Positions 1 to 64,000 of a stretch of DNA of 64,000 bases are shown here, one piece after another. Origin of the DNA: an uncultured Prevotellaceae bacterium. GTDB taxonomy: Bacteria; Bacteroidota; Bacteroidia; Bacteroidales; Bacteroidaceae. Position numbers and translations under genes: made by a program. The stretch covers positions 1 through 64,000 of the forward strand of contig CACZBS010000009.1 of assembly GCA_902779455.1 (NCBI GenBank). The letters are read 5' to 3'. A model generated the notes under the pieces. That model worked only from the letters and a program-made list of their open reading frames with translations. It did not search any database and was not told the origin of the DNA. How positions within the stretch are numbered: position 1 is the first letter of the stretch; every line of letters starts with the position of its first letter.

Positions 1-1
1 A

Positions 2-442
2 ATGGCTAAAGAAGTTGCTGGATTAATCAAATTACAGATTAAAGGTGGCGCTGCGAATCCCTCTCCTCCCGTAGGACCTGCTCTGGGTTCGAAGGGTATC
101 AATATCATGGGATTCTGCAAAGAGTTCAACGCCAGAACCCAGGATAAGGCAGGCAAGATTCTTCCTGTCGTTATCACTTACTATGCCGATAAGTCGTTCA
201 GCTTTGTTGTCAAGACTCCTCCCGCAGCTGTCCAGCTGCTTGAGGCTGCAAAGGTGAAGGGCGGTTCCTCTGAGCCTAACCGCAAGAAGGTGGCCAGCGT
301 GACCTGGGATCAGGTGCGTGCCATCGCCGAGGACAAGATGCCCGACCTTAACTGCTTCACGATCGAGTCAGCCATGAAGCTGATTGCCGGAACGGCTCGT
401 AGCATGGGTATCACTGTACAAGGGGAGTTCCCTGGTAAATAA
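2..442 (+). CDS. rplK: 50S ribosomal protein L11
   Basis: Ribosomal protein L11 binds 23S rRNA in the GTPase-associated centre together with L10 and L7/L12. The 146-aa product is full length for the family. It shows the N-terminal domain with the proline-rich [19 protein letters not shown] stretch (residues about 20-40) and the C-terminal rRNA-binding domain ending in [10 protein letters not shown]. The ATG lies at the second base of the window, so everything upstream (usually nusG and secE) is cut off. It is the first gene of the L11-L1-L10-L7/L12-rpoBC cluster and is separated from rplA by 25 bp. Confidence 0.98.
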
Positions 443-467
443 CAATAACTTCAATTTTTAAAGAACA

Positions 468-1160
468 ATGAGTAAACTGACAAAAAATCAGAAGTTGGTA
501 GCTGATAAGATTGAAGCAGGGAAAGCATACACCTTGAAAGAGGCCTCGGAGCTGGTGAAGGCTATCACCACCACCAAGTTTGAGGCATCTGTTGATATCG
601 ATGTTCGTCTGGGTGTTGACCCGCGTAAGGCTAACCAGATGGTGCGTGGCGTTGTGTCGCTGCCCAACGGTACTGGTAAGGTCACGCGTGTGCTCGCTCT
701 CTGTACTCCTGATCAGGAGGCTGCCGCTAAGGAAGCTGGTGCCGACTATGTTGGTCTCGACGAGTATATCGAGAAGATCAAAGGTGGTTGGACTGATGTT
801 GATGTGATTATCACGATGCCCTCCTGCATGGGTAAGCTGGGTCCCTTGGGCCGTATCCTCGGTCCCCGTGGTCTGATGCCTAACCCCAAGAGTGGCACTG
901 TTACTATGGACGTTGCTAAGGCAGTGAAGGAAGTCAAGCAGGGTAAGATTGACTTCAAGGTGGATAAGACCGGTATCGTTCACACTTCGATCGGTAAGGT
1001 CACGTTCACCCCGGAGCAGATCTTCGAGAATGCGAAGGAGTTCATCCAGACCATTATCAAGCTGAAGCCTGCTGCCGCAAAGGGTACATACATCAAGAGT
1101 ATCTTTGTTTCAAGCACTATGAGTAAGGGTATCAAGGTTGATCCTAAATCAGTTGAATAA
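468..1160 (+). CDS. rplA: 50S ribosomal protein L1
   Basis: Ribosomal protein L1 forms the mobile L1 stalk that helps release E-site tRNA. In other bacteria it also represses the L11-L1 mRNA; no such operator was identified here. The 230-aa length is normal. The family signature is seen around residues 115-145 ([19 protein letters not shown] followed by [11 protein letters not shown]). The gene lies between rplK and rplJ with short gaps (25 and 20 bp), consistent with one transcript. Confidence 0.98.
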
Positions 1161-1180
1161 CTCGCTAAAAGATTAGACAA

Positions 1181-1702
1181 ATGAAAAAGGAATTAAAAGA
1201 TACTATTATCGTAGAACTTGGAGAGAAACTGAAGCAGTATCCTCATTTCTATCTGGTCGACCTGACCGGATTGGACGCCGCGAAGACTAGCGAACTGCGC
1301 CGCCAGTGCTTCAAGAACGAGATCAAGCTTCTCGTCGTGAAGAACAAGCTGCTGCACAAGGCCTTCGAAGGTTCTGAGATTGACTTCACTCCGCTGTATG
1401 ATTGCCTGAAGGGCAACACTGCCATGATGTTCACCCAGGTGGCTAACGCCCCTGCCAAGCTGCTGAAGGACTATAAGACCAAGAAGCAGGAGATTCCTGC
1501 CCTGAAGGGTGCTTATGCTGAAGAGAGCTTCTTCGTCGGAGCTGACAAGCTTGACGAACTGGTGGCCATCAAGAGCAAGAACGAACTTATCGCTGACGTT
1601 GTGGCTCTGCTGCAGTCGCCGATGAAGAACGTGATCTCCGGTCTGAACGCCGGTGGCAAGATCCATGGATTGCTTGACGCTATCGCTGAGCGTAACAAAT
1701 AA
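1181..1702 (+). CDS. rplJ: 50S ribosomal protein L10
   Basis: L10 anchors the L7/L12 dimers to the large subunit and with them forms the stalk that recruits translation factors. The 173-aa product has the N-terminal rRNA-binding domain (YLVDLTGLDAAKTSELRRQC, then VVKNKLLHKAF) and a C-terminal helix, ending in GLLDAIAERNK, that would bind L7/L12. It starts 20 bp after rplA and is followed after 49 bp of AT-rich sequence by rplL. Confidence 0.97.
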   Translation: MKKELKDTIIVELGEKLKQYPHFYLVDLTGLDAAKTSELRRQCFKNEIKLLVVKNKLLHKAFEGSEIDFTPLYDCLKGNTAMMFTQVANAPAKLLKDYKTKKQEIPALKGAYAEESFFVGADKLDELVAIKSKNELIADVVALLQSPMKNVISGLNAGGKIHGLLDAIAERNK

Positions 1703-1751
1703 GCGAACGATTAAACATTAACATTAAAAAACAATTAAAATTTTAAATAAA

Positions 1752-2132
1752 ATGGCAGATATCAAAGCTATTGCAGAAGAGTTGGTAAACCTTACTGTGA
1801 AAGAAGTTAACGAGTTGGCAACAGTCCTGAAGGACGAGTATGGAATTGAGCCTGCTGCTGCAGCCGTTGCAGTAGCTGCTGGCCCCGCCGCAGGTGGTGC
1901 TGCTGAGGCTGCTGAGGAGAAGACCTCGTTCGACGTGGTCCTGAAGTCGGCCGGTGCTGCTAAGCTCCAGGTTGTGAAGGCCGTGAAGGAGGCTTGTGGT
2001 CTGGGCCTGAAGGAAGCCAAGGATCTGGTTGACGGTGCTCCCGCTACTGTGAAGGAAGGCCTGTCGAAGGAAGAGGCTGAGAACCTGAAGAAGACCATCG
2101 AGGCCGCTGGCGCCGAGGTTGAGCTGAAGTAA
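1752..2132 (+). CDS. rplL: 50S ribosomal protein L7/L12
   Basis: L7/L12 is the multicopy acidic stalk protein that contacts elongation factors. The 126-aa sequence has the N-terminal dimerisation helix ([20 protein letters not shown]), an alanine-rich hinge at residues about 34-55, and the conserved C-terminal domain ([20 protein letters not shown]). Its stop codon is followed by a hairpin with a short T run at 2157-2193, placed where an attenuator between the ribosomal genes and rpoBC is expected. Confidence 0.98.
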
Positions 2133-2154
2133 TCAGAAGCACAACAATAACTCT

Positions 2155-2193
2155 TTGGTTAGGGACTCTCAAGTAGAGGGTTCCTAACCTTTT
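2155..2193 (+). terminator. Attenuator-like hairpin between rplL and rpoB
   Basis: The arm GGTTAGG at 2157 pairs with CCTAACC ending at 2189, with further internal pairing and a TTTT run. It lies 25 bp after rplL and about 80 bp before rpoB. In many bacteria a partial terminator here sets the ribosomal protein to polymerase ratio; that role is inferred from position and shape. Confidence 0.7.
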
Positions 2194-2206
2194 CGTCTCT
2201 TTATCA

Positions 2207-2237
2207 CTAGATTTTCTAGACCGACTAGACAATCTAG
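2207..2237 (+). repeat. Cluster of four CTAG sites forming small inverted repeats
   Basis: CTAG occurs at 2207, 2216, 2225 and 2234. Neighbouring sites form two 13-bp inverted repeats (2207-2219 and 2225-2237), and the inner pair can pair with each other instead. The cluster lies between the attenuator hairpin and the rpoB start. Function unknown; it could be a protein site or an alternative RNA fold in the rpoB leader. Confidence 0.45.
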
Positions 2238-2275
2238 CTTATCTGGAACTTCCAGTATTCCCAAATTTCAATGAT

Positions 2276-6088
<3,813 letters not shown>

Positions 6089-6093
6089 AAAGG

Positions 6094-6167
6094 AAAAGTG
6101 AAGAGCGAAAAGTGAATAATTTGCTGCCGCCCTTCAATAGTAAATCGTAAATCCGTAAATCGTAAAT
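6094..6167 (+). repeat. Short tandem repeats in the rpoB-rpoC gap
   Basis: The sequence GAAAAGTGA occurs twice (about 6094-6117), followed by an array of the 7-bp unit CGTAAAT with small variations (6140-6167). The array ends a few bases before the rpoC ATG. It belongs to a pattern seen at other gene junctions in this window, where each site has its own heptamer. Confidence 0.6.
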
Positions 6168-6173
6168 TGAAAT

Positions 6174-10502
<4,329 letters not shown>

Positions 10503-10530
10503 TTCCCCAGACATCATCCTATATTGAAAT

Positions 10531-10584
10531 AAAAAGGCTGCAAGGCCCGCGAGTGAATCCGCGGAAGTCTTGCAGCTTTTTTTT
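10531..10584 (+). terminator. Rho-independent terminator after rpoC
   Basis: GCTGCAAG (10537-10544) pairs with CTTGCAGC (10569-10576). The stem is extended by an A run before and an eight-T run after it. It starts 29 bp after the rpoC stop and closes the ribosomal/polymerase operon. The loop holds a secondary small stem (CCGCG/CGCGG). Confidence 0.9.
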
Positions 10585-10648
10585 ATGGTTATCCTTCTCT
10601 TTTGTTGTGCCTTAATTTAGGGACGGCAGCAAACCGTTATCCCCATAA

Positions 10649-13600
10649 TCAGCGCCGTACAATCTTGCGCACACTGCCGTCGGACTGCCTGACCAACATA
10701 AGACCTTGGCGCTGTCGACTGATGTGGCGGCCCTGTAAGTCGTAGACGACTGAGTTCTCGGAAAGGGTACCCGTTTGGTTGATGCCGCTGTTGTACGAAC
10801 TGTTGATACTTATGTCGTCGACCATGATGAAGAACCCTTCGAGCGCCCGGCTGACATACTGCAGGGCCACGTAGACAACGGGCTCACCAGCGTAGTCATC
10901 GAGTGGCACACTTACCTGCTGCCAGTCTTGACTGAAAGGAACCTCACGGACGTCACCCACGGCCGTGAAACTGTCGAATGCGTCATCCGTCGTAGAGACG
11001 AGCACACGGTAGCGTTCGGGCAAGTTCCATCCTTCGTTCTTGAAACCTTTTACCCAGAAAGTCAGCACAGGCTGGTCGCCCAACGTTAGTTGTGGCGAGA
11101 CGAGCCATACGTCGCTCTCATGGTCACGCTTAGACGTACAATATGCTATTCCCAGCCTGCTGCCGCCGTGGGGATAGCAACCAGAGGCCTCAGGCAACAT
11201 CTCAGGCGTGGCTCTCAACGGATTGAAGGCGATGAAGCCCACGCTCATGCCTTTCAGTGCATAGTCGTAGAAAGCCCATCCGTCGGTGCCCATGTTGAGG
11301 CGGTCTTCCGACCACCAACGTGGGTTGAAATCGTGCCCGTAGTCGAAATCGTTGCAACTCTCAAAGTCGATGGTATAGGGGCTCAGAATTTCCCGTGACG
11401 TCAGCTGAATAGTAGCCTTGTCATTTTGCGGATGCTCGTCACCGTAAAGTCGGGTCCTGGCCTCTACATCGTAGGTGCCCGGCTTACTGAGGTCAAAGAC
11501 AAAGGTAAGTGTCTTTTCCTCATGTGGAAGGAGACTTACGGTTTGTTCGCTGACAGAGTTTCCTGCACGACATTCGACCGCCATCTGGTCGATGGTCATA
11601 ACGCCATAGTTGCGCACGACGACATCTACCTCGGTTGATTCGGTAAAGATTGCACTACTATTCACCGGGCGACTGAAAGCAACTACACCGGCGTCGCGTG
11701 ACCAGGCGTCGGCTCCGTGCCCAAAGTGGGCTCTGACTGCCAGTGCGCCACCCCCTTCGATCGGTCGGAGTCGGCCGTCAGACATTCGCTCATAAAACAG
11801 CCGGTATTCAGTATCGTAATCGATGCCGACGCCCAGATTGTTCCATGTCATCTGGTGAACCTCGACGAAGTAGGCGCCAGGCTCCAGAATCATGGGCGGT
11901 GGCGTAAATAGGCGTAAACCCTCGTCAGCACCACGCTCACACGTGGTATGCCAAAGACACCGGCCGACGGTCGTCCCTTCGTTTTCAAGGCAGTATATAG
12001 CAACACCCATATCACGCTGTCGGTAGTAGCCGTCGTAAGCCATGCCCACGGCGATGGAGGTCAGCGTATCGCGAGTGGACAGCGTGAAGATATTGCCGAA
12101 GCGCGTCTCCTGACCAGAGCCTACGCCATACTCGAATTTTGGCAACAGTTCAGTAGCAAAGACGGTGTCTGTTACGTGTATCGGTGGCATGCTCAGACTG
12201 TTGTCTGAAACAAAAGTTTCATCAATAGTCTCCACTGTGAAGCGTAGCCCATTCACAATGTCGCCTGTTGCTCGTGGAGGCAGGACGCCGCTTAGTTCCG
12301 CCCATAGGCTGTCGCCCGCATCAACCTGTCGTTCATGATTAGTAGTAAGGCAGACTTCATCGTCGATGTAGAGCGACGTGCTGAACTCACTGACGGCGGT
12401 ATATCCGTGATTGACGACACGCATGGCATGATGGCCCTCAGCTCTGTATTGTTCTTCGGGTATGTATGGCATCAGAGGCGTCTGGACCGTGAGCAACTGT
12501 AGGTCTGTGGGCAATATGGCGTAGACGTCGAGGTAATAGATGAAGAAGTTGTCCTCCTTCTCAGTGCCGTCTACGACTAATGCCAGTGTGTAGTCGCCTT
12601 CGTTGTCTATGGGCACCTTTATCTCTATTTCCTTTGCCTGAATGTCCACGAGCGTGTCTTCATATACGACAGGCCACTCCGTCAACGTCGTGCCCGCTTG
12701 GCCAAGACGAACGGTGAACCGCTTATTGGGCACCCATCCACCGGCTTTGTAGGCAAAGCGCAGCCGGATGTCGCCCTTGAGGTGCATGCAGGCGGAGCAG
12801 AGCGCGTTCTCCGGTCCTAGCTGGTCGGTGACGTGAGCGGCCCCCATAGGTTCATATTTCCAACAGTTGGAGCGCGATGTCCATGTAGGACTGACGTCCT
12901 CGCCGGTGCTGAAGTTGGTCTTGAAGGGCAGTTCTGTGACAGGAGCGATGTGGCGGAAGTTGAAGTTGATGGTGTCTGTTTCGGAGACCTCGTTCCTGGC
13001 TGTCACCGAGAGCGTGTGCCAACCTACGTCTGACAGGTCGGCATGCTGGTCAAACCACACCTGACAAACACCATCAACGGGCAGATTGACATTGTAGTCC
13101 TGTTCTGCATATGGGCCGCCGTCTATACTGAGAGCCAGAGTTTGCCGGACGGAGGTATCAGTGCCCTCATTGGCAATTTCGACGCCCACAGGCGTTTGGT
13201 CGGTTAGGTCGCAGTTGGCGTCGGGCAGCAGCAGACGTCGCACGGTGATAAGAGGTGCGAGTGTTAACGTGCCATGACCGAAACAGACATCGTCGAGAAT
13301 GAGGTTGTTGCCTCGTGATGTACAGTGGAACCCCAGTCGATAATCACCCTCGACAGGGATATCGAAGTTGACCACCTTCCGACGCCAGGATTGCGACATG
13401 ACGCTATCCTTGGCAACAACGTTCAGCAACTTGACGTCCGTAGTTTCTTGACCAAAACAAAGCTCGAAGGTCTCCCATGTGTCGTTGCGAATGGAGCGCA
13501 CATAGAACGAGGCGTAATGGGCACCAGCCTCCAGATGGAATGTCTGCGACAAAAGATAGTCGTCGTTGCCGAAACCGCTCCATCCACAGTTCACGCAGCC

Positions 13601-13795
13601 TGATGCGTTGTCTGAGCCTGGCAGCCAGTCGTTCCACTGCCATGTGGAGTAGTCGCTATTAGCATTAACAACAGTCCACTCGCTTGCAAATACATCGCTG
13701 TCACTAAAGTCGCAGCAATAGAATGGCGTGGCAGGCTGTGCCTCGGCCAGGAGGCACAGCAACGCCGCAATAGAGGATAAGACAAGACGTTTCAT
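10649..13795 (-). CDS. Large secreted protein with choice-of-anchor-J-like domains and T9SS tail
   Basis: About 1048 aa, function unknown. The N-terminus (MKRLVLSSIAALLCLLAEAQ) is a signal peptide. Two regions rich in Trp/Asp with DDVCFG or VDDISI endings (about residues 25-180 and 810-1000) resemble MAM/choice-of-anchor-J jelly-roll domains. The middle contains CARDB-like beta-sandwich repeats. The C-terminus (VYDLQGRHIS...VRKIVRR) matches the sorting tails of T9SS cargo, so it is probably exported across the outer membrane. I chose ATG at 13795; a GTG at 13804 would overlap the upstream stop by 4 bp. It is the second gene of a two-gene unit. Confidence 0.8.
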   Translation of the reverse strand: MKRLVLSSIAALLCLLAEAQPATPFYCCDFSDSDVFASEWTVVNANSDYSTWQWNDWLPGSDNASGCVNCGWSGFGNDDYLLSQTFHLEAGAHYASFYVRSIRNDTWETFELCFGQETTDVKLLNVVAKDSVMSQSWRRKVVNFDIPVEGDYRLGFHCTSRGNNLILDDVCFGHGTLTLAPLITVRRLLLPDANCDLTDQTPVGVEIANEGTDTSVRQTLALSIDGGPYAEQDYNVNLPVDGVCQVWFDQHADLSDVGWHTLSVTARNEVSETDTINFNFRHIAPVTELPFKTNFSTGEDVSPTWTSRSNCWKYEPMGAAHVTDQLGPENALCSACMHLKGDIRLRFAYKAGGWVPNKRFTVRLGQAGTTLTEWPVVYEDTLVDIQAKEIEIKVPIDNEGDYTLALVVDGTEKEDNFFIYYLDVYAILPTDLQLLTVQTPLMPYIPEEQYRAEGHHAMRVVNHGYTAVSEFSTSLYIDDEVCLTTNHERQVDAGDSLWAELSGVLPPRATGDIVNGLRFTVETIDETFVSDNSLSMPPIHVTDTVFATELLPKFEYGVGSGQETRFGNIFTLSTRDTLTSIAVGMAYDGYYRQRDMGVAIYCLENEGTTVGRCLWHTTCERGADEGLRLFTPPPMILEPGAYFVEVHQMTWNNLGVGIDYDTEYRLFYERMSDGRLRPIEGGGALAVRAHFGHGADAWSRDAGVVAFSRPVNSSAIFTESTEVDVVVRNYGVMTIDQMAVECRAGNSVSEQTVSLLPHEEKTLTFVFDLSKPGTYDVEARTRLYGDEHPQNDKATIQLTSREILSPYTIDFESCNDFDYGHDFNPRWWSEDRLNMGTDGWAFYDYALKGMSVGFIAFNPLRATPEMLPEASGCYPHGGSRLGIAYCTSKRDHESDVWLVSPQLTLGDQPVLTFWVKGFKNEGWNLPERYRVLVSTTDDAFDSFTAVGDVREVPFSQDWQQVSVPLDDYAGEPVVYVALQYVSRALEGFFIMVDDISINSSYNSGINQTGTLSENSVVYDLQGRHISRQRQGLMLVRQSDGSVRKIVRR

Positions 13796-13800
13796 AGACC

Positions 13801-15393
13801 TCACTTTCTGATAATCTTACGGACCTCGCTGCCTTGCCGCTCGATCACGATACCCCGCATGTTTCTTATAGGACGTCCCGTCAGGTCATATCGTTCGGTT
13901 TCTGATGGTGCTGTGTCGACTTCGTTGATGCCAGTTGTTTTTTCGTATTCCTCATAGGCCTCGCTCTTCACCGCTATGCTGTAGGGGTTCAATTTGACGA
14001 TGTTTGAAATAGGTGATTCCCCCGACTCATAGGTGGCTGTCAGCCAGAAGCTGCAGTCTGGACCGCCTTCGTCGTAGATGGTCTGCCAATTCTCGTCCAT
14101 GTGATTGTTTTGGAACGTTGTGCGCATGAAGCTCACTTTGTTGGATGTCATTTCGTTGAAGTTGACGCCGGGATTGTTGAAAGAGTAGATGCCCTGCTGC
14201 TGCACCCACGAGCCGCCGTTGTCGCAGTAGAGGGTGTACTGGCTGATGGTAGAGGCCTCTTCCGGAACAGTCCAGCTGAAATAGACATTGTAGTTGAAGA
14301 CGGTGTATCCTGAACTGTAGATGGTGACATCGAGTTCCACCTTGTCAATGCTCAGGTTCTCCATGGCCACGTTGCCCTGATCCTTCACCTCGATAGTGTG
14401 GATGTCGGCTACATTCTGGCTGACACCATCGATGATGGCCACTACCACTACTTTATGTTCCCCGTCGAGCACGCCGTCAGAGGTGTACTCCGGCTCTGTG
14501 ACCGTAGCATGGGCACCATCAATGATTACGAGATAAGCGGTAGCACCTTCGATGGGCTGCCATGTGGCGCGTATCTTATTGCCGCTCAGACTTTCCAGGG
14601 CGACGCCCGTCACGCGTTTTGAGGCATCGGGGATGCCGTAGGTATAGCCCATGAACATCGGGTTGCCGCCGTAGCTGTACTGCGTCTTTACTTCTTTCAG
14701 TGTGCCGTCGGCATTGTACGTGTAGGTCTTTGTCCAGATGGCGGCATAGCTGCCCTCGCGGTATTCCTCCTGCGTTTCGGTCTGCATTTGCCCTTTCTCA
14801 TAGGTGTAGACCAGCCGCTGTTGCGGGGTGAACATGGTGGGGTCATCCCATGCCTGCATCAAGGTGACAGCGGTCAGCAGCAGCCCGTCAGCATCGTAGG
14901 TGTATTCGAAGTGGTTTTCATTGCCCAATGTGCCGTCGAAACTGATGTTCTTGCGGACGGTGTAGTTGCCGTGGGCGTCATACCCTTCGTAGACGTAGCC
15001 GGAGAGGTTGCCGTTGTTCTCCTGTTGCTCACGCAAGAGGTTGCCCTCGGCGTCGTAGGTATATTCGGTCACCTGGGCTGTGCCGCCAGACATCTTTGTC
15101 ATTTTGGCAACGCGGCCGTCGTCATCATAATCGAAAATAGAGAGGGTGCCTGGCGTAGTGGCACCGGGGTAGACCTCGAACTGCATCTTCAGGCGTCCGT
15201 CAGTATCGTAGTAGTAGTTTACGTCGTTACCGTTGGGCTGTGGCGTGTCGGTCGGCTCGTTCTGCATCGTAGCAGGGTTCCACTTCACGTAGGTGTAGTT
15301 CTCCACTTTCAGGAGCTTCGACTCCTGAGCCTTGGCGGTCATACCCAGCATACAGACTATGACCGTCATCGCTAAAGTAAAATACCTTTTCAT
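13801..15393 (-). CDS. YD-repeat-like secreted protein with T9SS tail
   Basis: 530 aa with a signal peptide (MKRYFTLAMTVIVCMLGMTAKA). Residues about 55-250 hold at least six degenerate YD/RHS-type repeats (YYYDTDGRL, FDYDDDGRV, YTYDAEGNL, YTYDADGLL, YTYNADGTL). A fibronectin-like stretch and a beta-rich domain follow. The tail YDLTGRPIRN...VRKIIRK is a T9SS-type C-terminal signal. YD repeats in other proteins build surface beta-cage or carbohydrate-contacting structures; the role here is unknown. It is the first gene of the pair with the downstream anchor-J protein and is divergent from the AraC-type regulator. Confidence 0.8.
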   Translation of the reverse strand: MKRYFTLAMTVIVCMLGMTAKAQESKLLKVENYTYVKWNPATMQNEPTDTPQPNGNDVNYYYDTDGRLKMQFEVYPGATTPGTLSIFDYDDDGRVAKMTKMSGGTAQVTEYTYDAEGNLLREQQENNGNLSGYVYEGYDAHGNYTVRKNISFDGTLGNENHFEYTYDADGLLLTAVTLMQAWDDPTMFTPQQRLVYTYEKGQMQTETQEEYREGSYAAIWTKTYTYNADGTLKEVKTQYSYGGNPMFMGYTYGIPDASKRVTGVALESLSGNKIRATWQPIEGATAYLVIIDGAHATVTEPEYTSDGVLDGEHKVVVVAIIDGVSQNVADIHTIEVKDQGNVAMENLSIDKVELDVTIYSSGYTVFNYNVYFSWTVPEEASTISQYTLYCDNGGSWVQQQGIYSFNNPGVNFNEMTSNKVSFMRTTFQNNHMDENWQTIYDEGGPDCSFWLTATYESGESPISNIVKLNPYSIAVKSEAYEEYEKTTGINEVDTAPSETERYDLTGRPIRNMRGIVIERQGSEVRKIIRK

Positions 15394-15493
15394 ACTCTTT
15401 CCTTTTTGATTAATAATAGATTTGCTTATGGGATAACTGTTCTTTGCAGCACTTATGGGCTAGACCGAATCAGGGCGCCTTTATTTATAAATA

Positions 15494-15501
15494 CAAAAAT
15501 A
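15494..15501 (-). promoter_or_regulatory. Possible -7 box for the secreted-protein pair
   Basis: TATTTTTG on the minus strand matches the Bacteroidetes -7 consensus TAnnTTTG and would give a leader of roughly 95 nt. No clear TTTG -33 box lies at the right distance, so this is a weak call. Confidence 0.35.
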
Positions 15502-15628
15502 TTATTTTTTAAGTGGAAGTGGTGTCTCCATTCTCGAAAAGGTGTGCAAAATCGGACAATTATGTGTTTTCTTTCGTCAAAAGGATACATTTTTCTTTTA
15601 TTCTCTTCCCATTCTCACTTTTTTTTCG

Positions 15629-15636
15629 TATTTTTG
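15629..15636 (+). promoter_or_regulatory. -7 promoter box for the AraC-type regulator
   Basis: TATTTTTG matches TAnnTTTG and lies 25 bp before the ATG at 15661. The -33 region is T-rich without a clean TTTG. Confidence 0.5.
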
Positions 15637-15660
15637 CAACAATAACTATATGTTACGTCT

Positions 15661-16812
15661 ATGATAGGTGAAATGCAGTTCACGGCCGTGATGTTGCTCT
15701 CGCTGATGGCACTGTCCCTATGGCTCCTGCTGCCTAATCGAGTATCGCAGAATCGTGTTACTAATCTCTCACGATGGCTGATGATTGGTGCCCTTGCCGT
15801 GCTGGTTATTCAGTTTGCGCTGCAGCACATCTTGGGGCTACGCCAGACGGGTGTAGTACAGGCTGCTATGCTTAATCTGCTGCTGTTCATTCCGGGCTCA
15901 GCCTTGTTGTCGCTGAGCGTGCTGAATCTGCAGCGCCAAGGACGACTGACGCGTATGGAGTGGTTTGTTGGTGTGCCTGTCTGGCTAATCTCCATAGCGC
16001 TGCTCTGCTGGGCTATCATCACTGACGGGCTGCCCTTCAAAGAAGTCTCGGAGCGACTGAAGTGGGCCGAGGTGACGGCAAGTTTGCTCTATTGTGCGAT
16101 GCAGCTGTACTATTGTCGTTTGCATCTGAAAGCTATTAAAAGCATGCAGTCAGCCCTGAACGATTATTCCGACCGCGACCACCGACAAATACTCGACTGG
16201 ATGCGATTCAGCGTTGTCGTGCTTGCTTTCATGATGATTATTGTCCCGCTCATAATCTTCGCTTCGGGTTGGCCGCTGTTAGTCTTTGCCCTTCTGCTTT
16301 TTGCCGGCATTTTCTGTCTTTGGTTTTGTTTTGTGTGCTATATCGTTTCTGGTGCAGCGATGTATGTCCGAGAGGCCGAAGAGAGTTCTCTTGAAGACCA
16401 GAAGAATCTGAACTCGCTCAAAGATAACTACGGAAGAGGGGACGGCGGGCGGCAGTTGTCGCCGAAGGCTTTCAGGCAAGTGAGTAATGCCGTCGACAAG
16501 TGGGTCGGCTCTGGTGCCTATCTGACGGCCGGCATTACCAGCCCTATGGCTGCCGCTGAAATGGGCATTCCCCGATATCAGCTGACGATGTGGCTGAAGT
16601 CCTCAGGCCACGAGTCGTTCTCGCAATGGATTAGCTCGCTGCGCATCGCCGAGGCTAAGCGCGTGCTCTCCGAGAATCCTGGTTGGACGAATGAGGCAGT
16701 TGCCGACCACTGCGGCTTCTCTCGCTCGTATTTCCAGAAGATCTTCAAGAAAGCGACAGGCCTCTCTCCTGCCGAGTTCGTCGAACGGGAGCAGCAGGGG
16801 CCTCGCTCTTAA
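15661..16812 (+). CDS. Membrane-anchored AraC-type transcriptional regulator
   Basis: 383 aa. The first about 230 residues hold six or seven hydrophobic segments (around residues 7-24, 37-58, 66-88, 100-120, 135-150, 180-200 and 203-228), so the protein is anchored in the inner membrane. Residues about 285-378 form an AraC-type double helix-turn-helix, with the hallmark second helix NEAVADHCGFSRSYFQKIFK and the ending GLSPAEFVE. The sensor part has no recognised ligand domain. It is divergent from the secreted-protein pair at 10.6-15.4 kb, which makes those genes candidate targets (inference). Confidence 0.85.
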   Translation: MIGEMQFTAVMLLSLMALSLWLLLPNRVSQNRVTNLSRWLMIGALAVLVIQFALQHILGLRQTGVVQAAMLNLLLFIPGSALLSLSVLNLQRQGRLTRMEWFVGVPVWLISIALLCWAIITDGLPFKEVSERLKWAEVTASLLYCAMQLYYCRLHLKAIKSMQSALNDYSDRDHRQILDWMRFSVVVLAFMMIIVPLIIFASGWPLLVFALLLFAGIFCLWFCFVCYIVSGAAMYVREAEESSLEDQKNLNSLKDNYGRGDGGRQLSPKAFRQVSNAVDKWVGSGAYLTAGITSPMAAAEMGIPRYQLTMWLKSSGHESFSQWISSLRIAEAKRVLSENPGWTNEAVADHCGFSRSYFQKIFKKATGLSPAEFVEREQQGPRS

Positions 16813-16930
16813 AAGGGAAAATCGTCCCTCTCTGAAGGAATTTGTCTGCCCTGTCGAGCCGTCGCGCCGGGCCAGGCCAGGAAGCCGTCAGTGCCCACTG
16901 CCAACGGGCAGACGGAGTTCGGCCCCTTGT

Positions 16931-16969
16931 AAAAAGGACGTGGCTCCTGTCCTGAGTCAAAGCGGTGCT
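16931..16969 (+). repeat. Left copy of the 39-bp direct repeat flanking the IS
   Basis: Identical to 18691-18729. The two copies abut the outer ends of the insertion sequence exactly, so this is read as the target-site duplication. It is far longer than the usual 2-12 bp. Confidence 0.9.
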
Positions 16970-17016
16970 CCTGACTTCGGCGATGCGTCACCCTGTTCGC
17001 ACGTGCGCCTGTTAAT

Positions 17017-18576
17017 TTAATCTTGCTTCTTGTCGAGAATGGCCTTGATGTCGAAGAGTGGCTTAATCCTCTGATGCTTTTCTGTGAGGAATAGCGTCTT
17101 AACTCTTTCAGTATCACCATATGGCAGGCTCAGCTTGATGGTGGGTATGGTTTTGGCAATGTCAATCACCTTGTCTACACTAAGATTGATTCCCCCGTGC
17201 AGGGCGATGATGCGCTGCAGTTCTTTGTAGACCTTGTATGCTATGAAGCAGATGCAGATGTGCGCCTCAATGCGTTTCTCCGTGAAGTGGAATATCGGCC
17301 TTGCCTCCAGATTGCCCTTCGTGACACGGAATGCCCGTTCCACGTACCAAAGACTGTGATATTGGGCTACTACCTGCTCGGCATCAAGGTCAGTGTTGGT
17401 TACGTAGCCTTTCAGGCCGTCCCACTTGGCATCGTTCTCTATCTCCTGCTCGTTGATGACCACTTGCACGTCCTTGCTGATGGTAAGGAACTTGTTATAT
17501 CCGCGTCTGTTGATGGATGCCTTGGTAAGCACTCCGCTGCTGTATGCCTTACGCAGCCTCTCAATGCCTTTCTCGCGGTTATGAGCGTCTTTCTTGGCCC
17601 GCTGTTCTGAGTAGCCGACAATCAACCTCTCGCCGTTCTTTCGGTAGTATTCATGGTACGTGCCTGATACTTTCTCCTGTGCCAGCATCCATTCCACGAT
17701 GTCAGCAGGCTCCTTCTTGATTCTCGCACCGAGGATGTACTTGTAGCCCGCCTGACGCAGCAAATCCACGTTGGTCTTGTTAAGAAGACCGGAATCGGCC
17801 ACCACCACAAAGTCCTTGATGTTGAAACGCAGGATGAAGTCGTCTATGATGGGGATCATCGTGCGTCCCTCATACTGCGCACCATTGAAGATTGAGTACG
17901 ACAGCGGATAGCCGTCCGCGCTGACAAGCAGTCCCAGGATGATCTGGGACTCTGACGTCTTGCCGTCCTTTGAGAATCCGTTAGTGCGCAACTCGTCCTG
18001 TATGCCCGTCTCAAAGTACAGCGAGGTTACATCGTAGAACATCAGCCCTATGTTGCCACCGAGAATCTTGCGAGTGTGCTCCACGCTTATCTGCTGCACC
18101 AGCTCACGCTGCTTGTTGTACAGCTTGTCCATGTAGCGGTATATCTGGTCAAGGCTGACATCCTCATGGAAGTATGACTTCAAGTAGTCTGCCGTGGCCG
18201 ACTTGCTCAACGGCTGGCAGATACGGGAAATGACCAGATGACGAAGGACTTCGTCCTTAATCCTGTTGAAGCCAATGCTGTCGTAGACTTGGTTCAGAAT
18301 CTGCTGGGGACCGTTGAGAACGACGGCTGAGATGTTGTTCAGTACACGCTCCGACTCCAGGAACTCCTGCTGTATAATGCTGCTTTGGGCAAAGTCAATC
18401 TCCTGCTGTCCACCAAACCTGCGCACCCACTCTGAGGCCTTGGCATACAGACGGTCGGCTTCCTCCTCGGTCTTTGCAACACCGAAGCTCTTGACCTCCT
18501 TGAAGCCTCCGCGGCTCTTGTCAACCACCACAACACTGATGGTACCCGTTCTGTTTCTCTTCTTGCGTGGGAACAT
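17017..18576 (-). CDS. IS1634-family transposase
   Basis: About 519 aa, DDE-type transposase. The three acidic residues are visible in FYDVTSLYFE, VVADSGLL and LWYVERAFR, the last being the YREK-like block of the IS4/IS1634 group. The N-terminal region (PRKKRNRTGTISVVVVDKS) is typical of the family. I start at the Met at 18576: the ATG five codons upstream (18591) overlaps TACCTTTG (18581-18588), a good -7 promoter box, which would leave almost no leader. The frame is intact and probably active. Confidence 0.93.
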   Translation of the reverse strand: MFPRKKRNRTGTISVVVVDKSRGGFKEVKSFGVAKTEEEADRLYAKASEWVRRFGGQQEIDFAQSSIIQQEFLESERVLNNISAVVLNGPQQILNQVYDSIGFNRIKDEVLRHLVISRICQPLSKSATADYLKSYFHEDVSLDQIYRYMDKLYNKQRELVQQISVEHTRKILGGNIGLMFYDVTSLYFETGIQDELRTNGFSKDGKTSESQIILGLLVSADGYPLSYSIFNGAQYEGRTMIPIIDDFILRFNIKDFVVVADSGLLNKTNVDLLRQAGYKYILGARIKKEPADIVEWMLAQEKVSGTYHEYYRKNGERLIVGYSEQRAKKDAHNREKGIERLRKAYSSGVLTKASINRRGYNKFLTISKDVQVVINEQEIENDAKWDGLKGYVTNTDLDAEQVVAQYHSLWYVERAFRVTKGNLEARPIFHFTEKRIEAHICICFIAYKVYKELQRIIALHGGINLSVDKVIDIAKTIPTIKLSLPYGDTERVKTLFLTEKHQRIKPLFDIKAILDKKQD

Positions 18577-18580
18577 GCCG

Positions 18581-18588
18581 CAAAGGTA
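18581..18588 (-). promoter_or_regulatory. -7 box of the transposase gene
   Basis: TACCTTTG matches TAnnTTTG a few bases before the chosen ATG at 18576, which would give a nearly leaderless mRNA. No clean -33 box was seen. Confidence 0.45.
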
Positions 18589-18690
18589 CACAAATTTCCT
18601 GAGTCACCCAAGTCACCAAGCAAAATTCCCTGTTTATCGGGGTCTCAAGTGGGTCACCCCCTCGGAAATGTTAAAACCGCCGAAGTCAGG

Positions 18691-18729
18691 AAAAAGGACG
18701 TGGCTCCTGTCCTGAGTCAAAGCGGTGCT
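18691..18729 (+). repeat. Right copy of the 39-bp direct repeat flanking the IS
   Basis: Exact copy of 16931-16969. Sequence beyond the repeat differs on the two sides, and the copy starts directly at the IS end, as expected for a target duplication. Confidence 0.9.
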
Positions 18730-18741
18730 TTATCATAGAAA

Positions 18742-18774
18742 AAGCGGCACTTCTCGCTGGGAGAAGTGCCGCTT
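18742..18774 (-). terminator. Terminator hairpin of the 1642-aa protein gene
   Basis: AAGCGGCACTTCTC pairs with GAGAAGTGCCGCTT around a short loop. On the minus strand the stem is followed by a T run (CTTTTTCT). It lies 25 bp after the stop of the gene ending at 18799. The stem shares the core AAGTGCCGCTT with the compound hairpin near 50.9 kb. Confidence 0.8.
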
Positions 18775-18798
18775 CAGTTGTGTTAAAGTGCCGCTTTG

Positions 18799-21700
18799 TC
18801 ACTTCAGGATGACCTTTGTGCCGCCTACGACGTAGGTGCCCTTCAGGCCTTCGACGGTGCGGGTCTGCTGGCGCACGAGCTTGCCGTCGAGTGAGTAGAC
18901 ATCGAAGGGCTTGCCGGTGGCCAGGATCTGACGGATGGCATCCGTGTAGGTGAACGAGGCGTAGGCCGGAACCGACTCGGTGCCGTCGGCATAGACAGCC
19001 GTAACGGCTATCCTGTGTCTGCCGTCGCCCATCATTCCGTCGATGGCGTAGGACGTGTCGCTGGTGGTGCCCACAAGTTGTCCGTCGACGTAGACGTTGA
19101 AGTGGTCGACAGTGACAGCCTTGACGTAGGTGATGTCGTCGATCTTCAGACCGTAGCCCAGATAGGAGCCCTTGCTGTGGCGGATGGCGAAGTACTTGGC
19201 CGTCTCAGGCAGTGTGACGTAAGCCAGGAGCCATTCGTCCTTCGTGGCATCGTCGAGTTGCTTGAGGAGCTTGAAGTCGCTGATGTCGCGACCCGTCTCA
19301 GAGTAGAGCACCTCGCAGCCCTGCGTCTGGCGCAGCAGCGAGCCGTAGTAGAACTCGAGGACGGTGCCGCCGCGCACCTCGGGTGAGATGAGATAGTCGT
19401 CGGGCAGCGGCGTGTAGTTGCCGTCGGCCGGATCCATCGAGACGAGGTATTGCGTGCCGCTGGCAGCCTTCATGTTGTAATAGTAATAATCGGACATGCC
19501 GGCGAACAGGCTGCCTTCGAACACCTGGAAGGCCTGTGGCTGTCCGGCATATTCGGTGAGGTATTCCATGTTCTTCCATGTATAGGTGGGCATGTTGTCG
19601 CGGTCGTAGAGACGCCAGGGGCCCAGCTGACCCTCGGGTGCGCCGGAGGCCACGCCGCCCGTATACCACAGTTCGTAGTCCTCGAAGCTCTCAGTGGTCT
19701 GCTGCGCCGTCTTGTCCATGTCGAACGACCAGCTGACGTTGACCCTCTGCGAGCCGCTGGCCTGGCTGGCCACGACGTCAGAGGGATAGCTGTTGTTCTT
19801 GCCGCCGTTGACACTGATGGTCACCACGGCCTCAGAGCTGTTGTCGGTGGCGATGGCGTCGCCGTCGACTTCAACGGTCGTCACCAGCACCTTCTCAGCG
19901 TCCTCCATGCCAGTGCGGTCATAGGCGTTGATGGTGTTGGCCCTGTAGCGGAACTGCACCACGCGGAGGTCGCCCGGCTGCAAGGCGCGGCTGACGGTCT
20001 CGCTGGCAATGGGTGCTTCGTCCTCATAGAGTGTCACCGTATAGTTGCGCACGGCCTGCTGGCCCATGTTCATCACCGAGACGTTGGCCATGACCTCCTC
20101 GCCGGCGTTCATCTGCTTGGGGATCTCGAAGCCGACGACAGCCATGTTCGTGGGCTGTGCATCGTAGATGCCGAAGTTGTCGAAGTAGATGTCATGATAG
20201 TGGTCGCCGTCGAAGGTCAGGTGGAAGATGCTCTTCACGCAGGGCTGTACCCATCCCCACGACTGATACTCGTCGAGCGGCAGGCTGATGTGCTGCATGC
20301 CGTCCATGACGGTCATCTTGTGGGAAGCCTTCAGACCGTTGGGTCCGTTGAGGACGACCTCCATGTCGGTGTCCGTATCCTCGAGGATGATGTCGAGGTT
20401 GAGCATGGGCTTGGCGAGGGTGCTGATGTCGACCTTGCTTCCCAGCGCCGTGATTGAGCCGTTGAAGGCCGAGTAGACATACCACGAGTTGCCTACGTCG
20501 TGGCCGAACTGGTCGGCGATGGGCTGAATGCCGGCCACCTGAGTGGCGCGGTCGAGCCAGTAGCGCCACACTGCGTCGAGGTCGGGGCTGAGAGCTGCGT
20601 CGAGGATAAACTCGCGCTCGCCGGTCTCGATGGCCGGTGCCTGGATGGGTGCGCCGATGACGCTGTTGACGGCCGTCACGGGCGAGTAGATCTTGTTGCC
20701 CTGTGCGTCCTTCGACACTGCCATGACGAAGTAGGTCCAGTTGTACTGCATGCCCTCATCGGGATTGAAGTCGGGGATGACCAGCTCCAGTCCGTCGGTC
20801 TCGGCATCGGGGATGATGGCGTCGTAGACGTAGGTGTTGCCCATGTTGACGTAGTAGACCAGCTGGTTAGCCTTGCTGGTGGTGTAGGCTCGATAGCTGA
20901 CTGAGGGCAGGTAGGCGCCGTGTGCACCCTTCAGCTGCTCCTGCTCGGGGAAGCGCACGATGAGTTTTCCGTCTCTCTGGACGACGTCCATGCCGGTGGG
21001 TGTGGCTACGGCGTTGTCCCATCCGACGTGGGCCGTGGCTGCGTAGCTCTGTCCGATGTGGCTTTCGCCGTCGGCCGTGTAGGATGTCTCGACGGTGAAG
21101 GTGTACTCGCCCGTCGGCAGGTCATCGGTGGTCAGCGTCAGGCGGGTGCCTGGAGCCTGGTCAGCCCACGACTTGATCAGCTGGGGCTCAGCGTCGCCCG
21201 TGGCGTAGAGCGAAGCCTGGATGCGGTCGGTGCTGCCCAGCTGCTTGCCGTTGAGGGTCTCGGTGGGCAGTGTCAGCACGATGTCAGCCTTGCCGCTGAT
21301 CTGACCGTCGGCACCCGTAGTGATGCCGTAGACAGGCGTGGCCTCAATCTCTCCGGCAGCGAGTGAGAGCCAGTCGCTCTGCAGGGCCGTGGCCTCGGCG
21401 ATGTAGATGTCGAAGAGTGCTATCTCCCACTGGCTGGGAGCCGAGACGGCGTGCAGTCCGACGTAGTAGGTGTCGTCCTTGTCGACCGTGAACTCAAACT
21501 CCTTGTCGCAGTAGTCGATGACCTCCTCGGCCTCCATGATGACCTGCGTCATGGCCTCCTTGTTCTTGGCTGTGCCGAGGCAGATCTCGAGCGTCTCGAC
21601 ATACATGCCGCTGAGGGGACCGTGCATGTTGGACTTGAAGTGATAGGTCGTGCCGGCCTTAAGTTCAATACCGGGCGTGATGAACCATTCGTCGCCGGTC

Positions 21701-23727
21701 TTCGTCGTCGTGTAGTTGCTGGCGGCCACGGCGCCGCACAGCTGCTGGCCCAGCAGCATGTGTGGCTCGCACCACTTCCACGTCTTGCCGTCCTGGTTGC
21801 CGTCGATGATGGTGAAGTCCTTCTGGCGGATGTTGTAGTAGTCGTTGGCAAAGTCAACGAAGTAGGGGGTTGACTTGCCCACGCCGATGGGCAGGGCGCT
21901 GGTCGAGGCGGGCTCGCTGGCCAGCTCCTTGAGGGGGAATCCGAGCGGTGATGCCCATGCCTCGACCTCGAAGGTGAGGTCGGCCAGGGTCATGGTGAGG
22001 TCGTCGTCGGTCAGTGTGTAGACGATAGAGGTCTCGTCGTCCATGAGCGGATAGCCGCCATGAATGTCGGCCATGCGGTCACCGTCGATGACGCGATAGA
22101 CGAAGTAGCTGACGTAGTCGACCTTGCCGCCCTTAGTGCCGGCATAGTCGCCGCGTGTGGGGTGCTCCCAGCTGATGGTGACCTTGTGCTCTGCCTCGTC
22201 GTAGCTGAGGGCTACGTTCTTGGGAGCCTCCGGGATGCCGAGTCCCACCCATGCGGTGGCGCTCGTGCTGAGGCTCTCCTCGCCGTCGGTGCCGAGCGAG
22301 GTGGTCACCTTGATGGTGTTCTCAGCATTGTCCTTCACGTCGGTGGCAGCGATGCTGAAGTTGACGGTGGCGCCGGGCGTGGTCTGGTTGTCGCTGATGG
22401 CCTGCTTCACGTCGTTGACGTAGATGTTGTAGTAGAGCTTAGCGTCGGCAGCGAGGGGCTTGCCGCCGAAGTCGTTGACGGGTGCCGTGAACGAGCCGCT
22501 GCCCGTGGTCTGCATGGGAGCAAACTGGGCCTGCAGGTTGCTGGCGGCAGCGGGTGTGGCGTCCTGACGCTGCTGTGGTGCGATGAGGATGCCGGCGCAC
22601 TCGATGTCGCCGTCGAAGTCGACGAGGACGGTGGCCTTACCGGTCTCGAGGTTGACGCTGCAGAGCTCGGATTTCTCCTCGACGGCGTGGTCGACCACCC
22701 AGTAGAACGTGTTGTCGCGCGGGTCTATCTCGCCGCCCTGCAGCCAGAAGAATCCCTCGTGGTCGATGAGGTCGTGGACGCCGGTGTGGCCGATGAGCTT
22801 CTCCTCGGCCGTGGCTCGGTCAATCTGGTACAGGTTGCCGTCCTTGCAGACGCCGTAGAGTCGTCCGTCGTTGGTGACGCCCATGGCCACCATGTGCTTC
22901 TGAGGCGTCTGTCCGAACTTGGTCGTGGTGCGTCCGTCGGGGTCGAGCGTGGCGTAGCGCAGCGAGAGGTTGCCGTTGCGGTCGACGCCCCAGAACTGTC
23001 CGATGACAGTCGTGGTGCCGTCGGCGTTGTACTCCGTGGCGCATTCCAGTGCCATCGACGTTTGGTAGGGGATGGTCGTCTCGATGTAGGAGTCCTCGTC
23101 GAACGTCCAGTCGTCCATGTTGAAGTCCATGACGCGGGCGGGATTGGAGCTGTTGACCATGCTGCCCTGCTCGAAGAAGACGCCGCGATACTTGCCGTTC
23201 CATACGTAGGCGCCGCCGTTGAATCCGAAGTTGTCGTAGTCATCGAAGCCGGCGAAGAGGCAGGTCAGCTCGCCCGTCGTGACGTCGAGGGCGAAGAGTC
23301 CGCTCTCCTGCGTCTCGTCGACGGTGTTGTAGATGACGTTGGTGATGAGATACCTGTGGTCGTTGTCGGGCTTGAATGGTGCCTTAGCCTTCTGCTTGAC
23401 GGCACGCCGCACCTTGTCGGCCGTGATGTGCATCGGCTCGTGCTTGAGCAGCAGGTCGTTCAGTCCTGTGTGGCGCTGCTTCAGCGAGAGCTGCGGCGCT
23501 GCCGTGTAGGTGCCGCCCTGGCGGCGGTGGCTGCGCATCTTCACCAGTCCCTGCAAGGGGTCTTTCTGGCTGTCCGTGGCGGTGATGGCCTCCGGGTGGT
23601 GCAGCGCATACGAGACGGGCTTCGAAGGGCTTCCCAGCTCGACCTTCGTCTGCTGGGCTGCCGCTCCTTGTGGGATGGCCGTCAGAAAGGCGAGGGCCAG
23701 TCCCCAAAACGTGTTTGTCCTGTTCAT
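18799..23727 (-). CDS. Very large multidomain secreted protein with T9SS tail
   Basis: 1642 aa, function unknown. A signal peptide (about residues 1-24) is followed by a beta-propeller-like region with short repeats (about 100-400), fibronectin III-like domains (about 500-610), choice-of-anchor-J-like domains (about 620-790 and again near 1390-1560) and a CARDB-like stretch (about 1220-1330). The C-terminus has the motif VYSLDGKLV...GTYVVGGTKVILK, a T9SS sorting tail. It is probably a surface or shed adhesin or glycan-binding protein (inference). A perfect 23-bp tandem duplication sits immediately before its ATG. Confidence 0.8.
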   Translation of the reverse strand: MNRTNTFWGLALAFLTAIPQGAAAQQTKVELGSPSKPVSYALHHPEAITATDSQKDPLQGLVKMRSHRRQGGTYTAAPQLSLKQRHTGLNDLLLKHEPMHITADKVRRAVKQKAKAPFKPDNDHRYLITNVIYNTVDETQESGLFALDVTTGELTCLFAGFDDYDNFGFNGGAYVWNGKYRGVFFEQGSMVNSSNPARVMDFNMDDWTFDEDSYIETTIPYQTSMALECATEYNADGTTTVIGQFWGVDRNGNLSLRYATLDPDGRTTTKFGQTPQKHMVAMGVTNDGRLYGVCKDGNLYQIDRATAEEKLIGHTGVHDLIDHEGFFWLQGGEIDPRDNTFYWVVDHAVEEKSELCSVNLETGKATVLVDFDGDIECAGILIAPQQRQDATPAAASNLQAQFAPMQTTGSGSFTAPVNDFGGKPLAADAKLYYNIYVNDVKQAISDNQTTPGATVNFSIAATDVKDNAENTIKVTTSLGTDGEESLSTSATAWVGLGIPEAPKNVALSYDEAEHKVTISWEHPTRGDYAGTKGGKVDYVSYFVYRVIDGDRMADIHGGYPLMDDETSIVYTLTDDDLTMTLADLTFEVEAWASPLGFPLKELASEPASTSALPIGVGKSTPYFVDFANDYYNIRQKDFTIIDGNQDGKTWKWCEPHMLLGQQLCGAVAASNYTTTKTGDEWFITPGIELKAGTTYHFKSNMHGPLSGMYVETLEICLGTAKNKEAMTQVIMEAEEVIDYCDKEFEFTVDKDDTYYVGLHAVSAPSQWEIALFDIYIAEATALQSDWLSLAAGEIEATPVYGITTGADGQISGKADIVLTLPTETLNGKQLGSTDRIQASLYATGDAEPQLIKSWADQAPGTRLTLTTDDLPTGEYTFTVETSYTADGESHIGQSYAATAHVGWDNAVATPTGMDVVQRDGKLIVRFPEQEQLKGAHGAYLPSVSYRAYTTSKANQLVYYVNMGNTYVYDAIIPDAETDGLELVIPDFNPDEGMQYNWTYFVMAVSKDAQGNKIYSPVTAVNSVIGAPIQAPAIETGEREFILDAALSPDLDAVWRYWLDRATQVAGIQPIADQFGHDVGNSWYVYSAFNGSITALGSKVDISTLAKPMLNLDIILEDTDTDMEVVLNGPNGLKASHKMTVMDGMQHISLPLDEYQSWGWVQPCVKSIFHLTFDGDHYHDIYFDNFGIYDAQPTNMAVVGFEIPKQMNAGEEVMANVSVMNMGQQAVRNYTVTLYEDEAPIASETVSRALQPGDLRVVQFRYRANTINAYDRTGMEDAEKVLVTTVEVDGDAIATDNSSEAVVTISVNGGKNNSYPSDVVASQASGSQRVNVSWSFDMDKTAQQTTESFEDYELWYTGGVASGAPEGQLGPWRLYDRDNMPTYTWKNMEYLTEYAGQPQAFQVFEGSLFAGMSDYYYYNMKAASGTQYLVSMDPADGNYTPLPDDYLISPEVRGGTVLEFYYGSLLRQTQGCEVLYSETGRDISDFKLLKQLDDATKDEWLLAYVTLPETAKYFAIRHSKGSYLGYGLKIDDITYVKAVTVDHFNVYVDGQLVGTTSDTSYAIDGMMGDGRHRIAVTAVYADGTESVPAYASFTYTDAIRQILATGKPFDVYSLDGKLVRQQTRTVEGLKGTYVVGGTKVILK

Positions 23728-23728
23728 C

Positions 23729-23774
23729 TTTTAAATGGTTTATTTTACTTTTTTTAAATGGTTTATTTTACTTT
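23729..23774 (-). repeat. 23-bp perfect tandem duplication upstream of the 1642-aa gene
   Basis: Two identical 23-bp copies (23729-23751 and 23752-23774), AT-rich, begin 2 bp before the start codon. They fill most of the 62-bp gap to the upstream Omp28-like gene and form the 5' leader. Slippage here would change leader length. Confidence 0.75.
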
Positions 23775-23789
23775 CGATAGGTTCAACAA

Positions 23790-25670
23790 TCACTTCACCA
23801 CGACCTTGCGCACCGAGCCGTCGCTCATGCGCACCACGTTGAGGCCGCGCTGGGGGGCCGACAGCTGGCGACCGTCGATCGAGTAGCGCTGCGTCGTGGC
23901 AGTGGGGGCGTCGGTCGTCACGCTGCTGATGCCCGTGGCGTCGACCACCTGCTTCTTGACGGCGTTGGCGATGGTGCCGTCAGCATTGATGATCAGTGCC
24001 ACGGCGTGGATGGTGCCCTTGCGCAGGGCGTTGCGCATCGTGGCCTTCGTGGGCAGCTTCAGCGTGTGGCTGACCTTGCGCGTCTGGCCTCCTGTGAGCT
24101 TGCCGAGGGGTTCCACGTCGCTGCTGCCGGCCCATGCGAGTGCCACGTCGTTGAAGACATAGCCGATGACGTTGCTCTGGCCGTACTTGCCGCCGCGGGC
24201 GAAGATCTTCAGGTCTTCCTCAGCCACGGCCGACGTGGCATAGTTGTTCGACTGGGTCCAGGCATTCGTGCTGCCGCTCAGGCCGTCGCCGACGAGGACA
24301 TACTCGATGCGGAGGTCGCTGGTGTCGAAGAGCGACGTGACGCTGGCCGTCACGGCCACCTCCGTCTCTGCCTCGTCGATGATGCCAACGACGTCGACTG
24401 CCACCGTGGCGGGCACCTCCATGGCCCAGCTGAACTCGTTGCAGATGTCGCCGCTATCGCCGTAGTAGGGGTCGGTCATCATGGTGCGGTCGATGATGCA
24501 CGAGGGGGCGCCCGAGAAGCCCAGGCTGGCATAGTTGGCGATGTACATGGCGTCGGTTTCGTTATACTGGTGGATGGCGATGCCTACGAAGCGGTCGCCA
24601 AACTTCTCGCGCAGTTTCTCCATGCCCACCATGCCGCGCGGACAAAAACCGCAGGCCGTGCCCGTGAACTCCTCGACGACGACATTGCGCTGGATGAACT
24701 GATCCAGCGTGTTGAGGGTGAACTGTGCCGAGGGACTGACCGACTGGTTGGCCTCGCCGTTCACGCGGGTGACGGTCAGCGTCTTGGTGCTGCTCTGGGC
24801 TGTGGCGTCGGCCGCCACGCTGATCGTGACGTAGTCCGTGGCGAAGGGCTTCAGGGCTTTGCTGAGGCTGACGGTCTGCTCCTGGCCGTCGTCGATGGTG
24901 TAGCTGATGTTGCTGACGGCCGACTGGCCGTTGTTGGTCAGCATGAGGTCGACGTCGGTTTGCTTGCCCTTCTCCACGAAATGATTCTCCGTGGCGAAGG
25001 AGGGCACGACGGCCCGCTCGGCAAACTGGCCCTCCATGAGCACCTTGATGCTCAGCGAGCCGAAGCCCTGGCCGTAGAGCGTGCTCCAGTTGGGGATGGC
25101 CGTGTTGGTGCGCACCAGCAGACCATAGGGGTGGTCGTTGCCGCCGACGAGGATGGGGTACTGGTCGCTCTCGGTTGAGGCTGACGTGATGGTGAAGGAA
25201 TAGCCGACGTAGAGACCCTCGGCGGGTATGTCTAAGGGCGTGTCGAGCGCCACGTCGATGTTCTCGCCCAGGTCGTCCTTGGCCACGCTCTGCACCCACA
25301 GGGTGTTGTCGGCCGACGGTGTGGCCGTGGGCAGCCTGTTGGCTATCCACACCTTGACGCCGATGACGTGGGATGCCACCAGCGAGAATCTCACGGCCTG
25401 GATCTTCTTGTCGGCCGTCATGTCGTCCTGACCGGTGAGGTAGATGGCGCAGTGGTACGTGTCGTTCTTGTTGATGCCCGTGCCGCTCAGCTCGGTGGCG
25501 TCGCCGACGTATCCCCACCAGGTCTGGTTCTCGCCGGCCTCGATGGCTGTGGTGGTTTGGCCGTCGGCCTTCACGTCGTGTCTGACCGTGCTTTTCTTCA
25601 TCACCTGTGCCTGAGCGGTCCCTGCGCAGATAGCGGCAAGGACGGCTAAGAGAGTACAAAATTTCTTCAT
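23790..25670 (-). CDS. Omp28-like secreted protein with thioredoxin-type CxxC and T9SS tail
   Basis: 626 aa. It starts at MKKFCTLLAVLAAICAGTAQA, a signal peptide; the longer open frame upstream runs through the promoter and is rejected. Near residue 340 lies FTGTACGFCPRGMVG, a thioredoxin-like CxxC site as in Omp28-related outer membrane proteins, followed by GFSGAPSCIIDR. The N-terminal third is a beta-sandwich region, then CARDB-like (residues about 220-320). The tail YSIDGRQLSAP...VRKVVVK is T9SS-type. The redox site suggests disulfide chemistry on the surface or outside the cell (inference). It lies 62 bp before the 1642-aa gene and is likely co-transcribed with it. Confidence 0.83.
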   Translation of the reverse strand: MKKFCTLLAVLAAICAGTAQAQVMKKSTVRHDVKADGQTTTAIEAGENQTWWGYVGDATELSGTGINKNDTYHCAIYLTGQDDMTADKKIQAVRFSLVASHVIGVKVWIANRLPTATPSADNTLWVQSVAKDDLGENIDVALDTPLDIPAEGLYVGYSFTITSASTESDQYPILVGGNDHPYGLLVRTNTAIPNWSTLYGQGFGSLSIKVLMEGQFAERAVVPSFATENHFVEKGKQTDVDLMLTNNGQSAVSNISYTIDDGQEQTVSLSKALKPFATDYVTISVAADATAQSSTKTLTVTRVNGEANQSVSPSAQFTLNTLDQFIQRNVVVEEFTGTACGFCPRGMVGMEKLREKFGDRFVGIAIHQYNETDAMYIANYASLGFSGAPSCIIDRTMMTDPYYGDSGDICNEFSWAMEVPATVAVDVVGIIDEAETEVAVTASVTSLFDTSDLRIEYVLVGDGLSGSTNAWTQSNNYATSAVAEEDLKIFARGGKYGQSNVIGYVFNDVALAWAGSSDVEPLGKLTGGQTRKVSHTLKLPTKATMRNALRKGTIHAVALIINADGTIANAVKKQVVDATGISSVTTDAPTATTQRYSIDGRQLSAPQRGLNVVRMSDGSVRKVVVK

Positions 25671-25711
25671 CTTAGATTTAATGTTGAATAATAAATAAGG
25701 TTTTTCGTGTG

Positions 25712-25743
25712 CAAAGATATAAAATAAAACTGAATAAACCAAA
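25712..25743 (-). promoter_or_regulatory. Promoter of the Omp28-like gene
   Basis: TTTG (25740-25743) and TATCTTTG (25712-25719) on the minus strand are 20 bp apart, an exact match to the Bacteroidetes -33/-7 pattern. Transcription would start near 25706 and read the Omp28-like and 1642-aa genes. Confidence 0.8.
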
Positions 25744-25760
25744 CATTTTTATAAAAAAAG

Positions 25761-25810
25761 TAAAGCCCCGCTCCCGCTGGATTCTGATAGCGGGAGGCGA
25801 GGGCTTTATC
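25761..25810 (-). terminator. Terminator of the coiled-coil protein gene
   Basis: AAAGCCC plus CTCCCGCT pairs with AGCGGGAG plus GGGCTTT across a 10-nt loop. On the minus strand the stem is followed by TTACTTTTTTTAT. It lies 29 bp after the stop at 25839. Confidence 0.85.
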
Positions 25811-25838
25811 TTTGTGTCATGACATCGGCACGTGGGGC

Positions 25839-26996
25839 TTACTTGACCACCATCTTCTTGCCGCTACGGATGATCACACCCTTAGCCGTAGTGCCGACGC
25901 GGCGGCCGCTGACGTCGTAGGCCTGGCCGTCAGCCGTCTGTCCGGCCGTGGTCACGGTGCTGATGCCCGTGGTGAGACCGTCAAACACGGCCTCGAGCCG
26001 CTCCAGCTCGCTCTTGATGCTGTCATAGTTTTCGATGGTGCTCGTCTCGTCGAGCTCCTTGCGGCCATAGGCACCGCCGACAGTGCTCTTCATGCCCGAG
26101 ATGGCCTGGCTGATGCCGCCCAACTGGGCGCCGTAGGTCCTCGACCATCCCTGCGGCTGCGTCTGAGCGGCAGCGAGGAACTTGGCATACACCTCGTTGT
26201 AGTATTCCTCCAGCTCGCTGATCTGAGCCATCAGCCGCTCGTAGGCAGCCTCGTTGGCGGCCTCCTTGGCCTCGACGATGGCCTGAGCATCAGCCTTGAT
26301 GGCTTCGCATTCGGCCACGATCTCTTCCTTGGCATTGTTGATGTAAGCCTCGGCCTCCTTAGCCATCTCCAGCTTCTTCTTATAGTCGGTCTCAGCGCTC
26401 ACGTTGGTCTGATATGCAGTCAGCTTCTCGGATGCCTCCTTGGCCATGGCCTGCACTTTAGCCAGTCTGTCGGCAAACTGCTCAGTCAGGCCCCATTCTG
26501 CCAGCTGGGACTCCAGCTGGCTGACAGCCGGGTTGATCTGAGAATAGAGTACGGGGAACGAGCGCTGGAAGCAGGCGTTGAGCATAGCATTGTACTGACC
26601 GTTCAGGGGGCCCATGATGCCACCGATCTGTCCCTCTGCGGGGCCGAGGTCGGAGAGCTGGTAGTCGGCCGTCACGAGGCCGGCAGCATAGTCCTCCTCC
26701 AGCTTTTCACGCATCGTCTGGACGCTTGCCAGCAGGTTCTCAATGGTTGTCTGGTAGGAACTGAGCATGCCCAGGGCGTCGGCCAACTGGAGAGCCGTGT
26801 TGCAGTTCTCCTCCAGGCGGTTCAGGCGGTCCTTCAGCTCGTTGTAGTGAGCTTCGTCGCTGGCGTTTTCGGCCATGGCAGCCACGGCGGCCACGGAGGC
26901 GTTACTTACTGCACTGGCGGCATCGACGGCTGTGGTACTGCCCAGAGCGAGGGCGAGAGCCAGTGTGCTGATCATTTGAGTAGACTTCATTCTCAT
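25839..26996 (-). CDS. Secreted coiled-coil protein with T9SS tail
   Basis: 385 aa, function unknown. The signal peptide (TLALALALGSTTAVDA) is followed by long heptad-rich helices (about residues 45-125 and 160-330) rich in Glu, Lys and Ala. The last 40 residues (AYDVSGRRVGTTAKGVIIRSGKKMVVK minus its first residues) are a T9SS C-terminal signal. The sequence has no catalytic motif I recognise. It has its own promoter (27165-27196), a leader of about 160 nt and its own terminator, so it is a single-gene unit. Confidence 0.8.
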   Translation of the reverse strand: MRMKSTQMISTLALALALGSTTAVDAASAVSNASVAAVAAMAENASDEAHYNELKDRLNRLEENCNTALQLADALGMLSSYQTTIENLLASVQTMREKLEEDYAAGLVTADYQLSDLGPAEGQIGGIMGPLNGQYNAMLNACFQRSFPVLYSQINPAVSQLESQLAEWGLTEQFADRLAKVQAMAKEASEKLTAYQTNVSAETDYKKKLEMAKEAEAYINNAKEEIVAECEAIKADAQAIVEAKEAANEAAYERLMAQISELEEYYNEVYAKFLAAAQTQPQGWSRTYGAQLGGISQAISGMKSTVGGAYGRKELDETSTIENYDSIKSELERLEAVFDGLTTGISTVTTAGQTADGQAYDVSGRRVGTTAKGVIIRSGKKMVVK

Positions 26997-27164
26997 AAAG
27001 ACTGTGTTTTTTCTTTTTGGCCTCCCGTTCCTCGGAGAGCCGGACTACTTGGGTCTTGAAGCGCGGAACCGATGCGCCCCTCCTTATATATATAAAGTAG
27101 TACGCGCGACGCCTCATCGTTTGCTTTTGCTTATGGTTATCGCCCCGTTTGCGTGACGACGATG

Positions 27165-27196
27165 CAAAATTAAGCATTATTTTTGAAATAGCCAAA
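27165..27196 (-). promoter_or_regulatory. Promoter of the coiled-coil protein gene
   Basis: TTTG (27193-27196) and TAATTTTG (27165-27172), spacing 20 bp, minus strand. The stretch 26997-27351 otherwise holds only the long leader of this gene and the end of the ACT gene region; no other gene was seen. Confidence 0.78.
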
Positions 27197-27351
27197 CTTT
27201 TTACTGCTTTTATGCGTTACGATGACCTCTTTTTTGCATGTTTTCTCTATATTTATTTCTTCAAAACTGACGGCAAATAACTTATGACACGGCGTGATGC
27301 CACGACGTGACGAAAGATTAAAGTGGGTCGGACTTGTGGCTTCCGTCGGCC

Positions 27352-27780
27352 TCAGGACCACTTCGTGAGATCCTGCTCGGCGATGTAGCGGAGGTTGTTC
27401 TTTCGGATGACCTCGATGGCGAGGGGGCGGTTGTCGGTGCGGAAGACCATGATGCCCTTGCCGCGGAGGAGGAAGGTGTACATGTAGATGAGGCTGATGC
27501 CGGCCTCGCTGAAGGCCTTGACGGCGTCGGCAGCGCGTCCCGGCTCGTCGTCGAGCTCGAGTGCGAGCACGTCGTTGAGTGCGACGGCGACGCCTGCCTG
27601 CTTGAGCTCCTCGAAGGCGCGCAGGGGTTCTGAGCAGATGAGCCGGTAGATGCCGTACTCGGCCGTGTCGGCGATGGTGGAGGCCACAATCTGTATGTTG
27701 GCCTGCTTGAGGACGTCGAGCACCTTGATGAGTGTGCCGGAGCGGTTCTCGATGAAGATGGAAAGCTGATGGATGGTCAT
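27352..27780 (-). CDS. Tandem ACT-domain protein
   Basis: 142 aa made of two ACT domains (about residues 1-68 and 70-140). The first begins QLSIFIENRSGTLIKVLDVL, a typical ACT amino-acid-binding edge. No enzyme domain is attached. It follows the phenylacetate-CoA ligase gene by 42 bp on the same strand, so it probably senses an amino acid (perhaps an aromatic one) and regulates that ligase or its pathway. This role is inferred from position; the two ACT domains are clear. Confidence 0.88.
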   Translation of the reverse strand: MTIHQLSIFIENRSGTLIKVLDVLKQANIQIVASTIADTAEYGIYRLICSEPLRAFEELKQAGVAVALNDVLALELDDEPGRAADAVKAFSEAGISLIYMYTFLLRGKGIMVFRTDNRPLAIEVIRKNNLRYIAEQDLTKWS

Positions 27781-27822
27781 GGGGCTGTTTATTATAGGGG
27801 GTTCGATATTTAGGGATTATTG

Positions 27823-29136
27823 TCAGAACAGCTTCCGTTTATCCTTGACGCGGACGGCCTTCTTCTCGTCGCTGACGGCGAGGGCGCCCTTCTGGACGAA
27901 GCGCACCTTGGGCGTGATGAGGATCTCGTCCTTGAGCAGGCGGGTGACGGTGCGCTCCAGCCGCTGCAGGTCGCGATAGTCGTCGGTGAAGAGCTGGCCC
28001 AGCTCTACGTCGATGGTCATGGTGTCGCCGGCGTCGGTGGTGTCGAGGGTGATGAGGTAGTCGGTGGATAGCTCCTGGAACTTGAGCAGGATCTTCTCGA
28101 TCTGGATGGGGAAGATGTTGACGCCCTTGAGGATGATCATGTCGTCGGAGCGGCCCTGCAGGCGGGCGATGCGTCGATGGGTGCGGCCGCAGGGGCACGT
28201 GCCGGGCAGGATGCGGGTCAGGTCGCGGGTGCGATAGCGCAGCAGCGGCATGGCCTCGCGGTTGATGGTGGTCAGCACGAGCTCGCCCATCTCTCCGTCG
28301 GGCACAGGCTCGAGCGTCACGGGGTCGATGATCTCGACGATGAAGTAGTCCTCCCAGATGTGCAGTCCGTCCTGCTCCGGACATTCGAAGGCGACGCCCG
28401 GGCCCATCATCTCGGAGATGCCGTAGGAGTTGTAGGCACGGACGCCCAGGTTCTGCTCGATGCGCTGTCGCTGCTCCTCGCTGTGCGGCTCGGCGCCGAT
28501 GCAGAGGACGCGCAGGCTGGTGTCGCGGCGCGGGTCGACGCCCTCGGCCTTCATCACCTCATAGATGCGCGAGGCATAAGAGGGTATGGCGTGGAGGACG
28601 GTGGTGCCGAAGTCGCGGATGAACTTGATCTGGCGCGTCGTGTTGCCGGCGGCGGCAGGGACGGTGAGCATGCCGACGCGCTCGGCACCGTACTGGAAGC
28701 CCAGTCCGGCGGTGAACATGCCGTAGCCGGCCGAGTTCTGGAAGACGTCGTCGGGCCTGGAGCCCACCATCCACAGGCAGCGGGCGACGGCCTCGGCCCA
28801 CTCGTGGAGGTCGCGCTCCGTGTGGAGCACGACGGTGGGGTTGCCCGTGGTGCCGCTCGAGGAGTGCAGGCGGGTGCACTGTCTGAGGGGCACGCAGGCG
28901 AGTCCGAAGGGATAGTTCTCGCGGAGGTCCTCCTTGGTGGTGAAGGGCAGTCGGCGGACGTCGTCGAGGGTGCGTATGTCGTCGGGCGTGATGCCCAGCT
29001 CGTTGAAGCGCCGCTGATAGAAGGCGTTGTTCATGCACAGGCCGAGCGTCTTCTTCAGCCGCTCCATCTGGAGGGCCTCGAGGTCCTGGCGCGGCATGGT
29101 CTCAATCTCTGGATGTAAGTAGGGGCTATAGTCCAT
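27823..29136 (-). CDS. paaK: Phenylacetate-CoA ligase (first copy)
   Basis: 437 aa, AMP-forming acyl-CoA ligase of the PaaK type. Visible motifs: the ATP loop HSSSGTTGNPTVV (residues about 91-103), YGISEMMGPG, YRTRDLTRI and the C-terminal GRSDDMIILKGVNIFPIQIE. Such enzymes join arylacetates to CoA; beside IorAB they can run in reverse to make ATP from arylacetyl-CoA. It has its own promoter (29409-29440) and a leader of about 270 nt that contains a large GC-rich palindrome. It is followed by the ACT-protein gene. Confidence 0.92.
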   Translation of the reverse strand: MDYSPYLHPEIETMPRQDLEALQMERLKKTLGLCMNNAFYQRRFNELGITPDDIRTLDDVRRLPFTTKEDLRENYPFGLACVPLRQCTRLHSSSGTTGNPTVVLHTERDLHEWAEAVARCLWMVGSRPDDVFQNSAGYGMFTAGLGFQYGAERVGMLTVPAAAGNTTRQIKFIRDFGTTVLHAIPSYASRIYEVMKAEGVDPRRDTSLRVLCIGAEPHSEEQRQRIEQNLGVRAYNSYGISEMMGPGVAFECPEQDGLHIWEDYFIVEIIDPVTLEPVPDGEMGELVLTTINREAMPLLRYRTRDLTRILPGTCPCGRTHRRIARLQGRSDDMIILKGVNIFPIQIEKILLKFQELSTDYLITLDTTDAGDTMTIDVELGQLFTDDYRDLQRLERTVTRLLKDEILITPKVRFVQKGALAVSDEKKAVRVKDKRKLF

Positions 29137-29212
29137 TGTCGTTTTCTCTTGTATTGTTTGGTTGCGTTACTATAGGTTGGAATTTCTTTAAATAAGTTGG
29201 TATGAGAAAGTT

Positions 29213-29366
29213 ACAGACCCCACCCCCCAACCCCTCCCCTTGAAGGGAGGGGAGTAGCCTCCCCCGACCCCTCCAAAGGAGGGGAGTGGCTACCGCCCTG
29301 CTCGTAGGGAATGACGGCGCAGCTGCTCCCCTCCCCTCAAGGGGAGGGGTCGGGGGTGGGGTCTGT
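29213..29366 (-). repeat. GC-rich palindromic element in the paaK leader
   Basis: The outer arms 29213-29243 and 29337-29366 are inverted copies (one indel, one mismatch). Inside lie shorter CCCCTCC/GGAGGGG arms and one unit related to the repeats at 36.6 kb. A shorter relative with the same outer arms is at 32045-32105. The element lies between the promoter and the start codon of paaK, so it would be a large RNA structure in the leader. Confidence 0.8.
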
Positions 29367-29408
29367 ATCTTTACTCATTCGTCCTAAGTTTTTACTAAAT
29401 AGCTCGGG

Positions 29409-29440
29409 CAAAGTTACGAAAAAGATACAGAAACGCCAAA
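29409..29440 (-). promoter_or_regulatory. Promoter of the first paaK
   Basis: TTTG (29437-29440), 20-bp spacer, TAACTTTG (29409-29416), minus strand. A start near 29403 leaves the GC-rich palindrome inside the transcript. Confidence 0.8.
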
Positions 29441-29541
29441 CATTTATGCGGGAAATGCGGGGAAAGACTACTAAAACGGAAGCCTAATGAATAAATAAAC
29501 GTTCGTAGGTTCGATTGAGGAGTTTAGGAGTTTTTTTTAAG

Positions 29542-29649
29542 GGAGTTTAGGAGTTTGGGAGTTTAGGAGTTTAGACGATAGACAAAGACCTGCAAGTCAT
29601 GGCTCAGAACTATCGTCTAAACTCCTAAACTCCCAAACTCCTAAACTCC
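29542..29649. repeat. Perfect 40-bp inverted repeat built from an octamer array
   Basis: The arms 29542-29581 and 29610-29649 are exact reverse complements around a 28-nt loop. Each arm consists of four copies of an 8-bp unit (GGAGTTTA, once GGAGTTTG) plus GACGATAG next to the loop. A partial array (29519-29533) precedes it. It lies 12 bp after the aminotransferase stop. There is an A/T run but no proper T tract, so it is not a textbook terminator. Confidence 0.85.
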
Positions 29650-29660
29650 TTAAAAAATCC

Positions 29661-30974
29661 TTATGCTGGGTGATTCTCAGCGAAGACGGCCATGCGCTCG
29701 TCGAGCTGGGCGTACTGGTGGTCCTCGATGAAGGAGGTGCAGACGCGCAGACCCTCCTGATGGGAGCCAGTGGTGATGAGGCAGATGGCCGAGACACCAT
29801 AGTACATCAGCTCGCGGGCCAGCTCGCCCGAGGTCATGCCGCGATAGCCGATGGTGAAGTAGAAACCGTCGGCGATGGGCTGGTCGAGGTCGCGGTCGTA
29901 GACGATGTGGAATCCGTGGCGCAGGAAGATCTCCTTCAGCTTGTGGGCCCGCTCGCCATAGACACGGATGTCGTCGCGGAAGCGATACTGGCCGTCGCAG
30001 GCCGCCCGCATCATGGCTGCCATGGCATACTGGGCCGAGTGGCTGGTGCCAGAGGAGAGGGCGTAGAGCATGCGGGTGGAGAAGACGAGACCGAAGGGCA
30101 GACCCTCGTAGCGCTGGGCCAGGTCGGGATAGTGGCGATGGAAGAGGCTGTCGCTGATGCAGACGACGCCGATGCGCTCGCCGGCATACGAGAAGGCCTT
30201 CGAGCCGGAGATGAGCAGCATGTAGTTCTCGGTGTAGCGGGCCACGGTGGGCTGATAGGGCGGCTGGAAGGGCACGGAGAGGTCCTGACGGAAGTCCATG
30301 GCGAAGTAGGCCAGGTCTTCCATGACGATGGCGTCATACTTCGTGGCCAGTCGGCCGATGATCTCGAGCTCCTGCTCCGTCAGACAGATCCACGACGGGT
30401 TGTTGGGGTTCGAGTAGACGATGGCGCAGATGCGGCCCGTCGCGAGATAGCTCTCGAGCTTGGCCTCGAGGCGCTCGCCGCGATAGTCGTAGACGTCGAA
30501 CGTCTCATAGCGGACGCCCTGCACCTGCAGCTGCATCTTCTGGACGGGGAAGCCCGGGTCGATGAACAGCACGGTGTCGCGGCGGCGGTCGGCCTGCGAG
30601 CAGGTGAGGAACGAGGCAAACGTGCCCTGCATCGAGCCGCACACGGGCACGCAGCCCTCGGCCTTGATGTCGACGCCGATGAAGGCCTTGACGAAGCGCG
30701 AGGCCTGCTGCTTCAGCTCGGGCAGACCCTGGATGTCGGGGTAGGAGTGGGCGATGCCGTCCTGGAGCGCCTTGATCTGGGCGTCGACGCCCACCTGTGC
30801 GGCGGGCAGTCCGGGGATGCCCATCTCCATCTTGATGAACTCCACGCCGCTCTGCTTCTCGGCCATGGCGGCCACCTGCTTCACCTCGCGGATGGTGGCT
30901 TTGGCAAAGTCCTTGATGCCCAGCTCGCTGACAAGCTGGTCGACGATTTCCTTCTTGATAGGTGTTGGTTTCAT
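29661..30974 (-). CDS. PLP-dependent aminotransferase, class I/II
   Basis: 437 aa, fold type I aminotransferase. The Schiff-base lysine lies in LISGSKAFSYAGERIGV; other cofactor-site features are the substrate-loop YSNPNNPSW and MEDLAYF. Its neighbours (IorAB, two PaaK) suggest it moves the amino group of an aromatic amino acid to form the arylpyruvate used by IorAB; substrate choice is inferred. It has its own promoter (31031-31061) and is followed by the octamer inverted repeat. Confidence 0.87.
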   Translation of the reverse strand: MKPTPIKKEIVDQLVSELGIKDFAKATIREVKQVAAMAEKQSGVEFIKMEMGIPGLPAAQVGVDAQIKALQDGIAHSYPDIQGLPELKQQASRFVKAFIGVDIKAEGCVPVCGSMQGTFASFLTCSQADRRRDTVLFIDPGFPVQKMQLQVQGVRYETFDVYDYRGERLEAKLESYLATGRICAIVYSNPNNPSWICLTEQELEIIGRLATKYDAIVMEDLAYFAMDFRQDLSVPFQPPYQPTVARYTENYMLLISGSKAFSYAGERIGVVCISDSLFHRHYPDLAQRYEGLPFGLVFSTRMLYALSSGTSHSAQYAMAAMMRAACDGQYRFRDDIRVYGERAHKLKEIFLRHGFHIVYDRDLDQPIADGFYFTIGYRGMTSGELARELMYYGVSAICLITTGSHQEGLRVCTSFIEDHQYAQLDERMAVFAENHPA

Positions 30975-31030
30975 AGTCCTTAGTTGTTTGATATTATATT
31001 AATGTTAACGTCTTGCCGATATTGACCCCG

Positions 31031-31061
31031 CAAAGTTAAGCAATTTTTCCGTAACGGCAAA
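31031..31061 (-). promoter_or_regulatory. Promoter of the aminotransferase gene
   Basis: TTTG (31058-31061), 19-bp spacer, TAACTTTG (31031-31038), minus strand. The leader would be about 50 nt. Confidence 0.8.
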
Positions 31062-31112
31062 GCATTTGACCGAAAAATGACTCAAAACCGTCCGGCCTGT
31101 TTGGCAGAAAGT

Positions 31113-31160
31113 GGCGCTTCTCGAAGGTAATATAGGGGTATATTACTTTCAAAAAGCGCC
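31113..31160. repeat. Imperfect hairpin in the gap before the aminotransferase promoter
   Basis: GGCGCTT (31113) pairs with AAGCGCC (ending 31160), and inside them GTAATATA pairs with TATATTAC around a 4-nt loop. It sits between the divergent aminotransferase and lipoprotein genes. Purpose unknown. Confidence 0.5.
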
Positions 31161-31219
31161 GTTTTGCCCTTTTTGCTCCTTTTTTGGGCGGATGGTCATG
31201 GGGTATCGGATTTTTTGTT

Positions 31220-31227
31220 TATATTTG
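31220..31227 (+). promoter_or_regulatory. -7 box for the small lipoprotein gene
   Basis: TATATTTG matches TAnnTTTG. It would give a leader of about 180 nt that contains the long inverted repeat at 31271-31372. No good -33 box was seen. Confidence 0.5.
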
Positions 31228-31270
31228 CATCAGAATCAGTAACAGATGGCTCATAAGAATTATATGAAAG

Positions 31271-31372
31271 ATTACATGGTTTATTCATGCTTATTACATG
31301 TAGCGTCGCAGACAATAAGATATATTTCTGCCTGCGGCGCTACATGTAATGCTCATGAATGGGCCATGTAAT
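31271..31372. repeat. Long inverted repeat in the lipoprotein leader
   Basis: 41-nt arms (31271-31311 and 31332-31372) pair with 7 mismatches around a 20-nt loop. The arms contain repeated ATTACATG blocks. In RNA this would be one long hairpin ending 43 nt before the ATG of the lipoprotein gene. Confidence 0.75.
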
Positions 31373-31415
31373 GACTCATGAATATTACGACCTATAATAT
31401 ATCGGAATTGTAAAG

Positions 31416-31751
31416 ATGAAAAGGAAGAGCATGATTTTTGCGGCCTTGGCGGTCAGCATCGGCCTGGGGGCATGCGGCAACAAGGCTTCGCGGGTGGTGG
31501 AGGAGACGCCGCTGGATCTCCCCGAAGTGGAGGAGACGGTGACGCCGCCGAGCGACTCCATGAGTCCCTCCTCAACTTCGGAGAGGCCGGGCAAGGTCGT
31601 CGCCACCCCGCCGCCGACATACGAATCGTCCGACGACGACGTCGACGATGATGACAATATGCGGGGCTTCGACCCTGCGTCGGAGGACGACATGGACGAC
31701 AACGGGATGAGCCGCTATATGGAAAACTACGACGAAGAGGGCTGGAACTGA
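31416..31751 (+). CDS. Small acidic lipoprotein
   Basis: 111 aa, not recognised. The N-terminal signal ends in a lipobox (GLGACGN), so the mature protein starts at Cys20 and is lipid-anchored. The residues after the Cys are not acidic, so the usual surface-export signal is missing and a periplasm-facing location is likely. The mature part is Pro/Ser/Thr-rich, then a block of Asp residues (SSDDDVDDDDN), with no predicted fold. It stands alone on the plus strand between arylacetate genes. Confidence 0.7.
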   Translation: MKRKSMIFAALAVSIGLGACGNKASRVVEETPLDLPEVEETVTPPSDSMSPSSTSERPGKVVATPPPTYESSDDDVDDDDNMRGFDPASEDDMDDNGMSRYMENYDEEGWN

Positions 31752-31830
31752 CCCGTGGCCTGCCGCTCGGCCGAGCGATACTCTGAGGGCGTCATGCCGA
31801 AGCGGTATTTCGTTCTTGAGAATCCGTGTA
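31745..31830 (-). pseudogene. Possible remnant of an AraC-type regulator C-terminus
   Basis: Read on the minus strand this stretch gives GFSRTKYRFGMTPSEYRSAE, which looks like the end of the second helix-turn-helix of AraC-type proteins (FSR...FGMTPSEYR). There is no upstream part: the frame continues into the repeat element at 31873. It overlaps the end of the lipoprotein gene. Most likely the last piece of a deleted regulator gene. Confidence 0.5.
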
Positions 31831-31872
31831 ATGTAAAAATAATTCGTACTGGTTGAGGCTTGGATTGTTCGT

Positions 31873-31987
31873 ACCGCTTCGCGGTCTTGCTAAAACAAAA
31901 TAAAACAAATAAAAACCCCAAAAACAGTCATAAATGGTTTATAATTGTTTTTCTGGTTTTTATTTGTTTTTGTAGGACCGCGAAGCT
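31873..31987. repeat. Gene-less relative of the GxxExxY element
   Basis: The ends are small palindromes (ACCGCTTCGCGGT at 31873-31885; a matching GACCGCGAAGC near 31976-31986) followed inward by A/C-rich tracts with the core AAAACAAATAAAAACC in inverted orientation. The same plan bounds the 590-bp element at 34217-34806, but here the interior is only about 40 bp, without a gene. Confidence 0.65.
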
Positions 31988-32044
31988 GTATAACGCAGGG
32001 TCTATGATGTGATAAAAAAATTTTTGGAACGAAGGAGGGAAGTT

Positions 32045-32105
32045 ACAGACCCCACCCCCGACCCCTCCCCTTGAAGTGAGGGGAGGGGTCGGGGGTGGGG
32101 TCTGT
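32045..32105 (-). repeat. Perfect 27-bp GC-rich inverted repeat after the second paaK
   Basis: The arms 32045-32071 and 32079-32105 are exact reverse complements around 7 nt and match the outer arms of the element at 29213-29366. It begins 2 bp after the paaK stop (minus strand), so it may end transcription, although only a short T-containing tail follows. Confidence 0.8.
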
Positions 32106-32107
32106 AT

Positions 32108-33415
32108 TTATAGCTTGCGCAAGTCAATGACATGGGCGCTCTTGCCTTGCGAGCGTTCGATGGTGTTCGGCGCCTTCAGCTGCACCTTGGCGGCGATGCT
32201 GAGCACGCTCTTCAGCCGTGAGGCCAACCGCTTCTCGAGGGCGGCCACGGCGGCGGGCGTGTCGAACGTGCTGGTCAGGTAGTCCTGGCGCAGCTCCACC
32301 TGCACCTGCAGCGTGTCGAGGTTGTTCACGCGGTCGACCACCAGCATGTAGCGCGGAGCCACTTCGGGCATCGACAGCACGACGCTCTCCACCTGCGAGG
32401 GGAAGACGTTGATGCCGCGGATGATGAGCATGTCGTCCGAACGGCCCTGGATGCGGCTCATGCGGACGCTCGTGCGGCCGCAGTCGCACTGGCCCTCCAT
32501 CAGCGAGCAGAGGTCGCGCGTGCGATAGCGCAGCACGGGCATGCCCTCCTTGGTCAGGGTGGTGAAGACCAGCTCGCCTGTCTGGCCGTAGGGTAGTGGC
32601 TCGAGGGTCGTCGGGTTGATGATCTCGGGGTAGAAGTGGTCCTCGCAGATGTGGCTGCCGTGCTGCATCTGACATTCGTAGCTGACGCTCGGTCCCATCA
32701 CCTCGCTGAGACCGTAGAGGTTGTAGCCCCTGAGCCCCAGCCGCTCCTGAATCTCCTGGCGCATCTGCTCCGTCCACGGCTCAGCGCCGAAGGCTCCGAC
32801 GCGCAGGCGGATCTGATCCTTCGAGATGCCCATCTTGTCCATCGTCTCAGCCAGATAGAGGGCATACGACGGCGTGCAGGCAATGCCCGTGATGCCGAGG
32901 TCGCGGATGAGCTTGAGGTGCTTCTCCGTGTTGCCCGTCGAGGCCGGCACGACTGATGCGCCGATCTTCTCGACGCCGTTGTGGGCGCCCAGTCCGCCGG
33001 TGAACAGTCCGTAGCCGTAGGAGACGGAGAAGATGTCGTCGCGCGTCACGCCGTAGGCCGTCAGACAACGGGCCATGCACTCGCTCCAGACGCCGATGTC
33101 CTTGCGGGTGTAGCCCACGATGGTGGGGTTGCCGGTGGTGCCGCTGCTGGCGTGGAATCGGATGATCTCGCTCTGCGGCGCGGCCTGCAGTCCGCAGGGA
33201 TAGTTGTCGCGCAGGTCCTTCTTCGTGGTGAAAGGCAGCTTGGTGATGTCTTCAATCGTCTGGATGTCGTCAGGCACGAGGTCCAGTTCTTGCAGCTTAT
33301 GGCGGTAGAACGGCACGTTGTGATAGACATATTCCACGATTTTGTGCAATCTTTTACCTTGTAGCGCGCTCATCTCGTCGCGGCTCATGCATTCCTTGTT
33401 GGGATTCCAAATCAT
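32108..33415 (-). CDS. paaK: Phenylacetate-CoA ligase (second copy)
   Basis: 435 aa, same family as the enzyme at 27.8 kb but clearly diverged. Visible motifs: FHASSGTTGNPTIVGYTRKD, YGLSEVMGPS, YRTRDLCSL and GRSDDMLIIRGINVFPSQVE. The start MIWNPNKECM at 33415 is chosen; a longer frame runs upstream across the promoter box. Two PaaK copies in one region suggest different arylacetates (phenyl-, indole- or hydroxyphenylacetate) or opposite directions of use; this is inference. It lies downstream of iorB but is separated by a hairpin. Confidence 0.92.
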   Translation of the reverse strand: MIWNPNKECMSRDEMSALQGKRLHKIVEYVYHNVPFYRHKLQELDLVPDDIQTIEDITKLPFTTKKDLRDNYPCGLQAAPQSEIIRFHASSGTTGNPTIVGYTRKDIGVWSECMARCLTAYGVTRDDIFSVSYGYGLFTGGLGAHNGVEKIGASVVPASTGNTEKHLKLIRDLGITGIACTPSYALYLAETMDKMGISKDQIRLRVGAFGAEPWTEQMRQEIQERLGLRGYNLYGLSEVMGPSVSYECQMQHGSHICEDHFYPEIINPTTLEPLPYGQTGELVFTTLTKEGMPVLRYRTRDLCSLMEGQCDCGRTSVRMSRIQGRSDDMLIIRGINVFPSQVESVVLSMPEVAPRYMLVVDRVNNLDTLQVQVELRQDYLTSTFDTPAAVAALEKRLASRLKSVLSIAAKVQLKAPNTIERSQGKSAHVIDLRKL

Positions 33416-33502
33416 AATCTTGTTCGTTTTTTGTGTGATGCTCCTATTGAATAATGGCGGTGTTTGCTTGGCTGTGGGCACGCCAGCCCGCTTATTAATC
33501 GG

Positions 33503-33510
33503 CAAAATTA
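33503..33510 (-). promoter_or_regulatory. -7 box for the second paaK
   Basis: TAATTTTG on the minus strand matches TAnnTTTG and gives a leader of about 80 nt. No clear -33 TTTG. Confidence 0.5.
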
Positions 33511-33562
33511 AGAAAAAACGTGGTAATACAGACGCCTGCGTTTGTTAAAAATCAATAAATAT

Positions 33563-33605
33563 AAGAAAGGCTGCGTTCCTGAGGGACAGAAACGCAGTCT
33601 TTCTT
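33563..33605 (-). terminator. Hairpin between iorB and the second paaK
   Basis: AAGAAAG and CTGCGTT pair with AACGCAG and CTTTCTT around a 12-nt loop; the minus-strand side is followed by a T-rich run. It lies 23 bp after the iorB stop and likely ends the iorAB transcript. Confidence 0.7.
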
Positions 33606-33628
33606 GCATGTTTATGTAATCCTGGAGA

Positions 33629-34201
33629 TTACTTCTGAGCCTCGCGTCCCAGGGCCAAGGCCTTGATGTTAGCCTCGACGACGGCGTCGCCCTTGCGTCC
33701 GAAGACGCGGCGGATGGCGTCCTCCAGCTTCTCGTATTCGATGCCGAGGGCCTTCTGAGCAGCGCCCAGCAGGATGACGTTGGCCGAGCGGCTGATGCCG
33801 TTGTCCTTGGCCATCTGCTCAATGTCGATGGCGATGACGTTCTTGATCTTGGCCAGGTCGCCGCGGATGACGTCCATGTCGGGATAGTTGGGGATGTTGA
33901 CGAAGGGCGTCGACGAGGTGATAATCCATCCCTCCTTCGAGAGGTAGGGCAGGTAGCGCAGGGCCTCCATGGGCTCCATCGAAATGATGACGTCGGCCCC
34001 GCCCTTGGCGATGAGGTCGCTCGAGATGGGGTCGCTCGAGATGCGCAGGTTCGACTGCACGTCGCCGCCGCGCTGGCTCATGCCGTGCACCTCGGCCTGC
34101 TTGATGTAAAGGTTCTCGTTCATGGCAGCCTCGCCGATGATCGTTGCGATGGAGAGGATGCCTTGTCCTCCCACGCCGCAAAGGATAATATCTGTCTTCA
34201 T
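33629..34201 (-). CDS. iorB: Indolepyruvate oxidoreductase subunit beta
   Basis: 190 aa, gamma/beta-type subunit of 2-oxoacid:ferredoxin oxidoreductases (IILCGVGGQGILSIATIIGE at the N-terminus, HGMSQRGGDVQSNLRIS). With IorA it decarboxylates arylpyruvates to arylacetyl-CoA and passes electrons to ferredoxin. The start MKTDIILCG at 34201 is chosen; the upstream in-frame extension is translated repeat sequence. A 590-bp GxxExxY element begins 15 bp upstream and separates it from iorA. Confidence 0.92.
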   Translation of the reverse strand: MKTDIILCGVGGQGILSIATIIGEAAMNENLYIKQAEVHGMSQRGGDVQSNLRISSDPISSDLIAKGGADVIISMEPMEALRYLPYLSKEGWIITSSTPFVNIPNYPDMDVIRGDLAKIKNVIAIDIEQMAKDNGISRSANVILLGAAQKALGIEYEKLEDAIRRVFGRKGDAVVEANIKALALGREAQK

Positions 34202-34216
34202 AATCTTCTTTATTTT

Positions 34217-34806
34217 AACCGCAAGCGGTCTGTAAAAAAACAAGATAAAACAAAATAAAACAAGAAAAAACAACGTCTCTGTTTATCCGGATTCCAGTTA
34301 GAAGTAGCTGATGGTCCGGTCGTCTGGATTATAGTAATACTTTTCACATTCATCCATGACAGGTGCAAAGTTATAGAGTATTCCAATCCTCTTGCCAGAG
34401 GCCCGCATGTAGTTCCATAGTTGCAGTCGCTCATGAATGCCAATCTTTTCAATGGCTTTACATTCCAATAGGATTTTGTCCTTGCAGAGGAAATCGACAA
34501 ACAGTCTGTGTTGCAACTTTATTCCTCTGAATGTAGGCGTGAAGTAATACTCTTTCACGTGCTTGATGCCTGCCTGTTCAAATGCTATTTTCAAAGAATC
34601 CTGATAGATATACTCAGTCAGTTCTGGACCTTGTTCCTGATGGACTGCCTGGCAGCACCCTATGACATCGAAAACGAACCTCCTTAACTTTTCGGCCAAT
34701 TCCGTCTCGAGTTTTTGTTTCTCCAAAATAAGCATTTGTGAATACCGAATGTTTTTTCTTGTTTTCTTTTGTTTTTATTTGTTTTTTGTCAGACGCCTTT
34801 GGCGTT
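34217..34806 (-). mobile_element. GxxExxY-carrying element with imperfect terminal inverted repeats
   Basis: About 57-bp ends (34217-34273 and 34751-34806) are imperfect inverted repeats. Each has a small palindrome outermost (ACCGCAAGCGGT; AACGCCAAAGGCGTT) then A/C-rich tracts of AAAAC-type units. Both ends touch TTAA (34215-34218 and 34805-34808). The interior holds one nuclease-like gene. Without it the iorA-iorB gap would be only about 20 bp, so the element looks inserted into a tight operon. No transposase is present. Confidence 0.7.
34298..34735 (-). CDS. GxxExxY / PD-(D/E)XK nuclease-like protein
   Basis: 145 aa, GxxExxY family, which belongs to the PD-(D/E)XK nuclease fold. The name-giving motif is degenerate: ELTEYIY (residues 38-44) instead of GLxExxY, keeping E41 and Y44. 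The nuclease core is intact: D81, then E91 and K93 in ILLECKA. The family's biological role is not established. The gene sits inside an element bounded by imperfect inverted repeats, between iorA and iorB and in the same direction, so it is read in their transcript. Its composition is more AT-rich than its neighbours, a sign of transfer. Confidence 0.85.
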   Translation of the reverse strand: MLILEKQKLETELAEKLRRFVFDVIGCCQAVHQEQGPELTEYIYQDSLKIAFEQAGIKHVKEYYFTPTFRGIKLQHRLFVDFLCKDKILLECKAIEKIGIHERLQLWNYMRASGKRIGILYNFAPVMDECEKYYYNPDDRTISYF

Positions 34807-34811
34807 AATTC

Positions 34812-36419
34812 TCATTTTTTCTCAGCCTGTGCCTTCTTCTGCTTCAGGTGTCTTTGCAGGGTCTGCATGCACTCGCGGCGCGGGATGATGACCGACGTGC
34901 CGTGGTAGTTAATCTCGTCGCGCAGGATCTGCGTGATCTCAGGCATGTTCTTCGGCAGGGGGACGACGACCTTCAGGTGCTCGTCAGCTAGACCCAGTCC
35001 GCGGCAGATGGCCTCGAACTTGTTCGTGCCGGCCGAGTCCTGTCCGCCCGTCATGCCCGTGGTCAGGTTGTCGGAGATGATGACGGTGATGTCGGCGTTC
35101 TCGTTGATGGCGTCGAGCAGGCCCGTCATGCCCGAGTGGGTGAAGGTGGAGTCGCCGATGATGGCCACGGCAGGCCACTGTCCTGCGTCGGCCGCACCCT
35201 TGGCCATCGTGATCGAGGCACCCATGTCGACGCACGAGTGGATGGCGTGGAACGGGGGCAGGAAGCCCAGCGTGTAGCAGCCGATGTCGCCGAAGACGCG
35301 GGCGTGGTCGTATTCGCGCAGCACCTCGTTGAGGGCGGTGTAGACATCGCGGTGGCCACAACCCTGGCAGAGTGCCGGCGGACGCGGGACGACGTCCTCG
35401 CAGGGAGCATAGCACTCGCCCTGCTCCATGCCGAGGGCCTTGCGCACCACGTCGGGGTTGAGCTCGCCCGTGCGGGGCAGCTCGCCCGTCAGCCGGCCCA
35501 GGATGTTCTTGCTCTCAGCCACGCCGCGCACCATGTCCTCGATGAAGGGCTGGCCCTCCTCGACGATGATCACCTGCTCACATTCCTCCAGCATGCGGCG
35601 GACGAGCTTCTTGGGCAGTGGATACTGCGAGACCTTCAGGATGGGGTAGGGGCAGTCCTGCGGGTAGCACTCGCGTACATAATTATAAGCAATACCGCTG
35701 GCTATGATGCCGAGCTTCTTGTCCGGGCCGTCGATGTATTTGTTGTATTCGGAGGCTGCGGCGTCGGCCTCGAGAGCGTCCTGCTGAGCCGTGACGATGT
35801 CGTTGCGGCGGCGGGCATTGGCGGGCAGCAGCACCCAGTTCTTAGCCTCGGCGTTGTAGTTCAGCGGGTTCTGCTCACGCGGAACGTCGGCACACTCGAC
35901 GACGGCGCGCGAGTGGGCCATGCGGGTGGTGACGCGCATCAGCACGGGCAGCCCGACGCGCTCGGAGTAGTCGAAGGCCACGTGCATCATGTCGTAGGCC
36001 TCCTGCTGCGATGAGGGTTCAAACGTGGGGATCATGGCAAACTTGCCGTAGAAACGCGAGTCCTGCTCGTCCTGCGAGGAGTGCATCGAGGGGTCGTCGG
36101 CAGCCAGCACGACGACGCCGCCGTTGACGCCCGTCATGCCAGAGTTGACGAAGGCGTCGGCGCAGACGTTCATGCCCACATGCTTCATGCAGACCAGTGC
36201 GCGCTTGCCCATGAACGACATGCCGAGGGCTTCCTCCATGGCTGTTTTCTCGTTGGTCGACCAGCGACGGTGAATGTCGCGTTCCTTGGCGATAGGCGAC
36301 ATCTGGATATACTCCGTGATCTCAGTCGAGGGTGTGCCGGGATAGGCATAGACACCGCTTAGTCCGGCATCAATGGCACCTTGGGCAATAGCCTCGTCGC
36401 CTAAAAGAAGTTTCTTCAT
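34812..36419 (-). CDS. iorA: Indolepyruvate oxidoreductase subunit alpha
   Basis: 535 aa. The N-terminal pyrimidine-binding domain (GVYAYPGTPSTEITEYIQ) and the C-terminal thiamine-diphosphate domain (ALCQGCGHRDVYTAL, GDIGCYTLG, GDSTFTHSGMTGLLDAI) are clear. It oxidatively decarboxylates indolepyruvate and related arylpyruvates together with IorB. The C-terminus stops at LQRHLKQKKAQAEKK; the cysteine-rich two-[4Fe-4S] ferredoxin domain found on archaeal IorA is absent. It has a strong promoter at 36455-36485, which rules out the longer upstream start. Confidence 0.93.
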   Translation of the reverse strand: MKKLLLGDEAIAQGAIDAGLSGVYAYPGTPSTEITEYIQMSPIAKERDIHRRWSTNEKTAMEEALGMSFMGKRALVCMKHVGMNVCADAFVNSGMTGVNGGVVVLAADDPSMHSSQDEQDSRFYGKFAMIPTFEPSSQQEAYDMMHVAFDYSERVGLPVLMRVTTRMAHSRAVVECADVPREQNPLNYNAEAKNWVLLPANARRRNDIVTAQQDALEADAAASEYNKYIDGPDKKLGIIASGIAYNYVRECYPQDCPYPILKVSQYPLPKKLVRRMLEECEQVIIVEEGQPFIEDMVRGVAESKNILGRLTGELPRTGELNPDVVRKALGMEQGECYAPCEDVVPRPPALCQGCGHRDVYTALNEVLREYDHARVFGDIGCYTLGFLPPFHAIHSCVDMGASITMAKGAADAGQWPAVAIIGDSTFTHSGMTGLLDAINENADITVIISDNLTTGMTGGQDSAGTNKFEAICRGLGLADEHLKVVVPLPKNMPEITQILRDEINYHGTSVIIPRRECMQTLQRHLKQKKAQAEKK

Positions 36420-36454
36420 AATGTGTTTATTTTTAGGTTTAAGATATTCGACGG

Positions 36455-36485
36455 CAAATATAGTCATTTTTCCCGAACTGACAAA
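36455..36485 (-). promoter_or_regulatory. Promoter of iorA
   Basis: TTTG (36482-36485), 19-bp spacer, TATATTTG (36455-36462), minus strand. Leader of about 30 nt. Confidence 0.82.
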
Positions 36486-36598
36486 ATGTTCCGCCACGTT
36501 TTTTTTGATTTCTTTTTGCGCCTTCAGCCTTTTCGGGCTCCAGCGGTAATTTTGTTTCCCTCCATGGAAAGGCCTAACCTTACTCCCCTCCTTAGTCC

Positions 36599-36748
36599 GC
36601 AGGTCTAACTAGACTCCCCTCCTTTTTAAGGAAGGGAGTAGCTGCGCCGTTATTCCCGTCGGACAGCAGGGTGGGAGCTGCTGCGCCGTCATTCCCGTCG
36701 GGTAAATAGGGAGGGGAGCAGATGCGCCGCCATTCCAGTTAGACCTGC
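36599..36748. repeat. 150-bp MITE-like element
   Basis: Bounded by a perfect 12-bp inverted repeat (GCAGGTCTAACT at 36599-36610; AGTTAGACCTGC at 36737-36748). Inside are about three degenerate copies of a unit containing GGGAGCAGCTGCGCCGTCATT. One inverted copy of this unit occurs in the paaK leader element near 29.3 kb, so the two belong to one family. No coding capacity. Confidence 0.7.
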
Positions 36749-36815
36749 AGACACAAAAAAGAGAGACACAAAAAAGAGAGACACAAAAAAAAGACACACA
36801 AAAAAGAAGGGGGGC
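36749..36815. repeat. Purine-rich tandem repeats
   Basis: About four degenerate copies of AGAGACACAAAAA. It directly follows the 150-bp element in the 631-bp gene-free stretch between iorA and the GH3 gene. Confidence 0.6.
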
Positions 36816-36844
36816 GTGAGGAAAAGAAGAGGACGTTTGGATAA

Positions 36845-36934
36845 AACTAAAATCACGGCGTGACGGCATAAAATCTCAGTGTGATTTTAAAAAATCTCAG
36901 TGTGACGAAATAAAATCACACTGAGATTTTAGTT
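36845..36934. repeat. 90-bp palindromic element, copy 1 (TCACACTGAGATTTT family)
   Basis: Starts AAACTAAAATCAC and ends GATTTTAGTT, with three blocks related to AAAATCACACTGAGATTTT in alternating orientation. A second copy is at 62830-62922 with the same ends. The rest of the gap to 37050 shows nothing I recognise. Confidence 0.75.
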
Positions 36935-37050
36935 ATTGACAATACTTCAGGACGGTCTTTGTCCCGTTTGCCGATTGTCTTGGCGCGCCCTCCCGCGCGC
37001 TTGTCATGCGGCGCAAGTGGGAGAGGTCGCTATGATGCCTGTGGGAACGC

Positions 37051-39300
37051 TTAATCCTTCAGGGTGAAAGGGATGCGCTGGGCGATGCGGTCCGAACTGG
37101 TGCCGATGAGGGCTTCGTAGTCGCCGGCGTCGGCTCGCCACTGTCCGCTGGCCTCGTCGTAGTAGGCCAGTGCGTCGGCCTTGATGGTCAGGGTGACCAG
37201 CCGCTGCTCGCCCGGCTCGAGGTAGACCTTGCGGAAAGCCTTCAGCTCCTTGACAGGCCGGTCCACGGCCGGCTTCTTGCAGCTGACGTAGAGCTGGATG
37301 GTCTCAGCGCCGGGGCGCCGGCCAGTGTTCATGACGGGCACGCTGAACGTCAGCTCGCCATGTCGGGTCAGTTCCTTGGGGGCCGACTTCAGCTTGGCAA
37401 TCTCGAAGGTGGTGTAGCTGAGGCCGTGGCCGAAGGCGAAGAGGGGCTGCTGCTTCTTGCCCAGACGGTCGGTCCAGCGGTAGCCTACGAAGATGTCCTC
37501 GGTGTAGTCCTCGTCGATGATCTTGTGGTCAGGGCGCCACGTGCCGGGGTAGCTGCCCGTGGCGTGGGCACCGCACTGGTCGAGCGAGGCATACCACGTG
37601 AAGGGAAGCTTGCCGCTGGGGTTGACGTCGCCTGCCAGGACCGAGGCGAGGGCCGTGCCGGCCTGTGAGCCTATGAACCAGCCCTGCACGACGGCGGGCA
37701 CGCGGCTGAGCCACGGCATGGCCACGCAGTTGCCTGAGATGTTGACGCAGACGAGCCGCGGGTTGGCCTTGACGAGTGCCTCGATGAGCTCATCCTGAGC
37801 GTAGGGCAGCCCGTAGTCCTTGCGGTCGTGGCCTTCGCAGTCCTGATAGTCGGCCTTGTTGAGTCCGCCGATGAAGATGACGACGTCAGCCTGTCGGGCC
37901 TTCCCGACGGCCTCGCTGATGAGGGCGTCCTTGGATCGCGTGTCGTAGAGCGAGCGTCCGACGGTGACGCCGTTGTAGCTCTGCACCGTGTCGCCGACGT
38001 AGCCGCGGGCATAGTCGACCGTGGCGTTGGCGAAGCGCTGGCGGATGCCGTCGAGGGGCAGCACCTCGCGCTGCACCTTGAGCGACGACGAGCCTCCGCC
38101 GACGGTCATCATCTTGATGGCGTTCTCGCCGACGACGAGGATGCGCCCGGCGTCCTGCAGGGGCAACAGCGGCTCATCGCCCTTGCGGATGGGGCTGTTC
38201 TTCAGTAGCACGATGCCCTCCTGGGCGATGCGCAGCGCTGCGTCGTAGTGGGCCTCGGAGCAGAGGAATCCCTGCGGACGCTGGCGATTCATCGTCGTGC
38301 GGAAGTGGAGGCGCAGCAGGCGGCGCACCTTCTCGTCGAGCTCGCGTGTCGTGTACTTGCCGCTCTGGATGGCGCGTTTGTAGGCCAAGGCCAGATAGTA
38401 CATGTCGTAAGCATTCGATGCGCCCTCGGAGAGCCCATTGGTCCATGACCCCATCTCGAGGTCGAGTCCGTTGCGGACGGCCTCGTCAGTGTCGTGGCAT
38501 CCGCCCCAGTCGCTGATGACGACGCCGTCGAAGCGCCAATCGCGTTTCAGGATCTGGTTGAGCAGGCGGGCATTATGGCAATTGTGTTGGTTCTGATAGA
38601 GATTGTAGGCACCCATGATGCTCCATGCGCCACCCTCGACGACGGCGGCGCGGAAGGCCGGGAGATAGATCTCGTGGAGGGCACGGTCGCTGACGCGGAC
38701 GTTGACCTGATGGCGATACTCCTCGTCGTTGTTCAGGGCGTAGTGCTTCACGCAGGCGGCCACGCCCTTCGACTGCAGCCCCTGGACGTAGGGCACGACC
38801 ATGCGCGAGGCCAGCCAGGGGTCCTCGCCCATGTACTCGAAGTTGCGGCCGCCGAGGGGCGTGCGGAAGATGTTGACGCCCGGGCCCAGCAGCACGTCCT
38901 TGCCGCGATAGAGGGCCTCCTCGCCGACGCTCTCGCCATAGAGCCGCGCCATCGAGGGGTTCCACGTGGCGGCCAGACAGGTCAGTGCGGGGAAGGCCAC
39001 GCACGAGTCGTTGGTCTGTCCGGCCTGCTCCCACTCGTCCCAGAGCACGTCGGGGCGCACGCCGTGTGGGCCGTCGTCGGTCCACAGGTCGGGGATTCCC
39101 AGCCGGGGAACACCCCCGGCTGAGAATTTCGACTGTGCATGGATGACGTGCAGCTTCTCGTCGAGCGTCATGCGGCTCAGTGCATCGTCGATGCGCTGCT
39201 CCATCGGCTTCGTCTCGTCAAGATAGACGGGCTTGGCGGTCTGGGCGTGGCTGTCGACGGCGGCCAGCAGCAGGCAGGAAGCTATGATGACGTTTCTCAT
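37051..39300 (-). CDS. Glycoside hydrolase family 3 (beta-glucosidase-like)
   Basis: 749 aa with a signal peptide (residues 1-19, ending DSHA). The GH3 N-terminal domain has the KHY motif (K185, H186) and the nucleophile Asp264 in VVISDWGGCHD; the second alpha/beta domain and a C-terminal fibronectin-like domain (about 640-745) follow. It likely trims short beta-glucan oligosaccharides to glucose in the periplasm. The ATG overlaps the stop of the upstream gene by 4 bp (ATGA), so translation is probably coupled. It is the last gene of the PUL operon. Confidence 0.92.
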   Translation of the reverse strand: MRNVIIASCLLLAAVDSHAQTAKPVYLDETKPMEQRIDDALSRMTLDEKLHVIHAQSKFSAGGVPRLGIPDLWTDDGPHGVRPDVLWDEWEQAGQTNDSCVAFPALTCLAATWNPSMARLYGESVGEEALYRGKDVLLGPGVNIFRTPLGGRNFEYMGEDPWLASRMVVPYVQGLQSKGVAACVKHYALNNDEEYRHQVNVRVSDRALHEIYLPAFRAAVVEGGAWSIMGAYNLYQNQHNCHNARLLNQILKRDWRFDGVVISDWGGCHDTDEAVRNGLDLEMGSWTNGLSEGASNAYDMYYLALAYKRAIQSGKYTTRELDEKVRRLLRLHFRTTMNRQRPQGFLCSEAHYDAALRIAQEGIVLLKNSPIRKGDEPLLPLQDAGRILVVGENAIKMMTVGGGSSSLKVQREVLPLDGIRQRFANATVDYARGYVGDTVQSYNGVTVGRSLYDTRSKDALISEAVGKARQADVVIFIGGLNKADYQDCEGHDRKDYGLPYAQDELIEALVKANPRLVCVNISGNCVAMPWLSRVPAVVQGWFIGSQAGTALASVLAGDVNPSGKLPFTWYASLDQCGAHATGSYPGTWRPDHKIIDEDYTEDIFVGYRWTDRLGKKQQPLFAFGHGLSYTTFEIAKLKSAPKELTRHGELTFSVPVMNTGRRPGAETIQLYVSCKKPAVDRPVKELKAFRKVYLEPGEQRLVTLTIKADALAYYDEASGQWRADAGDYEALIGTSSDRIAQRIPFTLKD

Positions 39301-41672
39301 AGCACGACTTTCTTACCGTTGCGGACGAAGATGCCCTTCTGCTGCGGACGGCTGACGCGTACGCCGGAGAGGGTGTAGACAGCGTTGTCGGAGAGAGACT
39401 GACGCTCGACGACGGCGCCCTCGATGGCGTTGGTCAGGTCGCCCTCGACGGCATAGAGCTTGCCGGCGTCGAAGCCTTCGGTGAAGTCGAGCGTGATGGT
39501 GTAGACGTGGCCATTGACGAAGACGCCCTCGTCGCCACCCAGGAAGTAGATGTTGCCGTTGTCGTGGCCGTCGTCGCCGCTGCCCACGCCAAGGTACTGG
39601 TTGGCGCTGGTGAGGGCGTAGCCGTCGTTGTTGGCAGCCGACCTGAACTCAATGCCCCAGTTGGGCTGGCCGAAGAACTTGAAGTTGCACCAGTTGTCCC
39701 ACATCTCCTGTCCGCAGGTGATGACCATGCGGAAGATGTTCTCCTCGACCTGAGCCACAGGGAAGTCGGTCATGGCGCCCGTGTTCCATCCGGCGGCATT
39801 ACTGTTGACGCTGGGACGTCCGAAGCCCTCGCCGATGATCCAGAGGCCGCCGTCGTTGATCGTGGCGGGCTCGTTGTAGGTGCCGGGCCAGATCTTCAGG
39901 TAGTTGCTGCCCTCGATGAGCACGACGGTGTAGTTGCCGCTCAGGGCCTGGAAGGTGAACTTTCCGTTGCCGTCGTTGGTGGCGAAGCAGGGATCGACGT
40001 AGATGCTGCTGAGGTCGATGTCGTTAGGATCGGTGATGACGAAGGTCTCGCCCTTCGAGAGGTTGAGCTCGGCGACGAAGTTGCTGCCGATGCCGGTCAT
40101 GGGGTTGCCGTTGAGCGTGGGCACGGGGCCCGAGTAGGGAATCATCTCGACCGTGACGGTGCCGGGCTTGGCCTTGGGCTGCTCCATCTCGTTCATCGTC
40201 TCGCCGTCCCAAGGCTCATAGCCGTTGAGGTCGATGGTGAGTACGAGGCAGTCGCCGTTGGTCAGTGCCTGGCCCGTGTCGAAGATGTTGCCGTCGTCGC
40301 CACCGCGGGTGTAGACCTCGTTGCCGTTCTCGTCGTAGCCCCACGAGCCTTCGGGCTGGTTCAGGCGGATGTAGCCATTGTCGTTCATGACGAGGTCCTC
40401 GCCGCGGAACTCCTTGCCCCAGCCGTATTGGCCGAAGAACTTGAAGTTGATGCCGCTGGTGATCTCCTTGCCGACGGTGAGGGCAATCTTGTAGACGTTG
40501 TCAGAGATCTGGGCCACGGGGATGCTGCTGGCCAGGTTGGCGCCCCAGTTGGAGTTGTTGGCCGAGGCCGTGGGCTGGCCGATGTTCGAGCCGATGATCC
40601 AGAGGGCCTTGCCGTTGTCGAACGTGGCGGGCTGGTCGTAGGTGCCGGGGATGATCTTGACATAGTTCAGTGCAGGCATCAGGGCCACGGTGTACTGTCC
40701 GCCGACGGCGTTGAAGCGGAACTTGCCGCCGCCGAGGTTGGTGGCAGCAAACTGGTCGACGTAGGCCTCGGCGAGGTTCATCTCGGCAGCCGTCTCATTG
40801 CCGATGGTGAACTCCTGACCCTGTGTCAGGGTGCCTTCGTAGACGAAGTAGTTGCCGCGCTTCTGCATGTCCTGGCCGTTGAAGGTGGGGAAGTTGGTGA
40901 CGACCTTCTGCTTGTAGTCGACGGTGGCGCGGCCGGGCGTCTGGTTCATGTCGAGGGTGACGACGAGGGTGTCGCCGTCGGCAAACTCGGCGCCCGACTT
41001 GGCGTAGATGTCACCATGGGCATCGCTGACGGCTTCGTCCTGACCGTTGATGTAGAGGTAGGGGTTCTCGTCCATGTGGATGATGCCGCCCTCGGTGTCG
41101 GAGAGCACGTCGCCGCCCCAGAGGTTGCCGAGGTAGAACTTGAAGTGGATGGACGATGCCGAGACCTGCTCGCCGATGACGAGCTGCATGCGATAGACCT
41201 TGTCGGCAATCTGCGGGACGACCTCGGAGTTGCCGGCCCAGTTGTTGCCTGCATCCCAGTTCATGGGAGCGACGAGATAGCTGGGGAAGCCGAAGTACTC
41301 GTTGCCGTTGACCCAGAGGGCCTTGTTCTCTGACCAGTTGGCAAAGGCGCTGCCCTCCTCGTCGGTGGCGCGATGCTCCACCTTGATGTAGCTCTTGGCC
41401 TCGTCGGCCACGATGAAGTAGGCATACTCAGGCATTCCGTAGGCATGGAATGTCCAGACGTTGCCCTCCTTGTGGGTGAAGAAGTCGGGCATGGCGTACC
41501 ATGAGGCGTCGGTGCCGGGCAGCACGTAGTCCTGGCCAGCCACAAGGCCTGTGCCGGCCATGGAGTCGTAGCCCTTAGTTCCGTCGACGACGAGCTCCTG
41601 CTGAGCCTGTGCGCCGCTGACCGTTGCGAGGAGTGCCGTCGCAAGGCCTAAACGTGTAAACCATTTTTTCAT
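39297..41672 (-). CDS. Modular SusE/F-like secreted protein with T9SS tail
   Basis: 791 aa with a signal peptide (ending SGAQA). It is built of alternating modules: three related domains marked by LWVNG/LWIIG and FKFFGQ..WG (about residues 115-230, 350-470, 600-720), separated by two copies of another module (EFTIGNE...YVDQFAATN and ETFVITD...YVDPCFATN). The layout resembles SusE/SusF-type starch-binding proteins, but there is no lipobox; instead the protein ends in a T9SS tail (YTLSGVRVSR...RNGKKVVL). It probably binds the glycan outside the cell (inference). Confidence 0.75.
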   Translation of the reverse strand: MKKWFTRLGLATALLATVSGAQAQQELVVDGTKGYDSMAGTGLVAGQDYVLPGTDASWYAMPDFFTHKEGNVWTFHAYGMPEYAYFIVADEAKSYIKVEHRATDEEGSAFANWSENKALWVNGNEYFGFPSYLVAPMNWDAGNNWAGNSEVVPQIADKVYRMQLVIGEQVSASSIHFKFYLGNLWGGDVLSDTEGGIIHMDENPYLYINGQDEAVSDAHGDIYAKSGAEFADGDTLVVTLDMNQTPGRATVDYKQKVVTNFPTFNGQDMQKRGNYFVYEGTLTQGQEFTIGNETAAEMNLAEAYVDQFAATNLGGGKFRFNAVGGQYTVALMPALNYVKIIPGTYDQPATFDNGKALWIIGSNIGQPTASANNSNWGANLASSIPVAQISDNVYKIALTVGKEITSGINFKFFGQYGWGKEFRGEDLVMNDNGYIRLNQPEGSWGYDENGNEVYTRGGDDGNIFDTGQALTNGDCLVLTIDLNGYEPWDGETMNEMEQPKAKPGTVTVEMIPYSGPVPTLNGNPMTGIGSNFVAELNLSKGETFVITDPNDIDLSSIYVDPCFATNDGNGKFTFQALSGNYTVVLIEGSNYLKIWPGTYNEPATINDGGLWIIGEGFGRPSVNSNAAGWNTGAMTDFPVAQVEENIFRMVITCGQEMWDNWCNFKFFGQPNWGIEFRSAANNDGYALTSANQYLGVGSGDDGHDNGNIYFLGGDEGVFVNGHVYTITLDFTEGFDAGKLYAVEGDLTNAIEGAVVERQSLSDNAVYTLSGVRVSRPQQKGIFVRNGKKVVL

Positions 41673-41734
41673 AACTTTGCTAAATTTTTTGGGTTAATAA
41701 TGTGAATGAATGTGATTTGCTATCTGAATGAGAG

Positions 41735-43333
41735 TCAGTGCTTCAGCTCCTTGCGCCCGTCATGGACATAGACGCCGGGCTGGCGGGGGACACCGACACG
41801 GACGCCCTGCAGGGTGTAGTAGTCGGGGTCGGCCATGGCCGTCTGGCGTGTCGGGCGAATACGGCTGGACTGGTCGGCATCGGTGAGCACCGACACGACG
41901 GCGCGGGCGGGCAGAAGAATCTGCTGGTAGCGGTGGCGGCCGTCGGTGAGGTTGAAGCGCAGGTCGCGCTGGTTGGCGTTGTAGAGCACGACGCCGTAGG
42001 AGCCGTCGGGATTGCGGAAGGCGGCATAGGTGACGCCGCTGTAGGTCCATCCGCTGGTGCCGATGCGCACGGCGCCCGGACGGACGACGGCCGATAGGTG
42101 GGCGATGGTGTAGTAGTGGGAGTTGAGCGTGTACGACTTGTAGTCGTTGGCGATGTCGATGGCACCGAAGCAGGTCTGGCATCCTCCGTCGAGGTTGGGC
42201 CCGCGCTGCATGTCGAGCATGAAGTTCCACACGATGGCGGCGCGGCAATGCTTCAGCACGGTGTGGAGTCCCACGTTGAGCATGTTGTCCTGGAGCGACG
42301 AGTCGAGGTTGCGGCCGTTGTTCCATGTGCCGATGCTGGCCTCGGTGAAGATGAGCTCCTTCTCAGGCCACAGGTCGTGGATGGCGTTGAGCTCGTCGCT
42401 GTTGCCGCCATAGTTGTGATAGGCAGCACCGACGATGAGTTCCTTGCCCTCGAAGGTCTTGTCCTTGAAGAGGTCGTAGATGCGGACGGGATATTGGCGC
42501 TGGCTCTCCACGTTGTCGTAGTTGTAGTTATGGTCGAAGAGGTAGATCTTCGTCTGCAGCCCGGCCTTCTTGAAGGCAGGGGCCAGCTGCTGGACGAATC
42601 CGGCCTGTTCGTTCCAGGGCATGTAGAGCGAGGCGCAGTTGCCGTGGTTCAGCGGCTCGTTCTGCGGGCTGACGGCATAGATGTCGATGCCCTCGGCACG
42701 GAAGGCCTCGACGAACTTGACGAAGTACTGGGCGTAGGCCTTGTAGTAGGAGGGGTTCAGGTGGCCGTCGGTCCATGCGTCGTGAGCGCGTCGCTCCGTG
42801 AGGTTGTTTACCTTCATCCACTTGGGCGAGGTCCACGGGGCGGCGATAATCTTCAGCCCGGGGTTGATGGCCAGGATCTCCTTCAGCACGGGGATGACGT
42901 ACTGCGTCTCGTCGGTGTAGAGACGGAAGTGTCGCAGCAGGTCGTCGGCCGGGCCCTGCTCGTCGCAGAGCGAATACTCCGTCGAGGAGAAGTCGTTGCA
43001 GCCGAGTGAGATGCGGGCATAGCTGACGCCGTAGCCCTCGGTGGGCGAATAGGTCTGGCGCAGCAGGGCCGCCCGGTCGTCGGCCGACATCTTCAGCAGG
43101 TTGTAGCACGAGGAGTAGGTGATGGCATAGCCGAAGCCGTCGATGGTCTGATAGGTGACGTCGGGCTGGAGCAGGAGTGCGCTGCGGGTGTTGTCTGACG
43201 CTTCACCTTTCATCTCGGTGCGGGTGAGCGAATAGTTGCGCGAGCCGTCGGTCGTGTAGACGACGGCCTTCTGTGCGCTGGCGCAGGCCGTGCAGAGCAG
43301 TGCAAGGGCAATGATGTTCAGTGTCAGTCTCAT
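41735..43333 (-). CDS. Glycoside hydrolase family 30 (beta-1,6-glucanase-like)
   Basis: 532 aa. After the N-terminal signal (ending ACASAQ) comes a GH30 TIM barrel (about 60-430) with acid/base Glu226 in AVSPQNEPL and nucleophile Glu331 in LIFTEASIGTW, then a beta-sandwich. GH30 enzymes in similar Bacteroides loci cut beta-1,6-glucan; the substrate here is inferred from context. The C-terminus has a T9SS-like tail (YYTLQGVRVGVP...YVHDGRKELKH), unusual for such enzymes, which in Bacteroides are commonly surface lipoproteins. Confidence 0.88.
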   Translation of the reverse strand: MRLTLNIIALALLCTACASAQKAVVYTTDGSRNYSLTRTEMKGEASDNTRSALLLQPDVTYQTIDGFGYAITYSSCYNLLKMSADDRAALLRQTYSPTEGYGVSYARISLGCNDFSSTEYSLCDEQGPADDLLRHFRLYTDETQYVIPVLKEILAINPGLKIIAAPWTSPKWMKVNNLTERRAHDAWTDGHLNPSYYKAYAQYFVKFVEAFRAEGIDIYAVSPQNEPLNHGNCASLYMPWNEQAGFVQQLAPAFKKAGLQTKIYLFDHNYNYDNVESQRQYPVRIYDLFKDKTFEGKELIVGAAYHNYGGNSDELNAIHDLWPEKELIFTEASIGTWNNGRNLDSSLQDNMLNVGLHTVLKHCRAAIVWNFMLDMQRGPNLDGGCQTCFGAIDIANDYKSYTLNSHYYTIAHLSAVVRPGAVRIGTSGWTYSGVTYAAFRNPDGSYGVVLYNANQRDLRFNLTDGRHRYQQILLPARAVVSVLTDADQSSRIRPTRQTAMADPDYYTLQGVRVGVPRQPGVYVHDGRKELKH

Positions 43334-43360
43334 CGTTAGGTCATGGATTCTTTAGATGTC

Positions 43361-43759
43361 TTACTCACGTCCGGGAATGGGCGTCTTAGTCACTGAGACG
43401 GGAATCGACAGGTTGCCGAAGCCGTCGATGGTGTAGATGTCGAAGTCGTAGCCCTGCAGCTCGAGGTCGGTGACGGTGTATTCCGTGACCACCTCGGGGA
43501 TGTTGATGACACGGATGTCGTCGGCCGTCTTCTTGACCGCGATGCGGATGGACTTGACGAGGTTGGTCTCGTCGACAATCTCCCAGCTCAGCGTGAGCGA
43601 ACCGGGCTCGGGCGAGACGGCCTTCACGTTGCGCACGCAGGGCGAATAGGTGGGGATGTTCTCCAGATACTCCTTGTAGTTGTCGTCCATGTCCTTGCAC
43701 GATGTGGCGGTGATGAGTGTCAGTCCGGCCATGAGTGCGAAATATATGAGTCGTTTCAT
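43361..43759 (-). CDS. Small surface lipoprotein, DUF4998-like
   Basis: 132 aa. The signal ends in a lipobox (ATSCKDMDD); the Lys/Asp residues after the Cys fit a surface-export signal. The rest is one beta-sandwich domain (SLTLSWEIVD...YTVTDLELQGYDFDIYTID) like the N-terminal part of DUF4998 proteins. Only about half the usual length of that family, so it may be a minimal form. It lies in the PUL between a glycan-binding protein and GH30 and likely assists glycan capture. Confidence 0.7.
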   Translation of the reverse strand: MKRLIYFALMAGLTLITATSCKDMDDNYKEYLENIPTYSPCVRNVKAVSPEPGSLTLSWEIVDETNLVKSIRIAVKKTADDIRVINIPEVVTEYTVTDLELQGYDFDIYTIDGFGNLSIPVSVTKTPIPGRE

Positions 43760-43786
43760 AATTCCTTGAATTAGATTGAATGATGA

Positions 43787-45262
43787 TTAGAACTTAATGC
43801 GGAGCGACGTCTGCCGCCGGCTCGTGGCTCCGGATTCTGCGGCTTCGCGCTCGGCCAGCTGGGCGGGCGAGAGCAGCAGCTCGCCGAAGAGGGTGATCTC
43901 AGAGAGGCCGGAGCAGCCACGCTTCGAGAGGTCCCAGTTCTCGACGAAGCGCACGCGGATGTAGCGCACGGAGTCGGTCATCTCGCTCAGCTCCCACTCG
44001 TGGCCCTCCATGGCGTACTGATAGCTCTGGTTGTCGGGCATGTTGACGAGGGTGCCGTCGCCGTTGTAGTCGACGTCGGCCATGATGGGCAGCTTGCCGG
44101 CGGTGGAGTTGGTCGAGATGTCGCAGTCCTGGATGAGGAACCATCCGTCCTCGTCGAGCGTCATCGAGCCGAAGAGCTTGAAGCGCTTCAGGTTGTCGGG
44201 CTGATAGTAGTCGTAGTCGTCGGAGATGCCGTCAGCTCCGGCTACGCCCCTGTTCGAGAAGGGCTGGTCGCCATACTTGAAGGCGCGCTGCCAGGCCTTC
44301 AGGCGGGAGATGCTGACCACCTGGTGCATGTCGACGACGATGTCGACCTGATCGGTGTCCCAGGGGATGCCAGAGCCGTAGGCGGCGACGTTGTCGGCGT
44401 CGGTGCCTGCGTAGTTCTGCGTGTTGACCGACTTGCTGTCGATGATGCCGTCGAAGATGGCGGCGTTGCGATATTCCCATGCCTGCTGCAGGGTGGTCAG
44501 CTTTGGCACGAGGGTCCAGATCATCGTCTTGATGGGCTCGCCGGTGACGGGATCGGGCGACGTGCTGAACTTGGCAAACTCGTATTCCGGCGGCACGTCG
44601 TAGCGTTGCTCATTGCTCTGGGCCGTCTTGTTGCCGGCGAAGTCCTCGACGTGGAACGTCACGTCATAGTGGCCGGCAAAGAGTCCGCGGATGCGCGCCT
44701 TGGCGTTCATCTGCTTGCTGGTCAGATAGCGGCGGCGGCTGACACCGGCGGAGTCGGTGTAGTCGACGACGACGTAGACCTGCTTTCCCGGGTTGACGTC
44801 GACATCGTCCTTCAGGTCGATGCCGGCGGGGTTCTCCCAGGTGATGCTGAGTCCGCCGCACATGGGATGGATCTCGAGGTTGTCCTTGATGATGTTGATG
44901 TAGGAGCGTCCGGGCGTCACGTTGATGACGTTGGCAGAGGTCTCACCGCCCCATTTGTCGACGGCCGACACGCTGATGGGGTAGGAGCGGGTCTCGTCAG
45001 CCAGTCCGTCAATCTCAATCTTGTTGTCATAGATGCTGGTTGAGCGGAACACCTTCTGCCCAAGCGAGTTGACATAGGCGGCCTTGACGTAGAGCAGGTC
45101 GTTGCTCTCGGGAGCCGTAAACTTGATGATGGCTCCGCCCATGGTGGGCTCGTAGCTGAGGTTGGTGACGGTCGTCAGCGTCGTGTCGTCGTCGCTGCAG
45201 CCCGTGAGCGCCAGCAGGCCCAGCATGAGGAGCGTGGTTATCTTAATCTTCTTCATATACAT
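43787..45262 (-). CDS. Surface glycan-binding lipoprotein (DUF4959/DUF5126/DUF5000-type)
   Basis: 491 aa. Lipobox LTGCSDDDT with three Asp after the Cys, a surface-export signal. It has an N-terminal DUF4959-like beta-sandwich (about residues 30-125), a central DUF5126-like domain (about 130-230) and a C-terminal galactose-binding-like domain (about 240-475, DUF5000-type) with W, Y and D residues expected in a sugar platform. In related PULs these proteins hold the polymer for SusC/D. ATG at 45262 or 45256 are both possible. Confidence 0.85.
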   Translation of the reverse strand: MYMKKIKITTLLMLGLLALTGCSDDDTTLTTVTNLSYEPTMGGAIIKFTAPESNDLLYVKAAYVNSLGQKVFRSTSIYDNKIEIDGLADETRSYPISVSAVDKWGGETSANVINVTPGRSYINIIKDNLEIHPMCGGLSITWENPAGIDLKDDVDVNPGKQVYVVVDYTDSAGVSRRRYLTSKQMNAKARIRGLFAGHYDVTFHVEDFAGNKTAQSNEQRYDVPPEYEFAKFSTSPDPVTGEPIKTMIWTLVPKLTTLQQAWEYRNAAIFDGIIDSKSVNTQNYAGTDADNVAAYGSGIPWDTDQVDIVVDMHQVVSISRLKAWQRAFKYGDQPFSNRGVAGADGISDDYDYYQPDNLKRFKLFGSMTLDEDGWFLIQDCDISTNSTAGKLPIMADVDYNGDGTLVNMPDNQSYQYAMEGHEWELSEMTDSVRYIRVRFVENWDLSKRGCSGLSEITLFGELLLSPAQLAEREAAESGATSRRQTSLRIKF

Positions 45263-45297
45263 CTTTTATATTATTGGTTCGTCTTGCGGATCGTAAA

Positions 45298-47259
45298 TTA
45301 GTAGCCGGGGTTCTGCACCAGCAGCGGGTTGTCGACCAGTTCGTTGGTCGGGATGGGCCAAAGGTAGTTGCGGGTGGTGAAGACGTGGAGCATCTCGGCG
45401 TCCTCGCGGCGCTGGTAGTATTCGTTGGCGGTGGCGGCATCGGTGTTCCACTGCCAGATGTGGGCATTGAACTTCTCCGGGCCGTCGAGCCAGCGGCGCA
45501 CGTCGTCGTTGCGATAGCCCTCGAAGGCCAGCTCGATGGTGCGCTCCTGCTTGATGATCTCGCGCATGCCTTCCTGCGTACGATAGAGGTTGGGGTGCTT
45601 GGCGTTGGCCCAGGCCTCTTCGACCGTGGGTACGCCGGAGCGGGCGCGGATGGTGTCGAGCACGTTCAGGATGTCCTGCTGGGCGCTGACGCCGCGGGCC
45701 TCGTTGAGGCACTCGGCATAGCTGAGCAGCATCTCGTTGTAGCGGATGATGGGCCAGGCGTAGCGCTGGATGTTGCCGGCGGTGCCTTGCGTGCTGGGAT
45801 GGACGAGCTTGCGGAGGAAGACGCCGCTCGTGGGCACGTCGATGTCGTCGTGGGTCTGACGGCCGTTGTCCTCCTGGTAGCGCATGTTCATGGCGACAAT
45901 CTGGCCGTAGCCGCGGACGCGTGAGCGGTCGAAGCCGATGGAGGCGTAGAAGCGGGGCTCACGTCCGAGGAACATATAGGCCGTCTGCTGGCCGACGACG
46001 GCCACCTGCGAATACTCCGAGCTGATGGTCACGACGGAGTCGCGATGGGCATAGTCGAACGTGGGGTCCTCGTCCATGGGCAGGCCGTGCTCGGTGTAGA
46101 AGAACTCGGTGGCGTTGAGCGTCGGGCCGAACCACTGCCATGCGTCGCCCTTTGAGCTGGCCGACTTCAGCTTGAAGTTGATGGAGCGCTGTATCTCGTG
46201 CCAGCCCAGCACGCGGTTGGCCGTGCGGGTGGCAGGCCAGATGACCTCCTGGTTGAGGTTCTCGACGGTGGCATACTGATAGTTGTACATCGAGTGCAGT
46301 CGCAGCGAGTCGGTGCCGTAGCGGAAGGCACGGGCGTCGGGCGTCGTGGATGTGGCCGACTCGGGAAAACGGTAGAGCGCGATGCCTGAGGTGCGGCATG
46401 CGTCGAGGGCATCCTCGTAGGCGGCCAGGGCGCGCTCCCACTTCTGATGCTCCACCTCGGCGTCGTCCTGCGGGAAGAGCTTGGTGCCGTCGCGATTCTC
46501 CAGGGTGTAGTAGAGCGGGTTGTTGTTGAACAGCGGGCTGGCGGCATAGAGCAGCACCTTGGCCTTGAAGCAGCGACAGATGAGCTGGTCGATGCGGCCG
46601 ATCTCGTTGGTGTTGATGATGCGCTGCGGCAGGGCGTCGACGGCTTCGTCGAGCAGCGCGACGATGTAGTTGACCACGGTGTCGACGGGTTCGCGCACCA
46701 GCTGGTTCTTGGGGTCGGTCACGTCGAGCGGGGTCTCCTCGCGGATGAGGGGGATGGCGCCATACTGGGTGAAGAGCAGGAAGTGATAGTAGGCCTTGAG
46801 GAACTTCACCTCGGCGGCCCATCGCGAGATCTCGCTCTGCGTCATGTCGGGCACCCGCGAGATGTTGTTAAGGAACGTGTTGCAGATGCGCAGCGGCACG
46901 AAGAGCGAGGCCTCGCACGGTGCATGCTCGGCCCACGAGCCGCCCCAGTCGCCATACCAGTAGGACATGATGGGGCGGTCGGCGCTGATCTTGCCCAGGA
47001 CGGCGTTCTTGCCGTCGGTGACGCGCTGTGTGCTCATGATCATCTCGTCGCTCATGCCAATGAACGAGTAGGTGTTGTCGAACTCGGGAATGTAGTGGTA
47101 GCAGCTGGCCAGGGCCTTGTAGGCCGTCTCCTTGCGGTTGAAGACGGCAGAGATCTCCTGCGTGTTGTCGGGCACGACGTCCAGATAGTCGGAGCATCCG
47201 CTGGCCAGCACGGCCAGGAGGGCCATCATTGTCTGCCTGATGTATTTTCTTTTTATCAT
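45298..47259 (-). CDS. susD: SusD/RagB-family outer membrane lipoprotein
   Basis: 653 aa. The lipobox (LASGCSDYLDVVP) and the helical TPR-type SusD fold with NRKETAYKALASCYHY near the N-terminus and YAECLNEARG, RARSGVPTVE, IKQERTIELAFEGYRNDDVRRW near the C-terminus are diagnostic. It forms the lid of the SusC transporter and binds the oligosaccharide. It is separated from susC by 97 bp that contains a heptamer repeat array. Confidence 0.95.
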   Translation of the reverse strand: MIKRKYIRQTMMALLAVLASGCSDYLDVVPDNTQEISAVFNRKETAYKALASCYHYIPEFDNTYSFIGMSDEMIMSTQRVTDGKNAVLGKISADRPIMSYWYGDWGGSWAEHAPCEASLFVPLRICNTFLNNISRVPDMTQSEISRWAAEVKFLKAYYHFLLFTQYGAIPLIREETPLDVTDPKNQLVREPVDTVVNYIVALLDEAVDALPQRIINTNEIGRIDQLICRCFKAKVLLYAASPLFNNNPLYYTLENRDGTKLFPQDDAEVEHQKWERALAAYEDALDACRTSGIALYRFPESATSTTPDARAFRYGTDSLRLHSMYNYQYATVENLNQEVIWPATRTANRVLGWHEIQRSINFKLKSASSKGDAWQWFGPTLNATEFFYTEHGLPMDEDPTFDYAHRDSVVTISSEYSQVAVVGQQTAYMFLGREPRFYASIGFDRSRVRGYGQIVAMNMRYQEDNGRQTHDDIDVPTSGVFLRKLVHPSTQGTAGNIQRYAWPIIRYNEMLLSYAECLNEARGVSAQQDILNVLDTIRARSGVPTVEEAWANAKHPNLYRTQEGMREIIKQERTIELAFEGYRNDDVRRWLDGPEKFNAHIWQWNTDAATANEYYQRREDAEMLHVFTTRNYLWPIPTNELVDNPLLVQNPGY

Positions 47260-47281
47260 GATTCTTCTTTTTTTTTGTTAT

Positions 47282-47349
47282 GTCGTTTTTTCGTTATAAC
47301 GTTATAACGGAATTTCGTTATTTCGATATTTCGTTATGACGTTATTCCG
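47282..47349. repeat. Heptamer array with an 18-bp perfect palindrome in the susC-susD gap
   Basis: The unit CGTTATT/CGTTATA is repeated; CGTTATAACGTTATAACG (47292-47309) is a perfect palindrome. The repeats fill most of the 97-bp gap between susC and susD. Confidence 0.65.
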
Positions 47350-47356
47350 ATTTGTG

Positions 47357-50300
47357 TTAAAACTCTACGTTGATGCCCACGTTATAGACGCGCTGCGTGG
47401 GATAGTTGGTGCCGTAGCCGCCCATCTCGGGATCCCAGAGCTTGAAGTCGCTGAAGCAGAACAGGTTGTTGCCGGAGGCAAAGATGCGGATGACGTCGAA
47501 GCCCCACTTGCGGGTGAGCTTCGAGGGCAGCGAATAGCCCATCTCGACCGTCTTCAGGCGGAGGAAGGTGCCGTTGCGGAGCCACCAGGTAGAGTTGACC
47601 GTGTTGTTCGAGCGGGGACTCACCGAGAGGCGCGGCCAGAAGGCGTGCGGGTCGGGGTTCTCCTCGCTCCAGTAGTTGCCGGCGACGAGCTTGAGCACGT
47701 TGCGGCGTCCGGCCAGCGGCTCGATGGAGCTGGGGTCGATGAAGAACGACGAGTGGGCCGAGCCCTGGAAGAAGAACGAAAGGTCGAAGCCCTTGTAGCC
47801 GGTTGAGGCACCGAAGCCGTAGATGATCTCAGGGTCGGTGGGATAGCCGATGGCCACCTGGTCGCGGGCGTCGATGATACCATCCTTGTTGATGTCGACA
47901 TACTTGATGTCGCCGGCCATGTAGTCGAGCCCTGGACGCAGGTCGAACTGGCGGGGGCTGTTCTCGACGTCGTTCTCGTCGATGAACAGTCGTTCGGCCA
48001 CGTAGCCCCACTGCTGCGACAGGTTGTAGCCCATGCGGTTGCGCCAGGCCTCAGGGTAGACGCGGTCGCCGCCTTTCAGGTATTCGCTTGTGGCATAGGT
48101 GTAGTTGAAGCGGGTCTGCAGCCACCAGTCGCGGGTGATCGACCAGTTGATGTCGAACGAGGCGTCAATGCCGTGGCTCTTGGCTTTGCCCATGTTGGCC
48201 CAGATGCTGGCCGTGGCGCCCATCGTCTGCGGCACCGACTGCATCTGCTGATAGATGTCATCGCGGTTCTCGCGGAAGTATTCCACCTGCAGGTTAGCCT
48301 TGCCGAGGATGTCGACCTCGACGCCGTAGTTCTGCTTCTTGGCCACCTCCCATCCGATCTTGGCGTTGGCATAGCGGTTGATGCTGTATCCGTTGTAGCT
48401 CTGGTTGGACCCCTGCGGGTCGGTGCCCCAGTAGTAGCCGTAGCCGCTGTTGTCGGTGTTGACGTCGGCCAGGTAGTAGAAGCGTTGGCTCGACGACATG
48501 ATGTTGTCGTTACCGACGAGGCCGTAGCTGGCTTTCAGCTTGAACATGGGGAAGATCTTGTCGAGGCCGAGGCTGGTCCAGAACTTCTCGTTCGAGACGA
48601 TATAGCCCACGCCGATGGAGGGGAAGAAGCCCCAGCGGTGGGCGCGGTCGAACTTCTCTGAGCCGTTATATCCGAAGTTGGCCTCAAGGAAGTAGCGCTC
48701 ACCATAGCCGTAGGTGAAGCGGCCCGACAGTCCGAGGGTGCGCACGGGCAGCGATCCGAAGATGCCCCCGATGTTGCCCAGAAGCTGCTCCTTCATCTGT
48801 CCGACGAGCAGTCCGCCGACGGAGTGCTTGCCGAAATCGCGGTTATACTGCAGTGCGCCCTCGAAGTAGTAGCTGCTCGTGGTCGACAGCTCCTGTACGG
48901 GGTTCGACAGCCGCTCCTGACCCTCCTGAATCTGGTTGAGCGAGTATTTGGTCCCGAGTTCGCTGACTTCGGTGAGCAGTGCGTAGTAGAAAGGCGTGAT
49001 GCTGCGCGTGTTGGTGTTGGAACCGGTCGACGAGAACGAGGCCAGGGCTCGGGCCGAGAGTCCCTCGGTGATCATCTTCAGGTCCTGCTCGAGGGTGAAG
49101 ATGGAGTTGCCCGTATAGCTGAAGGCATCCTTGTAGCCCACCATCATCGAGGCATAGGGGTTGGGATAGTCGGGGCGCTGGCCGTAGTTGCCGTAGAGCA
49201 CGTGGTCGGCGTAGTAGAAGGAGTTGTCGATCGACTTGTCGTAGTAGGCCGGGAAGTCGACCGGGTTGGCCCGCATGATGAGGTCGAAGATGCCGTTGTG
49301 GTTGCGCCAGTCGGAGACGGTGGCGGCCGGCGTGTTCGAGCGGTCGAGCAGGGTGTAGACCTTGACCGAAGCCTTCGTCGTCTTGGTCAGGTTGACGTCG
49401 ACGTTAGCGCGGACGTTGTAGCGGTTGATGGAGATGTTGTTGTTGTAGTTGTTCACCTTGGGCACCTTCAGCAGACCGTTCTCATGGGTGTAGGCCACCG
49501 ACAGATAATACTGGGCCACCTCGCCGCCGCCCGATGCCGTGACGGTGGCCTTGGTGTTGATGGTCTGGTTCTTGAAGAGCATGCCGTACCAGTCGACGTT
49601 CGGATAGAGCATCGGGTTCTTTGCGGCCTTGGTGTTCTCGATCTTCTCCATGAGATAGGCGTCGCTGGCATTGCCGAGGATGTCGCGCGTGCGCACGGCG
49701 TAGTTATAGAGGTTCATGTAGTCGATGCCGTCGACGAACTCCAGGATCTTGGTCGGCGTCGAGATCTGGGTCTCCACGCGCGTGGTGATCTTGGTCTTGC
49801 CCTTGCGGCCGCTCTTGGTCGTGACGAGAATCACGCCGTTGGCACCCTTCGAGCCATAGAGGGCGGTGGCCGTGGCGTCCTTCATGATCGAGAAGGAGGC
49901 GATGTTCTCAGGCTCCAGGCGGGCCAGGTCTTCAGTCGACATCTCTACGCCGTCGATGAGGATCAGCGGGCCGGCCAGGGCCGAGTTGATCGTGGAGACG
50001 CCGCGGATGAAGAAGTTGGCATTGTCGCGTCCGGGCTCGCCGCTGCGCTGATAGGAGATGACGCCTGCGATGCGTCCGGCCAGCGTGTTGGTCAGGTTGG
50101 TCGTGGGCGTCTTCAGCTCGGCCGGATTGATGGTCTCGATGGAGCCGATGACCGAGTTCTTCTTCTGCTTGGCGAAGGCGACGACGACGGTCTCCTCGAG
50201 CGTGTTGTCGTCTTCCTTCATCACGACGTCGATGACATCGCGCTGGCCGACGCGCTCGCGCTTTGTCGTGAATCCGACGTAAGAGAATGTCAGTGAGTCC

Positions 50301-50512
50301 TGGGCTTCAGCCTGGACGGCATACTTACCGTCGATGGTGGTCGTGGTGCCGCTGGCTTCTTTGCCCCTCACAACGACGCTGACGCCGGGCAGGGGCGTCC
50401 CCTCGGCGTCGACGACGAGGCCTTTCACGATCTTCTGTGCACTGGCCGTGAGCGCGCCGGCCCACAACAGCGGCAGAATCAGGAAAAGCTGCAAGATGGT
50501 TTTTCGTTTCAT
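47357..50512 (-). CDS. susC: SusC/RagA-family TonB-dependent transporter
   Basis: 1051 aa. Signal peptide, N-terminal carboxypeptidase-like beta-sandwich (VKGLVVDAEGTPLPGVSVVV), a TonB-box region (LEETVVVAF), plug domain (FFIRGVSTI, PLILIDGVEM, SIMKDATATALYGSKGANGV) and a 22-strand barrel ending in aromatic-terminated VYNVGINVEF. It imports oligosaccharides across the outer membrane with SusD. It is the first gene of the PUL operon, downstream of the regulator on the same strand. Confidence 0.96.
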   Translation of the reverse strand: MKRKTILQLFLILPLLWAGALTASAQKIVKGLVVDAEGTPLPGVSVVVRGKEASGTTTTIDGKYAVQAEAQDSLTFSYVGFTTKRERVGQRDVIDVVMKEDDNTLEETVVVAFAKQKKNSVIGSIETINPAELKTPTTNLTNTLAGRIAGVISYQRSGEPGRDNANFFIRGVSTINSALAGPLILIDGVEMSTEDLARLEPENIASFSIMKDATATALYGSKGANGVILVTTKSGRKGKTKITTRVETQISTPTKILEFVDGIDYMNLYNYAVRTRDILGNASDAYLMEKIENTKAAKNPMLYPNVDWYGMLFKNQTINTKATVTASGGGEVAQYYLSVAYTHENGLLKVPKVNNYNNNISINRYNVRANVDVNLTKTTKASVKVYTLLDRSNTPAATVSDWRNHNGIFDLIMRANPVDFPAYYDKSIDNSFYYADHVLYGNYGQRPDYPNPYASMMVGYKDAFSYTGNSIFTLEQDLKMITEGLSARALASFSSTGSNTNTRSITPFYYALLTEVSELGTKYSLNQIQEGQERLSNPVQELSTTSSYYFEGALQYNRDFGKHSVGGLLVGQMKEQLLGNIGGIFGSLPVRTLGLSGRFTYGYGERYFLEANFGYNGSEKFDRAHRWGFFPSIGVGYIVSNEKFWTSLGLDKIFPMFKLKASYGLVGNDNIMSSSQRFYYLADVNTDNSGYGYYWGTDPQGSNQSYNGYSINRYANAKIGWEVAKKQNYGVEVDILGKANLQVEYFRENRDDIYQQMQSVPQTMGATASIWANMGKAKSHGIDASFDINWSITRDWWLQTRFNYTYATSEYLKGGDRVYPEAWRNRMGYNLSQQWGYVAERLFIDENDVENSPRQFDLRPGLDYMAGDIKYVDINKDGIIDARDQVAIGYPTDPEIIYGFGASTGYKGFDLSFFFQGSAHSSFFIDPSSIEPLAGRRNVLKLVAGNYWSEENPDPHAFWPRLSVSPRSNNTVNSTWWLRNGTFLRLKTVEMGYSLPSKLTRKWGFDVIRIFASGNNLFCFSDFKLWDPEMGGYGTNYPTQRVYNVGINVEF

Positions 50513-50618
50513 GTTGCTTCTTTTTTTTGTTTATTTGAGTTTTAAGTTTCTTTTTCGGATGACGGGTTGGTAGTTATGGCTGCCGGGGATGTCTGCCGGA
50601 CTTTTTAGGTTTCGGAGG

Positions 50619-50626
50619 CAAAGGTA
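50619..50626 (-). promoter_or_regulatory. -7 box upstream of susC
   Basis: TACCTTTG on the minus strand matches TAnnTTTG; leader about 100 nt. A TTTG lies 25 bp upstream, outside the usual spacing, which is compatible with an activated promoter. Confidence 0.5.
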
Positions 50627-50890
50627 CAATAAAAAAGAGCGCGATTTTCATCAAAGTAGGGCTAAAGTGGATGATTTGGGAGAATTTATCAATGGTAAAG
50701 CTTTGATAATCAGACGAAATGTGCGCTGGTGTCATGATTAGAAAAGTGGACGATGAAAAGTGTGCGCACGACAATTAAAGAAGCGCTAAAAATACTCGGA
50801 TTCACGATTATTTGTTAAATAAATTCGCAGTTTTTCGACGTAAAAATACAATCGCCTGATAATCAATGTGTTCGTAGATTTGTGAAAAAG

Positions 50891-50967
50891 AAGCGGTCCT
50901 TTTCGGGGCAAGAAGTGCCGCTTTTCGACCCGAAAAGGACCGCTTCTTGCCCCGAGAAGGACCGCTT
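50891..50967 (-). terminator. Compound hairpin with two alternative folds after the PUL regulator
   Basis: Arm A (50891-50915, 25 nt) can pair with arm B (50929-50945, 17 nt, perfect) or with arm C (50943-50967, 24 of 25). B and C are near copies, so the folds exclude each other. On the minus strand arm A is followed by a T run (CTTCTTTTTC), so it can end the regulator transcript. The loop carries AAGTGCCGCTTTT, as in the terminator at 18.7 kb. The rest of 50513-51037 holds the susC leader and promoter. Confidence 0.75.
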
Positions 50968-51037
50968 TGTCTGCTCAGAGGATGCGAGTTGTAAAGAAAA
51001 ATCTGAATTTTGGCGAAGAACGGCCTGACTGGCCCCG

Positions 51038-52696
51038 TCAGAGGTGGCTGCCGATACGCTTCACCTGCGCTTCAAACTGCTCTCGGTCGCCGAGGGCATT
51101 GTTTTTCACCATCGAGCGGTAGTTGTAGATGGTGTGGACGGAATAGTGCAGGAATTCGGCTATCTTCGACGAGTCGGTGATGCCGAGGCGGATCAGGGCG
51201 AAGATGCGCAGCTCGGTGGTCAGCTGGCCGGGCCGTGGCGGGGTGATGCGCGCCTCAGGCTGCAGCAGGGCATTGAAGTCGTCGAGGAATGTGGGGAAGA
51301 TGTGCAGGAACGCCTTGTCGAAGTCGTCCATCAGCTCAGCCAGCTCGCGGTCGCTCGTCTCGCGGATGCGGTCGGTGGCCAGATAGTCGGCCAGCTGTCC
51401 GCTGCGCGCCTTCTTCATGACGGTGATGCGGAAGGCGTCCATCTTTTTCATATAGGAGGAGCAGAGGGCGAGGAAGCGCCCGATGTAGACGTCCTTGATG
51501 CGGTTGCTGTCGTTCAGCTGGCCGTTGCTGAGGTTGAGCTGTTCGACGGCCTCGTTGAGCTGCTGGTTGAGGTCGGTCAGGCTGAGGTTGGCCTGGTGGA
51601 GCTCCGCCCGTGCATGGGCCAGCCGCTTCATCTGGCGGTAGACGTAGGCCATGGCGGCGGCCAGCAGGAGGGCCAGCACGCTGATGATGCCGAGGCTCCA
51701 GCGCAACTGGTGGTTGCGCTTCTCGGTGAGCAGGTGGTAGTTGTGGCCGACGACGTTCAGCACGCTGGCACTCTGCATGTTGCGCAGCGGCGTGTTGTAT
51801 TGGCGCAGCCCCTCCTGCGAAGCGGCGATGAGCTTGTAGGACAGTTCTACGTTGCCCTCCTCCGACAGTCGGTCGGCCAGGGTCCACAGCGAGGCCTGGT
51901 CCTTGATGGAGCATCGCACGTCGTTGATGGCCGAGCGCAGCAGCCAGTACTTCTCCATCTCGCGGTTGCCCATGAGCTGATAGGTCCAGGAGCGGAAGAA
52001 AGCTACCTCGGAAAACTTGGCCGACGTGGTGTCAGTCAGCGCCAGCTGGCGGGTGTTGTATTCGAGTGCTTCGTCGAGCCGGCCCTCGTTGCGCAGCTGG
52101 TGTTCGCGCAGCTGCATGTAGTCGGCCGTGGTGGTGTCGAGCAGGCTGATAAGCCGTCTGTTGTATTGTCGCGTCAGCTCTTCGTAGTCGTGGTGCAGGG
52201 TGCTGTCGGTCGAGTAGTGGCCGGCCTCGCCATAGACATTCTTGCAGGCGTTGTAGTAGTCAGCCTGCAGGCTGTCGGCCAGCCTTTCGCTGTCGAAAGA
52301 CTTGACGATATGGACCGCTTCGAGGTAGTTGCCGGCCTTGGCGTAGAGCGTCGCCTTGCGCAGCAGCAGTCGCGTGGCCTGGCGGTTGAGTCCGTGGCGG
52401 CTGGCCAGCTCGATGTTTCGGTTCATGTAGGTCAGGGCCGAGTCGTAGTTGAACTTGTAGTAAGCCTCGATGAGCTGGTCGTTGATGGCGATGGCCTCAG
52501 GCGTCGACAGGCGCTGGCTGTGCATGGCATCCTTGATGACGGCAATGCGCGTCAGATGCCTGGCGTCGATGTCGTCTATGCGGTCGGTCTCGATGCTCAG
52601 CACGTTGCAGAGCGAGTCGATGGTATGTGGGTTCACCTGAGCCTGGATGCCGGCGGTCACGGCCAGTAGCAGGGTGAGGATGACAGGTCTTCTCAT
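51038..52696 (-). CDS. DUF6377-type membrane transcriptional regulator
   Basis: 552 aa. Signal/anchor (VILTLLLAVTAGIQAQ), a helical TPR-like region (about residues 60-320), one transmembrane helix (WSLGIISVLALLLAAAMAYVY), a coiled coil (HARAELHQANLSLTDLNQQL) and a C-terminal domain ending in a LuxR-like helix-turn-helix (LRIFALIRLGITDSSKIAEF then LHYSVHTIYNYRSMVKNNAL). The architecture is that of a sensor that spans the inner membrane and binds DNA. It lies upstream of susC and likely controls this PUL, the role that HTCS or SusR proteins have elsewhere. Confidence 0.85.
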   Translation of the reverse strand: MRRPVILTLLLAVTAGIQAQVNPHTIDSLCNVLSIETDRIDDIDARHLTRIAVIKDAMHSQRLSTPEAIAINDQLIEAYYKFNYDSALTYMNRNIELASRHGLNRQATRLLLRKATLYAKAGNYLEAVHIVKSFDSERLADSLQADYYNACKNVYGEAGHYSTDSTLHHDYEELTRQYNRRLISLLDTTTADYMQLREHQLRNEGRLDEALEYNTRQLALTDTTSAKFSEVAFFRSWTYQLMGNREMEKYWLLRSAINDVRCSIKDQASLWTLADRLSEEGNVELSYKLIAASQEGLRQYNTPLRNMQSASVLNVVGHNYHLLTEKRNHQLRWSLGIISVLALLLAAAMAYVYRQMKRLAHARAELHQANLSLTDLNQQLNEAVEQLNLSNGQLNDSNRIKDVYIGRFLALCSSYMKKMDAFRITVMKKARSGQLADYLATDRIRETSDRELAELMDDFDKAFLHIFPTFLDDFNALLQPEARITPPRPGQLTTELRIFALIRLGITDSSKIAEFLHYSVHTIYNYRSMVKNNALGDREQFEAQVKRIGSHL

Positions 52697-52727
52697 AGTC
52701 TTGGCTTTAGTTATCGCTATTTGCTTG

Positions 52728-52759
52728 CAAATATAGAAAGAATAATTGAAACGTGCAAA
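52728..52759 (-). promoter_or_regulatory. Promoter of the PUL regulator
   Basis: TTTG (52756-52759), 20-bp spacer, TATATTTG (52728-52735), minus strand. It excludes the longer start at 52786. Confidence 0.8.
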
Positions 52760-52910
52760 TAAAACAGACAAAAATCGTTTCCGCAATCTACTTTTTCGTT
52801 TGTTGTCTTTTTGTGTAAGTGTCTTATAATAAGATATATAGCGCGTTTCTTCGGGATCGCTTAATCCACATTGGAACTCCCATCAGGATGCAGCCTCGCG
52901 AAAAATGCTT

Positions 52911-52918
52911 ATATTTGC
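52911..52918 (+). promoter_or_regulatory. -7 box of the GH16-GH18 gene
   Basis: TATATTTG lies only 8 bp before the ATG at 52926, so the mRNA would have almost no leader. No TTTG -33 box at the standard distance, again compatible with a regulated promoter. Confidence 0.55.
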
Positions 52919-52925
52919 ACTCATT

Positions 52926-54893
52926 ATGACAACACTACGACGCATCTTTTCGATCATGCTGCTGGCGGTGCTGGCAGCTGTCGACGCTGAGGCGCAGAAG
53001 GCCGACGGGCTCACTACGACTCACGACGCATCGCCCTACGTGCCGCAGGGCTATCAGCTGGACTTCAGCGACGAATTCGACGGCACCGACGTGAACACGG
53101 CCGACTGGAAGTTCGAGATCCAGTCGCCCGGATGGGTCAACCACGAACTGCAACGCTATGTGGGCAAGACGTACAGGGGTGAGAAAGTGGTCTTCGTCGA
53201 GGACGACCACCTGACCATCCGCTGCCAGAAAGGGTCGGACGGCCAGGTGGTCTCGGGCCGGCTGAACCTGCGCCCGTCAGAGGGCTGGCGCTACGGCTAC
53301 TTCGAGGCCCGCATCAAGCTGCCCAAGGGACGCGGCACGTGGCCGGCCTTCTGGATGATGCCCGTGGGCGTGGACTGGAGCACCAACCCGTGGCCCACGT
53401 GCGGCGAGATCGACATCATGGAGGAGGTGGGTGCCGATCCGAATGAGGTGTCGTCGTCGATCCATTGCGACGCCTATAACCACCCTAAGCACACGCAGAA
53501 GACCCACGCCATGCACCTCGACGGCGCTGAAGACGCATACCATGTCTATGCCTTGTCGTGGACTCCGGATCGACTGACGTTCTACGTCGACGGCCGCGTG
53601 CAGCTCATATATAATAAGGAGAGCGACGACCACGCCGTCTGGCCCTTCCACTACGCCTTCCATCCCATCCTCAACCTGGCCTGGGGCGGCGACTGGGGCG
53701 GCTACAAGGGCGTCGACGAGAATGCGCTGCCCTGCGAAATGCTCGTCGACTATGTGCGCATCTACAAAAAGCCCGTCGCCTCGACGGCCAGGAAGGTGGT
53801 GGCCTACGTGACGTCATGGACCACGCACGACGTCGATCCGCTGGTGATGACGCATGTCAACTATGCCTTTGGCGGCGTTGGCAGCGACCATCGCTCCGTT
53901 TATGCCGACAACATCGCGCGGATGAAGAAGATGGTGGAACTGAAACAGAGAAACCCGCAGCTGAAGGTGCTGCTCAGCATCGGCGGATGGGGGCGTGGCG
54001 GCTTCACGCCGATGGCGGCTGACGAGGCTGCCCGCAAGGCCTTCGCTGAGGACTGCCGCCGCTTCTGTGAGCGCTACAACCTCGACGGCATCGACGTCGA
54101 CTGGGAATTCCCGGGCGACAACTCCAGCGGCGAGACGGCGGCTGTCAACGAGAAGCAGAACTTCACCCTCCTGTTGCGCGACCTGCGCGAGGCCTTGGGC
54201 AGCGACCTGCTGCTGACGATGGCCTCGTCGGCCGATCCCTCGCGCTTCGACTTCCGCTCCTGCATCAAGTATCTGGACTTCGTCAACGTGATGACCTACG
54301 ACATGGCCTCGCCGCCCAACCATCACTCGGCGCTCTATCGCGGCGGCAAGGTCGGCAACGGCTACATCGTGGGGCATGAGAGCATCACGCGCCATCTCAA
54401 CGCAGGCGTCCCAGCCGACAAGCTCGTCATGGGGCTGGCCTTCTATGGCAACAGCGGTGCCGGCGAGCAGATCTCGCTGCAGCAGATCAAGGATAAGATC
54501 GCTTCGGGCGACTATGAGGACCATTGGGACGACGTGGCCCGGGTGCCCTACCTGACCCGCCAGGGGCGCTTTGCCTATGGCTACGACAATGCCCGCTCGC
54601 TACGACTGAAGTGCCAGTATATCATCGACCGCGGCCTGGCTGGCGGCATGTATTGGGAATATGCCAACGACGACCGCCTGGGCACTGAGCGCCACACGGT
54701 CTACGACTGCCTCGTCGAGGGCGCCCCTCAGAACGAGCAGCAGGGCATCGGCCGCATCCCTTTTGAATCGGCCGGAACCGGACACTCACCATCCTGTTCC
54801 GGCACGCTCCATGACCTGGCCGGACGGCGCCTTGGCAGCGCGCCCCGTGCCGGCCTTTACGTCAGCGACGGACACGTCGTCATCCAAAAATAA
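52926..54893 (+). CDS. GH16-GH18 fusion enzyme (laminarinase-like plus chitinase-like) with T9SS tail
   Basis: 655 aa. Signal peptide (ending DAEAQ), then GH16 (about 42-282) with the catalytic motif GEIDIMEEVG (Glu161, Asp163, Glu166), then GH18 (about 288-610) with SIGGWGRGGF and LDGIDVDWEFPG (Asp387, Asp390, Asp392, Glu394 as catalytic acid), MTYDM and GGMYWEYA. All key residues of both domains are present. The tail (HDLAGRRLGS...YVSDGHVVIQK) is T9SS-type. It predicts one secreted protein able to cut beta-1,3-glucan and chitin-type linkages. It is divergent from the PUL regulator. Confidence 0.92.
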   Translation: MTTLRRIFSIMLLAVLAAVDAEAQKADGLTTTHDASPYVPQGYQLDFSDEFDGTDVNTADWKFEIQSPGWVNHELQRYVGKTYRGEKVVFVEDDHLTIRCQKGSDGQVVSGRLNLRPSEGWRYGYFEARIKLPKGRGTWPAFWMMPVGVDWSTNPWPTCGEIDIMEEVGADPNEVSSSIHCDAYNHPKHTQKTHAMHLDGAEDAYHVYALSWTPDRLTFYVDGRVQLIYNKESDDHAVWPFHYAFHPILNLAWGGDWGGYKGVDENALPCEMLVDYVRIYKKPVASTARKVVAYVTSWTTHDVDPLVMTHVNYAFGGVGSDHRSVYADNIARMKKMVELKQRNPQLKVLLSIGGWGRGGFTPMAADEAARKAFAEDCRRFCERYNLDGIDVDWEFPGDNSSGETAAVNEKQNFTLLLRDLREALGSDLLLTMASSADPSRFDFRSCIKYLDFVNVMTYDMASPPNHHSALYRGGKVGNGYIVGHESITRHLNAGVPADKLVMGLAFYGNSGAGEQISLQQIKDKIASGDYEDHWDDVARVPYLTRQGRFAYGYDNARSLRLKCQYIIDRGLAGGMYWEYANDDRLGTERHTVYDCLVEGAPQNEQQGIGRIPFESAGTGHSPSCSGTLHDLAGRRLGSAPRAGLYVSDGHVVIQK

Positions 54894-54916
54894 GAACCTG
54901 ATTTACCTTCACGCGT

Positions 54917-55717
54917 ATGAAAAGAATGTTCATTGCCCTTGCCCTCATCCTGACGGCACTGACGACCGCAGCCCAACCTGAGGGCTATCCCGCCAACTAC
55001 GCACGGGCGCCGCGCTTCGACGCGCTCATCTGCTACGACCCGCACGCCGAGGAGGCTCATGTGCAGTTCGACCGCCAGGCCCTCAGCTTCTTCCATAAGC
55101 TGAGCTACGGCGAGGGCTTCCGCTATCGTGTGGTCACGTCGATGCATGGCATGACGGCCGACACGCTGCGGCAGTACAGCGTCGTCGTCTGGCTCAACTT
55201 CTCGTGCTCGCCTGCCGAGCGACAGGCTTTCGAGCAATATATGCGTGAGGGTGGGGGATGGATCGGCTTTCATGCCTCGGCCTACAATGACGCCCGAACG
55301 GGATGGCCGTGGCTCAACGAGTTTCTGGGCTGCGGGCCCTTCCTCTGCAACAACTGGCCGCCGCAGCCTGCCCTCGTGGAGTGCGACCGGGCTGACCATC
55401 CCGTCACGCGCTCGCTGCCCGCCTCGTTTGTCTGTCCGGCCAGCGAGTTCTATCAGTGGAATCCCTCGCCACGACTTGACGACAGCGTCGACGTGCTCGT
55501 GAGTCTCTCGCCGAAGAACTATCCCTTCGGCCTGAAGGATGTGGTCCGATGGGGCGATTTCCCCATTGTCTGGACCAACCGCGACTACCGCATGGTCTAC
55601 CTCAACATGGGTCATGGCGACGAGGGCTTCATCGACGCTACGCAGAACCTCCTCTTCGTCAACGCCTTCCGATGGGTGGTCAGCCGCGACCCTCAGGGCG
55701 ATCCTTTCATGAAGTGA
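54917..55717 (+). CDS. ThuA-like domain protein, secreted
   Basis: 266 aa with a signal peptide (ending TTAAQ). The remainder is a ThuA/trehalose-utilisation-like class I glutamine-amidotransferase fold (VVVWLNFSCSPAERQAF, GGGWIGFHASAYND, MVYLNMGHGDEG). The family's enzymatic role is uncertain; many members occur in sugar-degradation loci. It begins 23 bp after the GH16-GH18 gene and is probably co-transcribed with it. Confidence 0.82.
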   Translation: MKRMFIALALILTALTTAAQPEGYPANYARAPRFDALICYDPHAEEAHVQFDRQALSFFHKLSYGEGFRYRVVTSMHGMTADTLRQYSVVVWLNFSCSPAERQAFEQYMREGGGWIGFHASAYNDARTGWPWLNEFLGCGPFLCNNWPPQPALVECDRADHPVTRSLPASFVCPASEFYQWNPSPRLDDSVDVLVSLSPKNYPFGLKDVVRWGDFPIVWTNRDYRMVYLNMGHGDEGFIDATQNLLFVNAFRWVVSRDPQGDPFMK

Positions 55718-55730
55718 CGACGGCGGCGCA

Positions 55731-56490
55731 CTATTCCGGCTCGACGACGAGAAGGGGCGTGGCCAGGTCGCCACTCTGAGCCGCAATGGCACAGCGGCCC
55801 TCAGCCGCAAAGCGGATGCGGGCCACGCCGTTGGCAGCCTGGATGCGGCGCGAGCCGAGCGTCGTGCCTTGGTCGCAGAGCAGGCGGCCGTCGCCTGCCA
55901 AAGAAAAGACGATCCAGTCGGTGGCATCGAGACAGCAGCGACCTTGCTCGTCGACGAGTTCGGCGCGCACCACGTCGGCCGATTCGCGCGACAGGAGCAG
56001 ACGGGCGGGCTGGCCCCATGGCTCCGTCACGTAGTCCTGGCGAATCTCGTCGGTCAGCCCTCCGGCACTGACGGCCCGCAGCGTGTTCTCGCCGGGCTGC
56101 AGGACCACGTCCCAGTGGAACCCCTGCGCCGGGTAATCATTGACGTCACGACGGCGGCGGCCCTGCGACTGGCCGTTGACATAGAGTTCCACCCACGGCT
56201 GGTTAGAATAGACAAGCACTTGTTTGCGCTCCCCATCGCGGCCCCAGCGCACAGGCCATGTGTGGCCGTAGATGTGGAGCATCGGCTCAGCCGACCAATA
56301 GGACTGGAAGACATAGTAGGACTCCTTCGGCGTGCCGTCGCGCTGGACGACACCCTTCTGGTTGACGTAGGGGATCGGGTTGTCCGGCCGAAGCGGCGTG
56401 GCGAAGTCCTTGAAGGTCCAGAAGGCCGTGCCCGTCAGCTGGGGCTCGACGAGGGGGAGTCGCTGGCGGACTTCCTGCAGAGAATCTGAG
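55731..56490 (-). pseudogene. 5'-truncated glycoside hydrolase family 2 gene
   Basis: The minus frame gives about 250 codons of the C-terminal half of a GH2 enzyme: LTGTAFWTFKDF, RPDNPIPYVNQKGVVQRDG, then WVELYVNGQSQG and the beta-sandwich ending PLLVVEPE. The catalytic barrel and N-terminal domains are missing. Homology stops at 56490, exactly where the heptamer repeat array (GTGAGAA units) begins, and the frame meets a stop shortly after. Deletion next to the repeat is the likely cause. A shorter frame with an ATG at 56282 remains open but lacks the active site. Confidence 0.78.
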
Positions 56491-56665
56491 GGAGGTGAGA
56501 AGTCTTTGAAGTGAGAGGTGAGAGGTGAGAAGTCTTATTAGTTTTGTCGGCAGAGTTGTCAACGGTATCATGTAACAATACTTCTCACTTCTCACTTCTT
56601 GCGTCCCTTTGGTAGCAAGCGTCCTTCGGCCGAGCGCTCACCTCTCACTTCTCACCTCACACAAA
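56491..56665. repeat. GTGAGAA heptamer array, copy 1 (between GH2 remnant and manA)
   Basis: Arms of GTGAGAA/GTGAGAG units (56491-56531) and of the reverse complement TTCTCAC (56581-56599, 56638-56656) flank a core that includes CTTATTAG and CGGCAGAGTTGTCA. The same arms and core occur at 57630-57836. Confidence 0.75.
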
Positions 56666-57619
56666 CGTTTCGAGGAAACGGACCTCGCCGTCGACCCTGA
56701 CCTCGCTCGCCGTGGCGGGGATGAGGACGGTCTCGCCGGCACGCAGGCTGACGGTCTCGCCGTCGGCGGTCAGACGGCCCTCGCCCTTGACGCCGATGAG
56801 GATGACGAAGGAGTCGAGCTCGGAGTAGTCGAGCAGCATGGGCTCCGTCAGGTCGTAGACCGACGTGGTGAAGAAGGGGCATTGGACGACGGTCTGGGGC
56901 ATGTCCTTCTGGGGCTCGTAGTGCGTGCGGTAGTCGGGCAGCACGGTGTAGTCGATCGACTCGGCGGCCAGCTCGGTGTGCAGCTCGCGCAGGTGGCCGT
57001 CCTTGTCGCGGCGGCCGAAGTCGTAGATGCGGTAGGTGACGTCGGAGGTCTGCTGTATCTCGGCCACGAAGCAGCCGGCGCCGATGGCATGGATGCGTCC
57101 GGCGGGGATGAAGAAGACGTCGCCCTCGTGGACCTCATAGCGCGAGAGGGCGTCGGTGATGGTGTCGTCGGCCACCATCCGCTTGTATTCCTCGGGCGTG
57201 ATCTGCTGCTTCAGTCCGTTGTAGAGGAAAGCGCCCTCACGCGGAGCCAGGCAGTACCACATCTCGGTCTTGCCCCGCTCGCGCCCCTGTCGGCGGGCTG
57301 TCTCGTCGTTGGGGTGGACCTGGATGGAGAGGTCGCGCCGGGCGTCGATGAACTTGATGAGCAGGGGGAACTCGTCGCCGAAGCGCTCGTAGTTCTCATG
57401 GCCTACGAGGTCGGCCTTCATCTCGCTGACCAGTTCGTTGAGCCGCCGTCCCTTGTACGGGCCACAGCTGACGATGGTCTCGTTATCCTTTACTCCTGAG
57501 ATTTCCCAGCTCTCGCCCACGTTATCCTGATGGGCGCTGAGCTGCTTGAAGGGGATGATTCTGTCGCCTCCCCAGAGCGTCTGCTTCAGCAGCGGTTCGA
57601 ATTTGAAAAACATACTCAT
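56657..57619 (-). CDS. manA: Mannose-6-phosphate isomerase, class I
   Basis: About 320 aa. It interconverts mannose-6-phosphate and fructose-6-phosphate. The zinc-site motif LSIQVHPND with a later EMWYCLAP and the GRIHAIGAG block are present. The start MSMFFKFEP (57619, or 57613) is chosen because the open frame upstream is translated heptamer repeat. It stands between two copies of the GTGAGAA repeat family, with the trk/dxs genes upstream on the same strand. Confidence 0.9.
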   Translation of the reverse strand: MSMFFKFEPLLKQTLWGGDRIIPFKQLSAHQDNVGESWEISGVKDNETIVSCGPYKGRRLNELVSEMKADLVGHENYERFGDEFPLLIKFIDARRDLSIQVHPNDETARRQGRERGKTEMWYCLAPREGAFLYNGLKQQITPEEYKRMVADDTITDALSRYEVHEGDVFFIPAGRIHAIGAGCFVAEIQQTSDVTYRIYDFGRRDKDGHLRELHTELAAESIDYTVLPDYRTHYEPQKDMPQTVVQCPFFTTSVYDLTEPMLLDYSELDSFVILIGVKGEGRLTADGETVSLRAGETVLIPATASEVRVDGEVRFLETFV

Positions 57620-57629
57620 TATATAAAAG

Positions 57630-57836
57630 TTATTAAGTGAGAAGTGAGAGGTCTTTGAAGTGAGAAGTCTTATTAAGTGAGAAGTGAGAGGTGAGAAGTG
57701 AGAAGTCTTATTAGTCTTGCCGGCAGAGTTGTCATAATTGTCATAATTGTCAGAGTTGTAATGGGAATTCATGTAACTATACTTCTCACTTCTCACTTCT
57801 CACTTCTCACTTCAAAGACCTCTCACTTCTCAGTTT
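57630..57836. repeat. GTGAGAA heptamer array, copy 2 (between manA and trkH)
   Basis: Left arms of GTGAGAA/GTGAGAG units (57635-57708), a core with CTTATTAG, CGGCAGAGTTGTCA and three ATAATTGTC-like units, and right arms of TTCTCAC units (57780-57836). The core is shared with copy 1 at 56.5 kb, but the number of units differs. Confidence 0.78.
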
Positions 57837-59284
57837 TCCTTCCAGAACGAGCGGGTGAAGAGCACCAGCACGGTCATGATCTCCAGACGGCCGACGAGCA
57901 TCAGGGCGGCGCAGAGCCACTTGAGCCCGGGGGAGAGGTCGGCCCACGACATCTGCGGGCCGATGTTGGTGTCGAGTCCGGCGCCGACGTTGCTGAAGAG
58001 GCTGAGCGAGATGGTGAAGGCGTTGGTGATGTCGACGCCGTTGGTGATCATGATGACGGCGACGGCGCCCACCATGATGATCGAGACGGTGAAGAAGGCC
58101 AGCAGCGAGACGAGCTTGGCCTGCGGGATGCTCTGGCCGTTGAGCTTCACGGGCAGCACGGCGTTGGGGTGGAGGATGCGGCGGAACTCGTTGCTGAGCA
58201 CGCGCACCAGCATCAGCACGCGCACACTCTTGAAGCCGCCGGTGGTGGAGCCGGCGCAGGCTCCGATGAACATGAGCACGCCGAGGATGACCCACGTCAG
58301 GTGGGGCCAGGCACCGGCGTCGGTGTTCGACAGTCCTGTCGTCGTGACGAACGACACGACCTGGAAGAGGCTTGAGCGGAATGCCTGCTCCAGGGGGTAG
58401 TCCATCCGCGTGGTGAGCAGATACATGATCCACGAGGTGGCCACGAAGATGGTCAGGACGTAGAAGCGGAACTCCGAGTTGCGTAGCAGTGTGCTGACGC
58501 GCAGCTTGAAGATGCTTAGATATAATAAGGTGAAGTTGATGCCGGCCAGAAACTGGAACAGCACGGCCAGATACTCGATGAGGGGCGAGGCGAGGAAGAT
58601 GGTGCCGTTGTGGGTGGAGAATCCGCCCGTCGCCGTCGTCGACATGGCGTAGTTGACGGCGTCGAACCAGCCCATGCCGGCCACCCAGAACGACAGGCCG
58701 CAGGCCAGGGTGAGCAGGGTGTAGATCGACCATATCCACTTGGCCGACGTGGAGAGGCGCGGGTGCATCTTCGAGCGCATGGGCCCCGTGGCCTCGGCGG
58801 CAAACACCTTGACGCTTCCGCCCACGAGCTGCGGCAGCAGGGCGACGGTGAAGAAGACGATTCCGAGTCCGCCGATCCACTGCATCAGCGATCGCCAGAA
58901 GAGCAGCCCGTGGGGCAGCCGCTCGACGTCGTCGATGACGGTGGCGCCGGTGGTGGTGAATCCCGACATGGTCTCGAAGAAGGCGTCGGCCAGGTGGGGC
59001 AGCGAGCCGTGGATGAGGAACGGGAACATGCCGAAGAATGAGAAGACGATCCACGTGAGCGTGACCACCACGTGGGAGTCGCGGCGCGAGAGCGCATTCT
59101 CTGCCCCCCGGCCGAAGTAGAGCAGCAGGAAGGCCGAGCCGAAGGTCATGGCTGTCGACATCATGAACGCCATCGTGTCGTCCTCGCCGAAGCCGAAGGC
59201 CATGGCCAGGCATAGGGCCATGAAGAACGCCTCGATGAAGAGCAGCGATCCGATGATCTTCGATATGATTTTCCAGCTAACCAT
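57830..59284 (-). CDS. trkH: Trk potassium uptake protein TrkH
   Basis: About 484 aa integral membrane K+ channel subunit with some ten hydrophobic helices. The four selectivity-filter loops are seen: SGFTTTGATV, STTATGGFST, TTTGLSNTD and GSTTGGFKS. It works with TrkA for K+ import. The start at MVSWKIISKI (59284) is preferred; the ATG at 59302 lies in a heptamer repeat. It follows trkA by about 30 bp and belongs to the dxs-trkA-trkH transcript. Confidence 0.93.
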   Translation of the reverse strand: MVSWKIISKIIGSLLFIEAFFMALCLAMAFGFGEDDTMAFMMSTAMTFGSAFLLLYFGRGAENALSRRDSHVVVTLTWIVFSFFGMFPFLIHGSLPHLADAFFETMSGFTTTGATVIDDVERLPHGLLFWRSLMQWIGGLGIVFFTVALLPQLVGGSVKVFAAEATGPMRSKMHPRLSTSAKWIWSIYTLLTLACGLSFWVAGMGWFDAVNYAMSTTATGGFSTHNGTIFLASPLIEYLAVLFQFLAGINFTLLYLSIFKLRVSTLLRNSEFRFYVLTIFVATSWIMYLLTTRMDYPLEQAFRSSLFQVVSFVTTTGLSNTDAGAWPHLTWVILGVLMFIGACAGSTTGGFKSVRVLMLVRVLSNEFRRILHPNAVLPVKLNGQSIPQAKLVSLLAFFTVSIIMVGAVAVIMITNGVDITNAFTISLSLFSNVGAGLDTNIGPQMSWADLSPGLKWLCAALMLVGRLEIMTVLVLFTRSFWKEN

Positions 59285-59288
59285 CAAC

Positions 59289-59320
59289 TTATCACTTATC
59301 ATTCATCATTCATCACTCAC
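59289..59320. repeat. Heptamer array at the trkA-trkH junction
   Basis: Tandem ATCATTC units (four, the last two degenerate) fill the gap and overlap the end of trkA. It is another member of the junction repeat pattern. Confidence 0.6.
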
Positions 59321-60675
59321 CACAGCGTCTGGCGCTTGAAGTATTTCTCGACCTTGCCCAGCGTGTGCTTATGGCAGAACACCATGACGGCGTCGCCGGC
59401 CTCAATCTGCGTGTTGCCGTTGACGAGCATGCCACGGCCACCGCGCACCAGTCCGCCGATGGTCACGCCGAAGGGCAGACCCAGCGACTTGACGGGGTTG
59501 CGGGTGACGCGGGCACCCTCGGCCACGACGAACTCGGCCACGTCGGCCTCGACCATCATCAGCGAGCGCATCGACCGCACGTCGGCCTTGAGCATCATCT
59601 GGAAGATGTGGCTGGCGGCCACCGTCTTCTTGTTGATGATCGTGCCGATGTCGAGTCCTTCGGCCATTGACACGTAGTCGAGGTTCTCGACCATGGCCAC
59701 CGTCTTGCGCACACCCAGCTTCTTGGCCGTCAGACAGGCCAGGATGTTGGTCTCGGCGTTGCCCGTCAGCGAGACGAAGGCCTGCGTGTGGCGGATGCCC
59801 TCCTCGCTGAGCAGACCCAGGTCGCGGCCGTCGCCGTGGATGACCATCGTGTCGGTGTCGCTGAGCAGCTGGTTCAGCCGTTCGCAGCGGTCGGCGTCGG
59901 CCTCGATGATCTTCAGCGTCATGTCGCCGGGCATGGTCAGCGCGGCCCTGACGGCCGTCTTGCCGCCGCCCATGATGATGACGTTGTGCACGTCCTCATA
60001 GTGCTCCTTGCCGACGATCTTGCGGATGTAGGGGATATAGTCGGGCGTGGTCATGAAGTAGGCCAGGTCGTGCAGCTTCAGCTCGTCCATGCCGCCCGGT
60101 ATGATGGTCTCGCCGCCGCGCTTGATGGCCACGACGAGGTAGGGGTCGTCCGGGCCGCAGAGGTCGCGCAGCGGCTGGTTGAGAATCTCGCAGCCCTCGC
60201 GCAGCTTGATGCCCAGGAGGGTCAGCTTGCCGTCGTGGATGTCGACGCGCTGGCGGGCCCACGACATCTTCAGTCCCGTGATGATGTCCTGTGCGGCCAG
60301 CACCTCGGGATAGACGAGCGAGTCGATGCCCAGGTCCTTGAAGAACTGCTGGTTCTGTGCTGACAGATACTCGTAGTTGTCGATCCTGGCCACCGTCTTC
60401 TTGGCGCCCAGCGCGTGGGCGATGGCGCAGGCCGTGATGTTGCGGCTCTCGTTGCGTGTGACGCCCACGAAGAGGTCGGCCGAACCCGTGCCGGCGTCCT
60501 TCAGTGTCTTGATGCTGGTGGGCGAGGCGCATACGGCCATGATGTCGTAGTTGGAGTCGACGCCGGCGAGTCGCTCCTCGTCGTCGTCGATGAGCACGCA
60601 GTCGTGGTTCTCCGTTGACAGCAGCTTCGACAGGTGGGTTCCTACGGCGCCTGCGCCGGCAATGACTATTTTCAT
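59317..60675 (-). CDS. trkA: Trk system regulatory protein TrkA
   Basis: 452 aa with two NAD-binding RCK domains ([19 protein letters not shown] at the N-terminus; [16 protein letters not shown] at about residue 231) each followed by a TrkA-C domain. It gates TrkH in response to nucleotides. The ATG overlaps the dxs stop by 4 bp (ATGA), showing translational coupling. Confidence 0.95.
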
Positions 60676-62705
60676 GAGGCCCCTCCTTCTGCCCCCGAGG
60701 GGGCTACTATAGCTTTTATGATAGATTCCTTGTCCAGTCCTACAATCTGGCGCAGTTCCGCGACCGTGCCGTGCTCGACGAACTCATCGGGCAGGCCCAG
60801 GCGGGTGATGTGCGGCGTATAGCCGTGGTCAGCCATCCACTCCAAGACGGCCGAGCCCAGTCCGCCGTTGCGCACGCCGTCCTCGACGGTGACGATGCGC
60901 TTGTAGCGCCGCCCCACCTCGTGCAGGATCTGCTCGTCGAGGGGCTTGAGGAAGCGCATGTCGTAGTGGGCGGGATTTAGCTCTAAACTCTCAATAGCTT
61001 GCTCCACGTCGTTGCCGATCGGGCCGATAGACAATACGGCCACGTCGCCGTCGCCCTCGCGCAGGCGTCGGCCCGTGCCCACCTTGACGGGCTCCAACGG
61101 GCAGCGCCAGTCGACGAGCACGCCGCGGCCGCGCGGGTAGCGGATGACGAAGGGGCCCTGGCCGGGCAGCTGGGCCGTGTACATCAGTCGCCGCAGCTCG
61201 GCCTCGTCCATGGGCGAGCAGATGGTCAGGTTGGGGATGGGGCGCAGGGCCGCCATGTCGAAGGCACCGTGGTGCGTGGGACCGTCCTCGCCGACGAGTC
61301 CGGCGCGGTCCAGACAGAGCACGACGGGCAGCCGGAGTATGGCCACGTCGTGGATGATGTTGTCGTAGGCGCGCTGTGCGAAGGCAGAGTAGATGTTGCA
61401 GAAGGGCTGCAGCCCGTCCTTGGCCATGCCAGCCGAGAACGTGACGGCGTGTCCCTCGGCGATGCCCACGTCGAAGGTGCGGTCGGGCATCTCGCTCATC
61501 ATGATGTTCATCGAGCAGCCTGTGGGCATGGCCGGGGTGACGCCCACGATGCGGTCGTTCCTTCGGGCCAGCTCGAGCAGCGTCTCGCCGAAGACGTCCT
61601 GGAACTTAGGCGGCTGTCCCGTCGTGTCGCTCTTGAGGCGCTCGCCGGTCTCGGCGTCGAACTTGCCTGGCGCGTGCCAGACGGGGCTGTAGTGCTCGGC
61701 CGGCGCGTAGCCGTGGCCCTTCTTCGTGTGCAGGTGGAGCAGCTTGGGGCCCTTCATGTCCTTCAGCTGTCTGAGGATGCGCACCAGCTCCTTGACGTCG
61801 TGGCCGTCGTAGGGTCCGAAGTAGCGGATGTTGAAGCCCTCGAACATGTTCTGCTGCTGCGAGATGACGCTCTTCAGCGCGTTCGACAGGCGTATGATGC
61901 CCTGCTTGCGGGCCTCGCTGAGCATGCCCTTCGAGGCCAGCCATCGGGCGGCCTTGAATCGCATGGCGTTATAAGTCTCGTTGGTGCTCAGGCTGAGCAG
62001 GTATTCCTTCATGCCGCCGACGGAGCGGTCGATCGACATGTCGTTGTCGTTGAGGATGATGAGCATGTCGTTCGGACTCTGCGACACGTTGTTGAGTCCC
62101 TCGAAGGCCAGTCCGCCCGACATGGCGCCGTCGCCAATGACGGCCACGACATGGCGTTTGAGTTGAGAGTTGAGAGTTGAGAACTGAGAGGTATGATTAG
62201 ATTTTGAGTCAGACTGGGCGGCTTCTTTATCTTCCGTCTGTCCGCTCTTTGGGTAATCATACCTCTCAGTTCTCAACTCTCCGTTCTCAGTTCTCGCCGC
62301 TGCCACCGCCATTCCCAGCGCGGCGGAGATCGAGTTGGAGGCATGGCCGCAGATGAACGAGTCGTAGGGGCTCTCCTCGGGCGACGGGAAGGGGCGCAGG
62401 CCGTGCAGCTTGCGGTTGGTCGAGAACTGCTTGCGGCGGCCCGTCAGGATCTTATGACCATAAGCCTGGTGGCCGACGTCCCATACGATGCGGTCGTCGG
62501 GCGTGTCGTAGACGTAGTGGAGGGCTACGGTGAGCTCCACCACGCCGAGGCTTGAGGCCAGGTGGCCGGGGTTGACCGACAGCTCGCGCACGATGTCCTG
62601 CCTGAGCTCGTCGCAGAGCTGAGGCAGCTGGTCGGTCGTCAGCCGGCGCAGGTCGTCGGGGCTGTCGATGCAGCTGAGCAATTCAAACTTCTGTCCTTCT
62701 TCCAT
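60672..62705 (-). CDS. dxs: 1-deoxy-D-xylulose-5-phosphate synthase with an in-frame palindromic insert
   Basis: 677 aa, first enzyme of the MEP isoprenoid pathway (pyruvate + glyceraldehyde-3-phosphate). Key blocks: [13 protein letters not shown], the thiamine-diphosphate motif [10 protein letters not shown] with NDNDMSID, the Glu of [12 protein letters not shown], and [15 protein letters not shown]. Between GMAVAAAR (ending residue 138) and [10 protein letters not shown] (residue 185) there is an extra stretch of about 46 residues, low-complexity and polar, encoded by a palindromic repeat. Other DXS proteins have only a short loop here; without it the length would be a normal 630 or so. The gene has a strong promoter. 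Confidence 0.95.
62154..62291. repeat. Palindromic repeat inserted in frame in dxs
   Basis: Perfect 28-bp inverted arms (62172-62199 and 62254-62281) with a 54-nt core; the outer parts hold more GTTGAGA heptamers. The insert length is a multiple of three and no stop arises. It has the same architecture as the intergenic heptamer palindromes. Confidence 0.85.
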
Positions 62706-62727
62706 AATATTATGGTTAATGAGAGTG

Positions 62728-62758
62728 CAAAGATACGAAGTTTTGCGGATATGGCAAA
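62728..62758 (-). promoter_or_regulatory. Promoter of dxs-trkA-trkH
   Basis: TTTG (62755-62758), 19-bp spacer, TATCTTTG (62728-62735), minus strand; leader about 17 nt. Confidence 0.82.
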
Positions 62759-62829
62759 AAGATTGACGAAGAATTTTGCTTTTTAAGGTCTGTCAGGGCT
62801 CGGCGGGAAAGTCGTATCGGCGGTCGGAA

Positions 62830-62922
62830 AAACTAAAATCACACTGAGATTTATTAAAATCACACTGAGATTTTAATTCGTCACACTGTGATTTATTAAA
62901 ATCACACTGAGATTTTAGTTTC
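62830..62922. repeat. 90-bp palindromic element, copy 2 (TCACACTGAGATTTT family)
   Basis: Same ends (AACTAAAATCAC and GATTTTAGTT) and internal blocks as 36845-36934. It lies in the gap between the divergent dxs and lipoate-ligase genes. Confidence 0.75.
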
Positions 62923-62951
62923 CTGGAAGGCTTCGCCGGGGCATGAGCGGC

Positions 62952-63009
62952 GGGGGGCGGGGCTTGCCGGGGCGGGGTTGGGGAAAGTCGGGGAGCGGGG
63001 CGGCAGGGG
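62952..63009 (+). other. G-rich tract with eight runs of four or more G
   Basis: G runs at 62952, 62959, 62969, 62974, 62980, 62990, 62997 and 63006, with loops of 1-6 nt. This meets the usual pattern for G-quadruplex DNA. It ends 48 bp before the -33 box of the lipoate-ligase gene. Confidence 0.6.
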
Positions 63010-63056
63010 CGGAAACGAATGAAAAGCGGGTCTTTATGTTTTTTTTAGGAAGAAAG

Positions 63057-63088
63057 TTTGGCGATTCGGCTTTTTCTCTGTAATTTTG
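63057..63088 (+). promoter_or_regulatory. Promoter of the lipoate-protein ligase gene
   Basis: TTTG (63057-63060), 20-bp spacer, TAATTTTG (63081-63088); leader about 25 nt. Confidence 0.82.
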
Positions 63089-63118
63089 CAGGCAATAAGA
63101 GTTGACCCTAAAATAGAC

Positions 63119-64000
63119 ATGAAGTACATCGCGCTGCCTGAGCACAAAGAGAGACGCTTGTCGTTCTATTTGGCCATGGAGGAATACGTCGCCCGCCACG
63201 TCGAAGGGGACGACCTCTTCTTCATGTGGCAGGTGCAGCCGAGCGTCATCTTCGGGCGCAATCAGGTGATTGAGGCCGAGGTGAATCTGGACTACTGCCG
63301 CCGTCATGGCATCGGGATGTATCGTCGCAAGAGCGGCGGCGGTTGCGTCTATGCGGACATGAAGAACGTGATGTTCTCCTACGTGACGCGTAGCGACGAC
63401 GTCAACCTGACGTACAACCGCTATATAAATATGGTGGTGCTGGTGCTGCGGCGCCTAGGCGTCGACGCGCACTCGACGGGTCGCAACGACGTGATGATCG
63501 GCGACCGCAAGGTGTCGGGCAATGCGTTCTATCACCTGCCGGGGCGCAGCATCGTCCACGGCACGATGCTCTACGACACGGACATGCAGAACATGGTGGG
63601 GGCGATCACGCCCTCTGACGAGAAGCTCGTCGCGAAGGGCGTCAAGAGCGTGCGCCAGCGCATCGCGCTGCTGAAGGACTATACGTCGCTGTCGATCGAC
63701 GAGTTCAAGTCGTTCGTGCGCGAGCAACTGTGCGACGGCGAGGTGCTGCTGACGCCTGACGACGTCAGGGGCATCGAGGCGCTGGAGGAGGAATACCTGT
63801 CGGCCGACTTCATCATGGGCAACAACCCGCGCTACAGCGTGGTCCGACGTGCGCGCATCGAGGGGGTAGGGGAGCTGGAGGCCCGCATCGAGGTGCGCGG
63901 CGGACGGATCAAGAGCCTGAACCTCGTGGGCGACTACTTCCTGACGGGCGAGCTCGACGCGCTGCTGGCCCGGCTCCGGGGGGTGCCGCTGGAGCGCGAG
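63119..64000 (+). CDS. lplA: Lipoate-protein ligase A (3' end outside the window)
   Basis: The first 294 codons are present; the frame is open to the end of the window. LplA-type BPL/LPL fold: FMWQVQPSVIFGRNQVIEAE, then YRRKSGGGCVYADMKNVMFS (the RRxSGGG lipoyl-AMP loop) and GRNDVMIGDRKVSGNAFY with the catalytic-site lysine. It attaches lipoate to 2-oxoacid dehydrogenase and glycine-cleavage subunits. The start follows a consensus promoter, which supports ATG at 63119. Confidence 0.9.
   Translation, partial: MKYIALPEHKERRLSFYLAMEEYVARHVEGDDLFFMWQVQPSVIFGRNQVIEAEVNLDYCRRHGIGMYRRKSGGGCVYADMKNVMFSYVTRSDDVNLTYNRYINMVVLVLRRLGVDAHSTGRNDVMIGDRKVSGNAFYHLPGRSIVHGTMLYDTDMQNMVGAITPSDEKLVAKGVKSVRQRIALLKDYTSLSIDEFKSFVREQLCDGEVLLTPDDVRGIEALEEEYLSADFIMGNNPRYSVVRRARIEGVGELEARIEVRGGRIKSLNLVGDYFLTGELDALLARLRGVPLERE

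Follow-up and report, generated by a model that had tools for sequence, protein, structure and literature searches.

A palindrome lying in frame in dxs of an uncultured Prevotellaceae bacterium is probably a stripped copy of a mobile element that carries an IVP/S23p gene

The dxs gene of an uncultured Prevotellaceae bacterium contains, in frame, a long palindrome, which raises the question of what kind of DNA this is and how it came to lie in a gene for an enzyme. The gene codes for 1-deoxy-D-xylulose-5-phosphate synthase (DXS) and occupies positions 60672..62705 (minus strand) of the window, the 64,000-nucleotide stretch of DNA analysed here, which corresponds to bases 1-64000 of contig C9 in a 3.7 Mb draft genome of 49 contigs and 93% completeness. 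Its ORF of 677 aa is recognised by Pfam DXP_synthase_N and NCBIfam TIGR00204. The first-pass annotation had described a perfect 28-bp inverted repeat in the dxs frame, and segments 62172-62199 and 62254-62281 are indeed exact reverse complements; a longer version of the repeat has arms of 36 nt each (62164-62199 and 62254-62289) that are 92% complementary. Comparison with other copies places the ends of the whole element at 62161..62292 (minus strand), a segment of 132 bp with A...T ends whose 44 in-frame codons come near enough to the 46 or so added residues first estimated. The insert immediately precedes a 10-residue stretch of DXS. Its N-side arm, read first in dxs (62254..62292, minus strand), is composed of an A, four heptamers, GG and TATGATTA, while its C-side arm, read last (62161..62199, minus strand), encodes a 13-residue peptide. 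The 54-nt loop between them (62200..62253, minus strand) consists of polar codons and varies between copies. GTTGAGA heptamers are present in the arms as first described; they are not the sole unit, since the four heptamers of each arm are a mixture of GTTGAGA, ACTGAGA and ACGGAGA.

DXS was matched in 59 of the 60 relatives searched. The named DXS relatives are chiefly Prevotella and Prevotellaceae, many being MAGs from the rumen, and the closest orthologues are ~80% identical to the DXS of the window. It had been asked earlier whether the insert is strain-specific or conserved in all related DXS proteins. The linker that holds it, surveyed in 80 named genomes and measured in 77 (three linkers were not located), has 4-20 residues in 76 of them and 34 in one (L257) against 50 in the window dxs, showing that the insert is not conserved among these relatives. 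A 7-bp periodicity (shuffle p <=0.01, linkers >=24 nt tested) was detected in 6 of the 77 linkers, including the long one, L257, from a Prevotella in which this dxs loop is occupied by GTTGAAC heptamers arranged as a palindrome. Different heptamer arrays thus occupy one dxs loop across species. Its variability in relatives suggests that this loop is surface-exposed.

The dxs insert belongs to a large population of repeats. Three consecutive RNTGAGA heptamers with zero mismatch are found 183 times in the source genome; among 301 family genomes searched, the runner-up has 80 matches and 104 have any match. From ~100 listed places plus 63 listed places, 65 array loci were collected as a sample of the genome. 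At least 25 of these, dxs among them, lie in frame within 24 genes, a gene being counted when its open frame includes a Pfam domain as well (of 30 spanning ORFs searched with Pfam, 24 had a domain; the six domain-free frames were not counted). The hosts, some named on a Pfam basis alone, are dxs, guaA, glnS, topA, purL, miaB, mutS2, tsaB, mtnN, queG and genes for an lpdA-like reductase, an ABC transporter, a fucokinase/pyrophosphorylase-type protein, GH31, GH92 and GH28 proteins, a helicase, a pullulanase-type protein (two inserts), an FAD-dependent protein, an alpha-2-macroglobulin, an outer-membrane protein, a TPR protein, a HAD hydrolase and a CARDB protein. A further in-gene palindrome, beyond these 24 genes, is found in ftcD. 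At C23:57102 (L163) a palindrome lies at the 3' end of a gene whose frame stops at a heptamer TGA (...KPSESEN*), and the element seems to supply the stop codon of that gene.

The view that similar repeats are intergenic holds for the three other window copies tested, none of which has a stop-free frame, and fails genome-wide, where 25 of the 65 loci are in genes. One of the three, at 29534..29657, is a second hairpin of the dxs kind with GGAGTTTA arms and the inner end GGAGTTTAGACGATAG; the others, at 56510..56656 and 57636..57834, are palindromic arrays of RGTGAGA heptamers. All three have no strand assigned and are spanned by no frame. For the in-gene loci, orthologues from up to three relatives were aligned to 18 of 22 pieces (none for GH31, GH92, queG and GH28; matches <85 residues were dropped). 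The relatives lack the insert or have another peptide there, save in genome G018, which shares the glnS and mutS2 inserts and has an fkp insert of similar type.

Other palindromes occur in the same DNA. A repeated 21-bp palindromic unit, TAAAATCACACTGAGATTTTA, at 62836-62921 and 36848-36931 forms a separate, intergenic-looking family with one copy just upstream of dxs. C-rich palindromes on ACAGACCCCACCCCCGACCCCTCCCCT lie at 29219-29372 and 32044-32106, with a similar stretch at L179, and palindromes of AAGCGG(T/C)(A/C)CTT-like units at 18718-18798 and 50888-50968. A sister palindrome type with TGAAAGATATGATTA arms is present in several genome copies (L174, L180 and L182 at C2:157075, C5:23043 and C5:23136).

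In eleven palindromes built like the dxs insert, each arm runs inwards from an A through four RNTGAGA heptamers and RG to TATGATTA (degenerate in some); a loop separates the two mirror-image arms, and the element length is 78 bp plus the loop. The loop can be divided by 3 in all 7 in-gene copies of this set, versus 1 of 4 others. When the register of the arms was analysed, the C arm of purL and the C2:102717 copy proved to be out of register, and the C1:152456 copy had more than four heptamers on one side. Growth of the arms after insertion was considered and rejected, as the in-register arms have four heptamers in the in-gene copies and in most others.

Reading through such arms is constrained by stop codons. 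In the TGAGA orientation an array puts TGA into each frame once per three heptamers. Single-orientation arrays make up 19 of the 25 in-gene loci, and in all 19 the array has the orientation in which every frame is open. All eight in-gene palindromes (dxs, topA, miaB, pulA twice, purL, GH31 and ftcD) have one and the same reading frame in the N-side arm; by the consensus, a second frame of this arm would likewise need just one change. The in-frame stop would fall in the third heptamer, where TGA is lost in 8 of 8 and replaced by GGA, GGA, TTA, TCA, TTA, TCA, TGG and GGA. In dxs this is the GGA codon at 62280..62282 (minus strand) in the heptamer ACGGAGA, whose consensus would give an in-frame TGA. 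Heptamers 1, 2 and 4 of the same eight arms have lost TGA in only 2 of 24 cases (Fisher p 4e-6). Since the substitutions comprise four different codons, stop loss probably arose as separate events. At the level of the DNA, the contrast between the third heptamer and its neighbours demonstrates selection against an in-frame stop in the in-gene inserts, and it indicates that the insert peptide is translated. The C-side arm yields a recurrent 12-residue peptide, or the form TSHLSPLTSH in the AGTGAGA type.

A longer copy of the same design suggests the origin of these elements. At C5:179130-179607, arms of the dxs type with the same inner core surround a 121-aa gene of PF05635/TIGR02436, the 23S rRNA intervening-sequence protein (IVP/S23p). 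The protein sequence matches the solved chains 2rld and 2gsc; its profile matches are confined to IVP/four-helix-bundle families, with no nuclease domain recognised, and a comparison with PHROGs gave no match. We know of no catalytic activity of IVP. At another level of detail, 16 nt of the inner arm end of IVP locus L184 are identical in the window hairpin 29534-29657. The source genome has 12 PF05635 matches, 11 of them above the cut-off, and ten were examined (L194 and L195, on C25, were left out). Inverted arrays of 7-bp (once 8-bp) units with a score >=26 bracket nine of these ten genes, L193 being the one that is not bracketed. The array units differ among the genes, L190 and L192 being alike. 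The IVP genes L205 and L195 have in-frame stops, as expected of decaying mobile elements.

The association extends beyond this genome. At a score >=13, bracketing was found for 26 of 29 IVP loci in a family sample and 15 of 30 in a phylum sample, both made of best-scoring rather than random matches, and for 0 of 264 control segments (0/150 from the window, 0/114 from the same IVP loci). PF05635 is matched in 116 of the 148 genomes of the phylum sample, up to 16 times per genome. Across 81 family genomes the numbers of IVP matches and RNTGAGA arrays are correlated (rho 0.44, p 4e-5; 0.41 without the source genome), and 22 of 35 IVP-bearing family genomes have no RNTGAGA array. If in-gene palindromes descend from IVP elements, the genome with the GTTGAAC palindrome in dxs (L257, genome G504) should have an IVP gene with matching arms; one of its five over-cut-off IVP genes, L337, has four GTTGAAC heptamers on each side, one base off on one side. 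In G504 and G505 together, all seven over-cut-off IVP genes are bracketed; for the four matches that fall short of the cut-off, bracketing is doubtful (scores 7-20). Arms and gene were also compared between genomes, using 42 of 46 IVP loci with arm score >=13. Mean arm 6-mer sharing is 0.25 for IVP pairs of >=60% identity (30 pairs) and 0.03-0.04 for less similar ones (784 pairs), and the overall correlation of IVP identity with arm sharing (rho 0.16) was reached by 0 of 500 permutations. The IVP gene therefore tends to be passed on together with its arms, with one repeat type replacing another over time.

These observations are best explained by a mobile palindromic element that, when complete, has an IVP/S23p gene between inverted arms of 7-bp repeats, the dxs insert being one of its non-autonomous copies; comparison of sequences makes this reading probable. 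It rests on the arm plan and inner core that the dxs and C5:179130-179607 copies have in common, on the fixed ends, the many in-frame copies and the stop removed in each of the eight in-gene palindromes, and on the bracketing of IVP genes, the co-inheritance of arms and IVP and the GTTGAAC match in G504. Counted against it are the one own and three family IVP genes not clearly bracketed, the sub-threshold half of the phylum sample, the little that the loops of in-gene copies have in common, two genomes with arrays and no IVP match (G083, G103) and a third, G506, with an array in dxs (L258) and no IVP match. The element would insert at numerous sites, each time as a unit with set boundaries; inside genes, copies would persist given a length divisible by three, an open frame and a loop that tolerates the addition. 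The extra polar residues would then be translated and nearly neutral for the enzyme, and IVP would recognise its own hairpin.

IVP resembles the Avd protein of diversity-generating elements. A reverse-transcriptase mechanism, prompted by this likeness, was dropped because PF00078 has no match in the source genome (at 93% completeness, a missing enzyme is possible); 8 of 13 genomes with >=3 IVP matches also have no PF00078 match. A REP/RAYT or IS200-type element was rejected in the same way, the Y1 transposase PF01797 having no match in this 93% complete genome and at least one in 27 of 81 family genomes. It thus seems that neither enzyme is needed. A broader proposal, which we hold to be evenly balanced between acceptance and doubt, is that IVP/S23p is the mobility protein of phylum-wide elements that have palindromic arms of short tandem repeats and themselves encode neither transposase nor reverse transcriptase. 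Such elements, complete or stripped, would enter protein genes in frame and would repeatedly have lengthened loops of housekeeping enzymes.

The palindromes might instead be ordinary MITEs moved by another transposase, with IVP genes as passengers that settled in hairpin loops. They resemble MITEs and REP/BIME sequences, as portrayed in PMC3733652, in being short, palindromic, multicopy and devoid of an own ORF, and the IVP-bearing copy is a putative autonomous partner with matching ends. Most copies seen lack an IVP gene and IVP has no recognised nuclease domain, which favours this view. The palindromes differ in their heptamer arms and in the absence of a Y1 transposase match (the transposase search covered PF01797). 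Inspection by eye of the ends of 11 elements showed no direct repeat of >=2 bp. Passenger genes would also leave the co-inheritance of IVP and arms and the widespread bracketing in the family poorly explained, and this alternative is judged unlikely.

Polymerase slippage could in principle create 7-bp microsatellites of no mobility. According to the survey in PMC4679880, short tandem repeats in many bacterial genomes most often have a heptamer as their unit, and slippage is put forward as the source; the present arrays are patchily distributed and linker loops are naturally tolerant sites. The TAACTGA-type repeats of that survey are likewise patchy 7-bp tandem arrays, found in some Bacteroidetes, but they are direct repeats of one fixed unit, mostly intergenic, and a link to IVP does not figure in its account of them. 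Slippage does not predict that heptamer runs peak sharply at four (48 of 91 runs), that the arms are mirror images with the common core TATGATTA, that they bracket IVP genes and not control segments, or that the base beyond the fourth heptamer is A at all 22 ends of 11 elements (purL omitted; one of these A's lies within a fifth heptamer). Slippage as the whole explanation is very improbable.

A regulatory role might also explain why the hairpin is retained, RNase III acting on dxs mRNA being one example. Folded as RNA, the dxs insert with its perfect 28-bp stem reaches -69.8 kcal/mol (z -13.1; 0 of 200 shuffles equally stable), and RNase III cuts the rRNA element treated in PMC4990558. Yet copies are scattered over unrelated genes and the dxs insert is not conserved in relatives, making such a role highly improbable. 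An assembly or binning artefact at dxs, for which the 49-contig draft and the many MAGs among named relatives might speak, is scarcely credible given the frame kept in 24 genes, the loss of TGA from all 8 palindromes, the presence of the glnS and mutS2 inserts in G018 as well, and another species with its own palindrome in the same dxs loop.

Two known systems come close to the preferred reading of a mobile IVP element. The intervening sequence (IVS) of one 23S rRNA gene, as set out in PMC4990558, combines a 28-bp stem with an S23p ORF and with heptameric repeats whose number varies; that source calls the function of the IVP/S23p family unknown and cites an older idea that the IVS ORF served mobility. 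The likeness lies in terminal inverted repeats forming a 28-bp stem, which the dxs copy has, in heptameric repeats and in a PF05635-type ORF that the complete form carries in its loop, as at C5:179130-179607, and that is absent from the 54-nt loop of dxs. Published IVSs described there reside in rRNA genes and are excised by RNase III, whereas the present elements lie between or inside protein genes, the insert discussed here in dxs, and many copies have no ORF. The window gave no Rfam match at the gathering threshold. The Rickettsia palindromic elements, to which the insert had first been likened, are described in PMC10969869 and PMC2229807 as sequences of ~100-150 bp inserted in frame in conserved protein genes and translated. 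A short palindrome in frame in conserved protein genes is what they share with the dxs insert, and this part of the comparison stands; the closest kin is instead the IVP/S23p element of rRNA IVSs. In the elements studied here the arm peptide recurs and the loop peptide varies; the heptamer arms, the IVP-bearing full form and the phylum are points of difference. With a location outside rRNA genes, no ORF and a likeness to Rickettsia elements seen at the level of plan and behaviour, the dxs insert was assigned to neither class, and may be viewed as a functional parallel of the Rickettsia elements.

No earlier report of IVP-linked in-gene palindromes was found in the open-licence papers searched. 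If the proposed origin is true, the orphan IVP/S23p family would gain a role, and rRNA intervening sequences would be tied to in-frame palindromic insertions in protein genes. The older idea of an ORF serving mobility, cited in PMC4990558, would become testable in culturable gut bacteria. The elements would then represent a second, probably wider, case after those of Rickettsia of mobile DNA adding peptides to essential proteins.
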